Shown piece by piece: positions 1 through 64,000 of a DNA stretch of 64,000 nt. The DNA comes from Panopea generosa (Eukaryota > Mollusca > Bivalvia > Adapedonta > Hiatellidae). Within the stretch, counting starts at the first letter, position 1; every line of letters starts with the position of its first letter. The translations under genes were made by a program, and so were the position numbers. A model generated the notes under the pieces. The model made no database searches and had not been told where the DNA came from. It saw nothing but the letters and a program-made list of their open reading frames with translations. The stretch lies in assembly GCA_029582155.1 (NCBI GenBank), contig CM055901.1, positions 3,915,982 through 3,979,981 on the forward strand. Direction: 5' to 3'.

Positions 1-1621
1 AAATGTCTATATTGTAACATAATGATAAATATCAAACTATTGTATTTTGTTTTATGTAAACAGCGGCGGATTAATGAATTCACTTTTGCGGGGCGTACAT
101 TTTCGACAGATTTTCATTATATAGGGACATGATATATATATAATTTTTATATATATATGATATATCATCATTTTAGAGAGGACATAAACTAAGTTTAAGG
201 TGATGGTAGTGTGGCTGTTGGGTGGGGTTGGGCGTGATAGAGATTTGATCTTTTTACGGATGCCGTACCCGGGGGTTTCAGCGCGTACTTGTGCCCCCTG
301 CTGGTTCCACTACTGATAACGGTTTAACGTCAGTGCGTTGACAAACACCACACGAATGATTAACAAAGAATTTAGTTGTCAATTATTATGTTCATAACCG
401 AATTACATTCATCGACCTTGGTTTGTAGTAAAACAAAACCATTGATTGTCAAACAAACAAAAAACACAAAACTTTGATTGAATGAAGTATTAGATAGCAT
501 TGTCTTTTGTTAAAAAGATCTCATTCGTGTATACGTTGTTGTAAATATGATTATATTTTTCATTACATATGTATTTAAAGACGAAAAGTTATTATGAAAT
601 CTATATTTCCGCATTTTATTTCTCTAATGTTATCTTTTAACAAACGTCTCCTGGGCTGTCATTCGTGGCAAATCTTACGATATATATTTCCATATAACCT
701 CTTGTATATAACCTGCGAAATTATCATTTAAACCAAATATAATGGTTGCTCATATGGTTGGGGTTTTTTTTTTTTTTTTCTGATGATTTGTAGAGATCTC
801 CCAGTTAGTTATTTTTTGATAAGTTTCACTTTTAAAAATAGTGAAATTATAAATGATAAGTTCAACGCCTTTAATCACAAAATAAAAATGAAAATGTGTA
901 TTTCAGTGAAATATCTGTTATATTTCACTCATGAATAATAAACTGCCCATTCTAACTCATAACTTCGCCACTTGAGATCTGCTCATTCGGTGAAATAAAA
1001 ACGATTTTTTCACACAAACCATATATTAATCTCTACTTAACAGTAACGATCGCACTTATTGAAAATGGAATGTTGGCTCAAAATCTCAAAGACCTTTTCT
1101 TTTCTAAAATAAGATACAAAGTATACTTCTCTCAATTAATGTAACATTAAGCTTTAAACTATTTGAACATGTGACAACAATTGTTTGCCATGATGAATCG
1201 AGGTCGTACAAAGTCTCGACTTAGGCACAATACGACTAGTGTATAAACATAATATGCTTTAGAATTCTGGTATCGTAATCTATGAAGCAAAGTTAATATT
1301 ATTCAAAGTGGTTATCAATACATGCGGTATGCCAATATATCGTATACTCCAGTAGATTACATTTATCGTCATTATGCACTCGTGTGTCCTGTTATTCGAT
1401 AATCAAATATTGACGAGTATGATATGTTTAATATGCTCTTCTCTACCAGATTATAGTTTGTTTAATTAAATTTGTATTGCCACTTAGCCCAAACTACGCT
1501 GCTTGTTTTAAGACTAAACATGGGTAACCAAAGTTACGTTGTTATCCCGATAAGCTGGCTGTCTGCTACCTAAGATAAGTTTAATAGTAAATACAATTAT
1601 GTTTGTTCTCTTTCTCGAGCC
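1..1621. other. AT-rich non-coding, nothing recognised
   Basis: There is a short TA-rich patch near 130-165 and a T run near 766-779. No exon or repeat could be supported. Confidence 0.6.
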
Positions 1622-1890
1622 GGGCCCGGTTAGCTCAGTCGGTAGCGATTTGACTATTAATCCAGGGGTCGTGAGTTCGAATCCCCGCCCAGCCACAGTC
1701 TCCGCGATGATTCATGTACGGCATTGCGTCTTATTGTCATTTGTCTTCCACCGCTGATTCAAAAGTTATCAGTTACTTGTGAAGATTAGTGTGCGCAAGT
1801 ACCGGTAAGCCTTCCAGGGTCCGAGGAAAGTATGGATGGGTTAACTGATCGTTTGTTAGCCATCGTTTTCATCAATCGACGCTAAATATT
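1622..1890 (+). mobile_element. tRNA-derived SINE (family 1)
   Basis: It begins with a tRNA-like head carrying an A box (GGTTAGCTCAGTCGGTAGCG) and a B box (GAGTTCGAATCCCC, 1674-1687). A conserved body follows (cagttacttgtgaag, later ccttccagggtccgagg), and it ends in gacgctaaatatt. Related copies in this window lie at 13786, 17283, 38441, 44938 and 59866, which shows it is dispersed rather than a working tRNA gene. Confidence 0.85.
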
Positions 1891-2415
1891 AAAATTAAAC
1901 AACTATTTTCCTAATTACAAAATGCTGTAACCAAAGTAATGTTACTGATATCCAAACTTCACTCTGTATAATAATGGACTCGTTTTTGTTTATATAAATT
2001 ATACGACATTGTTATCACAGTAACGTTGTTTCATTTATATACAATTTCCTTTATCTTTTTACCTTACCTTGCTACCCCATTTTCAATGTTCATATAACTC
2101 TATACTGCAGTATTATTACTCAATTTACATGGTATATTATCATGACTACACTGTATCGAGTTCTTCGTTTCAAGACTTGTTACCCAGGTTACGTTTTATA
2201 TCAACTAATACAGCTTAGTACCAGGCTTCTCATATCAACATGGGGCCTGAAAAGTATGCATAATTCAAAATTATAATATTCGTCTTGTTAAACACCACGT
2301 TTCGTTGTAGTTTTTAGAAATGTAGTTTTTAGTAGGCTAGTAGCGTTACAAAATTACACTACCAGCTTTGTTAAGTTTTTCATGTCTACATTACACTATC
2401 TAGTTTTATACAAAG
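1891..2415. other. AT-rich non-coding, nothing recognised
   Basis: No ORF, SINE or tandem structure; it ends where the satellite begins. Confidence 0.6.
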
Positions 2416-2439
2416 TTTGGTTGCTGCTCATATAAAATA

Positions 2440-4307
2440 TATCAGTTGTCTTCACTCACTCTATCGATACAGTACTCAGTTTACGCTTCTTATATCAAAA
2501 TTACTCTACCGATATTGTCCAGTACTCAGTTTACGTTTCTTATATCAAAATCACTCTACCGATATTGTCCAGTACTCAGTTTACGTTTCTTATATCAAAA
2601 TCACTCTAACGATATTGTCCAGTACTCAGTTTATGTTTCTTATATCAAAATCACTCTACCGATATTGTCCAGTACTCAGTTTACGTTTCTTGTATCAAAA
2701 TCACTCTACCGATATTGTCCAGTACTCAGTTTACGTTTCTTATATCAAAATCACTCTACCGATATTGTCCAGTACTCAGTTTACGTTTCTTATATCAAAA
2801 TCACTCTACCGATATTGTCCAGTACTCAGTTTACGTTGTTGCTTATATCAAAATCACTCTACCGATATTGTCCAGTACTCAGTTCACGTTCATGTTTATA
2901 TCAAACTTTGCCAGGACTATGTTTTAAACATAAAAACTAAACTACTTGTCTTGTTAAAGACAAAGTTAAGTTTCTGATATAAAAATTTGACCACTTGTCT
3001 TGTGCACGACTAAGTTACGTTTCCAATATCAAAATATGACCACTTGTCTTGTTCAGGAACTGAGTTACGTTTCCAATATCAAAATTTGATCACATGTCTT
3101 GTTCAGGATTGAGTTACGTTTCCAATATCAAAATTATACTAACTGGCTTGTTCAGGACTAAGATACGATGGTCATTGCAAAACCACATCATCTGCCCTGT
3201 TGTCCAATACCAAGTTAAGTTGTTTAAAGAAAACTAACATTTCATGTCTGGCTCAGTGTAAAGTAATAGTTTTTAAATCAAAATTACAGTACAAAGTAAT
3301 GCCATTCACATCAGAATGACACGAGCCGTCTTGTTCAGTACAACGTAATGCACTTCATATCAGAATAACGTGAGCCGTTTTGTTCAGTACAAAATACCTT
3401 CATTCATATCAACGTTATTCACATCAGATAACGCGAGATGTCTTGTTCAGTACAAAGTTACATCATTCATATCAGAATCACACAAGCGATATTGTTCAGT
3501 ACAAGTAATGCGATTCATATCAGAATTATGCGAGACGTCTTGTTCAGTACAAAGTAATATCATTCATATCAACGCCATTCAAATCGGAATTATGCGAGCC
3601 GTCTTGTTTAGTACAGAGAAACGTCATTCATATTAGAATGACCTGAGCCGTCTTGTCAATGCAAAGTCCACGCCATTCATATCAGAATAACATGAGACGT
3701 CTTGTTAAGTGCAAAGAAACGTCATTCGCATCAGAATTATGCTAGCCGTCTTGTTCTGTGCAAAGTTAGGTCATTCACATCAGAATTACGCGAGACGTCT
3801 TGTTCAGTACAAAGTAAAGTCATTCACATTAGAATTATGCAAAATGTCTTGTTCAGTGCAAAGTAACATCATTCACATCAGAATTACACGAGCCGTCTTG
3901 TTCAGTACAAAGTAATGCACTTCCTATCAGAATTACGTGAGCTATCTTGTTCAGTACAAAGTTACGTCATTCACATCAGAATTACGCGAGGCGGTTTGTT
4001 CAGTACAAAATAACACATTCACATCAGAATTACAAGAGACGTCTTGTTCAGTAAAAAGTAAAGGCATTCACATTAGAATTATGCAAGATGTCTTGATCAT
4101 TGCAAGAAGCTTCCTCGCTTGACGCTCAGCATTTAGAGGAGAGTTCTAGGTCTGGTCGGCCCGGTGTCAGTATAATGTGACTGGGTGGGGTATCATACCA
4201 TGTGTCTGCGGCATGGCACTTCAGTGTGACAGCGCTTATAATACTGCCTCAAGTAGACATTGTCGCGGTATGACTGAAAAATTGTTGAAAGCGACGCTAA
4301 ACACCAT

Positions 4308-4339
<32 letters not shown>

Positions 4340-6560
4340 TGTTCATTGCAAAGTAATGTCATTCACATTAGAATTACACGAGCTGTCTTGTTCAGTACAA
4401 AGTAATGTCATTCATATCAACGTCATTCACATCAGATAACATGAGACGTCTTGTTCAGTACAAAGTAACGTTGTTAATATCAGAATTACATAAGCTATCT
4501 TGTTCTATACAAAGTAACATAATTTATATCAGAATAAAGCGAGACGTCTTGTTCAGTACAGTGTAACATCATTCATATCAGAATTATACGAGAAGTCTTG
4601 TTCAGTACAAAGTAATGTGATTGATATCAGAATTACACTAAACGTCTTGTTCAGTACAAAGTTACTTCATTCACATGAGAATTACGTGAGACGTCTTATT
4701 CAGTACAAAGTAACGTCATTCATATCAACGCCATTCATATCAGAATTATGCAAGTCAAGATGAAGTATAAAGTAACATCATTCATATCAAAATGACACAA
4801 GCCGTCTTGTTCAGAACAGAGAAACGTCATTCATATCAGAACTACGTGAGCCATCTTGCTCAGTACAGAGTAACGCCATTCATATAAGAATGACCCAAGT
4901 CATCTTGTTCAGTGCAAAATAACGCAATTCATATCAGTATTACACGAGACGTCTTGTTCAGTGCAAAGTAACGTCATTCACATTAGAATTACAAGAGATG
5001 TCTTGTTCAGTACAAAGTAACGTCATTCACATCAGATTTACGCGAGCCATCTTGTTCAGTGTAAAGTTATGTCATTCACATCAGAATTACGCGAGACTGC
5101 TTGTGCAGTACAAAAAAACGCATTCACATCAGAATTAGCGAGACGTCTTGTTCAGTACAAAGTAAAGTCATTCACATTAGAATTATGCAAGATGTCTTGT
5201 TCATTGCAAAGTAACGTCATTTATATCAACGTCATTCACATCAGATAACATGAAACGTCTTGTTCAGTACAAAGTAACGTTGTTCATATCAGAATAACAC
5301 AACCCATCTTGTTCTATACAAAGTAACATAATTCATATCAGAACAACGCGAGACGTCTTGTTCAGTACAGAGTAACATCATTCATATCAGAATTATACGA
5401 GACATATTGTTCAGTACAAAGAAACGTCATTCATATCAGAATAATACGAGATGTCTTGTTCATTACAAAGTAACGTCATTCATATCAGTTTTATGCGAGA
5501 TGTCTTGTTCAGTACAAAGACAGGTCATTCACATCAGAATTACGTGAGCCGTCTTGTTAGTCCAAAAAATGTCATTCGTATCAGAATTACGCGAGCTGTC
5601 TTGATCATTACAAAGTAACGTCATTCATATTATAATTACGCGAGATGTCTTGTTCAGTACAAAGTAAGGTCATTCATATCAGAATTATGCAATATGTATA
5701 TGTATAGTATAAAGTTACGTCATTCATATCAGAATTATGCAAGCCATCTATGTCCAGTACAAAGTTACGTCATTCATATCAGAATTATGCGAGCTGCCTT
5801 GATCAGTACAAAGTAATGTCATTCATATCAGAATTTTGCAAGCTGTCTTTGTTCAGTCCAAAGTAACGTCATTCACATCAGAATTACGTAAGCCGTCTTG
5901 TTTAGTCCAAAGAAATGTCATTCATATCAGAATTACGCGAGCTGTCATATTCAGTACAATGTAATGTCATTCACATCAGATAACGCGAGCTGTCTTGTGC
6001 AGTACAAAGTAATGTCATTCATATCAGAATTATGCAAGCCGTCTATGTTCAGTACAAAGTAACGTCATTCATATCAGATAACACGAGCTGCCTTGTTCAG
6101 TACAATGTTACGTCATTCATATCAGAATTACGCGAGCCGTTTTGCTCAGTACAAAGTAACGTCATTCACTTCACGAGACGTCTTGTTCAGTACAAAGTAA
6201 CGTTATTCATATCAGAATTATGCGAGACGTCTTGTTCAGTGCAATGTAACGCCATTCACATCAGAATTACGTGAGCTGTTTTGTTCAGTACAAAGACTTC
6301 AGTACGAAGTACCCTATCTGCCTTGATTAGTATTTAGTTACGTTTTTCACATCATTGAAATCTTTTCCAGTTCTAAGCAACGTTTTAGGTCACATCACAG
6401 TATCTGCCTTATTCAGTATCAGTAATGTCTTTCATATCAAAATAACTTTATCTGCATTCTTCAATACAGATAATGTCATTACGCTCTCTGCCTTAATCAG
6501 TACAAAATTACGTTTTTCATATAAAGATTATACTGCATGTCTTGATCAGTAAGAAGTTTC
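2440..6560. repeat. Large 49/50-bp satellite array
   Basis: 2440-2905 is a homogeneous 50-bp unit (gtccagtactcagtttacgt then ttcttatatcaaaatcactc). From about 2950 to 6560 the unit is a diverged 49-bp relative (cttgttcagtacaaagtaac then gtcattcatatcagaattac). Both align, so this is one array with a young and an old part, interrupted by a SINE at 4107-4338. ORFs here are by-products of the repeat. Confidence 0.9.
4107..4338 (+). mobile_element. SINE-like insertion with (CAA)n tail inside the 49-bp satellite
   Basis: This stretch interrupts the satellite and ends in gttgaaagcgacgctaaacaccatac plus a CAA run, a 3' end common in bivalve SINEs. The flanks ttgatcattgcaag (before) and ttgttcattgcaaag (after) look like a target-site duplication of about 13 bp with one difference. 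Confidence 0.65.
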
Positions 6561-6740
6561 ATTTTGTGAAGCGGCATTTCACTGTCTGTCTTATATAGTA
6601 CCAAGCAACCTCTTCAATACCAAAACTACATCACATGCCTTTTATATTTTAACAACGTCTTCCATACCAAAATTACATTGTACAGTACCAAGTTTCATTT
6701 TACTGGTTTGTAAAAAAGCATCTTGCTCATGTCGAAACTG

Positions 6741-7175
6741 TAGGGCCTATCCGGGGTGTGGTTGGGGGTACTCCCTATATCTTGGTTAGTACTTATGTGC
6801 CGCGGTTTTGACCCCTGGTTTTAAACATATGATGTAGAGTTTTGACCCCTATTTCTTTCGCATATTGCGAAGTCGTTCTGGACACATAATGACACCTTAT
6901 TCAATCCGGGGAACAATCCCCTCCTGCCTAGGAATTCCAGGCTATGAACCCCTTGGCTTTTATTCTTTATGAAATTTGAGAGCTTATGCCATTATGTAGA
7001 CAAGGTTTTATTTTGAAAGTAGAGTTTCGATCACAATATTTGGTTTGAATGTAGAGTTTTTGACCCCCCAAATTTTAGGCTGCAATGCAGAGTTTGTGTC
7101 AATGTTTTAAGTTTACAGGTCACATATGTACCCCTTTTCAGGTCAATTGCCCCCACCCCCGGGGGCCTATCACCT
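6741..7175. repeat. Unclassified GC-richer interspersed repeat
   Basis: The stretch carries repeated phrases (tgtagagttttgacccctat and variants) and is bounded by similar direct phrases (gggcctatccggggtgtgg near the left, cccccgggggcctatcacc near the right). No ORF of interest. Possibly a transposon remnant. Confidence 0.4.
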
Positions 7176-7795
7176 GCATTTTCACCAGGAACTAAATTTA
7201 GATTGTTACAAATGGTTTCAAAACAAAATGATTTAACTAAAATACAGTGATCAGTGACGCAACGGTTCAGGAAGGAACAGAAAAGATCCGGAAGTTGCGC
7301 AATCTTAAACAATATCGGGTCTTTGATTTATACACACAAATGATCGTTAAAATTCTCCCACGCGTGAGAGTTCGCTATCGCCTGATTCACAGCGCTATCA
7401 AGTGCATTAGATACATAACACTTTACGCGATTTAACCTGTCATATTCCCGTTGTATTAAACTAATCTTGTATGATAATACGTCCTTTAAAATTGAAACGC
7501 TTCCTTTTGTGTGATTGTGACAAGTTGAATAGCTCTTCAAATGTTTATTGTGTGAGAGATTATGTTCGGACACGATAAATACGTATTAAATAGCATTGCT
7601 GTCTTATCTGATGTAAGTTTCAAATATCGTATATTTCCCATTACGATTTTTAAATGTAGATTTAATAAATATTATAGAAAATAATAAATAAGCCAAGAAA
7701 CCTAGGTGTTGCTCATCATTTATGACATTTTTATCTAATGCATCACGGGGTGGGGGTGCCCAGGGCTTAGTGAGGGCCAGTGTGTGTATCAGTGT
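7176..7795. other. Non-coding, nothing recognised
   Basis: Open frames of 60-90 codons overlap on both strands without splice context or recognisable motifs. Confidence 0.5.
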
Positions 7796-7845
7796 ATGGA
7801 TGGATGGATGGATGGATGGATGGATGGATGGATGGATGGATGGAT
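7796..7845. repeat. (GGAT)n microsatellite
   Basis: An uninterrupted GGAT tract of about 50 bp. Confidence 0.95.
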
Positions 7846-7878
7846 TATTATTGATATTGATCTACATAACATCGAACG

Positions 7879-7932
7879 TGTGATAAGTTGTTATTATAAC
7901 TTGCTTCACATCGATGGTAAAATAAATAAGTA
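7879..7932 (+). mobile_element. SINE family 2 3'-end fragment
   Basis: Only the tail block (tataacttgcttcacatcga, then aataaataag) remains. It lies just after a GGAT tetranucleotide tract. Confidence 0.45.
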
Positions 7933-8454
7933 TGCCCATTATAACTTAATATGGTAGTTAACGACTTAAAAAACGTTGATGTATAATTTTTTTTATTTTT
8001 TTTTGTATTGGACTACATGGTTGGAAACTTTTACCCAATTTTAGTAACGTCAAATAAAATTATGTAATGTCACATTAGTTTAACGTCAACATGTATTTAT
8101 ATATTTAATGCAACATTTGTGCTAGATTACTATTGGAACATAGCAACAACGTGAATGTTAGACATTTACACTTTTACCGATACATAATTTATGATTTTAT
8201 ATTACATATATTGCTCGTGTTACCGATTTTTTTGTTTTGCATTGTGTATATCCCATCCATGCATATTCTTTATTGTTTTGACCCCTTTCCATTACCCACA
8301 ATGCAACAAACATGTCTACAACATTCAGAATTTTGGTTAGGTGCGGGGTGATGGGCGAAATATTTAACAGAGTTTCTTTTAGATAAAAAAATGTTGCCAA
8401 TAAACACGATTTTGTGAATCCCAACAGGCCAATAAAACATGTACCCCTTTAATT

Positions 8455-8600
8455 AAGTCACGGCTATATGGGATGACCTTTAGCTAGACACATTTTCCGC
8501 ATATGCTAAGTACTATGGGTTCTACCCAGGAACGTTTCGAGCATGGTTTGTGTAAGTTGCAATAGCTTGTTTCATTATCGTAGCGACAAAAATATCTCTT
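8455..8600 (+). mobile_element. SINE family 2 fragment (3' part)
   Basis: It contains cattttccgcatatgctaag, gttctacccaggaacg and the 3' block gcaatagcttgtttcattatcg of family 2, without a tRNA head. Confidence 0.6.
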
Positions 8601-9300
8601 TCCAATCAGTTGTCTTGTGTAACATGCTATCGCATTCAAAATAAATGAAAACACAGATAAACATGTTTAAAAAAACGTTTCGTTCGTTAAATATGCGCAA
8701 CGTTTAACTTTATTAAAGTCAGGTAGTGCAATCCTTTTTCGATCATTTGATATTTTACTGAAAACTTAATAATCAACAATTCCGAATTCAAAGACAAAAT
8801 AGATTTTTCCTATATCACACAAGTGCAGTTCACGTTACGTTAAACCCTCATGGTTATGAAAAGAGAAAAAAGCATTGAAAGCAAAGGTCAAATTGGGTCA
8901 TGAGTAAAAATGTTCTCAATGAACGAATATACAAGACCAAAGAAGAAATACACCAGTATGTCTTTCAGTGGCGAGGTATTTAGTTTCAAAAATGTAACAC
9001 CTACAAATGAGATAGAACGCAATCAGAGGGTCTACCATTAACTTCTTTCAAAGAATGTACGATTGGACAAATTAAAATAATTGTTCCCATTTAAAAATAC
9101 AATGTTAATAAGATTTGTTTCTATTTATATAGACTCAGTACTGAAGGTACTGAATGACGAGGTAATGAATCAGAGAGTATGCAATTAAGTCTTGCGGTTC
9201 AAATAAAGTATGCCGAGATTGAAAAATGAGACGTTAATTGTGTTCAGATTGTTTCAGTCTGTTACTTGAAAGAAAGGCTAGGACCCCGTTAAATATTAGT
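8601..9300. other. Non-coding, nothing recognised
   Basis: AT-rich sequence between two SINE copies. Confidence 0.55.
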
Positions 9301-9480
9301 GTGGAGCATGTGGTCCAGTAGTAGAGCATCGGATCTATGATCGGAGGATCGTGGGTTGATCCTCCGCTATGTGTGGTGTCCTTGAGCAAGACACTTTATC
9401 AGCATATATGCTTAATAATGGTTCTGCCCAGGAAGATTCAAGCATGGTTTATATAAGCTGTAATTGATTTAAAATAAAAA
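9301..9480 (+). mobile_element. tRNA-derived SINE (family 2)
   Basis: It has a tRNA-like head with gtggtccagtagtagagcat and a B-box-like gtgggttgatcctc. The conserved middle is ccttgagcaagacactttatc, then gttctgcccaggaagat, and it ends in an AT-rich tail. Copies lie at 27231 and 44148 and fragments at 7879, 8455, 17628 and 24045. Confidence 0.8.
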
Positions 9481-9714
9481 TTAATAATTTTCAATAAATC
9501 ATCATGAAAACACATAATTCATCGAAACTACTCAGGGTACATGGCAGAAGCCTGTTCAAGCTTTAAATGAAATTAAATAACGTTTTTGTTTTAACGAGCA
9601 ATTTTTAATTACGGTGTTTTTATTTAGTACCTTTTGAAATGTTCACATAATGGTATAATATAGTTTAGATACTAGTATATGATAGACATATAGTATTTGC
9701 CATCGAGATATCTA

Positions 9715-10625
9715 TCACATATATGCTTGCTATCCAGATATTTGTCAGGTATAAATTTGTCATCCAGATATTACTTATCAATATATTTGTCATCCAGATA
9801 ATTGCCATGCATATATTTGCCATCCAGATAATTGCCATGTATATATTTGTCATCCAGATAATTGCCATATATATATTTGTCATCCAGATAATTGCCATGT
9901 ATATATTTGTCATCCAGATATTTGTCATGCATATATTTGCCATCTAGATATTTGCCATATATATATTTGCCATCCAGATATTTGCCATATATATATATTT
10001 GCCATACAGATATTTGCCATGTATATATTTGTCATCCAGATATTTGCCATGCATATATTTGCCATCTAGATACTTGCCATATATATATTTGTCATCCAGA
10101 TAATTGCCATGTATATATTTGTCATCCAGATATTTGTCATGCATATATTTGCCATCTAGATATTTGCCATATATATATTTGCCATCCAGATATTTGCCAT
10201 ATATATATCTACCATACAGATATTTGCCATGTATATATTTGTCATCCAGATATTTGCCATGCATATATTTGCCATCTAGATATTTGCCATATATATATTT
10301 GCCATCCAGATATTTGCCATGTATATATTTACCATACAGATATTCATTTGTCATGTATATATTTGCCATCTATATATTTGCCATATATAAACTTGCCATC
10401 CAAATATTTACCATGTATATATTTGCCATACTGATATTTGCCATGCATGTATTTCATATCTAGATATTTGCCATATATATATTTGCCATCCAGATATTTG
10501 CCATGTTTATATTTGCCATCTAGATATTTCTCCTCTATATATTTGCCTCTAGCTATTATCCAGACTTTTGCCATGTATATATTTGCCATCCAGATTTTTG
10601 CCATGTATATATGTGCCGTTTACAT
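9715..10625. repeat. 30-bp minisatellite (paired 15-bp halves)
   Basis: The unit is atttgccatgtatatatttg then ccatccagat. The two 15-bp halves are themselves similar, so the array arose from a 15-bp ancestor. Open frames on both strands are by-products of a period divisible by three. Confidence 0.93.
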
Positions 10626-10716
10626 GCGTGCCATATTTTTATATTTGACATCAACTGGATAACTGTTTATCAATCAGTAACACAAGATAAGTCTACGTGT
10701 TTTATTTATTTTACAG

Positions 10717-10737
10717 TGAGGAACAAGGACTAGATGA
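10717..10737 (+). CDS. Possible 21-nt microexon of the gene ending at 18695
   Basis: A pyrimidine-rich tract plus acag ends at 10716 and a gtaagg donor starts at 10738. Read in phase 2, the 21 nt encode E-E-Q-G-L-D and two bases (GA) that the first base of the exon at 18149 completes to Glu. Acidic composition and exact phase fit make it plausible. Its size and its position between two minisatellites make chance possible. Confidence 0.3.
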
Positions 10738-10849
10738 GTAAGGCGTGTTTTGTCTATATATTCACCAAAACGTGTATTAATACTCACCATCTGAATAACT
10801 CACATGTCATTGTGCACATGTTATACATTAATATGCACCTTATATTTGT

Positions 10850-11560
10850 ATCTAACTCATACTGATGTTGTGCCCGATACAGCCACCTACCGTATGTGTC
10901 AGGGCCAGTATGTGTATATTTGTATCTAGAACTCATACTGATGTTGTGCCCGATACAGCCACCTACCGTATGTATCAGGGCCAGTATGTGTATATTTGTA
11001 TCTAGACCTCATACTGATGTTGTGCCCAATACAGCCACCTGCCGTATGTGTCAGGGCCAGTATGTGTATATTTGTATCTAGAACTCATACTGATGTTGTG
11101 CCCGATACAGCCACCTACCGTATGTGTCAGGGCCAGTATGTGTATATTTGTATCTAGACCTCATACTGATGTTGTGCCCGATACAACCACCTACCGTATG
11201 TGTCAGGGCCAGTATGTGTATATTTGTATCTAGAACTTATACTGATGTTGTGCCCGATACAACCACCTACCGTATGTGTCAGGGCCAGTTTGTGTATATT
11301 TGTATCTAGAACTCATACTGATGCTGTGCCCGATACAGCCACCTACCGTATGTGTCAGGGCCAGTATGTGTATATTTGTATCTAGAACTCATACTGATGT
11401 CTTGCCCGATACAGCCACCTGCCGTATGTATCAGGGCCAGTATGTGTATATTTGTATCTAGAACTCATACTGATGCTGTGCCCGATACAGCCACCTACCG
11501 TATGTGTCAGGGCCAGTATGTGTATCTAGAACTCATACTGGTGTTAGGGCAAGTGTTTGT
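10850..11560. repeat. 76-bp minisatellite, about nine units
   Basis: The unit begins actcatactgatgttgtgcc and contains tgtcagggccagtatgtgta. Copies are highly similar, suggesting recent amplification. Confidence 0.93.
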
Positions 11561-11749
11561 ATCTTATTAGTCACGTGGCAGTAGCAAATATATAAATCAC
11601 TGCTTCTACAATGGCGCCAAGTATACCGTGCTGACAGTATGGTACCCGGCAAAAACCCATTATTTAGGACGGAGTGTTCCCAAATATGCATTACTACTTA
11701 TGTCAAGGCGCCAAATATATATCTTTATTAACCTCATAATACCAAATAT

Positions 11750-12350
11750 TTATCGCTAATAACTTCATGGTACCAAGTATTCACCATTAATTCCTTCATT
11801 ACATTAATTACTATTGACATAATGAATAATATGTACAAGTCTGAAATAAAATATCTGTTCTGTTCTGTTCATAATTGTACCGAATATGTCGTGTACTACT
11901 GTCATGCGTGTACCAAATATGTCGTGTATTACTGTCATGCGTGTACCAAATATGCCGTGTACAAATATCCATTACTATTGACATAATTGTACCAAATATG
12001 TCGTGTACTACTGACATAATTGTTCCAAATATTCATTACTATTGACATAATTGTTCCAAATATATCGTATACTACTGACATACTTGTACCAAATATGTCA
12101 TGTACTACTGACAAAATTGTTCCAATATTCTTTACTACAGACATAATTTTTCCAAATATGTCGTGTACTACTGACATAATTGTTCCAAATATTCATTACT
12201 ATTGACATAATTGTACCAAATACGTCGTGTACTACTGACATAATTGTACCAATGGGTTGTGTATTACTGAAATAATTGTACCAAATATGTCGTGTACTAC
12301 TGAAATAATTGAACCTATGTCGCGTACTACCGACAACATGATACAAACGA
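11750..12350. repeat. 31-33-bp minisatellite, diverged
   Basis: The unit is tgacataattgtaccaaata then tgtcgtgtactac, with length variants and decay toward both ends. Confidence 0.88.
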
Positions 12351-13785
12351 TTTAATCATTACTGTCTTCATGGTACTTAATACTGCTATCACTACTTACC
12401 ACGTGATACTAAATTCACATCACCATTGACAACATATATCACCACTTATATAACAGTACCATAATACATCGCTATTTGTAAACATGTTGGTACCAAATAA
12501 ATGAACGCCCATTATATTGCATGATCGCCTGTTTGTTTTGCTCCCGGTTTTGCGTCCCGATTCCTAATTAACAATTATTTACGTGTGTATGTATATGATC
12601 AAAATTAATAAATCCTGACAACTTATGTTTTTATCCATATGTTTAATCGTCATAAACGCCACGGTACCATATAACTTATAAATTACTACTTACAAAAATA
12701 GACTTAATTATTTTCATATTACGATGTTTGTAATGTTAATATTGACCTTTATAATGCTTTAGATATTAAAATATTTGAATAAATATTAAATGCAATGATC
12801 TTGCGAAATCATTGGAAATGTTTGACGTATTAACGTTGTCTCTTATAGACAGATTCAGATAACTAGATCTACAATGTTTCTCTTAATGAAATAACTTTTT
12901 GGTTTAATAATGTTCTAGAGTCGAATCAAATTTCCTTTATGGTAACATAACGCAATCAACTATAAAAGCCATATTAATGTAATTTTCTTTCAATACTTCT
13001 TGATATTTGACATGTTTAATACTTATATATCATTCATCAGAAAATGATTTTGACAGAGCGAGTAGTATGACTTCTCTAGTATGTATCAGTTCCATATAAA
13101 ACAGGTACTTTGAAACATAACTCCTTCAGAAATTATAGATTAATTGATTCCGTATATCGTGGAAGACTGTTGAGAGGAATTCCAATCATGTTTGGTGAAT
13201 GTACGTTGCTATCCACATGTTTATATCAGCAGTTAGGGCACGTTTTATCCTTTTAACGATGTGCGTGTATAAAGAAATAATTAATCACCATATTGTTATG
13301 TATGTTATTGGGCGGATCAGGATATTAAGTCGGGGGAGCGGGGAGTGGAAAGGGTCGGGAATTCAATACAGAGTCATAGTTTTCTTCGAATTTTAGATAA
13401 AACACTGTGAGGGAGCAGATTTAAGCATGTTCACAATACCCACTGAAACATGTACACTTTGGGCAATTTGGAGATCCTATGGCGGGACCGAACCAACTGT
13501 TGTTCCGTATTTAGATCCGCTCAGTGGCCTACAAGTGTATTATGATATGTTTATTTTTTATGTACATTTATGTGACTATAATTGGAAATAATTTGTTCGC
13601 CGTTTATTATGTATTGATTCATTTGACGATCTCGGAGTAGAATGTTGTAATGATACTCTTCGACAGATGAATAATTAAATTGAACATGGAGAACATTGTG
13701 AAGCATATTAATTTATGTGATGACTGCAGAATTCGTGGTAACTAAAACAATCTGTAAACATCATGTCTTCAAAATATTTCTGTTT
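12351..13785. other. AT-rich non-coding, nothing recognised
   Basis: No supported exon. The 65-codon ORF at 13199-13396 has no features. Confidence 0.55.
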
Positions 13786-14035
13786 TCCGGGTCCGGTCAC
13801 AATCTAGGAGTCGTGAGTTCGAATCCCCACCCGGTCACATTCTCCGTGCGAATTCGCATACGACATTGTATATTGTTATCATTCGTCTCTGGTTCAGTTG
13901 GGAAAGTTATTTGCGAAGATGGGTGTGCTCTAGTATTGGTTAACCTTCAAGGATACCGGGAAAGAGTGGTTATGTTATCTGATCGTATGTTAGCCCTCGA
14001 TGACATAAAAAGACGTTAACTATTCAGTCCATCAA
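13786..14035 (+). mobile_element. SINE family 1, head partly deleted
   Basis: It has the B box GAGTTCGAATCCCC and the shared body (gttggttaaccttcaaggataccgg), but the A box is lost. It ends near gacataaaaagacgttaac. Confidence 0.75.
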
Positions 14036-15519
14036 TCAATCATTGTATATTTCACTGTAAAATCTGTCAGTTTTTTGCGGAAGGGCGGATCCTTCTGAGA
14101 TCTTCCTCTATATATAACCTGTCCTGTGTTAAAATGGTCTATTATAAAATATTTACCTGTGATACCGATAAAAAAAACAACACATTATCTATCTAAACTA
14201 ACAACAATCAGAAATTAAATTAAAATGCAATACTACACAATTATAGCAGTCTGATTTTCTATTTCCTATTAACTCACGACGTGCACGCTATTTGCAAATC
14301 GATTATAAATAACTTATTGTTATTATACATAAATAAATATTTGCTTCTATCTAAACTATTTATTTCGCTATAAACACAAAACTGTTAATAATGACTGCTA
14401 AGATGTGTATCGCATTGTTGGCTGTTTCACGCAGTTAAAAGCCCGAATACAATAGCCTTCAAAATCAATAGAAGCATTGCCAATATTTCTCCCTATACGG
14501 TCTTGTTATTCGAGATTGTATACCGGCTAATAATTTGTGACAAGCTGAACATAACTTGTAATTAAGTTTTTTCCCCATTAATAATCGGTCAATATATTTT
14601 CCTTAAAGTAACTGCGGATTGTGTTTGTCTTAATTGAAAAGGCAGGACGCTAAACGTACTGTAACAAATCAGAATGTGTTACTGCCGCAAAAGGTGATGT
14701 TTGTGTCACATTGACGTATCTGACCAATATACGAAACATTATGAGGAAATGCAATGGTTCTTTTCGTGATCATATATGCCCTGTGTTTTCGCGTGCTATG
14801 TGAGAAGCGATTAACGGGGTGTTACTTAAGATTGATAGGTAGTACCGTGGGTCAAAGCTTGTTGGTCCATTATACATATTTATCTGTTGGTGTTATTTTT
14901 TTCTCATGTTAATGTTAATTGTCTTTTGCAGAATACCAAAATGTAAAAATTGTCAAAAATGGTTACAAATGTTTACAAATGTGAAGTAATTTTACTACAT
15001 AAGTAATTTTCCCCATAAAACATGGAACTGGTTGTTACATATGTAAAACATATTCCTATAAATGTGAAAACGACGCCCGCTCCCCGCCCCCACCCTCTTC
15101 TCTAGTAATGTGAAACCGAATATTGGTTTGAAGTGTTAGATGCAAATTTATTAACGTTGACTAGACCATAGATGAGAAACTTGTCATTACTATTATTAGT
15201 TTTCTGTCTCAGTTGTATCAAATGAAAACATATTTTAATGTATTCTTTCAGTGTTGTGTTACATTTATGTTTTCATTTTGTGGTTAACAAACGGTGACAG
15301 TATTCTATTTTATGTTTAATTTTGTAGATGAGCACATTATTCTTGCAGCTCGTACGTTTTCTGAGCTACTCCGTGTGGGACCAGCTATTTCTTAAACTAC
15401 TCTAACCATTTTCACATTTGGAGGAGTCCTACAGTATGTTCTTAACAACTGGAGAAAGATTCTGGGCCTTTTCTTCATTGTGGACTCGTATACCATCTGT
15501 GTCTTGGCATGCCGAAAAT
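14036..15519. other. AT-rich non-coding, nothing recognised
   Basis: No ORF, SINE or tandem repeat. If the microexon at 10717 is real, this lies within one long intron. Confidence 0.55.
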
Positions 15520-16794
<1,275 letters not shown>

Positions 16795-17282
16795 CAAACA
16801 AATATTCACTAAAGGTAACCATTATAGAATGTGTAAGTAAAAACTTCTACACTTTTTTGGACATCTATTACCAGGTTCAAATTCATGTTGAACTTTCTAC
16901 CTCACAAGCTTACATTTCCAACTATTCTCCCTTGACACGTTTTCTATCATTCAGGATAATAATACATGAGTTGTTTTTGTATGTGGAAACTGGACCGTTC
17001 CTTCACATTTTTTAAATGCGATTTAACTGCTCGAACGTCCGTTTTACGTTAAGTAGACCAATACTCGTTTTTTTGCTTAAGCATGTTTTAATTTACAAAG
17101 AGTTATTATATTAAATATTTGCGTTAAGCACTTAGGTCATCTATTCACGGCAGCTTTAAGATACCACCGCTGCGGCGAATATAAGATATTTGATTTAACC
17201 AATGGATAAAGACCGTTTGTTACTGGCTGACCTATTGACCCCATTCAATGAATAAGATAATGTCACAGTACAATTCATATAA

Positions 17283-17298
17283 TGTAGTTCTAAGGTTT

Positions 17299-17368
<70 letters not shown>

Positions 17369-17560
17369 AAATATTTAGTGTTATTTTATTCCATCGACGA
17401 CTTACAGAGGATCATTTAATTTAACGCGTATTTCTTGGAACCCTGGAAGGATTACCAGTACTAGACTGCACCCTTCTCCGCAAGATACTGATACGACTCT
17501 CGCTTGAATCAGCGGTGAGAGGTGAATGATAACAAACCGTATATCAATCACCACGGCTAC
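17283..17560 (-). mobile_element. SINE family 1, minus strand, with (CAAT)n tail
   Basis: The plus strand starts with about 17 ATTG units (17300-17368), which is the 3' tail of the minus-strand element. The reversed SINE body follows (ctccgcaagatactgata). The tRNA head is missing, a typical 5' truncation. Confidence 0.75.
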
Positions 17561-17627
17561 TCTTTGGTTTAAAACGGGAAAAATGGGGAACATTCTGTTA
17601 TATTTTTCACATTGTATTTTTCGAGTG

Positions 17628-17688
17628 TGATGTGTTGCTATAACTTGTTCCACAATCGAAGTAAAAAATAAAAATAAGTTTAAATAAA
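17628..17688 (+). mobile_element. SINE family 2 3'-end fragment
   Basis: The tail block tataacttgttccacaatcg is followed by A-rich sequence, matching the 3' ends of the copies at 27231 and 7879. Confidence 0.45.
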
Positions 17689-18148
17689 AAAAAATGTGTA
17701 ATACATAAAAATTGGTGTATCACAATAAAATAAAACAATGCATGCATGCATGACTGTGTTTTACATAGTCTGGAAATATCTACAGCGTGTCGAGACAAAC
17801 AAGTTGCTTTTATTATCAGGTCCCCATTTATAAGTGTGAATTGCTGGAATAAACGTAGAAAAGGTATTAGACAAAGGTAAATAGTATAGATGGATATATT
17901 AAAAATATCCGATGATAACTCCTTAGGCTAACAGATTTGGTTAACGTGTGTGATACACAGTTGTGGAGTTGCGGTAAACATAGTGTTTGTTTATTTATAA
18001 AGCAGCTTTAAATCGTATTTTGTATTTGTTTATTCTTTTGTGTTTTTTACTGGTAGTTTTAAAATGTATACCGACATGTGAAGTTTTAGTCTAATCCGAA
18101 TGGAGATGTTGAAAACTATTTCAAGACTACTTGTTTAAACTATTTCAG

Positions 18149-18695
18149 AAAAGGAAAATTGGTGATTCCGGAACCGGAACCAGAAGTTAAACCAGTAAAA
18201 GTAAAACGGAAGTTAAAGGGACCGCACTGCTGGGTAGATGACGCCACTGTTTCTAGTGATCAGTCCGAGCTCGGGGCAGGAGATGACGCCTTAGACGAAA
18301 CTGACGCTATTCAAACTACGGCAGAATCGAAACAATTAGCGAATGTAAATAAATCTTATACTATAGTTAAAAAAGACACGAACTTACCTATAAAACAGCA
18401 TCCCGGTCAAGTTGTTGATACTGCTGCTAAATATAACCAAACAGATTCAAAGCAGAATATTCTACAAAACCCTAAAGAGGCCTTTGATAAAGCACTTGAA
18501 ACTGAACAAAATAAAAACATTGAAGCGAATCTCCAAAATGACATAAACGGCACAGAAGAACATGAAGATGACGCTGAATATCTCCCGCCATTTCTTTGTC
18601 CATCATCAGAGCGGAAGTCACGTGAGGCAGCAATAAAAGACTGGCTATCAAACACATGTTACAGGTCGAGTAATCGACGGCTGCCTCTTGTTTGA
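18149..18695 (+). CDS. Terminal coding exon of an unrecognised plus-strand gene
   Basis: Acceptor ctatttcag ends at 18148. The frame is open for 182 codons to TGA at 18693-18695, with one leading base completing a codon from the previous exon. It starts K-G-K-L-V-I-P with a P-E-P-E-P-E run and a basic K-V-K-R-K-L-K patch. A long polar, acidic, probably disordered middle follows (E-H-E-D-D-A-E-Y), then a compact C-terminus with I-K-D-W-L-S-N-T and R-L-P-L-V. Codon use and GC content are richer than the flanks, supporting real coding. I do not recognise the family. The exon ends about 100 bp before a MITE that carries AATAAA at 18944-18949, a possible polyadenylation signal. Confidence 0.6.
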
Positions 18696-18795
18696 TAAGT
18701 CAATACCAGCAAATCATCAAATATAGACTGTTTTATGAAAAAGGCAGCTAAAACTCAAAGTGTGTCCAGTCAGCTTTCAGCTTAAATTATGCATA

Positions 18796-18977
18796 TACAG
18801 TCCAACCTGTCTTAAGCAGCCAATCAAGGGAACGAGCAAAAGTGGCCTTTTAAGACAGGTTGTTGTTTAATACAGGTTAATTTGCTATGGAAGCATAGGA
18901 ATGGGAAATAGTAAATGTGGCTGCTTAAAACAATTGACTGCTTAATAAAGGTGAATGCTTACACAGTTTTGAGTGTA
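18796..18977 (+). mobile_element. MITE with TACAGTCMAACCTGT-type inverted ends (copy 1)
   Basis: This 182-bp element starts TACAGTCCAACCTGTCTTAA and ends ACAGTTTTGAGTGTA, whose complement resembles the start. Internal blocks (gttaatttgctatggaagca) match the copies at 24966 and 30969. TA-flanked ends suggest a Tc1/mariner- or pogo-like origin, which is inference. It contains AATAAA at 18944, just downstream of the terminal exon ending at 18695. Confidence 0.7.
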
Positions 18978-20994
18978 TTTTATGAAAATCACAAGTCACT
19001 CAGGGGAGGACTATGTGATGGATATTTAACATAAAAATTATATAGTACTGTGTTGCTATGGTTTAAGAACGCGCTAGTATGAAAACGCACGTGTATTTAG
19101 AATGATATATAAATACCATACATCACTCATTTTCTTTCAAATATTTAAAAAAAAATATTTGGTTGATATATTATTTGTTTGTTCTTGTTTTTATGTCGTA
19201 AATATAAACCGTACGAAAGAAGGACAGATAGAAGGACGAACGGACAGACGGTCACGCTTTCACGTAGACCGAAACACAGGGAGAGAGGGTTATTAAAACA
19301 TGACATTTGTCTGTGGGACACGAATGTTCCGGTCTTCATTCGAAACCATAAATCTGTGTTGAGTTCCTGGATGGCATGCTCACAGCAACAACCTTGAACT
19401 CGTCTAAAGAAATAAGCATATCGGTGTATTATAGCGAACACAATTAAATGAACGGAACTAATTATTCCAGTACATCGTCAGTACATCGATAATGATCCGA
19501 TTGAGTTAACTGGCCACTCCAGGCGACCTTGTATTGTTAACAATATCCACAAGAATTCATTTCAAAGAATCGTTATCAGGCGAAATATTCAAAGCTTAAC
19601 GAGGGATAGAATAAACTTGTATAGCAAAAAGTATATACAACACATGTCATGTCATATTGAGTTGTTTTTAATTTAGACTAATTTTATTTAGCTCGATTAC
19701 AAAGAATGTTGTTTTTAGTAAACTTATCGGGACGAGCTGTGGAACGAACCTGCAACATCTAGAATGATTTACAAGCACTCCACCAACTGCAGTAGCGCCA
19801 ATCTTTATTTGCTGTCATTGTCACTGATACATCCCGAGGAGCGACACCAATACAATAGAGTAAATGCAAATAACATAATACAATGCAACATGACAAATCG
19901 CAACAAATCAACAACACGAGACAATGTGTTTCCAATAGAATGCCATGACTTAAAAATAAATACACTACAAGCACGACAACTTGAATAGAACATACCACAA
20001 CACAACATAACGTACTTGGTAAGGAAACAATAATTAGTATTATTGCTTAAGGTGCATGTTAAAGACAGATTTTTTTTATTTTCCGAAGTCAAATTATGAG
20101 AGAAAAAGCATAAGTTATGTATTGGTTTAACTCTCCGTTTAGTGGTAAATAAACTTAATTTATCTATTTCAGTTCATTTCTAGAATATCTCAAAAAGATT
20201 TTTATGCTGGCACATTATAATAAAAAAAAAATTATGGATGAACGTTTTGAATATTTTACTTCAGAATTTTAAGTTGGAACTAGATTTGAGAAAAACTTAA
20301 TATTCTATCACAATGAATACGTCTATCTGAAGTTAATGCAACATATTCAAATGTTTGCTATTTTGGCAGCAGCACAAAGCTTTCATTGAATTTTCAAATA
20401 TAAAGTCAGTTTTTGCTGTAAAATTTGTTTTATTTGACATATTCTGAAAGGTAAAATGATCTTGATACATATATTATATAAAAATCGTTGGCAAAATACA
20501 ATATCTGGATAAGAATTGTTGATTGGTTGATAGTTAAAGGGAGACAACTCAAAGCATAAACACTTATCAAGCAAAACAAATTACCTTTCTTAATAACGTT
20601 ATATCTTGAGACCGCCAAAAATTGATTGTCTTTATGTTCGTTACTACTAGAAGTTAATAAAGTATTACTGACTAAGTTTAGTTGGCATCGCTGTCTTGTC
20701 TGGGTGTCGCGAATAACAAACTTTTAGCGTAAAGGCAAATAACTTACTTAATAATCTATCGTTTTTTTTTCGATCCCTTTTCACTTTTTTTTTGTGTTAA
20801 ATATCATGAAATGAAATAACTTATTTATGTTAAAAAGTATGGCAATGTTGTTTTAAGCGTTTTGGAATTAAGTTGAAACACCCCCCGCCCCCACACACAA
20901 TCACACACATGCGCACGAACGTACGCACACACTCGCACACACACACACGCTAACACAGGCGCGCGCGTACAGCTGTTACTGAAATGGCCCTTCA
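18978..20994. other. Non-coding, nothing recognised apart from a CA-rich patch
   Basis: Small ORFs overlap on both strands at 19.1-19.4 and 19.76-20.1 kb without coding features. A CA-rich patch lies at 20881-20965. Confidence 0.5.
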
Positions 20995-22120
20995 ATATGG
21001 ACTCTGGTTAACAATCGTAGATCAACATTTCAACATTTACAGGTCAGCAACACATACTGCAGAACAATGTCAGCAATCGTAGATCAACATTCATTTCAGA
21101 CAAAGGTCAGTGATCGTAGAACGACATTCAATACAAACTTAGGCCAGTAATCGTAGATCAGCATTCAATACAGATCTAGGTCAATACTCGTGTTTCAACA
21201 TTCAATACAGACCTAGGCCAGTAATCGTGGTTCAACATCCAATAAAGACCAATGTAAATAATCGTCGATCAATATTCAATACAGAATAGGGTCAGTAATT
21301 TTCGATCAACATCCCATGCAGATCAAGGTCAGTAATTTTCGACCAACATTCAATACAGACCAAGGTAAGTAATCGTGGAGCAATATTCAATGCAGATCTA
21401 GGCCAGTAATCGTAGATCAACATTCAATGCAGACCAAGGTCAGTATTCGTGGAGAAACTTTCAATGCAGATCTAGGCCAGTAATCGTAGATCAACATTCA
21501 ATGCAGACAAAGGTCAGTAGTCGTGGAGCAACTTTCAATACAGATCTCGGCCAGTATTCGTAGATCAACATTCAGTGCAGACAAAGGTCAGTAGTCGTGA
21601 AGCAACTTTCAATACAGATCTAGGCCAGTAATCGTAGATCAACATTCAATGCAGACAAAGGTCAGTAGTCGTAAAGCAACTTTCAATACAGATCTAGGCC
21701 AGTAATCGTAGATCAACATTCAATGCAGACAAAGGTCAGTAGTCGTAGAGCAACTTTCAATACAGATCTAGGCCAGTAATCGTAGATCAACATTCAATGC
21801 AGACAAAGGTCAGTAGCCGTAGAGCAACTTTCAATACAGATCTAGGCCAGTAATCGTAGATCAACATTCAATGCAGACAAAGGTCAGTAGTCGTAGAGCA
21901 ACTTTCAATACAGATCTAGGCCAGTAATCGTAGATCAACATTCAATGCAGACAAAGGTCAGTAGTCGTAGAGCAACTTTCAATACAGATCTAGGCCAGTA
22001 ATCGTAGATCAACATTCAATGCAGACAAAGTTCAGTAATCGTGGAGCAACTTTCAATGTATACCAAGGTCAGTAATTGTGGCTCAAAATGTAATGCAGAT
22101 CAATGGCAGTAATCGTGGAG
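20995..22120. repeat. 37-bp minisatellite with 74-bp higher-order unit
   Basis: Two 37-bp types alternate: cagtaatcgtagatcaacat..., ending caaaggt, and cagtagtcgtagagcaactt..., ending tctaggc. From about 21400 to 22020 the 74-bp dimer repeats almost unchanged. The flanks contain diverged monomers. Confidence 0.9.
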
Positions 22121-22369
22121 TAGACAGCTATTAGATTAAACGTTTTATATATATATTTAAATGCATTATTACCCATTTTGGTATTTATATAAAATGTAAT
22201 CTTATTAAACATTTTGTATCTATTTATAAGAAGACACATTATCAGACTCAATCTTATTAAGCGATTACTATCTATATTAGACTCAATCTTATTAAACGAT
22301 AACTATCTATATTAGACCGAATCTTATTAAACCATTAGTATCTATACTAAACCTAATCTAATTAAATGC

Positions 22370-23045
22370 TTTTTATCTATATTATATGCAATCCAATTAA
22401 CCGCTTGTATCTATATTATATGTAATCCAAATAATCCAATTAACCGCTTGTATCTATATTATATGCAATCCATTTAACCGTATGTATCTATATTATATGC
22501 AATCCAATTAACCGCTTGTATCTATATTATATGCAATCCAATTAACTGCATGTATCTATAGTATATGCAATCCAATTAACCGCATGTATCTATATTATAT
22601 GCAATCCAATTTATCCAATTAACCGCTTGTATCTATATTATATGCAATCCAATTAACCGCATGTATCTATATAATATGCAATCCAATTAACCGCATGTAT
22701 CTATATTATATGAAATCCAATTAACCGCATGTATCTATATAATATGCAATCCAATTAACTGCTTGTATCTGTATTATATCAATCCAATTAACCGCATGTA
22801 TCTATATAATATGCACTCCAATTAACCGCTATATGCAATCCAATTAACCGCTTGTATCTATATAAGATGCAATCAAATTAAATGCTTTGTACATTAGATA
22901 TAATCTCATTAATAGCTTTGTATAAACATGTATATTAAATGCAATCTAATGAACCGCTTTATATCTTTATTTGATGCAATCAGATTAAATGCTTTGTATA
23001 TATATATGGTGCAATATAATTAAATGTTTTGTATATATAAATCAC
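22370..23045. repeat. 34-bp minisatellite
   Basis: The unit is cttgtatctatattatatgc then aatccaattaaccg. Older, more diverged units extend left to about 22230 and right to 23045. Confidence 0.88.
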
Positions 23046-23210
23046 ATTAGACGTAATATTAAACGTTTAGCAGCTGTAGTTAGTACTAGTTTTTGACTAC
23101 GTGTTCGGGCATCGACCACAAGGGTCAGATTGTCAAGCAAGACTCGGAGTTTCTATTGACCTTTTTTCTCTCTTTTTTTTATATTCATGTAGTAACATGT
23201 TGAAGTAAAT

Positions 23211-23405
23211 TCAAAGTTCGTGCTCTGCATTTTTCATGAAGAACGTGCTGCATATATACGCTCGAGACGGAAATGAGGGTAATTCAGTCAACGAGATACC
23301 CATGTACAACAACACGGTACAGCATGCGACATCGCGCAGTTTAGCCAGATAGACAATGTAGGTCACACGTGGAGCATGAACAGGATTCGTGTCACGTAGA
23401 AACTT
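23211..23405 (-). CDS. Candidate terminal exon, unknown protein
   Basis: On the minus strand a strong acceptor (tttttcag type) precedes 64 open codons ending in TGA at 23213-23211. The frame has no early Met, so it would be a downstream exon: K-F-L-R-D-T-N-P-V-H at the start, a hydrophobic middle and M-K-N-A-E-H-E-L at the end. It is GC-richer than the surrounding satellite DNA. No homology recognised; it may equally be an exon of a non-coding RNA. Confidence 0.25.
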   Translation of the reverse strand, partial: KFLRDTNPVHAPRVTYIVYLAKLRDVACCTVLLYMGISLTELPSFPSRAYICSTFFMKNAEHEL

Positions 23406-24044
23406 CTGAAAACAACAACGTATAAATCATATTAAGGCTCTTCAGAAGTGTTTTAATGTTTTATCAGCCAACAGACAGATAATAGTTATAAACATATCTT
23501 CCCGTTTTGTATGAGATTGTGTTATCCAATGTGAATTAATAGCTGGACACTTGTCTTGCTTACATTTAAATAAAATGTCCTTTCAAAGTTGAAATATCTA
23601 AGTAGCTAATATTTCACGAAGCCAAATGATTCACCACCAGAAAGTAGATACTATATACACAGGGGAATGGATATGTTCAATTATATCAAGAAAACAATAA
23701 TGATTAACAAAAATGGCACAATTTAAATCAAAAGGATGAGTAAAGATATAAATAGATTTTACAAACTTTATGACCAGTCGAATGGAGGTCAAATTGAAAC
23801 ATATTTAACAGAGGATACCCTTAAACATTTTGGACTTTGAGCCTGTAATCCGTGTGAATGAACTCAACATTATCTTGAAGTGATAAACCACCGAGAGCAG
23901 GCGAACTGCGTCATACGTAATTTGTGTGCGTTGGGAGAAGGAATACGTACAAATTAGTAAGTTTGGTTGTGTTTTTTTTATTTATTTAAACTTATTTATT
24001 TTAATTCAATTGTGAAACTATTTCTAATAATTTAGATAAATCAG

Positions 24045-24200
24045 ACTCGAAAACTTCCTTATCAGAACCAGTGCAAAGTAAATGCAGATAAAGCGTCTTG
24101 TTCAGCGGCACTGCACATGACCGTGACTGAAGATCGAGACAACGACCGCCGATCCTTGGTTCGACCCCCGATGCTTGGTCCCACGCTTTACAATAGAAAC
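24045..24200 (-). mobile_element. SINE family 2, minus strand, decayed
   Basis: The reverse complement reads ...gggggtcgaaccaaggatcg then gctgaacaagacgctttatc and actggttctgataagg, which are the family 2 head and middle. The 83-codon minus ORF over this stretch is therefore repeat-derived. Confidence 0.6.
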
Positions 24201-24587
24201 GCTCTTTGTAATGACAAGTTTCAAGTTTACAATCTGCAAACTTTTCCTTCATCCATTACATAGAAAATGTTTTGCCGATTGATGCAAAAAAGTATCGGAT
24301 GCCTTCTAATACATAAAAACGCCGTAAGTTGGACAAAATATGGTAACACAGTATATCCAACCTGTTTGGACAATTAAATCATAATAAAATAACAAAATTA
24401 TGAACCGATAAGTTATCAAAGATATTATTTCTCACAACTATTGTTTCTTTCGTGAAGTGTGCTGTTTCAGTGTCTTGTTCTTTTGACATAAAGTTGACAT
24501 CAATAATATAAATCTATTTTGATCCAAGTCGTATACCCTTGGATGTCGTTTTTTTAATTGAAACACGTACTAACAGTTTACTATCAA

Positions 24588-24840
24588 AACAATACAATAC
24601 AATACAAAGAAATACAATGCAATGCAATGCAATACAATACAATACATTACAATACAATACAGTGCAATACGTTACGTTACGTTACATTACGTAACATAAC
24701 ATTACATTACATTACATTACATTACATAACATAACATTACATTACATTACATTACATTACATTACATTATATAACATTACATTACATTACATTACATTAC
24801 ATTACATTACATTACATTACATTACATTACATTACATTAT
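24588..24840. repeat. Pentanucleotide tract (AATAC/ATTAC)n
   Basis: It begins as AATAC units and passes into a long ATTAC run from about 24690. Confidence 0.95.
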
Positions 24841-24965
24841 CCTTTATTCACTCAGGTCATAAATATGAATTCATGAGGTCATGCGAAATTGCAAATATGT
24901 TTAGGCATATATATAAGACAGTTAGTAACAGTATATATTTGTTACACAATGTATGTTAATATCTG

Positions 24966-25147
24966 TACAGTCAAACATGTTTAAGTGGTCACCTCTATTA
25001 AGCCGCCGACTGTCTTAAGCAACCATATTTTCTAATAACCATTCCTATGCTTTCATAGTAAATTAACCTGTATCAACCAACAACCTGTCTTAAAATGCCA
25101 TTTTTGCTCCTTCCTTTGACTGATTGCTTAAGACAGGTCTGTATGTA
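24966..25147 (-). mobile_element. MITE of the same family (copy 2), inverted
   Basis: It starts TACAGTCAAACATGTTTAAG and ends in acaggtctgtatgta; the interior is the reverse complement of copy 1 (tgctttcatagtaaattaac). Confidence 0.7.
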
Positions 25148-25674
25148 TATACTTTGACAAAATTGATGCAGAGTTCCTTGTCATGTAAATCACACAGGTG
25201 TTAAGGCACGTACATGTATAAATAACTGTTCTTTTACTTTACTGTTACATTTGCACAATAATCTATGCTCAGGCTAAACACTATTCTGATGATATATATA
25301 TCAAACAGGCTGATCGTGATTGTTTAGCAATATTTCCCTTGTATACCTTATACCGCGATATACCTATTACCGCGAATTTTCGTTTAATAACAATATCCCA
25401 GACATGCGCAAAGCTCCAACTTCCGTTAACGTAGGCGTTTGTTTACATTTCGAACCGGCAACTGTTTATTACTCAGTACACTTAAGTAACTTTATTACTC
25501 TTTATTATTGATGTCATTATTTACATGATGTATTTTGCTCTACTGATACAACAAACATGGGTTTGTAACTAGTAACCTCTATTAAATCACTTTTCGTCAG
25601 TAGATATTTGCTTATACAATATTTCATTATTTATTCATTTCAACTTAACCATTGTTTGCCCAGGTTTCAGTACT
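25148..25674. other. Non-coding; small GC-richer patch
   Basis: Around 25355-25460 the sequence is less AT-rich, with two ccgcga motifs and an acttccg (ETS-type) motif. It could be a promoter, but no adjacent exon is identified. Confidence 0.25.
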
Positions 25675-27075
25675 TTAAGTATTTCGATTTATTATTATTT
25701 TAATACAACTACTTTGATTTATTATTGTTTCAATGCAAGTACTTTGATTTATTATTGTTTTAATGCAACTACTTTGATTTATTATTGTTTCAATGCAAGT
25801 ACTTTGATTTATTATTGTTTAAACGCAAGTACTTTTATTTATCATTGTTTTAATGCAAGTACTTTGATGTCTGATTGTTTAATAATTGTGTTAACGCAAG
25901 TACTTTGATTTATTACTGTTTTAATACAAGTACTTTGATTTCTTATTGTTTTAACGCAAGTACTTTAATTTATTACTGTTTTAATACAAGTACTTTGATT
26001 TCTTATTGTTTTAATACAAGTACTTTGATTTATTATTGTTTTAATACAAGTACTTTGATTTCTTATTGTTTTAATACAAGTACTTTGATTTCTTATTGTT
26101 TTAATACAAGTACTTTGATTTATTATTGTTTTAATACAAGAACTTTGATTTCTTATTGTTTTAATACAAGTACTTTGATTTCTTATTGTTTTAATGCAAG
26201 TACTTTGATTTATCATTGTTTAAACGCAAGTACTTTGATTTATCATTGTTTTAATGTAATTTCTTTGATTTCTTATTGTTTTAATTATTGTTTAAATGCA
26301 AGTACTTTGATTTCTTAGTGTTTAAATGCAAGTACTTTGATTTCTTAGTGTTTAAACGCAAGTACTTTGATTTATCATTGTTTTAATGCAATTTCTTTGA
26401 TTTCTTATTGTTTTAATTATTGTTTAAATGCAAGTACTTTGATTTCTTAGTGTTTAAATGCAAGTACTTTGATTTATCATTGTTTTAATGTAATTTCTTT
26501 GATTTCTTATTGTTTTAATTATTGTTTAAATGCAAGTACTTTGATTTCTTAGTGTTTAAATGCAAGTACTTTGATTTATCATTGTTTTAATGTAATTTCT
26601 TTGATTTCTTATTGTTTTAATTATTGTTTAAATGCAAGTACTTTGATTTCTTAGTGTTTAAATGCAAGTACTTTGATTTATCATTGTTTTAATGCAATTT
26701 CTTTGATTTCTTATTGTTTTAATTATTGTTTAAATGCAAGTACTTTGATTTCTAAGTGTTTAAATGCAAGTACTTTGATTTCTTAGTGTTTAAATGCAAG
26801 TACTTTGATTTCTTAGTGTTTAAATGCAAGTACTTTGATTTATCATTGTTTTAATGCAATTTCTTTGATTTCTTATTGTTTTAATTATTGTTTAAATGCA
26901 AGTACTTTGATTTCTTAGTGTTTAAATGCAAGTACTTTGATTTCTTAGTGTTTAAATGCAAGTACTTTGATTTCTTAGTGTTTAATGCAAGTACTTTGAT
27001 TTCTTAGTGTTTAAATGCAAGTACTTTGATTTCTTAGTGTTTAATGCAAGTACTTTGATTTATTATTGTTTTAAT
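25675..27075. repeat. 30-bp minisatellite with a 102-bp higher-order unit
   Basis: The unit is caagtactttgatttcttat then tgttttaata. Between about 26280 and 26900 a compound unit marked by ttaattattg recurs every 102 bp, with 30-bp size steps (132, 102, 102, 102, 162). Confidence 0.9.
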
Positions 27076-27230
27076 GTAATATTTAAAACAACGAGCGCTG
27101 TATGAAGAAGAGAACTTGCATTTTTTACAAGTTTCTTAATGCTAATCTACATATAAAATATTTGATAAAAAACAACAAATGAAGGTAACGGGTTTATTTA
27201 CTATGTTGGTAACTGATAGTGAAATATAAC

Positions 27231-27432
27231 GGAGTGTGTGGCGTAGTGGTAGAGCATTCGGCACAGGGCCGGAGGATTGTCGACTCTTCCGCAACGCCTA
27301 TGTGTGGCGTCCTTGAGCAAAACATTTTATCCGCAAAAGCTAAAGTACTGGTTCTATCCAGGAAGATACCGAACGTGAGTTGTCTAAATTGTAATACTTG
27401 TTTCACAATCTAAGTAGAATAAATAAGTTAAT
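27231..27432 (+). mobile_element. SINE family 2
   Basis: It has the head gtggcgtagtggtagagcat, the middle ccttgagcaaaacattttatc, and the 3' end acttgtttcacaatctaagt plus aataaataag. It lies about 730 bp upstream of the first recognised SelP exon. Confidence 0.8.
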
Positions 27433-27604
27433 ATCAAATACACATCTCTCACGCCCCCGGCACCAACTTCAGTAGTAGTAGAAGTTGCCCGTTTGGGATT
27501 CGGATTTGTTATTATAAAATAATATCATAATTTACATATTCTATTCGTGTCTATGTGTTTTAAAATCTAATCAATAGAACACGGATGTACATGTATATTA
27601 ATTT

Positions 27605-28060
27605 AAAATCTGAATTCCCAACTGGCAACATGGTGGTAGTTGGCGATTCAGCCCAATCCCCAACTGAAAATTTTGATTCGCTTTCTGGCGAATATACTCA
27701 ATGAACAACACGGGTCTGGAGTTGTTTTTTTGTTGTTATAAGGCCATACTTAATTAAGAAATAAACCTGGACGATAACCTGGCAATTAATTTAGAATGGC
27801 CTAAACTAATTTTCTATTGAATTGTTTTGTTTAATATATATAAATCAGCGATCTAAACAAATCCGAATACCCAACTAGCAGCTGGTTGGTAGTTGGCGAT
27901 TCGGCCGAATTTCCAACTGAAAATTTTGAATCGCCTTCTGTTTAATATACTCAATGTATTGGAGGAAGAACGCGGGACTGAAGTTTATTTATTGTTATAA
28001 ACTGTTGTTTTTTTCTAGTGAATTGTTTTGTTCTATAAAAATAGATCAGCGATTTATAAA
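27605..28060. repeat. Diverged tandem duplication just upstream of SelP
   Basis: Two copies of a block of about 250 bp share phrases such as ggtagttggcgattc, ccaactgaaaattttga and atcagcgat. A decayed third start is seen near 28040. It lies between a SINE and the first recognised SelP exon, so it falls in the likely 5' UTR intron or promoter region. Confidence 0.7.
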
Positions 28061-28159
28061 AAAAAATCAATTCAACTGCCAACCAACTTCCTACTAACTA
28101 ACACTCATATTTAAAACTAGCATTTCCTGTACAATAATGTTATTTCTTAATTTTTTCAG

Positions 28160-28378
28160 GAGACTAAATATACAGACTATCGCCATGGGCAGCCTTTCCC
28201 GACTGTGTGTCGGCTGGCTCGCCATCCTATCCGTCTTTAGTGCATCGGCACAACTGTGCCAGCTGCCGCCTCGTTGGACAATCAATGGTGAAGTGCCCAT
28301 GGAGGCGGAGCGCGGCCATGTGACGGTGGTGGCGTTGCTTCAAGCAAGCTGACCGATGTGTCTCTGGCAGGCCGCAGG
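28160..28378 (+). CDS. SELENOP: SelP coding exon 1: signal peptide and U-x-x-C redox motif
   Basis: A pyrimidine-rich acceptor ends at 28159. ATG at 28185 is chosen because it opens a 22-residue signal peptide (small polar start, hydrophobic core, cleavage near A-S-A-Q). The 28160-28184 part is 5' UTR, so at least one non-coding exon must lie upstream; I could not locate it. The family block [10 protein letters not shown] is followed by TGA at 28350-28352 and then P-M-C, which is the SelP redox site with Sec in first position. The donor gtatgt starts at 28379, and the exon ends in phase 2. Confidence 0.93.
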
Positions 28379-28608
28379 GTATGTATACTATCATGTTTAT
28401 AGATGTAAGTTAGTCTATCCCAGAAACTGATATCTCCCGAATCAGGTCTATTACCCACCAATGGAAAAAGCAGGAAATTCTATGCCTATCCCACAATTCA
28501 TAGCAATTGAATGCTTACTAGACTATGACGTCATTCAAACGTTCCCTGAAGTAACTGACTAATCAGCGTAATCGTAACAAACGCTAAGTAACAGGTAACA
28601 GACCCAAT

Positions 28609-28658
<50 letters not shown>

Positions 28659-30250
28659 GGGGAGCTTGGTTCGTTCTTCAGACAAACGTGCAAGTCAACC
28701 ATTGATGCTTATTCTTTATTCTGTAGTAAATAAACAGTTTGCATGCTTGCCATGCATTAAAGGATCCAAATAAAGGAAGTGAGACTTACATTCTAGTTTT
28801 TGTCAAACTCTGCGCTACCAAATTATAATGAAAAAAGTAGGGGCCACGTGTCATCCAAGAACTTATTTTTCTGTTAAGTGTGTGCACTGTTTATAAAGTG
28901 AATTCAGATGTCAGAAATCATCTATAATTCATACCCCAATTTACCAGCAATCAATTGTTTTTATGGCTTTCAAAATACATCAGTAATGTCATTCAAATAA
29001 AAAATTAGAATTAAATTTAGGAAAATTCATTAATAAATAGGAAGAAACAACGACGATTTATAACCGCCATTATGTGACTACCTCGCCGAAGTATTTCCTG
29101 TTTCCAATGGCGGTTCTATCGCTACAGCTAGTAATGCCAGTTGCAGCTCACAGTGTATTCGTCATCAGTATGAAACTCATGAATAAAAATAATTCACATT
29201 ACATTTGTTTTTGCGTATTTAGTGCTCAAAAGTTATTGTTAAAGTTATGTCCTTTCAAGTTTTTGTGTAAAGCGGAGATCACTGTAGATCACCATACATC
29301 TATTATATGATGCATAGCAGATTGAGTCAAATGGACACTAACGAAAGAAACAAAAGGAACTCATGGGACGTTCTAATCGACATTTCACCTGAACATTTAT
29401 TGTGCATGCACATATAAACCACTTAACGTCTCACACAATAATTAATGTTGTACTGTTCTACATATAGAGACATGCACTTCTGGAACACCGGATACATTCC
29501 CAATGATTCTAAGAGTGTCTGGTTCCCATAGATAGTCCTCTGTTGGTCCAATTATGCAGAAAAAACATGGGGTTGACCAGGTTGGTTTTTCACAAAATTG
29601 ATAGTTTGATGGCACCCCTTCATTTTTGACAATTCTGCCGATTTGTTGCAGTGTATCTCAGCGCAATTTTAAACTGTTATAGATTCATCAAACAGTTCCC
29701 GATGGCATCCAAACTTGGCAAAAATCACGAAAATATTCAAATGTTCCTATATGCACAAAGAAATATGACATTTTATGCATTTTTAAAAAAAAAATTGTCC
29801 AACCGCTTTACACAACCCTAATTTCTTGGGCGTAAGAATCTTGCTACCGTCATTTAAGGGAGGTAATTCTTAAGTGAGACCATAAGGATGATAAAAATAC
29901 CAAATATTGCTCTCTGCAGTTGCTTTACAGTATTTGTTTGAGCACGGTAAAGTAACATATTTATACTTTCTGAATTACAGCCTCGAGAACATACGCGTGC
30001 AGCTTATCGGCTACAACATTCGTGACATAAAATTCATCATCATAAACTCTAAGGCAAGGCACGCCATTGACAATGTCGGCGAATTATCCCGGCGGGTAAA
30101 CTTCCCCGTGTACCAGGATACCACCAGGGCACAGATCTGGAACCTACTTGGAGGTGGAAAGGACGACATGTACATTTATGACAGGTACCTATGACAGACA
30201 CAAACACATGCGCATACACGCACGTAAACACACACACACACACACACACA

Positions 30251-30314
<64 letters not shown>

Positions 30315-30759
30315 ATATACACATGAAGACTACCGAATAGTGTGTGTTTTATTTTTATTTGTCATTGTGGTAAATTTGAGGTTTTCCACTCTTCTATTAT
30401 ATCTTGAACTGTTACATATTTTAAAGCCCCAAACATAAAAGAATTTGTAGGAGTTGTTATGGTAAAGCATTCTGTCTGTATTCTATACCTGTCATTTGAT
30501 GACAGTGTGTTAAAATATTGATAAATTCGTCTGCTAAAGATGTATGTATACAAAAAATCCATGTATATTACATAGCAAAGTTGAATTACAATTTCGAGTG
30601 TTTTATTTCCCAACCTTCTCGCCCTAAAATTTCCAAATTTTCGGCAATGGAAGTTTTATTTCGTTAGTTGAATGTAATGCTATTATACTACTGCCAAACT
30701 ATATAAACACAGCAGTGGTGACGTCCTGTTGCTTTTTCGTCACGGACGAGGTGAAGGCC

Positions 30760-30793
<34 letters not shown>

Positions 30794-32611
30794 CCCCGGT
30801 TTGCGGTCGAATCATTGAAATTGTGCCTTATCACGATAACGTGCTGAAGTGAACACGCGTCGTGGTACAACAAGGGCACTGGGATTTTAAGTCGGACTAG
30901 TAGATAACATATATTATATCGCATTTGTGATAATCCCATTATCATTAAGTTGACATCTTTCTTAAATGTACAGTCAAACCTGTCTTAAAGTGGCAAGTTG
31001 TGTGAAGGACCAAACATGCCACTTTGAGGCAGGTTGTTGCTTAAGGCAGGTTAATTTGCTTTGGAAGCATAGAAATGGGAAATAGGAAACGTGGTTGCCT
31101 AAGACAAGTGGCTGCTTAATAGAGGTGACCGCTAACACAGGTTTGACTGTATTCATAGATTAATATGATTAAAGTACGAGTACATTAAACCATTAAACTT
31201 TTCCTCTTACAGGTGCGGAAAACTAGCACATTATATCCCATTTCCGGAAAGTATGCTGAACAAAAGGAATTTCCAAGTAGCACTTTGGGACACCTACTAC
31301 GGTGACCCGTGTAACTGTACCTCCTCAGCAGACGTTGACTCCTCCAGCAGTACATCCGGCCAATCACACCGCCGTCAACCACGTCGTCACCATAGCAACA
31401 CAGGCGGACATCAGCATGCACATCATTCATCACATCATAATTCTCACCATGGACGGCGTGTCCGAAGACATCTTCGTCATCAGTCGCGGCCAAACCTTGA
31501 ACAAAGTCCACGTTTTGTTCTTCATCGCAACAGAATGAGCGAAATATCATCCAACCGCATTTCAAAATGTAGATTTGACGATACTTTGTGTTACATTCTT
31601 TACGCAAGTGGTGTGCGATACCGTCGGCGACATAAGCGATTTGTTGGGCGACTTTTAAACAATTTGTGATCTCAACGTTCGGATGTCGCCAAACGATGCA
31701 TTTGTCCGACCTATGCGTACGAAGATTCATGCCAGTGCGTTCCTGGAACTCTAAATCTAGACAGACACACTGAGCTTGACGTGTCTTTCTGTTCATGCTC
31801 ATCACAACAGCTCTTGGACGAAAGTGCATGTGTTTGTCAAACATGTGACTCTTACACGGATGCAGAAACAACATCTCCATCTACTCCGTGTGTCACTTCA
31901 TCTCCACAGACTTGACAGTGACAGCCAGCAGTAAACAACGATTCCTCTTGACAGTGACCAAGCGTCGGTTCCTGACAATGACAGACATCTGACAGTGGTG
32001 TCTCGTCTTGACAATGACCAAGCGTCGGTTCCTGACAATGACAGATATCTGACAGTGGTGTCTCGTCTTGACAATGACCAAGCGTCGGTTCCTGACAATG
32101 ACAGACATCAGACAGTGGTGTCTCGTCTTGACATTGACCAAGCGTCGGTTCCTGACAATGACAGACATTTGACAGTGGTGTCTCGTCTTGACAATGACCA
32201 AGCGTCGGTTCCTGACAATGACAGACATCTGACAGTGGTGTCTCGTCTTGACAATGACCAAGCGTCGGTTCCTGACAATGACAGACATCTGACAGTGGTG
32301 TCTCGTCTTGACAATGACCAAGCGTCGGTTCCTGACAATGACAGACAACAGACAGCGATACGTCATCCTGACAATGACCAAGCGTCGGTTCCTGACAATG
32401 ACAGACGACAGACAGTGATACGTCATCCTGACAATGACCAAGCGTCGGTTCCTGACAATGACAGACAACAAACAGCGATACGTCATCCTGACAATGACCA
32501 AGCGTCGGCTCCTGACAATGACAGACAACAGACAGCCATACGTCATCTTGACAATGACAACACTCTGAAAACGGTGCTGTGTCTTGACAGTGACCAGTTG
32601 CCTGAAATTAG
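28185..32611 (+). CDS. SELENOP: Selenoprotein P with 49 in-frame UGA (Sec) codons, three coding exons
   Basis: Secreted selenium-transport protein of the SelP family. Coding exons are 28185-28378, 29981-30184 and 31213-32611. Both introns are phase 2 with GT-AG ends. The spliced CDS is 1797 nt, or 598 residues plus TAG. Domains in order: signal peptide (about 1-22); thioredoxin-like domain with a U-P-M-C redox motif at 56-59, matching the family U-x-x-C site; a stretch ending in Y-D-R-C-G as in vertebrate SelP; an N-C-T glycosylation sequon; a His/Arg-rich metal- or heparin-binding stretch; a Cys region with four C-x-C motifs; and a Sec-rich tail from residue 367. In-frame TGAs fall at residues 56, 285, 367, 369, then four per 20 residues from 379 to 569, then 579, 581, 591, 593 and 597. 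No in-frame TAA or TAG occurs before 32609. Family assignment rests on recognised SelP motifs; Sec insertion is inferred from these motifs plus the 3' SECIS candidates. Confidence 0.94.
28610..28657. repeat. Poly-G run of 48 in SelP intron 1
   Basis: An uninterrupted G homopolymer on the sense strand followed by aggggag. It could form G-quadruplexes. Its true length may be poorly resolved by sequencing. Confidence 0.95.
29428..29880 (+). mobile_element. Interspersed element with GTCTCAC ends in SelP intron 1
   Basis: It starts GTCTCACACAATAATTA and ends TAATTCTTAAGTGAGAC. A second, inverted copy lies at 33447-33878. It may be a non-autonomous DNA transposon; no coding capacity seen. It ends 100 bp before the exon 2 acceptor. 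Confidence 0.6.
29981..30184 (+). CDS. SELENOP: SelP coding exon 2: thioredoxin-like domain
   Basis: The exon runs from acceptor ...attacag (to 29980) to donor gtacct (30185) and is 204 nt, phase 2 to phase 2. It encodes L-E-N-I-R-V-Q-L, then F-I-I-I-N, P-V-Y-Q-D, W-N-L-L and K-D-D-M-Y-I-Y-D-R. These align block for block with the SelP thioredoxin-like domain, where family members have L-E-D-L-R-V-K-L, Y-I-V-V-N, P-V-Y-Q and K-D-D-F-L-I-Y-D-R. The intron-1 junction completes a Gly codon and the intron-2 junction completes Arg, so frame is kept on both sides. Confidence 0.95.
30226..30312. repeat. (CA)n/(CGCA)n microsatellite in SelP intron 2
   Basis: CA units flank a block of CGCA tetranucleotides. 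Confidence 0.95.
30761..30791. repeat. Poly-C run of 31 in SelP intron 2
   Basis: An uninterrupted C homopolymer on the sense strand, followed by aacccc. Confidence 0.95.
30969..31151 (+). mobile_element. MITE of the same family (copy 3) in SelP intron 2
   Basis: This 183-bp copy has the clearest ends: TACAGTCAAACCTGTCTTAA at the left and ACAGGTTTGACTGTA at the right, a perfect 15-bp inverted repeat. It ends about 60 bp before the SelP exon 3 acceptor. Confidence 0.82.
31213..32611 (+). CDS. SELENOP: SelP coding exon 3: His-rich region, C-x-C region and Sec-rich repeat tail
   Basis: The acceptor ctcttacag ends at 31212; the junction gives D-R-C-G as in vertebrate SelP. The exon is 1399 nt with a terminal TAG at 32609-32611. 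It carries N-C-T, a His/Arg-rich stretch (about 31370-31490), TGA at 31667, four C-x-C motifs (31697-31837), and a Ser/Thr/Pro linker. The tail follows, with TGA at 31913 and 31919, and then ten 60-bp blocks with TGA at offsets 29, 35, 53 and 59 of each block (first 31949, 31955, 31973 and 31979). The last TGAs are 32549, 32555, 32585, 32591 and 32603. The exon holds 48 UGA codons. A caller treating TGA as stop would truncate it at 31669. Confidence 0.93.
31922..32581 (+). repeat. SELENOP: 60-bp coding tandem repeat encoding U-Q-U pairs
   Basis: Eleven near-identical 60-bp units, the last partial, are exactly in frame with SelP. Each encodes 20 residues: a P-S-V-G-S block, U-Q-U, a variable segment, and a second U-Q-U. 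Two subtypes of the variable segment are visible. Subtype A (about 31985-32340) reads D-S-G-V-S-S. Subtype B (about 32345-32560) reads with V/A-I-R-H-P. One unit has TGA-CAT-TGA instead of TGA-CAA-TGA (near 32129). High nucleotide identity, including third positions, suggests recent unit duplication or gene conversion. Confidence 0.95.
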
Positions 32612-32689
32612 ATTTAAAAGAGGACAGATAGATGTTTACGGTAAAAATTATACTGAAAACTATAAAGACTTATAAATGAATCGTTTGGC

Positions 32690-32756
32690 ACATATCCACA
32701 ATGACGTCATTAGCTAAAGCCGCGAGGTTGCCGGTGATTCTGAGTTTAGGATACAA
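32690..32756 (+). promoter_or_regulatory. SELENOP: Candidate SECIS element 1 in the SelP 3' UTR
   Basis: ATGA (32701-32704) is followed 11 nt later by AAA (32716-32718) and by a 3' GA (32742-32743), the spacing expected for a SECIS core and apical loop. A lower helix can form between TATCC (32693-32697) and GGATA (32749-32753). The upper helix pairs TCATTAGC with GCCGGTGA, with two G-T wobbles and one mismatch, so it is weaker than the second candidate. It starts about 80 bp after the TAG stop. Seen: motifs and spacing. Inferred: function as a Sec insertion signal. Confidence 0.62.
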
Positions 32757-32960
32757 CTGTCTTAAGATCCATTTTAAAAGTTTTTTTAAATTAATTCATA
32801 ATTTATAGCTGTTATCCTTTTGTTTGCGTATCATATACGCATTCACATAATTATTGACGTAATATATAGGTCATCATTCTTCACACCATTTATACATCAT
32901 TGTGTACACTGCTTCCTTTGCAATATTTTCTCTTTTATGAAGTATATTTTAAATTCAGTG

Positions 32961-33033
32961 CATTGAGTATTGTCGGATGAAATGCTTCCTACAAACCTGC
33001 GAGGGTGTGGAAGCAAAGAATATAAACTCACGT
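32961..33033 (+). promoter_or_regulatory. SELENOP: Candidate SECIS element 2 (form-2-like) in the SelP 3' UTR
   Basis: The core ATGA is at 32977-32980, followed by AA, then TGCTTCC pairing perfectly with GGAAGCA (33009-33015), extended by TAC/GTG with a one-base bulge. AAA sits at 32993-32995, 12 nt after the ATGA. A small CCT/AGG mini-stem over the loop resembles the form-2 apex. The 3' GA of the quartet is at 33018-33019. A lower helix TGAGT (32964-32968) with ACTCA (33026-33030) closes it. The A-A mismatches between quartet and helix are a departure from the ideal. Vertebrate SelP mRNAs also carry two SECIS elements. Confidence 0.75.
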
Positions 33034-33097
33034 CTTTGCATTTAACTTACTATTACTTCATGAAAGAAATTAGAATCAGTTTAGTGAAAAAAACATA

Positions 33098-33110
33098 AAT
33101 AAACAATAAA
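33098..33110 (+). terminator. Tandem AATAAA polyadenylation signals of SelP
   Basis: AATAAA occurs at 33098-33103 and again at 33105-33110, about 70 bp after the second SECIS candidate. This places the likely mRNA 3' end near 33125 and gives a 3' UTR of about 500 nt. Confidence 0.55.
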
Positions 33111-33446
33111 AAAACACAAAATCTGTCTTGCCGTCATTTCTTCCTTAAATATATAGATATACAGATTCCAAGTTTCGTTAAGATGTATTCAATAACCAGT
33201 ATAATCAATGCTGTACCGACTCCACCTATAAGTCTAACATTCAATTATAATGATATACCAGATACCAACTGTTTAAAATAATCAAAGACTGATACACAAA
33301 GTTAATCTAAGAAATCACAACAAAAGTTTCTTACCAGATGGCATTAAAACAATGTCAAAATAAAAAAGTCGGTAAAGCGAAAGCACCGCAAAACCACGAT
33401 ACTGTAGTAGACTCTGGTAAATAATCGCCTACTTAAATATAAGAAA

Positions 33447-33878
33447 AACCTCCCTTATATGAAGGTAGGTTCTTACGCCCAAGAAATAAGAGCTGTTTAA
33501 AGCGGTTGGACATTTTTTTTTAAAAAATGCATATAATAATGTCATATTTCTTTGTGAATATGGGAACATTAGAACATTTTCATGATATCTGCCAAGTTTG
33601 GATGACATTGGGAACTGTTTGATGAATCTATAACAGTTTAAAGATGCGTAGTGATACACTGCAACAAATCGGTAGAATTGTCAAATATTGAGGGATGCCA
33701 TCAAACCATCAAAATTGTGAAATATCAACCTGGTCAACCCCATGTTTTTTCTGCATAATTGGACCAACAGAGGACTTTCTATGGGAACAAGCCATCGGTA
33801 ATGTATCCAGTGTTCCAGAAGTGCATGTCTCTATATGTAGAACAGTACACAATTAATTCTTGTGTGAAACGTATAAGC
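33447..33878 (-). mobile_element. Inverted copy of the SelP intron-1 element, downstream of SelP
   Basis: The reverse complement matches 29428-29880 along its length (for example tgcataattggaccaacaga, and cttacgcccaagaaat). The GTCTCAC-type ends are eroded. The pair flanks SelP exons 2 and 3. Confidence 0.65.
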
Positions 33879-34257
33879 GCATACCAAAAAAAAAGCGCAT
33901 ACGACCTTACCGTAAACCTATATGCGATAATAAGCACATGTTAAACTCTTAACGTCATTTTGTGGTAGAAATAGGCGCATATCCCCAGTACAGGTAATAT
34001 GTGCACTCGCTAACTAAATAGGTCATGAGTAGCAGATCACGTGTGCTCTTCAAGATACGTTTCTCAGAGAAATTCGTTGTTTATTCAGTATTCAACAAAT
34101 TTTCCTGTCCAATCAGTTTTGTTTATATTTTTTTCGCTAAAAATGAACTTGTCAGTTTCCTACATTTCGTTTGAAAAAAAAGCTGAAACGCCAAAACACC
34201 ACTTGAAAAAAGCAGATCTGTATATGCATTGTTTTATATATTTAAAACCATGTATAT

Positions 34258-34734
34258 AAGGTCTCACTAAACAGTTGAATTTTGTTCTCTGTTCTATATA
34301 AAATAAGGTCTAGGATTTCCCTTGTAAAAACGAATCCCACATAGAATTTTTTTGGTATTTTTTTTGTTCATAGCAGGAATGTAAACCCACATAAAATGCA
34401 CAATAACTGGTAGGTTGACCACGTTGTTTTTGTTTTTTTTTGTCAAAAGAGGGTGCAGTGACATTCTGAGATTTTTTAAACAAACAAGTCCTCAAATGAT
34501 CATAAATACATGTATATGTTGATAAACTATAAAAGTCTGTTTTTTTACACCAGTAATGTCTTATTGCAGTATAATATTGTGCTATACCAACATTTGCTCC
34601 TCTCACCTGCAGCAAGAAATCACAACTACTTTGAACCATTTTGAAAATATTTCAAAACCAAATTACACAGTCATTGTTTTTAAGCGTAAGAATCATGTTA
34701 CCGTTGGGAAAAAGGGGCGTAACTGTGTAGTGAG
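34258..34734. mobile_element. MITE-like element with near-perfect 16-bp inverted ends
   Basis: The left end GTCTCACTAAACAGTT and the complement of the right end, GTCTCACTACACAGTT, differ at one position. The interior near the right end (gcgtaagaatcatgttaccg) is related to the element at 29428, so it is a family member with a different core. The ORFs inside lack coding features. Confidence 0.65.
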
Positions 34735-35919
34735 ACGTCTAGGGCTTTCCATGAACAAAAATAAAGACTTTTAATTATATTTTAAGGATCTTTACTAAAT
34801 TTTCAAAACTAGTCTTCCATGGCATATTATGACGTCATATATTTAAACAAAACAAAAACAGAACAACTGTAATTGATAATGTCTGATTTACGAAGGTTCA
34901 TCAGGTAGTAATACATCGTTATCGATTTAAGTGATTTCATATTGGCTAAGTTATTGGTTTCAAGATTGTCACATTCACGTATATATGTTGCTTGAACGAA
35001 TACTACCCTGCAGTTTCGGTGAAAGAAAAAGCTGCATTCAACGTACACATAAAATAATAATAATTTACTGGGCTCGTTGCACGGGATAGTATAAATATTG
35101 TTTAAATATACACTGTTCACATGTCAATGAACAAATACGATACTATTTATATACGCAAGTTCATGAGCGCAATAACCAATTAATGATCACATTGGAAACA
35201 AAAACAATGAGTGTTGTATTAAACAAACACTGTTGCTAGGGTAGATCACTCTATGGTAACGTTAAATGTCGTTCCGACGCTAAATGTCGCAAGTAAGGTT
35301 ATATGTCGCAAGATTTACACCAACGCTTAAGGAATCACACACACTACTCCAGACCTAAAGCTGAAGGAGATAGAAATTAAACTTTAATTCTCTTTTTTTT
35401 TTTTTTTTTACCATTGTTTTGTATTGCAGTTAATTTTGTTCCTACCATGTGTTAAATGGTCAGTTTTTTAGAAATCAACACTGAACATTTGATGCTGATA
35501 CCAGATATCTTGGTTATTCTGTGTCGTTTTAGAACTGTCGGTTCGAACCGCATCATGGGCAAACAGTTGACATATGTTTCCTATATAACAAGGTCAATTC
35601 AATAGAGATAATTGATAATAGACTAGTTGTATCCAACTGTCCTCTTCGTTCGCAGGTGTAAATATAAAACGGATACAAAACAATGAGGGATATTTATTTC
35701 AAACTGAGTCCGTGTCCCTTAAGTTACACACAATTTATTTACAAATAGCATTCATAATTAAATACGTGTATTAATAACAGTTGTGTATCCCTATAAAACT
35801 GACATTTGACATGTCAACGGTTCATACAGCAATACGCTGACAGCACTCGTTAACTGGAGTTAGTAGACACAATTGTGGAATCTAAGTTAAACTGTAGACA
35901 TCCTCGGGCATCATAGATA
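34735..35919. other. Non-coding, nothing recognised
   Basis: The 97-codon minus ORF at 34827-35120 lacks splice context and motifs. A T run is at 35392-35409. Confidence 0.5.
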
Positions 35920-37225
35920 TCAACACTAGGCACCAGTTTCACCAAACTAGGCACCTGTTACATCAACACTAGGCACCAGTTTCGCCAACACTAGACACCA
36001 GTTTCACCAACACTAGGCACCAGTTTCGCCAACACTAGACACCAGTTTCACCAACATTAGGCACCAGCTTCACGAACACTAGGCACCATAGGCATCAGTT
36101 TCGCCAACACTAGGCACCAGTTTCACCAACACTAGGCACCATAAGCATCAGTTTCACCAACACTAGGCACCATAGGCATCAGTTTAACCAACACTAGGCA
36201 CCATAGGCATCAGTTTAACCAACACTAGGCACCAGTTTCACCAACACTAGGCACCATATGCATCAGTTTCGCCAACACTAGGCACCATAGGCATCAGTTT
36301 CACCAACACAAGGCACCATAGACACCAGTTTCACCAACACTAGGCACCAGCTTCACCAATATTAGGCACCATAGGCATCAGTTTCGCCTACACTAGGCAC
36401 CATAGGCACCAGTTTCACCAACACCACTTTCACCAACACTAGGCACCAGTTTCAACAACACTAGGCATCATAGGCATCAGTTTCACCAACACTAGGCGCC
36501 AGTTTCACCAACACTAGGCACCAACACTAGGCACCAGTTTCACCAACACTAGGCACCATAGGCATCGGTTTCACCAACACTAGGCACCAGTTTCACCAAC
36601 ACTAGGCACAGTTTCACCAACACTGAGCACCATAGGCATCAGTTTCACCAACACTAGGCACCAGTTTCACCAACACTAGGCACCATAGGCATCAGTTTAA
36701 CCAACACTAGGCACCAGTTTCACCAACACTAGGCACCAACATTAGGCACCAGTTTCACCAACACTAGGCACCATAGGCATCGGTTTCACCAACACTAGGC
36801 ACCAGTTTCACCAACACTAGGCACCATAGGCATCAGTTTCACCAACACTAGGCACCAGTTTCACCAACACTAGGCACCATAGGCATCAGTTTCACCAACA
36901 CTAGGCACCATAGACACCAGTTTCGCCAACACTAAGCACCAGTTTCACCAACACTAGGCACCATAGGCATCAGTTTCACCAACACAAGGCACCATAGACA
37001 CGAGTTTCACCAACACTAGGCACCAGCTTCACCAATATTAGGCACCATAGGCATCAGTTTCGCCAACACTAGGCACCAGTTTCACCAACACTAGACACCA
37101 GTTTCGCCAACACTAGACACCAGTTTCATCAACACTATGCACCAGTTTCACCAACACTAGGCGTCAGTTTCACCAACACTAGGCACCAGTTGCACCAGTT
37201 TTACCAACACTTGACACCAGTTTTG
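35920..37225. repeat. 22/31-bp minisatellite
   Basis: The basic unit is caccaacactaggcaccagt plus tt. A 31-bp variant adds ataggcatc. The two lengths mix irregularly along the array. Confidence 0.92.
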
Positions 37226-37509
37226 GTTTTATTGACATTAACAGAATTAATTAAAGATACCAGTCAAAGTTAAGTAAAAATTTTTTGAATATTTGAGTAA
37301 AACTTCCGAACACGATGGTAAATAGGAAGCTACGTCAAGAGAAATACATTTGTAATATGTTAGGCACTAGATTATGATAATGTTCATATTTTCTTGTTAG
37401 TAGAAAAGCAAAAATACTGGTAATAAAATGAAATTACTGGGCTAAAAATAAAATTGTTTGCTGCTTCTACTTTAACGAGACTGTTAGATCGAATCAAAAA
37501 TGAAAAACA

Positions 37510-38265
37510 TATACTATAACAACCAGACGTTGTAGATATTTACTTGTATTCAGAATATGCAATAAAACATATAATATAACAACCAGACGTTGTAGCTATG
37601 TACTAGTATTCAGAATATGCAATAACAAACACATACTGTCAAAACCCAAACAACCAGACGTTGTAGCTATTGACTAGTATTCAAATATGCAATAAAAACA
37701 TACAATATATCAACCAGACGTTGTAGCTATTTACTAGTATTCAGAGTATGCAATAAAAAACATATACTGTCAAAACCAAAACAACCAGACGGTGTAGCTA
37801 TTGACTAGTATTCAAAATATGCAATAAAACATATAATATAACAACCAGACGTTGTAGCTTTTAACTAGTATTCAGAATATGTAATAAAAACATATAATAT
37901 ATCAACCGGACGTTGTAGCTATTTACTAGTATTCAGAATATGCAATAAAACATATAATATATCAACCAGACGTTGTAGCTATTTACTAGTATTCAGATAT
38001 GCAATAAAAACATATAATATATCAACCAGACGTTGAAGCTATTTACTAGTATTCAGAATATGCAATTAAAACACATAATATATCAACCAGACGTTGTAGC
38101 TATTTACTAGTATTAAGAATACGCAGTAAAACATATAATATAACAATCAGACGTTGTAGCTATGTACTATTATTCAGAATACGCAGTAAAACATATAATA
38201 TAACAAGACGTTGTAGCTATGTACTAGTATTCAGAATATGCAATAAAACATATTCTGTCAAAACA
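37510..38265. repeat. 60-bp minisatellite
   Basis: The unit contains accagacgttgtagctattt and actagtattcagaatatgca, about twelve copies with small indels. Unlike the SelP 60-bp repeat it is non-coding. Confidence 0.92.
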
Positions 38266-38440
38266 ATAATCTTGCACAAGCTGTTACAGTTAGTGGTGCC
38301 GTAAAACTAAATTATAAATGGCGGTATCGATAACGCTCATTTACACATTGTCGTCTGGAAGATTATTACTGTATAGTTGGTCTAACAAACACCGAACACC
38401 AATAATCTATCAGTGGTTTTTATACGAATGTACGTATTGT

Positions 38441-38717
38441 TATTGATTGATTGGTTATTTGCCATTGGGGGCGAACAAACGTTCATTTAACATAACCACT
38501 GTTTCCTGAGATTAGCCCGTACTCGAGCATACACCATCTCTGCAAGTAACTGATAACTTTCTTACTTGAATCAACGGTGAGAGACGAATGGTAATGAGAC
38601 ACAATGTCGTATATCAATCATCACGTATATCAATCAGACTGTTGCCGGGCGGGGATTCGAACTCACAACCCCTGGATTGATAGTCAGACGCGTAACCGAC
38701 TGAGCTAATTGTGCCCT
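38441..38717 (-). mobile_element. SINE family 1, complete, minus strand
   Basis: It has a reversed body (gcaagtaactgataactttc), a B box (ggattcgaactcac) and an A box (cgactgagctaat), with a gattgattgg 3' tail. It is the most complete minus-strand copy in the window and lies just downstream of the minus-strand HECT gene. Confidence 0.82.
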
Positions 38718-39086
38718 GCTCGTATTGTATAAAATAGTTCGTTCGTTATTAACAAAACCGTTAGTGCTATTAATTTTACAGCCCCGTGAGTACAAGATGC
38801 ATTGGTTTGTGTATTATTATACACATAAATATGAGTCTACTGTAAAATTAATTAATTTTGCTGCGGCAACAATCTCTCATAGAAGTTTGCATTGTCAATT
38901 ATATGTGAAGTTTTACGGTTTATACTATTACGGACAATAAAGTACATATGATACGAGTGTCATAAGCTATGTACGTTTAAATGGCAAGCTCTGATATGAT
39001 AAAGACGAATAAAAACTTTTTTATATCTCACAACGCAGAAATTAGAATCTGATTAAAAACACTAAAGTGCACATTTATGTTCCTTA

Positions 39087-39328
39087 TTAAAATTTGTCAG
39101 TTCGCCCAAATCCGTACTTTCCAAATGATAATGCTTTGTGAAATGAAGAATAAAAAGCCATCTGGGACTGGTTTCCCAGTGGAATACGGAGTCGCTGTAT
39201 ACACGTAATTGCTTCAGGGAACTCAGCCTTCTTGTTCAATCTGTTAAACTCTACCTCTATTGGTATATCTTCCACAGGAAGCACCGACATTCCGGTGACG
39301 AAGTGGAACAAACTGATTGCTTCAGTAT
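39087..39328 (-). CDS. HECT copy A, last exon (C-lobe with catalytic Cys)
   Basis: The exon is 242 nt from acceptor tcttcag to the stop at 39089-39087. It contains L-F-H-F-V-T-G, then V-E-F-N, P-E-A-I-T-C (active site) and K-Y-G-F-G near the end. These are the ordered C-lobe landmarks of HECT ligases. Confidence 0.9.
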
Positions 39329-42300
39329 CTGAAGACGAAGAAATGATAATAAGCGGAGAACACAAGCAAGTCGGGAAGAAAAACTGACTCAGTTTTATTA
39401 AAATTCAAGTTGTCTGTCAGGAGTAATAACAAGTTTCAAGTTTATTAGACAATCGCCAAATTTTGCCTTTCGCCATTTACAAAGTTTTACAACGAAATAT
39501 GGCAAAGACAATATATAACTATGCCACACCATTCACGTACGTAAGCGGTTTTCTTTTTTCGTGAAAACACGGAATGGACTCCATGTTTGACAGAACCAGC
39601 AATAACGCCGAGTTAAAGGACGGGACTACTTTTTACGACCACCATAAAGCCGGTAAGTAGTAGTAATACCACTACCACTACCAAGTCTTTATTTAGAGAG
39701 TAAAGTAATTCAGTTTTATATACAAAATAAATCATGTTTTCAATGAGGCCCTTTGAATAACCCATTTAAAATCAATAATATCAAGATTACAATGTTATAC
39801 ACATACAATATCAGAAGTAGATACCTTATAAAATCTAAACAATGACAAAGTACAATATTTCATTTTCATGAAAAAGATGTTTTAGTAATCAGACATTTTT
39901 TAAATAAGAAGCAGCGTTATTCAGTTTTCTGATTGATGAAGGTATATTGTACATTGGCAATCGGATGCTTTGGCAGCCTAGAGAGCAGCCAAGAAAAGGA
40001 AACAACAGCCTCGATCTTATTAAGTCTGTTCAAACATTACACTTGTTTTGTTATGAATAGTTTAATAGGCATTTCGTAGAACACTCAAGGTATGAAAACG
40101 CAACCCATGAAGAAATATGAAAACGCAACAAGCAATTAAGCACAAGCGTATATGTATATCCATATCCTACAGTAATGATTGTCTGTTGGTGTTATTGGTT
40201 GTTTACTACAGATGTAACTGACTAATTATATACCTCCTGTTTTGGTGTCACTTTTCAAGTAATTCCTGTCTAAAACCTTTGTTGCTTTTTATATCTCTCT
40301 CTTCCTGTGTTGCATTTTCATATCTCTTAAACGTAGTTGGCCATTTGAATCAAGATTTAGTTTTTCGGAAGTTGTTTAAACTTTCAACTACATACGTTGT
40401 AATTGATTGGTAAGCGGACGTAGCTCGTACCTGTCAACATTTCCATGCAGGAGAGAGTAAACTTTTTAGCATTTTCTTCTGTTTCATCCTTTGCTTGTAG
40501 TTTGTTAGTGGCATTTTTCAATGATGTCTTCATATACTCTGCCGTCTCCTTTTCTGTATCCTTATTCAATAAGAAACCATCTATTTCTGGAATATCTGCA
40601 GTTCGTTCAAGAAAGGACAGTGTATTCAAACCTTTCTTTAATTGTTCTAGCGCGGCGACTCGCTTACCAACTAATTCCCATTTTAGCAGAATTTGTGTTA
40701 GGTGGAGGCGATTTTCCAGCTGAAATAAAAAGAAAAGTATTATAGCTGATAAGTTTAAACACTTTTTTATTCACCATATACGCTGAAGACATTGAATATA
40801 CACATTAAATTACAAGTGAATACATTCAGAAGTTATTGATGACACTTTAAATTTAATATTACACATTGAAAAAATCTTTAAAGTTATCGCACACATAAAA
40901 ATTATACATACACATGGAAAGTTATGTACTTATCTAAATAAAGTATTAACAGTGACTATCATATCCAAGTCAGTTCTAGGACTTACAGTGATCATTTGGA
41001 ATCTCGGCCAGCCGCAATGATCGATATATCGTTCTGTATCGCCCTGAATCGTGTCCATCAGCTGGTCCTCGGTTTCTGCGTTGTTCAGCTGAAATCATTT
41101 TACAATTAAAAGGACTGTTTGTAGCTACAGTTTATTCTCGTTATTTCCAGAAAACCAGGAAAATACTTTTAGATGACCAGTAGTGTAAGATAAACAGTAT
41201 ATTTTCTACAGTAAAATATTTTTCTGTGATATCCTGTAGTTTGACACAACAAACAGAGTTTGAGATAATGAGTGTCGTCTATGGAATAATTGGCCCTTCA
41301 TTTCCCCTATTATGTCTACTTGGTCCGTGCATTTCCCTGTAATGTCAATTTGGACCGTGCCTTTCCCTATTATGTCTACTTGATCCATGCATTTCCCTGT
41401 AATGTCAATTTGGACCGTGCCTTTCCCTATTATGTCAACTTGGTCTGTACCTTTCCCTATTATGTCTACTTGGGCCGTGCCTTTCTCTATTATGTCAACA
41501 TGGACCGTGCATTTCCCTGTAATGTCAACTTGGACCATGCCTTTCCCTATTATGTCTACCTGGTCCATGCCTTTCCCTATTATGTCTACTTGGTCCGTGC
41601 ATTTCCCTGTAATGTCAGCTTGGACCGTGCCTTTCCCTATTATGTCAACTTTGACCGTGCCTTTCCCTATAATGCCAACTTGGTCCGTGCCTTTCCCTAG
41701 TATGTCTACTAGGGCCGTGCCTTTCTCTATTTTGTCTACTTGGACCGTGCCTTTCCCTATTATGTCTACTTGGGCCGTATCATTCTCTATTATGTCTACT
41801 TGGGCCGTGCCTTTCCCTATTATGTCTACTTGGTCCATGCCTTTCCCTATTATGTCTACTTGGTCCGTGCATTTCCCTGTAATGTCTACTTGGGCCGTAC
41901 CTTTCTCTATTATGTCAACTTGGACCGTGCATTTCCCTGTAATGTCAACTTGGTCCGTGCCTTACCCTATTATGTCTACTTGGTCCGTGCCTTTCCCTAT
42001 TATGTCTACTTGGTCCGTATATTTGCCTATTACGCTACTTGGTCCGTTCCTTTCCCTATTACGCTACTTGGTCCGTGCCTTTCCCGAGTATGTCTATTTG
42101 GTCCGTGCATTTCCTTATTATGTCTACTTGGTCCATGCCTTTCCCTATTATGTCTACTTGGTCCGTGCATTTCCCTGTAATGTCAACTTGGACCGTGCCT
42201 TTCCCTATTTTGTCAACTTGGACCGTGCCTTTCCCTATTATGCCAACTTGGTCCGTGCCTTTCCCTAGTATGTCTACTAGGGCCGTGCCTTTCTCTATTT

Positions 42301-45300
42301 TGTCTACTTGGACCATGCCTTTCCCTATTATGTCTAATTGGGCCGTGCCTTTCTCTATTATGTCTACTTGGGCCGTGCCTTTCCCTATTATGTCAACTTG
42401 GTCCATGCCTTTCCCTATTATGTCTACTTGGTCCGTGCATTTCCCTGTAATGTCAATTTGGACAGTGCCTTTCCCTATTATGTCAACTTGATCCGTACCT
42501 TTCCCTATTATGTCTATTTGGTCCGTGCCTTTCTCTATTATGTCTACTTGGACCGTGCCTTTCCCTATTATGTCTACTTGGTCAATGCCTTTCCCTATTA
42601 TGTCTACTTGGTCCCTGAATTTCCCTGTAATGTAAACTTGGACCGTGCCTTTCCCTATTATGTCTACTTGGGCCGTGCCTTTCTCTATTATGTCTGCTTG
42701 GACCGTGCCTTTCCCTATTATGTCTACTTGGACAGTGCCTTTCCCTATTATGTCAACTTGGACCGTGCCTTTCCCTATTATGTCAACTTGGTCCGTGCCT
42801 TTCCTTATTATGTCTACTTGGGCCGTGCCTTTCTCTATTATGTCAACTTGGACCGTGCATTTTCCTGTAATGTTAACTTGGTCCGTGCCTTACCCTATTA
42901 TGTCTACTTGGTCCGTGCCTTTCCCTATTATGTCTACTTGGTCCGTATATTTCCATATTACGCTACTTGGTCCGTTCCTTTCCCTATTACGCTACTTGGT
43001 CCGTGCCTTTCCCGATTATGTCTATTTGGTCCGTGCATTTCCTTATTATGTCTACTTGGTCCGTGTCTTTCCCTGTTATGTCTACTTGATCCGTTCCTTT
43101 CCCTATTATGTCTACTTGGTCCGTGCATTTCCTTATTATGTCTACTTGGTCCGTGTCTATTATGTATTCTTGATCCGTGCCTTTCTCTATTATGTCTACT
43201 TGGTCCGTATATTTCCTTATTATGTCTACTTGGTCCGTGTCTGTCCCTATTATGTCTACTTGGTCCGTGCCTTTCCCCTTTTATGTTTACTTGGACCGTG
43301 CCTTTCCCTATTATGTCTACTTGGTCCGTATATTTCCCTTTTACGCTACTTCGTCCTTTCCTTTCCCTATTATGTCTATTTGGTCCGTGCCTTTCCCGAT
43401 TATGTCTATTTGGTCCGTGCCTTTCCCTATTATGTCTACTTTGTCCGTGCCTTTCCCTATTATGTCTACTTGGTCCATATAGTTCCCTATTACGCTACTT
43501 GGTCCGTTCCTTTCCCTATTACGCTTCTTGGTCCGTGCCTTTCCCGATTATGTCTATTTGGTCCGTGCCTTTCCCTATTATGTCTACTTGGTCCGTGCAT
43601 TTCCCTTTTATGTCTACTTGGTCCGTGCCTTTCCCTATTATGTCAACTTGGTCCGTGCCTTTCTCTATTATGTCTACTTGGTCTGTGCCTTTCTTCATTA
43701 TGTCAACTTGGTCCGTGTGTTTCTTTTTTTATGTTTATTGGCTGAAACTTACAAGACGCCTGTAAGTAATGTTCATCGGACCACATCGCCGACTATCATA
43801 ATTCGTCTTATACCAAAGGATGGCGTTTTTTTCGTAAACTAGTTCAAGTCCAAGAAAAACTTGCATGGCGAAAGAACCGAAGCATATATTATACTGTTTT
43901 ACAGGAAGAAAAAAATATTCTAAACAGAGTTTTTTACGTAGCTTAATTAGTCATCCATTTATTATGTTGTATAACGCCTCAAGGTGGGATAAATTGAGGC
44001 ATATGTGACACTGATAGAGTACAACGTTCCGTTCTCCATGTTCATTGATTAAAAAATTAATCAGTTTACAAGCAAACACGTTTTAAATGATAAATAATAT
44101 ATAAAACAATATACAAACATACGTCATATCAATGGAATGGACGAGGACGCGTGGTTCAGTGGTATCTAGAGCATCGGACCTAGGATCGGGAATCGATGGC
44201 TTGACGCTCAACCAAGACTGTTTCATGTGTTTGAGTAAACAACATTAATATATGCATTAAGTCAGTGCTTGTTCTGCCCAGAATGACAATCGATGTAGAA
44301 TAAAAAAAAAATGGAAAAGTGGTGAGTACAGTGAAATATAAACTGACTAAAGAATTCAAAATATAAAGTCAATGTTTAATATTGAGTCAAAAATGCGAAA
44401 AATGATTGTTATCTTATAAAGTGCTACTGGCTTTAAAGACAAACAAGATATAAAACTAGACTTCTTACCCTCTTTATAAACTGCCTCAGAATCACATTGT
44501 ATACCATTCCAATATTCAATTCTTTGTCATACTCCTTGTCCCTGATGTAGCTCACAACAAACGGTGCCAAGTACGGAAACCCTGGTCCGCCACTCAGTAA
44601 CGACGCGACGATAGCCTTTCCGAGCAACGTAAACCATCCGTTTGCCAAAGCCTTTTCATTGTAAACTGGTAATAGATTGCGTCCTTGGTTCTGCCCCTCA
44701 AACATGTCTACGTCTTTTTTCAGGATTTCTTTGTAGAAAAGCGTAAAGAATTCTCTTGTAGGTCCACCTACAGTTGATAATATTATATTATAGTATTATT
44801 AATAACAGTTACACATCCTCGTTATGTTATATTATTAACAAAATATTGGGCAATGAGCCACACAGTCCGTTGCATGCTGCGGTAACCCCACCCCCACCAC
44901 CCTCATGTATGAGCACCTTGTATCATACAAGATATAATTCTGCATTGACGAGTGGTAGCGCGTCAGACAATCAATCCAGGGGCCGTTAGTTCGAATCACC
45001 GTCCGACCAGCCTCCACATTCGCCGCTCAGTAATGAGACAGTTATCAGTTACTTGCGGAGACAGATGTACTAGAGTACTTGTTAACCTTACAGGAACCAA
45101 GGAAAGAGAGGTTATGCTAATTGATCATTTGTTGACACTGTTCGCTCAATGGCATAAAGATGACTCCAAATTTCAATCATTCAATATACACGGACTTGAA
45201 AAAGTTTTTATTATCACACGGATACCTTCTTACCTAGATCATCCATCTGTTCCTGGACACCTGATGTTTTGATAATCACTGCCAACGGGCTGTACTCACA

Positions 45301-46781
45301 ACCAGATGATTTGAAAAAAGAAAGTCCCGTTCCGAGAATATTCGTTCTTTCTACATCTAAAATGCATTTCTGTTTTGTTTGTAGCTTCCTCATTTCTTCA
45401 AAAACTTTAGTCGTTCTGCTAGCTTTGGCATCTGCAATAGTTGTGTTACATTTATAATCTTGGGTGATACATGTGTGTGTGTATGCTAGGTAACACGTAT
45501 TATCGTGTTATTTCGAACTAGAAACTGGTCTTACTCTTTATCACTTTATTTTAAACAAAGTTTTATCATGGAACTATAGAGTATAATAAAATAGTGTTTT
45601 CTGAAGACTTCAATCATTAAACGATAAAAAAATATCATGTCACGATCACGTGGCTGTGCTTTGTAGAGCTCGATTACAGTTTAAGCACACGGACAAACGG
45701 TCTTGTTTTCGAGAAAAGTGAATTAGAAGTATGCGTGTATGTATGTACTGGCTATAACGATCAGTATACCATGTACGAATGCACTAACAAAATATCCTGG
45801 TAAGTTTCAAGCACTTTTGGTCCACAGACAAGGGTATCAGTTCTTGACAAGGTGTTTATGCTTCCATTGAGTACACCGACTACAGTTTCTGGTTCATTTT
45901 TTTAATGAGTGCGACCTTTTACTTGTTTGAAAAAAAAGTCAAAATGATTAGACATTGGACGCTACAATGTTTTTCGTTTCTGGGTAGTGGGATTTCTTAA
46001 TAGGGGAGTGTGTATTTTTTCTAATTAAAACACGCTATGAAGTTTTGTTAAGTTTATCTTTATCAATTTCCAATTAATCAAGTCATTCTCTAAATATGTT
46101 TAGATCACCTAGTATTACATATCGATCATTTTATTTGATGATAATGTAATGATATATATTGTTAACGTACAGCATTTTCTATGAAAACTTTTTTAAAATA
46201 CTCATGACTTGACTATTTTAAACATTTTCACTTTCTATTACTTAATACAATATATAAATTATAGATATATATAAATTATAAATATTATAAATGAATTAAG
46301 GATATCGTGATATCTGGACGTTCTGTGTAGTGCATAGCTGTTAGCGTAATCGATATTCAATTAAATGATATGAGACCTAAATAAATATGTTGTACTATTT
46401 CATATGTCACGTTCTATTTCGCATTTGTTAAATTCTCGTGGTATTCCTTACGTATATACTATTCAAACATACTATTTTTGTACACGTATTTCAACAACTG
46501 TTTAACGTAAAAAGCGTTTTAAACTATTCAGCAGACACAATACATGTTCAATATTAAAACAGAGCAAATTACGATATGTATATACATATATAATTGTATC
46601 ACACACCAACATTTCGTGTCATTTTGGTGATCCTTTGTACTATGTACGAACATGAACATGTGTGTAAGAGATTGTGTAATTTAAAAGTTATGTATAATTA
46701 AGTAAACAGTTGTATAACACACCAACCTTTCATTTCATTTTGGTGGTCCTTTTCTGCCTGCTTGCTGTCAACCCCTCCCAT
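39087..46781 (-). CDS. HECT-type E3 ubiquitin ligase, G2E3-like, six coding exons (copy A)
   Basis: Coding exons on the minus strand, 5' to 3': 46781-46727, 45431-45234, 44767-44469, 41088-40987, 40719-40431 and 39328-39087. They total 1185 nt, or 394 residues. All junctions are GT-AG, with phases 1, 1, 0, 0, 1. After a short Lys-rich N-terminus almost the whole protein is a HECT domain. Landmarks are G-G-P-T-R-E-F-F, then L-G-K-A-I-V-A-S and G-F-P-Y-L-A-P (N-lobe), F-V-T-G (start of C-lobe), and the active-site block A-I-T-C, Cys-357 (codon 39203-39201), 37 residues from the end. G-F-G lies near the C-terminus. The motif set resembles the G2E3-like HECT proteins common in fish and invertebrates. 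No PHD or RING finger is present. Expected role: ubiquitin transfer via a Cys thioester; substrates unknown. Confidence 0.85.
40431..40719 (-). CDS. HECT copy A, exon 5
   Basis: The exon is 289 nt, phase 0 to phase 1, from acceptor tttcag to donor gtacga. It encodes a helical stretch with L-K-K-G-L-N and F-L, ending C-M-E-M-L-T-G. The paralogous exon 59004-59292 has the same length and the same phases. Confidence 0.85.
40987..41088 (-). CDS. HECT copy A, exon 4
   Basis: The exon is 102 nt, phase 0 on both sides, from acceptor tttcag to donor gtaagt. It encodes 34 residues including I-D-H-C-G-W-P. The paralogous exon 58598-58699 is exactly the same length and has I-D-H-I-G-W-P at the same place. 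Confidence 0.82.
41285..43735. repeat. 30-bp minisatellite of 2.4 kb in an intron of HECT copy A
   Basis: The unit is tatgtctacttggtccgtgc then ctttccctat, about eighty copies with point variants. A period divisible by three and few stops generate ORFs of up to 475 codons on the plus strand; none shows coding features. It lies between HECT exons 3 and 4. Confidence 0.95.
44148..44315 (+). mobile_element. SINE family 2, diverged, in an intron of HECT copy A
   Basis: The head ggacgcgtggttcagtggta is followed by gagcatcggacctaggatcg and the gttctgcccagaatgac block, ending in poly-A. It lies between exons 3 and 4 of the minus-strand gene. Confidence 0.65.
44469..44767 (-). CDS. HECT copy A, exon 3 (N-lobe core)
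   Basis: The exon is 299 nt, phase 1 to phase 0, donor gtaaga. It contains G-P-T-R-E-F-F, L-L-G-K-A-I-V-A-S-L-L and G-F-P-Y-L-A-P-F, the most recognisable HECT N-lobe blocks of this gene. The paralogous exon is 56678-56964. Confidence 0.88.
44938..45190 (+). mobile_element. SINE family 1 inside an intron of HECT copy A
   Basis: A diverged tRNA head (ggtagcgcgtcag, gttcgaatcacc) is followed by the family body (gttatcagttacttgcggag). It lies between exons 2 and 3 of the minus-strand HECT gene, antisense to it. Confidence 0.75.
45234..45431 (-). CDS. HECT copy A, exon 2
   Basis: The exon is 198 nt, phase 1 to phase 1, from acceptor ttgcag to donor gtaaga. It encodes the start of the HECT N-lobe, ending V-Q-E-Q-M-D-D-L-G. 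The next exon completes the G-G-P-T-R-E-F-F block. The paralogous exon is 55038-55241. Confidence 0.8.
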
Positions 46782-46798
46782 CGCTGACACCGTATGAT
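46727..46798 (-). CDS. HECT copy A, first coding exon
   Basis: The exon is bounded by acceptor tttgtag and donor gttggt, and the frame open across it ends in phase 1, fitting the next exon. ATG at 46781-46779 is the likely start. It encodes a short, charged, Lys/Gln-rich N-terminus. The upstream acceptor implies a 5' UTR exon or an earlier coding exon that I did not find. Confidence 0.55.
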
Positions 46799-47384
46799 CT
46801 ACAAATGACGCGTTAAACAAATGCCGAACACATTTATAACCTCAGTAACATATTTCTGAATAATTTCCATTAACTATCAAAATTATTTTAAAGACATCAA
46901 GCACTGCATTCAATGTTCGCAACAACATAAATACTGTATGCATACTTCTTGTCACATACGCATTGTGATTAAAATATAAATACGTTTAAAATCGATATGA
47001 TTGGGTAATATCATCCAGGAAGTTCGATCAGACCTTATCAGCTACTCATAAACACGTTGTAAACAATCCTCTAAAAATGTTTAAAATACATTTGAAAATA
47101 TTGATTTTTCAGTTCTGAATGCATGACACAACGGCAGGGACATTTAAAGTTAAACTTAAGTGTTTAGTCTACGCGTTATTATCTGGCATACATCTAAAGG
47201 TAAGCAGCATATTTTATAGTTCAATTTAAAACATTTAAAAACTATCGAATATATTGTATTAATTCATTTATATGTGTGTGATTAATTTACATAATTCAAA
47301 CCAATTGTATTTTGGAAGTTGGTTATTGTTTAAATATTTAAATCGCGTACATATTTACCAAACATGTCATATATTTTTATTAGT
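46799..47384. promoter_or_regulatory. Intergenic region between the divergent HECT genes
   Basis: About 600 bp of AT-rich DNA separates the two proposed start codons, which point away from each other. It is therefore a candidate bidirectional promoter region. No convincing TATA box or CpG cluster is visible, and unseen 5' UTR exons could move the real start sites. Inference from layout only. Confidence 0.3.
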
Positions 47385-47447
47385 ATGAGTAAACGCAACA
47401 ACGCAGGGTCGTCGAAGGCGGTAACTACTGATCGGGCTTCATTAAGG
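47385..47447 (+). CDS. HECT copy B, proposed first coding exon
   Basis: ATG at 47385 opens 21 codons, Lys/Arg/Ser-rich, ending at a strong donor (gtaagt) in phase 0. This fits the next exon at 53511. The sequence just before the ATG (ttttattag) could itself be an acceptor. A long (TGCG)n tract begins 18 bp after the donor. Confidence 0.45.
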
Positions 47448-47476
47448 GTAAGTACATCAAATACAGTGTGTGTCTG

Positions 47477-47572
<96 letters not shown>

Positions 47573-50500
47573 TGTGTGCGTGCGTGTATAACAATTTGAA
47601 TAAGGAATGGTTTAACAGTCTTTTTTTTCTTCATTGTCGGCTTAGAGAAATTGTTATATTGTTACTTTGTTTTATGTATTCGTTGATACAGCTGCCTTGG
47701 AAACAGGATATCGTCTTCGCTTTTTCTGTTGTATTCGTTGACACATTTGCCTTGAAAACATGGTAACACCTTCGGTTGCTGTATTCGTTGACACATTTGC
47801 CTTGAAAACATGTTAACACCTTCGGCTGCTGTATTTGTTGACACATTTGCCTTGAAAACATGGTAACACCTTCAGTTGTTGTTTTCGTTGAAACAGTTGC
47901 CTTGGAAGCACGGAAACACCTTTTCAGTTGTTGTATTCGTTGACACAGTTGCCTTGGAAACATGATTACACATTCAGTTGTTGTATTCGTTGACACACTT
48001 TCCTTGGAAACATGGTAACGCCTTCAGCTTTCGTCCGTTCCTGATTATCGTTAATCAGAATGTTTATAAGAATATATAGATCTACTGAAAGGATAACAAA
48101 ACGCCGGGTAAATTTTAGATCCATATTATAAAACTATCGTAATCGATATTTACAGTTTTTAGAATATGTATATAACTGTATTTCATGATCATTATTATTG
48201 ACAAATATCTTAACGTGCATATTCTAAAACTGTAAATATCGCTTACAATAGTTTGATAATGTGGCACTGATAACACCTGATGTTTCTTCATCCTTCCAGC
48301 TGAGCTCACGGGTAATTTCTTGTTGATGTCAGACTAGACTATAAAACCACGGTCAGCGTTTCGGTGATGGGAATGATTCAGATAGCAAATTGTTGTATTA
48401 GAGACACCATACGACCATCGAGTTGCATTGAATCTAACCAAACTTGTTGAGGACGTTTGTTTTATATATACCATAGAATCTCGTACGATTTGTCGAACCT
48501 GTCAAATTAATACAGAACAGTAGAGTGATAGAGGTCCACTTTGTCCTCTTGTTAATTGTATCATTCCGGTATGAAATATTTTGTGTTCTATATATATGCC
48601 TTGTTCACGTTCTGGGGTAATTACATTAGATATACCATAATACTGTCTCGGTGGGAGATATTGCTTTTTAAAAAGATAAATTGTCCCATCTGAGATAACA
48701 TTAAATACAACTCCAGAGAGGACCACCCAGACGAGTGCTCATTTATTATTGAATTTATTGTATGGGCTGCCATGAATATATAATGTTCTGAAGTCTGGTA
48801 TATTACTTCTGTCGAGAGGTTTTAAATTAATGAGACATGAACACAAAACTAATATTCGTTTTATCGCAAAACTGAAGGAGAAAATGAGGTGTTTCCAAAT
48901 GCTAAGATTGAAGCTATGTATCAATCTTAAGATAATGCCGTCTAGAATGATTATCTGACGACATGTAGATGTTCGGCAATTCGGAGGTAACTAGGCATTT
49001 AGAATTATTAACTGGCGTCATGTAGATGTTTGGTATGTCGGAAGTAACTAGGTATTTAGAATGACTATCTGGCGTCATGCAGATGTTCGGTAATTCGGCG
49101 GCTACTAGGCAATTAGAATGATTATCTGGCGTCATGTAGATGTTCAGCAAGTCGGCGGTAGCTAGGCAATTAGAATGATTATCTAGCGTGCATATGTTCA
49201 GCAAGTTGGCGGTAGCTAGGCATTTAGAATGATTATCTGGCGTCATGTAGATGTTCGGCCGTATGCTTGGAACAATGTTCAGTTCCAGCATAAACAGACA
49301 CACGTTTGGAGACTATTCCGAACCTAAGTCTTCGAACTAAGATAACTGTTCTGTTCCAGCACAAAACAACTAACCTGTTATGTTTGAGAACGGTTTCTAA
49401 CTAAAAGCATCAAACTAAACTAATGTGCACGAAACAATCCCCAGTTCCAGCCTCAAAATTTCAAAATTTCAAAATTTCAAACACAAGCCTTCCCAAAGCA
49501 TATTGCTAGAAAGAATCTTTGTCGTAATGGTATGATATTGTCTATTAAAAGCGAAAAAATATAGTTTATTACCTCTTCTTATAATCATTGCTATATACAT
49601 ACATTAATGCTATAAAACAACGACATTATTTTGACAGCCAACTATTCGAGAAAACACTCGTTTTCATATAAATTAAATAATGCATTCACTACATCAACTA
49701 TATTTTGGTCACTGCCTGCTTAAATAATCTGCACACACATTGTCTGAACCCTTGATTGCTTCAATTTTTAATCTATAATTCTGTAAAACAATAATGCCCA
49801 ACGCATGATTATACCACGCTGAACGTTGCATTTCTGAATATATGACAATAGTGCATGGTCAGTCTGCAGAACTAACTCTTTTCCATACAAGTACATTTGA
49901 AACTTAAGATTTCAACCCTACTCTCTCGAACACATCTAGTAGAGCTTCAGTCATTCGTTCTGTCTCGATCCTTGGTAACGCTTTTGCTTCAGGATACCTG
50001 AACGCATAATCAACTACAGTCAGTATGTAGCGATTCCCTTTTTGTGATATAGGCGTAATTTGCCTTATCAAGTCCACTGCAGCCCTGTGAAATGGTGTAT
50101 CCATAATGGGCATCTCTCCCAGCGGGACTTGTGGTACTCTGCCCTTTGGTATGGTCCTCTGACATATGTCACACGATTTACAAAATATTTAAACATCACT
50201 TGTTATGCCAGGCCAAAGAAAATTTGTAGTGATACGGTCAACTGTCTTCTGTACAGATAAATAACTATTGACTCGTGAGCTTATGTAATTACTCGCTTTC
50301 TGAAAGGTGTTGTAACAACAATTTGTTTCAACTCACTACTATCGTTATTCCGACTTTGTGAAATAAAAAATATACAAAACTTCTTTTTTCACATCATCTG
50401 TATTTATGACTTCCCTTCGAAGTCATCTCTTTTTTACTTTGGGCATATCCCCATACTTTTTTTAAACTCTTATCATCTTTCTGAGCTTTCTTCAACTGTT

Positions 50501-53500
50501 CGAAGTTGATCTCATTGCCTTGAACTTCAAGAACATTAAGTGATGAGTTGGGTTTCTTCTCCTTTTCAGTTTGAGCTCTGGTCATAACCGCAGTAGCGAC
50601 AACCTCATCTGAAACAGACTGTGTTTCATCTCTGATTTTCAGGTTCTGATCTGGACTATCTGAAACTCCATAATGCCAATGATCAAATCACAAATCAATG
50701 AGTTCAACACCATCTATTTCACCCGTAAAATATGGTGTATCAACTTCAATATTGGCTGCTGGGACAATCCTAGCACGGCCATCAACAGCTATCATGACAT
50801 ATCTTTTCTCCAACATCTGTTCCTCCCGAACCAAATCCTTCCGAACTGCTGCCAGTTCGCTCCAAGTGTATCTCTCAAAACTTTAACATTTCACTCTCCA
50901 ACATAACCTTGCTTGATATGAAGTTTTCTATCGCTTCCGAGCGATTCTATGGTACAGCCTCCAGCAATTATCGGCACAGAGTTACCATATGCTAGTTTCA
51001 ACTGCCCATCTTCAACACAGTCCGAAATGACTTTCATCCATTAACATAGTCATACATAAAGCTGATACCTTGCTGTCTCCATATGCTTTTTTCCTTCCGA
51101 CTATCAGTCCTTCTCCAGTTATATTGTGACTGCTGTTTATTATCTTTTGAACCCTTTCAAGGTCCTTTAAACCCAACTGCAGCAGCACTCGATTTTTTTT
51201 ATCCTCATCTCTACAGTCTCGAGCTATGTGATCATCTCTGTTACAAGGAAAACATATTTTCTTCCTTAACTCAGAACGTTGCCCAGTTGATGGTTTGAAC
51301 GCCGCTGCAGGGTTTGGACGAAGCATATGTCTATTCGACGAAGCATTGCTCCTTGAGGATCGGTTTGAGGTTATCTTGCCTCCATGTGCTTCGATATACT
51401 GTTCGGCCAGCTTGATCACCTCTTGTCTGTCTTTTGACATTCTTTCTTTCAAAAACAACAACAGTTCTGACGAACATGTTCGAACAAACTGTTTCCGAAC
51501 TATTAAGTCTTTGATGTCTTCAAACGAAGCTCCCATCTCGGCCATCTCGGTCCATCTACTAATGTATCTATCTTTTCTAGCCATGAACTGAAACACTGTT
51601 TCGCAATGATTGGGCTTACTTTCTCTAAACCTGAGTCGAAACCCTTCTTCTGTCAACTGGTATATTTTAAGTATTGCCTTTTTCAAAGTCTGATAATCAC
51701 CAGCAAGTTCTGAAGGAATACTTGTATATACTTCAAGTCCTTTCCTAGTTAACAATGAGCTCAAACTTATTGCCCATGTTTCTTCTTTCCGGCTTTGAGA
51801 CTTCGCAAAGCGTTCGAAACGTTCTATGTACGCATCCATATCATCCTTTTGCTCTTCAAACTTTGGGAATTTCGGCCGTAAACCGTAAACTTCAATGTGT
51901 GACACTGTCTTTAACTCCAGTTTCAGCCCTGAGCTTAAACAGTTCTATCTCACGTTCCTGCTCTTCTCGCTTCAAACCTGCCTCACGCTCTTGTTACTCT
52001 CGCTTCAAACTTGCTTGCTTTTCCATTTGTTCTATTTCAAACCGCCGTCTTTTTCTTCTCATTTTTCCATACGTTCCTCCCAACTAATGTAATCCGACTT
52101 TTTTTTCTACAAAAGTCATAAACTCAGAATCAGACAGTCCCATCCGTTCACCCATCGGTTCGGTAAGTCGAAGGTCACTAGGCATTTAGAATGATTATCT
52201 GGCGTCCTGTAGATGTTCGGCAAGTCGGGCGTTACTAGGCATTTAGATAATTATCATCTGGCGTCATATAGATGTCCTGCAAGTCGGAGATAACTAGGAA
52301 TTTAGAATGATTATCTGGCGTCATGTATATGTTCGGCCAGTCGGGAGTAACTCGGCATTTAGAATGATTATTTGGTGTCACGTAAATGTTCGGCAAGTCG
52401 GAAATAACTAGGCATTTAGAATGATCATCTGGCGCCACGTAGATGTTCGGCAAGTTAGAGGTAACTAGGCATTTAGAATGATTTGTTGGCGTCATACAGA
52501 TGTTTGGCAAGTCGGAAGTAACTATGCATTTAGAATTATTAACTGGCGTCATGTAGATGTTCGGCAATTCGGAGGTAACTAGGTATGAAAATGATTATCT
52601 GGCGTCATTTAGATGTTCGGCAAGTCAGAGGTAACTAGGCATTTAGAATGATTATCTGGCGTCATGTAGATGTCCTGCAAGTCGGAGGTAACTAGGCATT
52701 TAGAAATATTATCTGGCGTCATGTAGATGTTCGGTTAGTCGGAGGTTACTATGCATTTAGAATGATTATCTGGCGTCATGTAGATGTTCGGTTAGTCGGA
52801 GGTCACTACGAATTTTGAATGATTATCTGGCGTCATGTGGATGTTAGGCTAGTCGGAGATCACTACGAATTTTGAATGATTATCTGGCGCCATGTCACGT
52901 GGATGTTTGGCAAGTCAGGGGTAACTAGGCATTTAGAATGATCACCTGGCGTCATGTAGATGTACGGCAAGTTGGAGGTAACTAGGCATTTAGAATGATT
53001 ACCTGGTGTCATGTAGATGTTAGGCATATCGGAGATAACTAGGCATTTAGAATTTGGAGGTAACTAGGCATTTAGAATGATTATCTGACGTCATTTAGAT
53101 GTTCGGCAAGTCGGAGGTAACTGGGTATTTAACATACGAGAGCCAAGCTATTACGTAACTAGGTTAATGTAAAACACGCGGAATGGGTATTACACTCCTG
53201 CCCCGGTTGGAAAAATAGATGTAAGCGGTTTTGAAAGAAGCATCATATTAATAAATAAATATCAAACATTTTAGCTTGTTGAATATAAACGTTTTGTCAC
53301 AAATCAAACAACATAACAGTGTACTGAATATCAATTCAGCACCCTGTAAATAGACTTACTGCGTGCTTTACGTGCAGGTTAAGCGTTCCACAGTAAATAT
53401 AATAAACCGTATTTTGATCTGGGGTAGTATAAAGCTCAATAAAAACTCAACATCACTCATGGTTTATATATAAGATTTACGATACAATTTAAAAATCTTT

Positions 53501-56500
53501 CTTTTTATAGAAATTACTGCAGGATGCAGCACGCATTGTTCAGGCACCAATATGTGCAGGTAAATATGTTATTGTTTATATTATAAAATAAGACTATGTT
53601 TTATTCGACAATATAACTATAGCGTTACGTATGTTAAGCAAATTAAAGAGTACAGTTCTAGGGCTGCTTAGTCCTGTTTCGTATTTTACTTGCTTGATTG
53701 ATCTATCTTGACAAACGGTCTTGAAACCTAAAAGTAAATTATATACAGGAAAACCATACCATATAAACACTATGCTTTACCGGAAAAATAAAGTCATGAA
53801 CAATATGAATTTGATTATTTTCTGTTTGAAATACAAATCCATGTTGACATTTTTTTTTCTTGTGTGCCGCGTGCCGCTAAAACGCCGCAAAATGAATTTG
53901 TCACTCAGCATGTGGTTTTCTTTCAAAAGTCGATAAATTATGTTGTATGTATGCATTTTGTATTTTAAAAACACAGTATAAAGTCGTCCTTGAATTATGT
54001 AATGTGTTATTATTAGCCAAGTTCAATTATTAGACGTACATGAAAAATGGGTCACTTATGGCAGGCCAAACGTTGCAATATTGTATAACTCTTTTTCTTG
54101 TTCAAACTTAATATTTGAGTTGCAAAGTGTACATAATTATATTGTGTTAAATTTTAGATTTATATTATTGGTGTATTCGCATACAAATTAAATCAAACAA
54201 TTAGACAAATTTAGAACATGAAAAATAAAATAATAGATACAATATAGATTTACAACTTTACAACAAGAACGTAAAATAATGAACATAAAAATAAAAACAT
54301 CAAACACAATAAAAATTTGACCAATACGCTTAGAAAACGAAGCACACAAAATAAAACACCGTTTTGAGCCAATATTTGTTCGATCTTATCATGGTATAGA
54401 TATTGTAACGACGTTGTCGTTAACAAGTGACGTCACTTTACCCAAATACTAATTGCAGAACAAGAATATACAAATTAACAGTGTTTTCTTTTATCCTTCT
54501 GTTTCTATTCATGTTTATGTTTTTATGTTACTGTTCATCGTTTACATAATTGATGTAAAGTTATATGTTGCATTTATTGGGTTTTTTTTCCCCATGTTCT
54601 TAATTTTGTATTATTATTGCTAAATTTAATTTGTGTTCGTAAATTTTATATGTGTATTACACGTATTTTTATTTCTATGTTTTTAGTTTAACGAATAGCA
54701 TCAATATAAAACTTAACACTATATTTGTACAATTTAACAACACAAATGTTAAGTTTGATCAAGTAAAAGAGTTATACAGTATTGCACTGTTAGGCCTGCC
54801 ATAGTCACCCGTGTCATTTCTTTTGATATTTCTTACACGTAGTTAGTGTTTTGTTTCATTTTAAAACTGCTTTACTAAATAAGTTAAAGCATAGTACTAT
54901 TAAAAATATTGTATTTTGCTACATTGAGTAGGTATGCAAGTGCTATAAGGTGCATAGTAGTGTTGTTTAAAAAAATAATTGATAGGCATTTTCTTATATT
55001 GTCTTATTTGTAACGATAATAGTATTGCTAATTATAGATTTATTCAAGTTCCGACTATCACTACGTCCGATTCTAGACCGTGTTATGGGAACAAAGCATA
55101 TAAAACATATCACAGTGGTGCGCGAGAAATTGTTTGAAATGCTGATTAGCTACTACAAGAAGGTACCACCCAACGAACACGTGCAACTGATGGTAACGTT
55201 TAGCTCTGCAGGAGAACAGGAGAAGGGTCTGGACGGGTCAGGTAAATGGATATATGTATTTATTTATAGCAATGTTCATAAATGTTAGAAAATAGAAGGA
55301 ATGTGTACAAAATGAGATGTATTGTTTAAAGGAAGCGGTCAGTACCAAACCAAAGACTCAGGAACTTGACCCTGGATTACGGGTCCAACCAACTTGTGTC
55401 CCTCTCGTCCTCGTTGCCATTAAACCGACACATTAGAACATCAATTGCTATGTATATCTAAAACAATAAGACACAAATCACCTCGATGCTCTGACAGGTC
55501 GAAACAATATATTGTTAATAAAAGTAGTCTTGCCAGCTTTTTCTCCAACAGGAGTAGTGACATGCACAACTATTGGGTACAAGACACTTATATGTTCAGA
55601 ATAAATGTAAAAAGAGAAAACTAGTAATTCTACCTTTATATGTATATGCAGATGGAAACCGGGGCATTCAGACATTACGTTTTCATTGTCACCAAGACAC
55701 AAAATAGAATATATGTTAGCATCCAAACAATATAACATGTGTCTAAACCATTCATTAGATAAATTTACAATGTACCTTTATTATTATCAATCTTTATTTG
55801 AAAAAAGTCAATTAGCTTTTCAATGTAATTTACAATCAATATCGATGCTTTATAGAGTTTAAATACTTTTTTGTTTAAAATAACGTATTCGAGTGGAGCA
55901 ATTCTTCCCTGTCATCAGGTTATCGCACATTCAAGATAGCACTGCACTATAGTTCAACAGTTGTTATTGATAAATATATACCCTTACTAATATTAGATTT
56001 GACTTTATCAATAGTATCTGAATCAGTTACTGACAAATATTTCATGGGTGAAATACATACAGCGCTTTAGAAAAACAATGTTTCCAACCTAGTAGTGAAA
56101 AAGAGTAAGATACGAGATACAAAAAAAAAAATCTTTGTAGAGAATGTAGAGTAGAGACTGATAGCTTGAAAACACGTGATCATCGTTAAAACCTTGAAAT
56201 ATTTTCAGAATGTGAAATGTAGTAATTACGTTGCAATTTTTAAGTTAAGTTGTTCCATTTATTATTTATTATCTGCATGTTTTATTCTGTTGTGATGGAT
56301 GTTTCTTTTAAAGATTATATCTCTAGTTGAACATACATTTTTTATTTAACAACTGTATATAATGCCGCTTACGTTTGTGCTAGCGGCGGTGAGTGATGTT
56401 GCATATATCCATCACTGTCGTGAATAATCTCTATATGATCCAGACTCTTTGTCTATTTAATTTTTTTGTTTAGATCTTGTACTTGAAAGAGATCCTTTTA

Positions 56501-59500
56501 GCAGACGTTATATTGAATGGTTGTGTGAGTTGTAAACCGAGTTGGTATCAAAGTATTAACTGTTAGATACATAATATCATTACATACCGGTATGCGAGTT
56601 TGTGTGTCCGGTAGCATTTATTAGCATATATTTATATGTATATGTATATTTTTTATTACATTATTTTATCATTCCAGGACTGCGTCGCGAATTGTACAAT
56701 ACGTTCTTCTCTGCGTGCATGACGCAAAGAAAAATGTTTGTTGGGAAGGTAAGGCGAAGCTTGCCGTCGAATGATATGACCATGGTTCAGGCAGGGTATT
56801 TCGAGGCACTTGGTAGGGCAATTGTTGCATCGATACTGAATGGAGATTGTGGATTTCCATATCTCGCTCCTGCCGTGTTTTATTATCTCATAGATGAGGA
56901 TTATACGACGTTTTTGCTGCTCGAGGATGTGCCAGATTTAGACATCAAACATTTAGGAAATCAGGTAAAACTGTAACTTGGCTATATGTTTCAATACAAG
57001 ATAATGAAATAATAAAGAAACGACGGGTAAATTTATAGAGCCACATTATCAAACTATTGTAATTCATTTTATATTTTTAGTATATCTATGTAAAGGTTTT
57101 TCATTTATGGTTTTGCCAATAATAATTATCATATTGTCAAAATAAAAAAAGAAATAACTCAACAGACATAATCTAAAACTTAACGAATAGCTTACACTAG
57201 TTTGATAATTTAGCTCTGAAGTTCACCCAGCGTTTCTTTATTCTATAATTATTTGAATAATTGTATCTGTTTATAATTATTGAACATCGCGACAGATGTA
57301 AATAGAACTCATCTACCTCTCCGAGATGTTAATACATGTATACTATAACTGCATGTTTAAATCAAAATGATGTTTTATGGATATTCCATTCATTAACCTA
57401 CATGGTGGCCGCTCATACCAGCAAATGCGCGTTCGATCTCCAGCTCCACCAGATGCATCTCAAAAACAACACTCAGTACTGGTTCTAAAATACCTAAATA
57501 CTTCCATCTTTATATAGTTTGTCATACGGTTCTACATAGTGGCTAAACTAAACCAGTAACGAATTAATCGAAAACTGTTAACGTGTTATTGTACGTACGT
57601 TTTTAACTGACACTTTTTAATCTTCGCCAAAATGTTCGGGCGTTTAGAGCCTTCTCCGTACAGCTATGCGTGAATGCGACATGATGCCGATAGTGTCGCT
57701 TTAACCAGCAGTGATATCACTATTTACGCTCGAAGGCCGAAAATTAATTGACATATAAACACGGAATAGTCACGAGTATCAGGTAAAAACTAACGGACAA
57801 TGTTTCGTGATCTTCTTATGCAAAACATCGTGAATTACAATGATTTACCAAGCCGTATTGCTCTTCGTGTATATGAAAGATACTTTGTATGTTATAATGC
57901 TTCTGACATACAAAACGAATGTCACTTTATATGTATGTCAACGTTTTAATGGTAATAGAAAATGCTATATAAAACGATACTTTTTCCAAAACCTTCTATG
58001 TTTTTGTTTATTAGGTTAATGAAAGTAATAAATAAAACAATTTAATTAATCTAACTAGATACATTAAATTCTTTAAAAGACAGAATTAGTATTTCAAATA
58101 ATAACATAACATAACTATTGGCTCATCCTCTGTAAAGATAAAAAATAAAAGCGAAGGATATACCTTTAAGGGTATTATCTTTATAAATATTTCATAATTA
58201 TTATTTGAGTTATATGTACTTAACGTTGCTTGACATTGTAAATTTATATGTATAATATGCTGATGTACTATGTACAAGTCGGAATAAAGATATGTTTCGT
58301 TCTGTTCCTTTTTATGATTCAGGAAAATGACATTATCATATGTTCAGTTCTGTTCCCTTTTATGATTCAGGAAACTGACGTTATATGTTCAGTTCTGTTC
58401 CCTTTTATGATTCAAGAAACTGACGTTACCATATGTTCAGTTTTGTATCCTTTTATGATTCAGGAAACTGACGTTATCATTAACTTACACTAAGGTATAG
58501 GTCAAACTTCGTTAAAGGTCATATGATTTTTTCTTAAGATCTTGACTTTATAGCATTCATCCTATGCCACTTACCATACCAATTTGTTTTGGCGCAGTTG
58601 TTGAAGGCCAAGACAGATGATGAAATTATTGACATCATATCCAGTAAGGAAGCTGCTGTTATCGACCATATCGGCTGGCCACCTGGACAAGACATTACGG
58701 TAATTGTTCACTTGTTTGACTCCGTCATTAAATCATACAGGTTATCATACAGTGTTAAACGTCACTTTCAAAAATATATCAATTTAAAAGATTCGATATA
58801 GATGATATTCAATGCTATCAAGGTATCCACAGAGGCCACCTTGAATGCCCTTAACTTATATTTTACTTTTTAAATAGCGAAGCCTTACTCAATTATCTTC
58901 AATATTCGTTAATGATAAATATACATGTATCAATACATACACACGCACACAAGCACACACGCACATACACTCTTCACTTTTAATCGATGTACTATTTATA
59001 TAGCTGAAAACCCGTGAAGCCCTCGTTCAGCAATTAGTTCGCTGGAGTATGATTGACAAACGTAAAACATCTCTCGACAAATTCAAACAAGGGTTAAATC
59101 ACATGGGCTTTTTGGAAGCAACAAAGAGGAACCGACAGTTACTTCCCTTGTTGGTGTACTGTAATGAATACAGCATAACCGTCGACTACATAAAGAAAAA
59201 GATATTTCCCTTGCTGGAATCTCTAGGAGCGACAACTGATGTACAAAAACAGGCTAAGAAGTTTCTAGTCGCATGCATCAATGATATGTCAGGTAAGACA
59301 AGTTAACCTTTGAGCACACCCTACTCTTTCAGTAGCAGTTATTATTTTAAATTTAAAATTAACGTTAAGTTTGCATTCTGGACCAGTTATTAAAACACTG
59401 TTAGATTAATGCAATGTGGATTTTTAAATCATGATATTATGAGATAAAATATATACACGGTAACGAGTTATGTCAATGGTGACAAAATTACATTTTATTT

Positions 59501-60758
59501 CTGTATAAACATATTGTACCTAAAGATGTTGAACATACAATGGTTCTCCTAACGAAGCATTAGGCTTCAGACATATGACCCCAGATGGGTCTTAGATATA
59601 GTACTATGTATACCTGTCAACCTAACATTCTTTTTCTGGCGATGTTATGATTTATCGGTAAAGATATTTTGTAGAAGAAATATATATAAGAATGTTTTAT
59701 TTCACCAGATTCATCTGCTTATGCTCTGGATAATATTTTTTGTAATGACGCAAACAATTTATCGGTCAATATATATAATGTCGAAGAACCGTGACCCATC
59801 TTCTGTTGGACCGGGAAACATTTATTTGTATCGGCATAAACGATTGATCGTTATTATTGTGTAGAAGATTGATTGATTGATTGAATATTTAGCGTCATTT
59901 TTATGCCATTGAGGGCAGACGATCAGTTAACATAACCACTGTTTCCTGGGATTAACCAGTACTCGAGAACACTCCATCTCCGCAAGTAACTGATAACTTT
60001 CCCACTTGAATCAGTGGTGAGAGACGAATGATAATGAGACACAATGTCGTATATCAATCATCACGGAGACTGTTTATTGTGTAGAAGAAAGTTATAGAAG
60101 AAGTAATTATTTCCATAACCGTGACCCAGTTTCGTAATATTATAGCCTGGATAAGATATATACTAGTGGCATTACCAATTTATCGAGCAAAGCAGGTGTA
60201 TTGCATAGGAAAAAGAATCAAAGATGTCAATCTTACATTAAGAATTACCCTCATCAAATACCATCGAATATTAATTATCAAAACGTGTTACTTTAACATG
60301 TTTAGATGAGAGGCATTATGCTTATTTTCAATGTGTAATATTTCATAAATCATATTTAATACTTCAAAATAAACTTGCTCCAATATGTTAAACCGTTTCC
60401 TGCTTTTTCAGATGAGAAAGCTATAATATTTCATTCAGAATAGGAAACGTTCTGTTATACCTTTGTGTACCTTTCTAACAAAAGAATCCATATGTCTAAA
60501 CTGTTATATTTCTTCCCTTTTCTAGACCAAGAGGCCCAGTGGTTATTTCAGTTTATCACTGGATCAATAGATCCACCAATAGAAGATGAGACCATGGAGG
60601 TAGAATTTAACACATTCAACGAATCACAGAAGTTACCTGAGGCAAGCACGTGCGTCTCGAAATTGTGGATTCCTCAGGGAAATACCAATTTGAATGAATT
60701 TAAAAAGTCCTTCAAATGTGCTCTTGAAAATGCGAGGCACGGGTTTGGCCAAGAGTAG
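47385..60758 (+). CDS. HECT-type E3 ubiquitin ligase, G2E3-like, seven coding exons (copy B)
   Basis: Proposed coding exons are 47385-47447, 53511-53559, 55038-55241, 56678-56964, 58598-58699, 59004-59292 and 60526-60758. They total 1227 nt, or 408 residues, with matched phases throughout (0, 1, 1, 0, 0, 1). HECT landmarks: V-T-F-S-S then G-L-R-R-E-L (N-lobe start), L-G-R-A-I-V-A-S, G-F-P-Y-L-A-P, F-I-T-G, and E-A-S-T-C with the catalytic Cys-374 (codon 60651-60653), 34 residues before the stop, then G-F-G. From the 204-nt exon on, it is the inverted paralogue of the minus-strand HECT gene. The first two exons are less certain because they are short and the intron between them is 6 kb. AATAAA at 60869-60874 is a likely polyadenylation signal. 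Confidence 0.85.
47466..47587. repeat. (TGCG)n microsatellite
   Basis: About 120 bp of TGCG units, starting 18 bp after the donor of the proposed first exon of HECT copy B. Confidence 0.97.
47690..48025. repeat. 50-bp minisatellite
   Basis: The unit is tgtattcgttgacacatttg then ccttgaaaacatggtaacac; about six copies. Confidence 0.9.
48098..48290. mobile_element. MITE (copy 1), HECT copy B intron 1
   Basis: It has the left end aaacgccgggtaaatttta and right end gataacacctgatgtttc, with long inverted arms around tagtttgataatgtgg. It is clearly related to 57011-57242. An inner inverted repeat (gatatttacagtttttagaa against ttctaaaactgtaaatatcg) makes it strongly hairpin-forming. Confidence 0.65.
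48930..49258. repeat. 57-bp satellite, left part
   Basis: The unit contains ggtaactaggcatttagaat and gattatctggcgtcatgtag. It continues after the retroelement at 52158. Confidence 0.92.
49712..49890 (-). pseudogene. RNase H C-terminal remnant
   Basis: It reads Y-G-K-E-L-V-L-Q-T-D-H-A-L-L-S-Y, then M-R-W-A-L-L, and after a frameshift I-E-A-I-K-G-S-D-N-V. These are the ordered motifs at the end of gypsy-type RNase H. It follows the integrase remnant directly on the minus strand. Confidence 0.65.
49904..50330 (-). pseudogene. Retroelement integrase remnant
   Basis: A broken H2C2 zinc-binding stretch (A-H-E-S-I ... W-P-G ... S-C-D-I-C-Q after frame shifts) is followed by an open segment 50113-49904 with V-D-L-I, K-G-N-R-Y-I-L-T-V-V-D-Y-A and Y-P-E-A. 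This is the integrase core around its first catalytic Asp. It ends abruptly before the rest of the core. Confidence 0.7.
50394..50585 (-). pseudogene. Retroelement Pol linker remnant upstream of integrase
   Basis: The open segment begins M-T-R-A-Q and is Lys/Glu-rich with L-K-K-A-Q-K-D-D, a type of region seen just ahead of the integrase zinc finger in some invertebrate gypsy-like elements. The protease itself is not recognisable. Confidence 0.5.
51012..52157 (-). pseudogene. Retroelement Gag remnant with CCHC zinc knuckle
   Basis: The longest intact stretch is 51905-51012 (297 codons). It has a Gag-like helical domain (F-E-R-F-A-K-S, then W-A-I-S-L-S-S-L-L) and one CCHC knuckle C-F-P-C-N-R-D-D-H-I-A-R-D-C. 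Upstream to 52157 the same protein continues as a charged coiled-coil-type segment starting near M-G-E-R-M-G-L, broken by stops and a frame change. Not functional as it stands. Confidence 0.75.
52158..53130. repeat. 57-bp satellite, right part
   Basis: The same unit as 48930-49258, about seventeen copies. With the left part it forms one array split by the retroelement remnant. Confidence 0.92.
53511..53559 (+). CDS. HECT copy B, exon 2
   Basis: The exon is 49 nt between a clear pyrimidine-rich acceptor (ctttttatag) and donor gtaaat, phase 0 to phase 1. It encodes K-L-L-Q-D-A-A-R-I-V-Q-A-P-I-C-A. It is too short to be recognised on sequence alone; it is supported by phase and splice sites. 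Confidence 0.5.
55038..55241 (+). CDS. HECT copy B, exon 3
   Basis: The exon is 204 nt, phase 1 to phase 1, from acceptor attatag to donor gtaaat. It encodes the start of the HECT domain, including V-T-F-S-S-A-G-E and ending D-G-S-G. It is the counterpart of the 198-nt exon in copy A. Confidence 0.82.
56678..56964 (+). CDS. HECT copy B, exon 4 (N-lobe core)
   Basis: The exon is 287 nt, phase 1 to phase 0, from acceptor attccag to donor gtaaaa. It contains L-R-R-E-L, F-E-A-L-G-R-A-I-V-A-S and G-F-P-Y-L-A-P, shared with copy A. Confidence 0.88.
57011..57242. mobile_element. MITE (copy 2), HECT copy B intron 4
   Basis: A left arm from AATAAAGAAACGACGGGTAA and a right arm ending ACCCAGCGTTTCTTTATT form an inverted repeat of about 46 bp, spanning ccacattatcaaactattgt and its counterpart. 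Length is 232 bp. No coding capacity. Confidence 0.72.
58290..58490. repeat. Short 48-bp tandem repeat upstream of HECT copy B exon 5
   Basis: About four copies of gttctgttcccttttatgat then tcaggaaactgacgttat, ending about 110 bp before the exon acceptor. Confidence 0.88.
58598..58699 (+). CDS. HECT copy B, exon 5
   Basis: The exon is 102 nt, phase 0 on both sides, from acceptor ggcgcag to donor gtaatt. It encodes a Lys/Asp-rich helix and I-D-H-I-G-W-P-P. It is identical in length to exon 4 of copy A. Confidence 0.82.
59004..59292 (+). CDS. HECT copy B, exon 6
   Basis: The exon is 289 nt, phase 0 to phase 1, from acceptor atatag to donor gtaaga. It has the same length and phases as exon 5 of copy A, and encodes W-S-M-I-D-K-R, F-K-Q-G-L-N and G-F-L, ending C-I-N-D-M-S-G. 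Confidence 0.87.
59866..60077 (-). mobile_element. SINE family 1 fragment inside an intron of HECT copy B
   Basis: A gattgattgattgattga tail on the plus strand is followed by the reversed family body (ccgcaagtaactgataactt). The tRNA head is missing. It sits in the last intron, antisense to the gene. Confidence 0.75.
60526..60758 (+). CDS. HECT copy B, last exon (C-lobe with catalytic Cys)
   Basis: The acceptor ttttctag ends at 60525. The exon encodes L-F-Q-F-I-T-G, V-E-F-N, P-E-A-S-T-C, then L-W-I-P and H-G-F-G before TAG. The Cys lies 125 nt into the exon, exactly as in copy A. Confidence 0.9.
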
Positions 60759-61327
60759 TTACAGAATTATTATCATGTGCTTAATGCATGGCGGGACTGT
60801 GTAATTGTATATAGAAGAGAAACTAATATCTTATACGACATGAAGAAACGCGATGCTTCATTCATAAAAATAAACACTCCGTACTGCTGTACTGTGTTAG
60901 TATAGGAACAATAGATGTTCAAAAGTATATAATCGGTTTTAAAAGGCTATTTTATGCTATCATTTGAAACAAAAATAATTCATGGAATTCGAATATTTCA
61001 ATTTGCTATACAAATATTATGAGCTGTAATTGGTATACTCATCTGAGAAGGATATCGAAGAGCTCTAAAATTGGTAAAACACTCGTTGTATGGTAGTCAC
61101 CGTATACATCCATAGAAACTATATAGTGTTTGATTTGTGCTATAGCTGGGTTTTCATCTGCTGTTAGACGTATAATTTAGACTTTCTCTTTATAAGCTTG
61201 TATGAAATTGGACTACATTTACCGCTTAATAGTTATGTACTAAAAATACTCTTTTATATTGCACATAGTTAAAAAAGACAGATTTGACTTTAATGTTATA
61301 TAGACCAGAAATATGACTGTCTCAGCA
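60759..61327 (+). other. 3' UTR and downstream flank of HECT copy B
   Basis: AATAAA at 60869-60874 is the first good polyadenylation signal after the stop; the rest is unremarkable AT-rich DNA. Confidence 0.5.
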
Positions 61328-61470
61328 GTTAACACAGTCGTCCGTGGTCTAGTGGTTAAACGAGAGGTCGAAGGTTGGAATCCCGGCGGAAGCACTAGGA
61401 ATTTGTCCTTCGTGTCAGTTTAACTATTGCTCATGCCGGAGTTAACGTCTTCTGCATGTTTGTATTTTAT
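61328..61470 (+). mobile_element. SINE family 3 (tRNA-Ser/Leu-like head), partial
   Basis: The head cgtccgtggtctagtggtta and B box aggttggaatcccgg flank a very short anticodon region, so this is not a functional tRNA. Confidence 0.55.
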
Positions 61471-61484
61471 TTATTATTATTTTT

Positions 61485-61715
61485 TTTAATGGGGTTTAAC
61501 GCCATTTTCAACACATTTCAGGTTATATATGGCATATCCAGTTTTACTGATGTATGAAGACCTCAGACTGAGTAGAACCATCGTCCTTCCGCAAGTAACT
61601 GTAAACTTTCTTACATAACGTTTTTGTAGCGAGCGGGACTCGAACCTACGACCTTAGGGGTGAATGGTAAGTGATCTTAAGACGGGGCTTAAGACCACTC
61701 GGCCACGGAGGACCC
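61485..61715 (-). mobile_element. SINE family 3, minus strand, near complete
   Basis: On the minus strand it starts ggtcctccgtggccgagtgg, has a long variable arm and the B box aggttcgagtcccgc. The body is gtttacagttacttgcggaa and it ends ggcgttaaaccccatt plus A-rich tail. The body core is related to that of family 1 although the tRNA head differs. Confidence 0.7.
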
Positions 61716-61892
61716 ACTTATTTTAATACTATTGTTGTACATATTGTTGTGTTGTTGTGCTGGTCGTGTCCTTTAAGGCATATACGCACATCTTTGTCTA
61801 TTAGATTTAAATTTATTTCAACAAAACAAGAAAATAATTCTATAATATTTTCTCATTCCACCGTTGTTCCCTGTGACTCTCTTCTATAAACC

Positions 61893-62150
61893 ACCTTCCG
61901 TGGCCTAGTGGTTAAGGAGTCCTTCTCGAAAGCTAGAGATTCAAAGGTTCGAATCCCTGTGGAAGTAATTTGATTTGTGTCTGATGCGCCCGGTTTTCTT
62001 ACCCAACAGCTAGTCAAATTAAGGGATACCCAATGTCTAACAACCTGACGCCTAGCCAAGAAAGCTTTCCTGAGTGTACAACATAACAGTGGTCCATCTG
62101 CCCATTGTGGCTGGCCCTTTCGATAGGGGTGACCCAATAACAAACAAATA
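61893..62150 (+). mobile_element. SINE family 3-type element
   Basis: The tRNA-Ser/Leu-like head ttccgtggcctagtggttaa has a B box aggttcgaatccctg. The body is GC-richer than its surroundings, ending near aacaaacaaatacc. It differs from the neighbouring copy after the head. Confidence 0.6.
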
Positions 62151-63364
62151 CCCTTTGCTTTTTATCAATGTAGTTAATTATAGGCAATCTTTTGTTTTTA
62201 CTTCACCTCATAGCTTACCTCAGCATAAAACTAGTAATGGGGTTTTAATCATATTTTGTTTATTTTTACTGGAAGCACGTGAAAGATAGTTTTGCTCATT
62301 TTTTCGGTTGTAAATTTACACACAAAACCAGAATCAAAAGTATGGCTACTCCGCAGTAAACATTATCAGTAATGTATTGTTTTGTACAAAAGGTGAGATA
62401 CATGGTTTGATGTCTGGGGGTAAAAGACAAGGTTCATGAAACCCCAATATCGACCCTGGAAAATGCATTTTATTTAAAAAATAGTTTCCAGTCAAGCTTA
62501 GTGTGTTTGTATCAAAACTATTTTATTCTTTTAAATATTTATATTTTTGTTGTTTATTTTTTAGTTTATCTACAGATAGACATACTTCAAAGAGGTTCAA
62601 ATTAAGGATAATACTAAATTCCCTCAATTTTGTCTTATTTTTTTCCTTTAAATAATGTTTTGATTATGAAGGAATTCTAGCTACAAAAATATATTTATTC
62701 TGATCATTGGCTGGTACAATCCATGTAATATGTGTAAATATTGTCTGGTAGCAAGAGTGTATCCACTGTTAAAAATATAATACATTTATATAAAATTGCT
62801 TGAAATGTAAGGAAATTGCATAATATTATTTTTGTTGTACATGTACTCTTTCATGCTATTTTATTAAAAATTTAATTTTCTTTAGAAAAAAAGGAAGTAT
62901 AATTAAAATAAAAATCATCAAGTATACCAAAAATCCGGTTTTATTTCATTGAATTATACAAAACCGTTTTTAGGGGGTTCGTGAACATTGTCCTTTAGCT
63001 CTTAAATAAAGGTTGATTTTGTGTATTTTTATTTATACTTTTACATGTTATTTTGAGATTTTAAGGCTACATTTGATAATAACTATAGATAAAAATCTTG
63101 CACACTATCATTTTAATGTCATCACATACATATTAGTTGCATATTACTCAATACAATGCCTAGTTCATAATAGCAGTAGTGTTTTGATGTTTTATACGTA
63201 ACACGTAAATGATTTTGTAAAACTAGACAATTCGCAAACAATTGTAACAGTTATTATTTCAAATGATTTTATTTTAGATATATGAATATAAAATACTTAA
63301 AGGTTTTTAATCTCAAATTTTATTTCGCAAACTTGTAAACAATATCATTAGAGAGTCTCAGTGA
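62151..63364. other. AT-rich non-coding, nothing recognised
   Basis: No supported exon, SINE or tandem repeat. Confidence 0.55.
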
Positions 63365-63920
63365 GAAATTTTATTAGAACAAGAGGTTCATAAGCCTTAG
63401 ATGTCACCTGATTATCCTTGATGACATCAATCGATATGAATCTAAAAACCAATCAAAGACCCAATGGGGGGACCATGAAATTCACATAGGTAGTTACGTC
63501 ATGTCAGCAACAACAACTCATACCAAAGAACATTCACATGAGTCTCTTCAGTCATAAGAAATAACGTTCTTTTCTCGTATATAGATCTAGTAAAGTAGCC
63601 CACCTCCAGGGTCAAACCGTGAGACCCAGGGACATGCAATTCACAATTTTAATAAAGGACCCATATGCGTCCATAATCATGCTCACTATTTGTTTCCCAG
63701 TGCTTTCGATAGTTAGAAGAAGATTTTTAAAGTTTACCTTGTATTTGACTATCTTGGCTCCGCCCCCACGGTCACAGTGGGTTGGGAACTATGTAATTCA
63801 CAATTTTGATCCACCATTAGGTACCAAAGCTGCATACACCATTTCATTACGATTTAGCTTACGATTTTTGAGAAGAGGTCGAAAATCAATTGTTTACGGA
63901 CGCACGACGGACGATGACGG
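63365..63920. repeat. Interspersed repeat, bivalve type, near complete
   Basis: Phrases such as cacctccagggtcaaaccgt, agaagatttttaaagttta and cgcacgacggacgatgacgg are the style of a dispersed bivalve repeat that usually ends in a cggacgacggac motif. No coding capacity. Class is uncertain (possibly Helitron- or MITE-like). Confidence 0.5.
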
Positions 63921-64000
63921 ACAAAAGGCGATTGCAAAAGGTCCCTTAAGACAAACTGCATAAACAACCGCTTCCATAACTAAATACTATATGGGAAAAA

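Follow-up and report, generated by a model that had tools for sequence, protein, structure and literature searches.

Does the long frame between positions 28185 and 32611 of the 64,000-nucleotide stretch analysed here (the window), which contains 49 UGA codons and runs on to a TAG, encode one continuous selenoprotein, and to which family would that protein belong? We conclude that the locus is very probably an animal selenoprotein P (SelP) gene, most likely from a mollusc and the sole one found in its genome, whose 49 UGAs would be processively recoded to give a secreted, selenium-carrying protein. On the sequence features described below, the in-frame UGAs most likely code for selenocysteine (Sec, U).

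Three exons joined in phase carry 49 in-frame UGAs

The original prediction had described a three-exon frame of 598 codons with 49 TGA, the first (UGA1) at 28350 and the second (UGA2) at 31667, and joining the exons reproduced all of this exactly. Exons of 194, 204, and 1399 nt (Table 1) combine in phase into 1797 nt, comprising 598 codons, of which 49 are TGA and none is TAA or TAG, followed by a TAG stop at 32609-32611; UGA1 is codon 56 (28350-28352), and UGA2 is codon 285. By eye, the splice sites are canonical (GCAGG/GTATGT with TTACAG/CCTCG, and GACAG/GTACCT with TTACAG/GTGCGG). A further splice acceptor, ATTTTTTCAG, ends at 28159, and a non-coding first exon therefore probably lies upstream. 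Standard annotation would probably truncate the gene at codon 55.

Table 1. Features of the locus, in positions of the window
Feature	Position	Strand	Description	Basis
Probable 3' part of 5' UTR	28160..28184	+		read from sequence
Coding exon 1	28185..28378	+	start in GCCATGG context; signal-peptide-like N-terminus (by eye); UGA1 in UPMC (UxxC)	SelP_N match
Coding exon 2	29981..30184	+	remainder of the thioredoxin-like SelP_N core	SelP_N match
Coding exon 3	31213..32611	+	end of SelP_N, His-rich linker, UGA2, CxC-rich linker, Sec-rich tail, TAG	SelP_N match
60-nt units	31949..32548	+	ten tandem units, four Sec per unit (40 of 49 in all)	repeat analysis
Candidate SECIS 1	32701..32743	+	AUGA, AA 11 nt on, GA; apical helix; outer helix UAUCC/GGAUA in wider fold; -9.5 kcal/mol	relaxed scan
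Candidate SECIS 2	32977..33019	+	AUGA, AAA 12 nt on, GA; outer helix in wider fold; -14.7 kcal/mol	strict and relaxed scans
Polyadenylation signals	33098..33110	+	two AATAAA, 33098-33103 and 33105-33110, 79 nt 3' of candidate SECIS 2	

The predicted protein has the parts of a selenoprotein P

A Pfam scan covering the first 410 of the 598 residues matched residues 22-229 to SelP_N (PF04592; E 1.1e-46, 159.6 bits against a cut-off of 23.2), and a genome-wide profile search located SelP_N homology in all three exons, each of which scored above the cut-off individually. With TGA read as U, the UxxC redox motif of the N-terminal domain is U56-P-M-C59, and the parts follow one another as (i) a hydrophobic N-terminus, signal-peptide-like by eye; (ii) UPMC; (iii) the thioredoxin-like core; (iv) a His-rich linker; (v) UGA2; (vi) a CxC linker (CQC, CSC, and CVC); and (vii) the Sec-rich tail. 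The last 232 codons contain 47 of the 49 TGA, UxU motifs hold 46 of the 49 Sec, and the nucleotide directly after the UGA is a C at 47 of the 49. The domain homology, the UxxC site, the Sec-rich tail, and the phases in which the exons join all agree with the selenoprotein P identity that had been proposed from the sequence, and we regard that identity as supported.

Pfam also has a C-terminal SelP family, for which no match appeared at E up to 1 in the same 410 residues, and the N-terminal 168 residues gave no match to solved structures at E up to 10. The CxC motifs directly ahead of the UxU array (31667-31945) look like UxU units.

The 60-nt array keeps the Sec frame

The strongest support for the Sec frame is its homologous, in-phase head. 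The 202 codons between the SelP_N-homologous part and the array hold no TAA or TAG in this frame, which alone is weak support (139 of 2000 dinucleotide shuffles were likewise free of both). Within the array, the nonsynonymous/synonymous ratio is 0.28 in the Sec frame, the lowest of the six frames; one minus frame (31852-32607), in which 7 of 17 changes are silent (p 0.056), has a ratio of 0.40, and the remaining four range from 0.87 to 1.38. The 60-nt units differ from one another by 8 silent and 9 amino-acid-changing variants in the Sec frame (8 of 17 silent; binomial p 0.011), and none of the 16 polymorphic columns lies within the 12 TGA-codon columns of the unit (hypergeometric p 0.015), but because the ten tandem copies are related, neither these p values nor the count of 49 are sums of independent events, and the support that the array gives to the Sec frame is moderate.

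These data bear on a reading in which translation stops at one of the first two UGAs, yielding a short form as the sole product, and the 60-nt array is satellite DNA that lies within the 3' portion of the exon and codes for nothing. Such a satellite would be in keeping with a window full of other tandem arrays, and the array is stop-free in several frames. However, changes within the array are biased toward silent ones in the Sec frame and leave every TGA codon intact; the frame is continuous from SelP_N through the 202 codons into the array, although 139 of 2000 shuffles were equally open; SECIS-like elements and AATAAA signals sit 3' of the TAG; and a search of the array DNA against the whole genome found it at this one place only and no second. 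We consider it very unlikely that the short form is the only product.

The array might instead belong to another gene, since three frames besides the Sec frame are stop-free over it (31852-32607 and 31893-32669 on the minus strand, and 31935-32675 on the plus strand). Their open lengths of 246-258 codons, the ratio of 0.40 in the first of them, and a below-cut-off Pfam match of the plus frame to PLAC9 (7.6e-5, no single stretch passing) speak for a gene of this kind. Against it, a 20-codon repeat would easily be stop-free by chance, neither the 251-codon minus frame nor the 246-codon plus frame contains a Met, the plus frame (1.05) and the 258-codon minus frame (1.38) show no constraint, and a Pfam search with the 251-codon minus frame returned nothing at E up to 0.1; we give this possibility very little credence. 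The antisense of the array (31852-32607, minus strand) reads as a stop-free Cys-rich repeat without any Met, with the ratio of 0.40 given above, and is probably a side effect of TGACAATGA on the opposite strand.

Read in the Sec frame, the protein ends in ...UQUPVAUN. Human SelP ends in UEUPSN, and from this resemblance the 60-nt unit would appear to be a multiplied terminal UxUPS module. The tail probably grew through tandem duplication of a UxU module, each 60-nt unit adding four Sec. More tentatively, and with considerable doubt on our part, the tail may be a homogenised selenium-carrying polymer that obeys a fixed rule (steps of 8 and 12 codons alternating between UQU pairs, UGA-C at 47 of 49 positions, a near-constant UxUPS half, and a variable spacer half), with a Sec number that would vary between individuals in fours via unequal exchange.

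Two SECIS-like elements lie 3' of the TAG

The 514-nt 3' flank contains two SECIS-like hairpins (Table 1), which are probable, but not proven, SECIS elements and had no place in the original prediction. When the 64 kb were scanned on both strands under strict motif-and-fold limits, candidate SECIS 2 ranked first of 21 matches; candidate SECIS 1 was missed by this strict scan. A relaxed scan returned 18 matches in 198,214 bases (the window plus seven GPX flanks, both strands counted), six of them within the window. Two of these six fall on the sense strand of the 3' flank, against an expectation of 0.024, and the corresponding Poisson P of about 0.0003 is optimistic because the relaxed limits were set after candidate SECIS 1 had been inspected. 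Compared with shuffles, the candidate SECIS 2 fold has a z of -1.5 (14 of 200 as good), and the fold of the whole 514-nt flank has a z of -2.2. Rfam at its gathering cut-off found no SECIS over the 64-kb window, and its SECIS_1 model, run at E up to 10 over 4001 + 561 bases, reported neither SelP candidate.

The flanks of seven Sec-type GPX genes served as controls for SECIS detection. In four of the seven (L026, L028, L029, and L032), the strict scan detected elements on the sense strand in which AA follows the TGA at 12 nt, and behind the other three (L027, L030, and L031) it gave no usable sense-strand match; it also gave weaker matches on both strands of these flanks, with -11.8 kcal/mol for the best on the antisense strand. 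Of the four strict-scan elements, Rfam SECIS_1 picked up two, below its cut-off, and the model also matched 4 of 14 prokaryote controls. Its genome-wide search, in which 150 of 29,235 candidates were scored, gave three matches, none above the cut-off, with the L026 element second-best.

A covariance model (R1) was built from three GPX SECIS (L026, L028, and L029). L032 was left out because an extra hairpin misaligned, L027, L030, and L031 had no usable strict-scan match to contribute, and the earlier alignments A1-A3 were set aside because their 3' arm was misaligned. R1 itself recovered L031 and L032, and found nothing in the L027 or L030 flanks. At the SelP gene, R1 gave candidate SECIS 2 a score of just 2.0 bits, which ranked third among ten matches behind two minus-strand ones, and yielded no in-register match for candidate SECIS 1; its default scan of the window reported nothing at either SelP candidate.

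RNA structure is predicted around UGA1 and may occur beyond UGA2

A 66-nt segment across the exon 1-2 junction is predicted to fold into a stem that contains UGA1 (-27.0 kcal/mol); its z relative to dinucleotide shuffles is -1.8, and 4 of 150 shuffles were as stable. Among synonymous shuffles, about 1% were as stable for codons 46-75 and 0 of 300 for codons 46-95, whereas codons 21-50, which lie upstream and do not include UGA1, are more extreme than the UGA1 windows (z -5.5). Together, these folding predictions lend modest support to a UGA1 stem. For UGA2, a window starting 22 nt past the codon, one of 25 windows, has a z of -3.1 (1 of 150 shuffles as stable), and RNA structure may possibly begin about 22 nt after UGA2. 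A structure overlapping the start codon, as in oyster SelP, is unsupported here, since a window that includes 24 of the exon's 25 UTR nucleotides has a z of -1.1.

The genome encodes a Sec machinery and apparently a single SelP_N gene

The original prediction would have fallen in a species devoid of a Sec machinery, an objection that is answered by the genome (1,474,161,289 bases in 39 contigs), in which two tRNA-Sec genes, eEFSec, and exons of both SepSecS and selenophosphate synthetase (selD) are present. The tRNA-Sec search gave 38 matches, and a check of four of these identified the best two (80.7 and 79.7 bits) as tRNA-SeC with anticodon TCA and two weaker ones as tRNA-Ser. SepSecS and selenophosphate synthetase stayed below the whole-protein cut-off, as would be expected of exons matched singly. 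A COX1 search of the genome gave no match. GPX gave 15 exon matches, eight of which span the first part of the domain, each with a TGA in the matched stretch. Sec occupies the active site in seven of these eight (e.g., ASLUG, ASQUG, and ATYUG), L023 being a Sec form; L017 reads ASMUD, the L021 stretch also contains a TAA, and L019 has Cys at the active site and its TGA elsewhere.

No second SelP_N gene was found in this genome, where matches to SelP_N and to the protein head occur solely at the three exons described here. The count of stop-type codons could suggest a decayed SelP copy, a pseudogene that gained its UGAs after function was lost, and apart from that count nothing specific favors it. 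All 49 of these codons are UGA, with no TAA or TAG among them, the splice sites and phases are intact, and the sole SelP_N gene found resides in a genome with Sec machinery, all of which leaves a pseudogene with a negligible probability.

A contig search of prokaryote, phage, plasmid, and virus collections identified one relative, a bacterial one, among 19 pattern-matching stretches. It is a Myxococcales MAG (L009, 5001-5255 and just upstream) with a SelP_N-like domain that carries CGYC instead of UxxC and is 31% identical to the query.

Comparison with known SelPs and a model for recoding

Human SelP has a UxxC motif, a His-rich linker, and UxU near its C-terminus. The gene described here has these features and the SelP_N head in common with vertebrate SELENOP, and its 3' flank offers two candidates for the two SECIS elements of the vertebrate gene; relative to human SELENOP, it has about five times more Sec, arranged in a regular tandem array instead of scattered. 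Work on bivalve SelP by Baclaocos and colleagues in 2019 reportedly placed two SECIS elements in the oyster gene.

Published accounts give two SECIS elements in the vertebrate SELENOP 3' UTR (PMC5133445) and, for Sec content, 10 in human and 5-37 across vertebrates, with up to 37 in fish (PMC8744743), 46 in Pacific oyster and 132 in a bivalve (PMC8230778), and 133 in Elliptio complanata, with annelids and ribbon worms also named as Sec-rich (PMC8744743). It is the Sec-rich type of this SelP that makes a mollusc its likely source. The caveat attached to the original prediction, that molluscs with far more UGAs are known, is borne out by the 46 and 132-133 in the reviews (PMC8230778, PMC8744743), and set beside the counts for oyster (46), Elliptio complanata (133), and fish (up to 37), 49 exceeds the vertebrate range and is no record. 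By these published counts, the gene resembles the SelPs of Pacific oyster and Elliptio complanata in its very long Sec-rich tail with tens of UGAs; it may differ from them in that 40 of its 49 UGAs are packed into ten 60-nt units, which are nearly identical and carry UQU pairs. A literature search of titles and abstract openings, with Baclaocos et al. 2019 outside its reach, returned no paper describing this gene. The locus adds a clean, apparently single-copy example of a Sec-rich SelP, the principle of which is already published.

In vertebrate SELENOP, the 3'-UTR SECIS act at a distance and permit many UGAs per mRNA (PMC8704476), and events at UGA1 matter for later UGAs (PMC5133445). In a corresponding model for the present gene, (i) the 3'-UTR SECIS elements would recruit a SECIS-binding protein and eEFSec with Sec-tRNA; (ii) UGA1, within its predicted stem, would act as a slow checkpoint; (iii) ribosomes past UGA1 would recode the 48 later UGAs processively and efficiently; and (iv) the secreted protein would combine a redox UxxC head with a repeated Sec-Gln-Sec tail carrying selenium. 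A frame that needs 49 UGA recodings would put processive selenocysteine insertion to a strong natural test, and because the near-identical units repeat matched UGA contexts within one mRNA, effects of position and of context on recoding could be separated.

Repeats and an open frame in the surroundings

An inverted pair of sequences, 86% identical, lies at 29422-29872 in intron 1 and at 33440-33877, just past the 3' UTR, and is likely to be a short mobile element that flanks the gene. Homopolymer runs occur in both introns, with about 53 G at 28610-28662 (intron 1) and 31 C at 30761-30791 (intron 2). The window as a whole (1-64000) is very rich in other tandem arrays, such as a 30-bp unit in about 81 copies at 41305-43717 and a 22-bp-based unit at 35921-37197. 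An open frame at 51015-51944 on the minus strand has a SCAN-domain match (7.4e-7) and a below-cut-off zinc knuckle, and perhaps encodes a gag-like retroelement protein.
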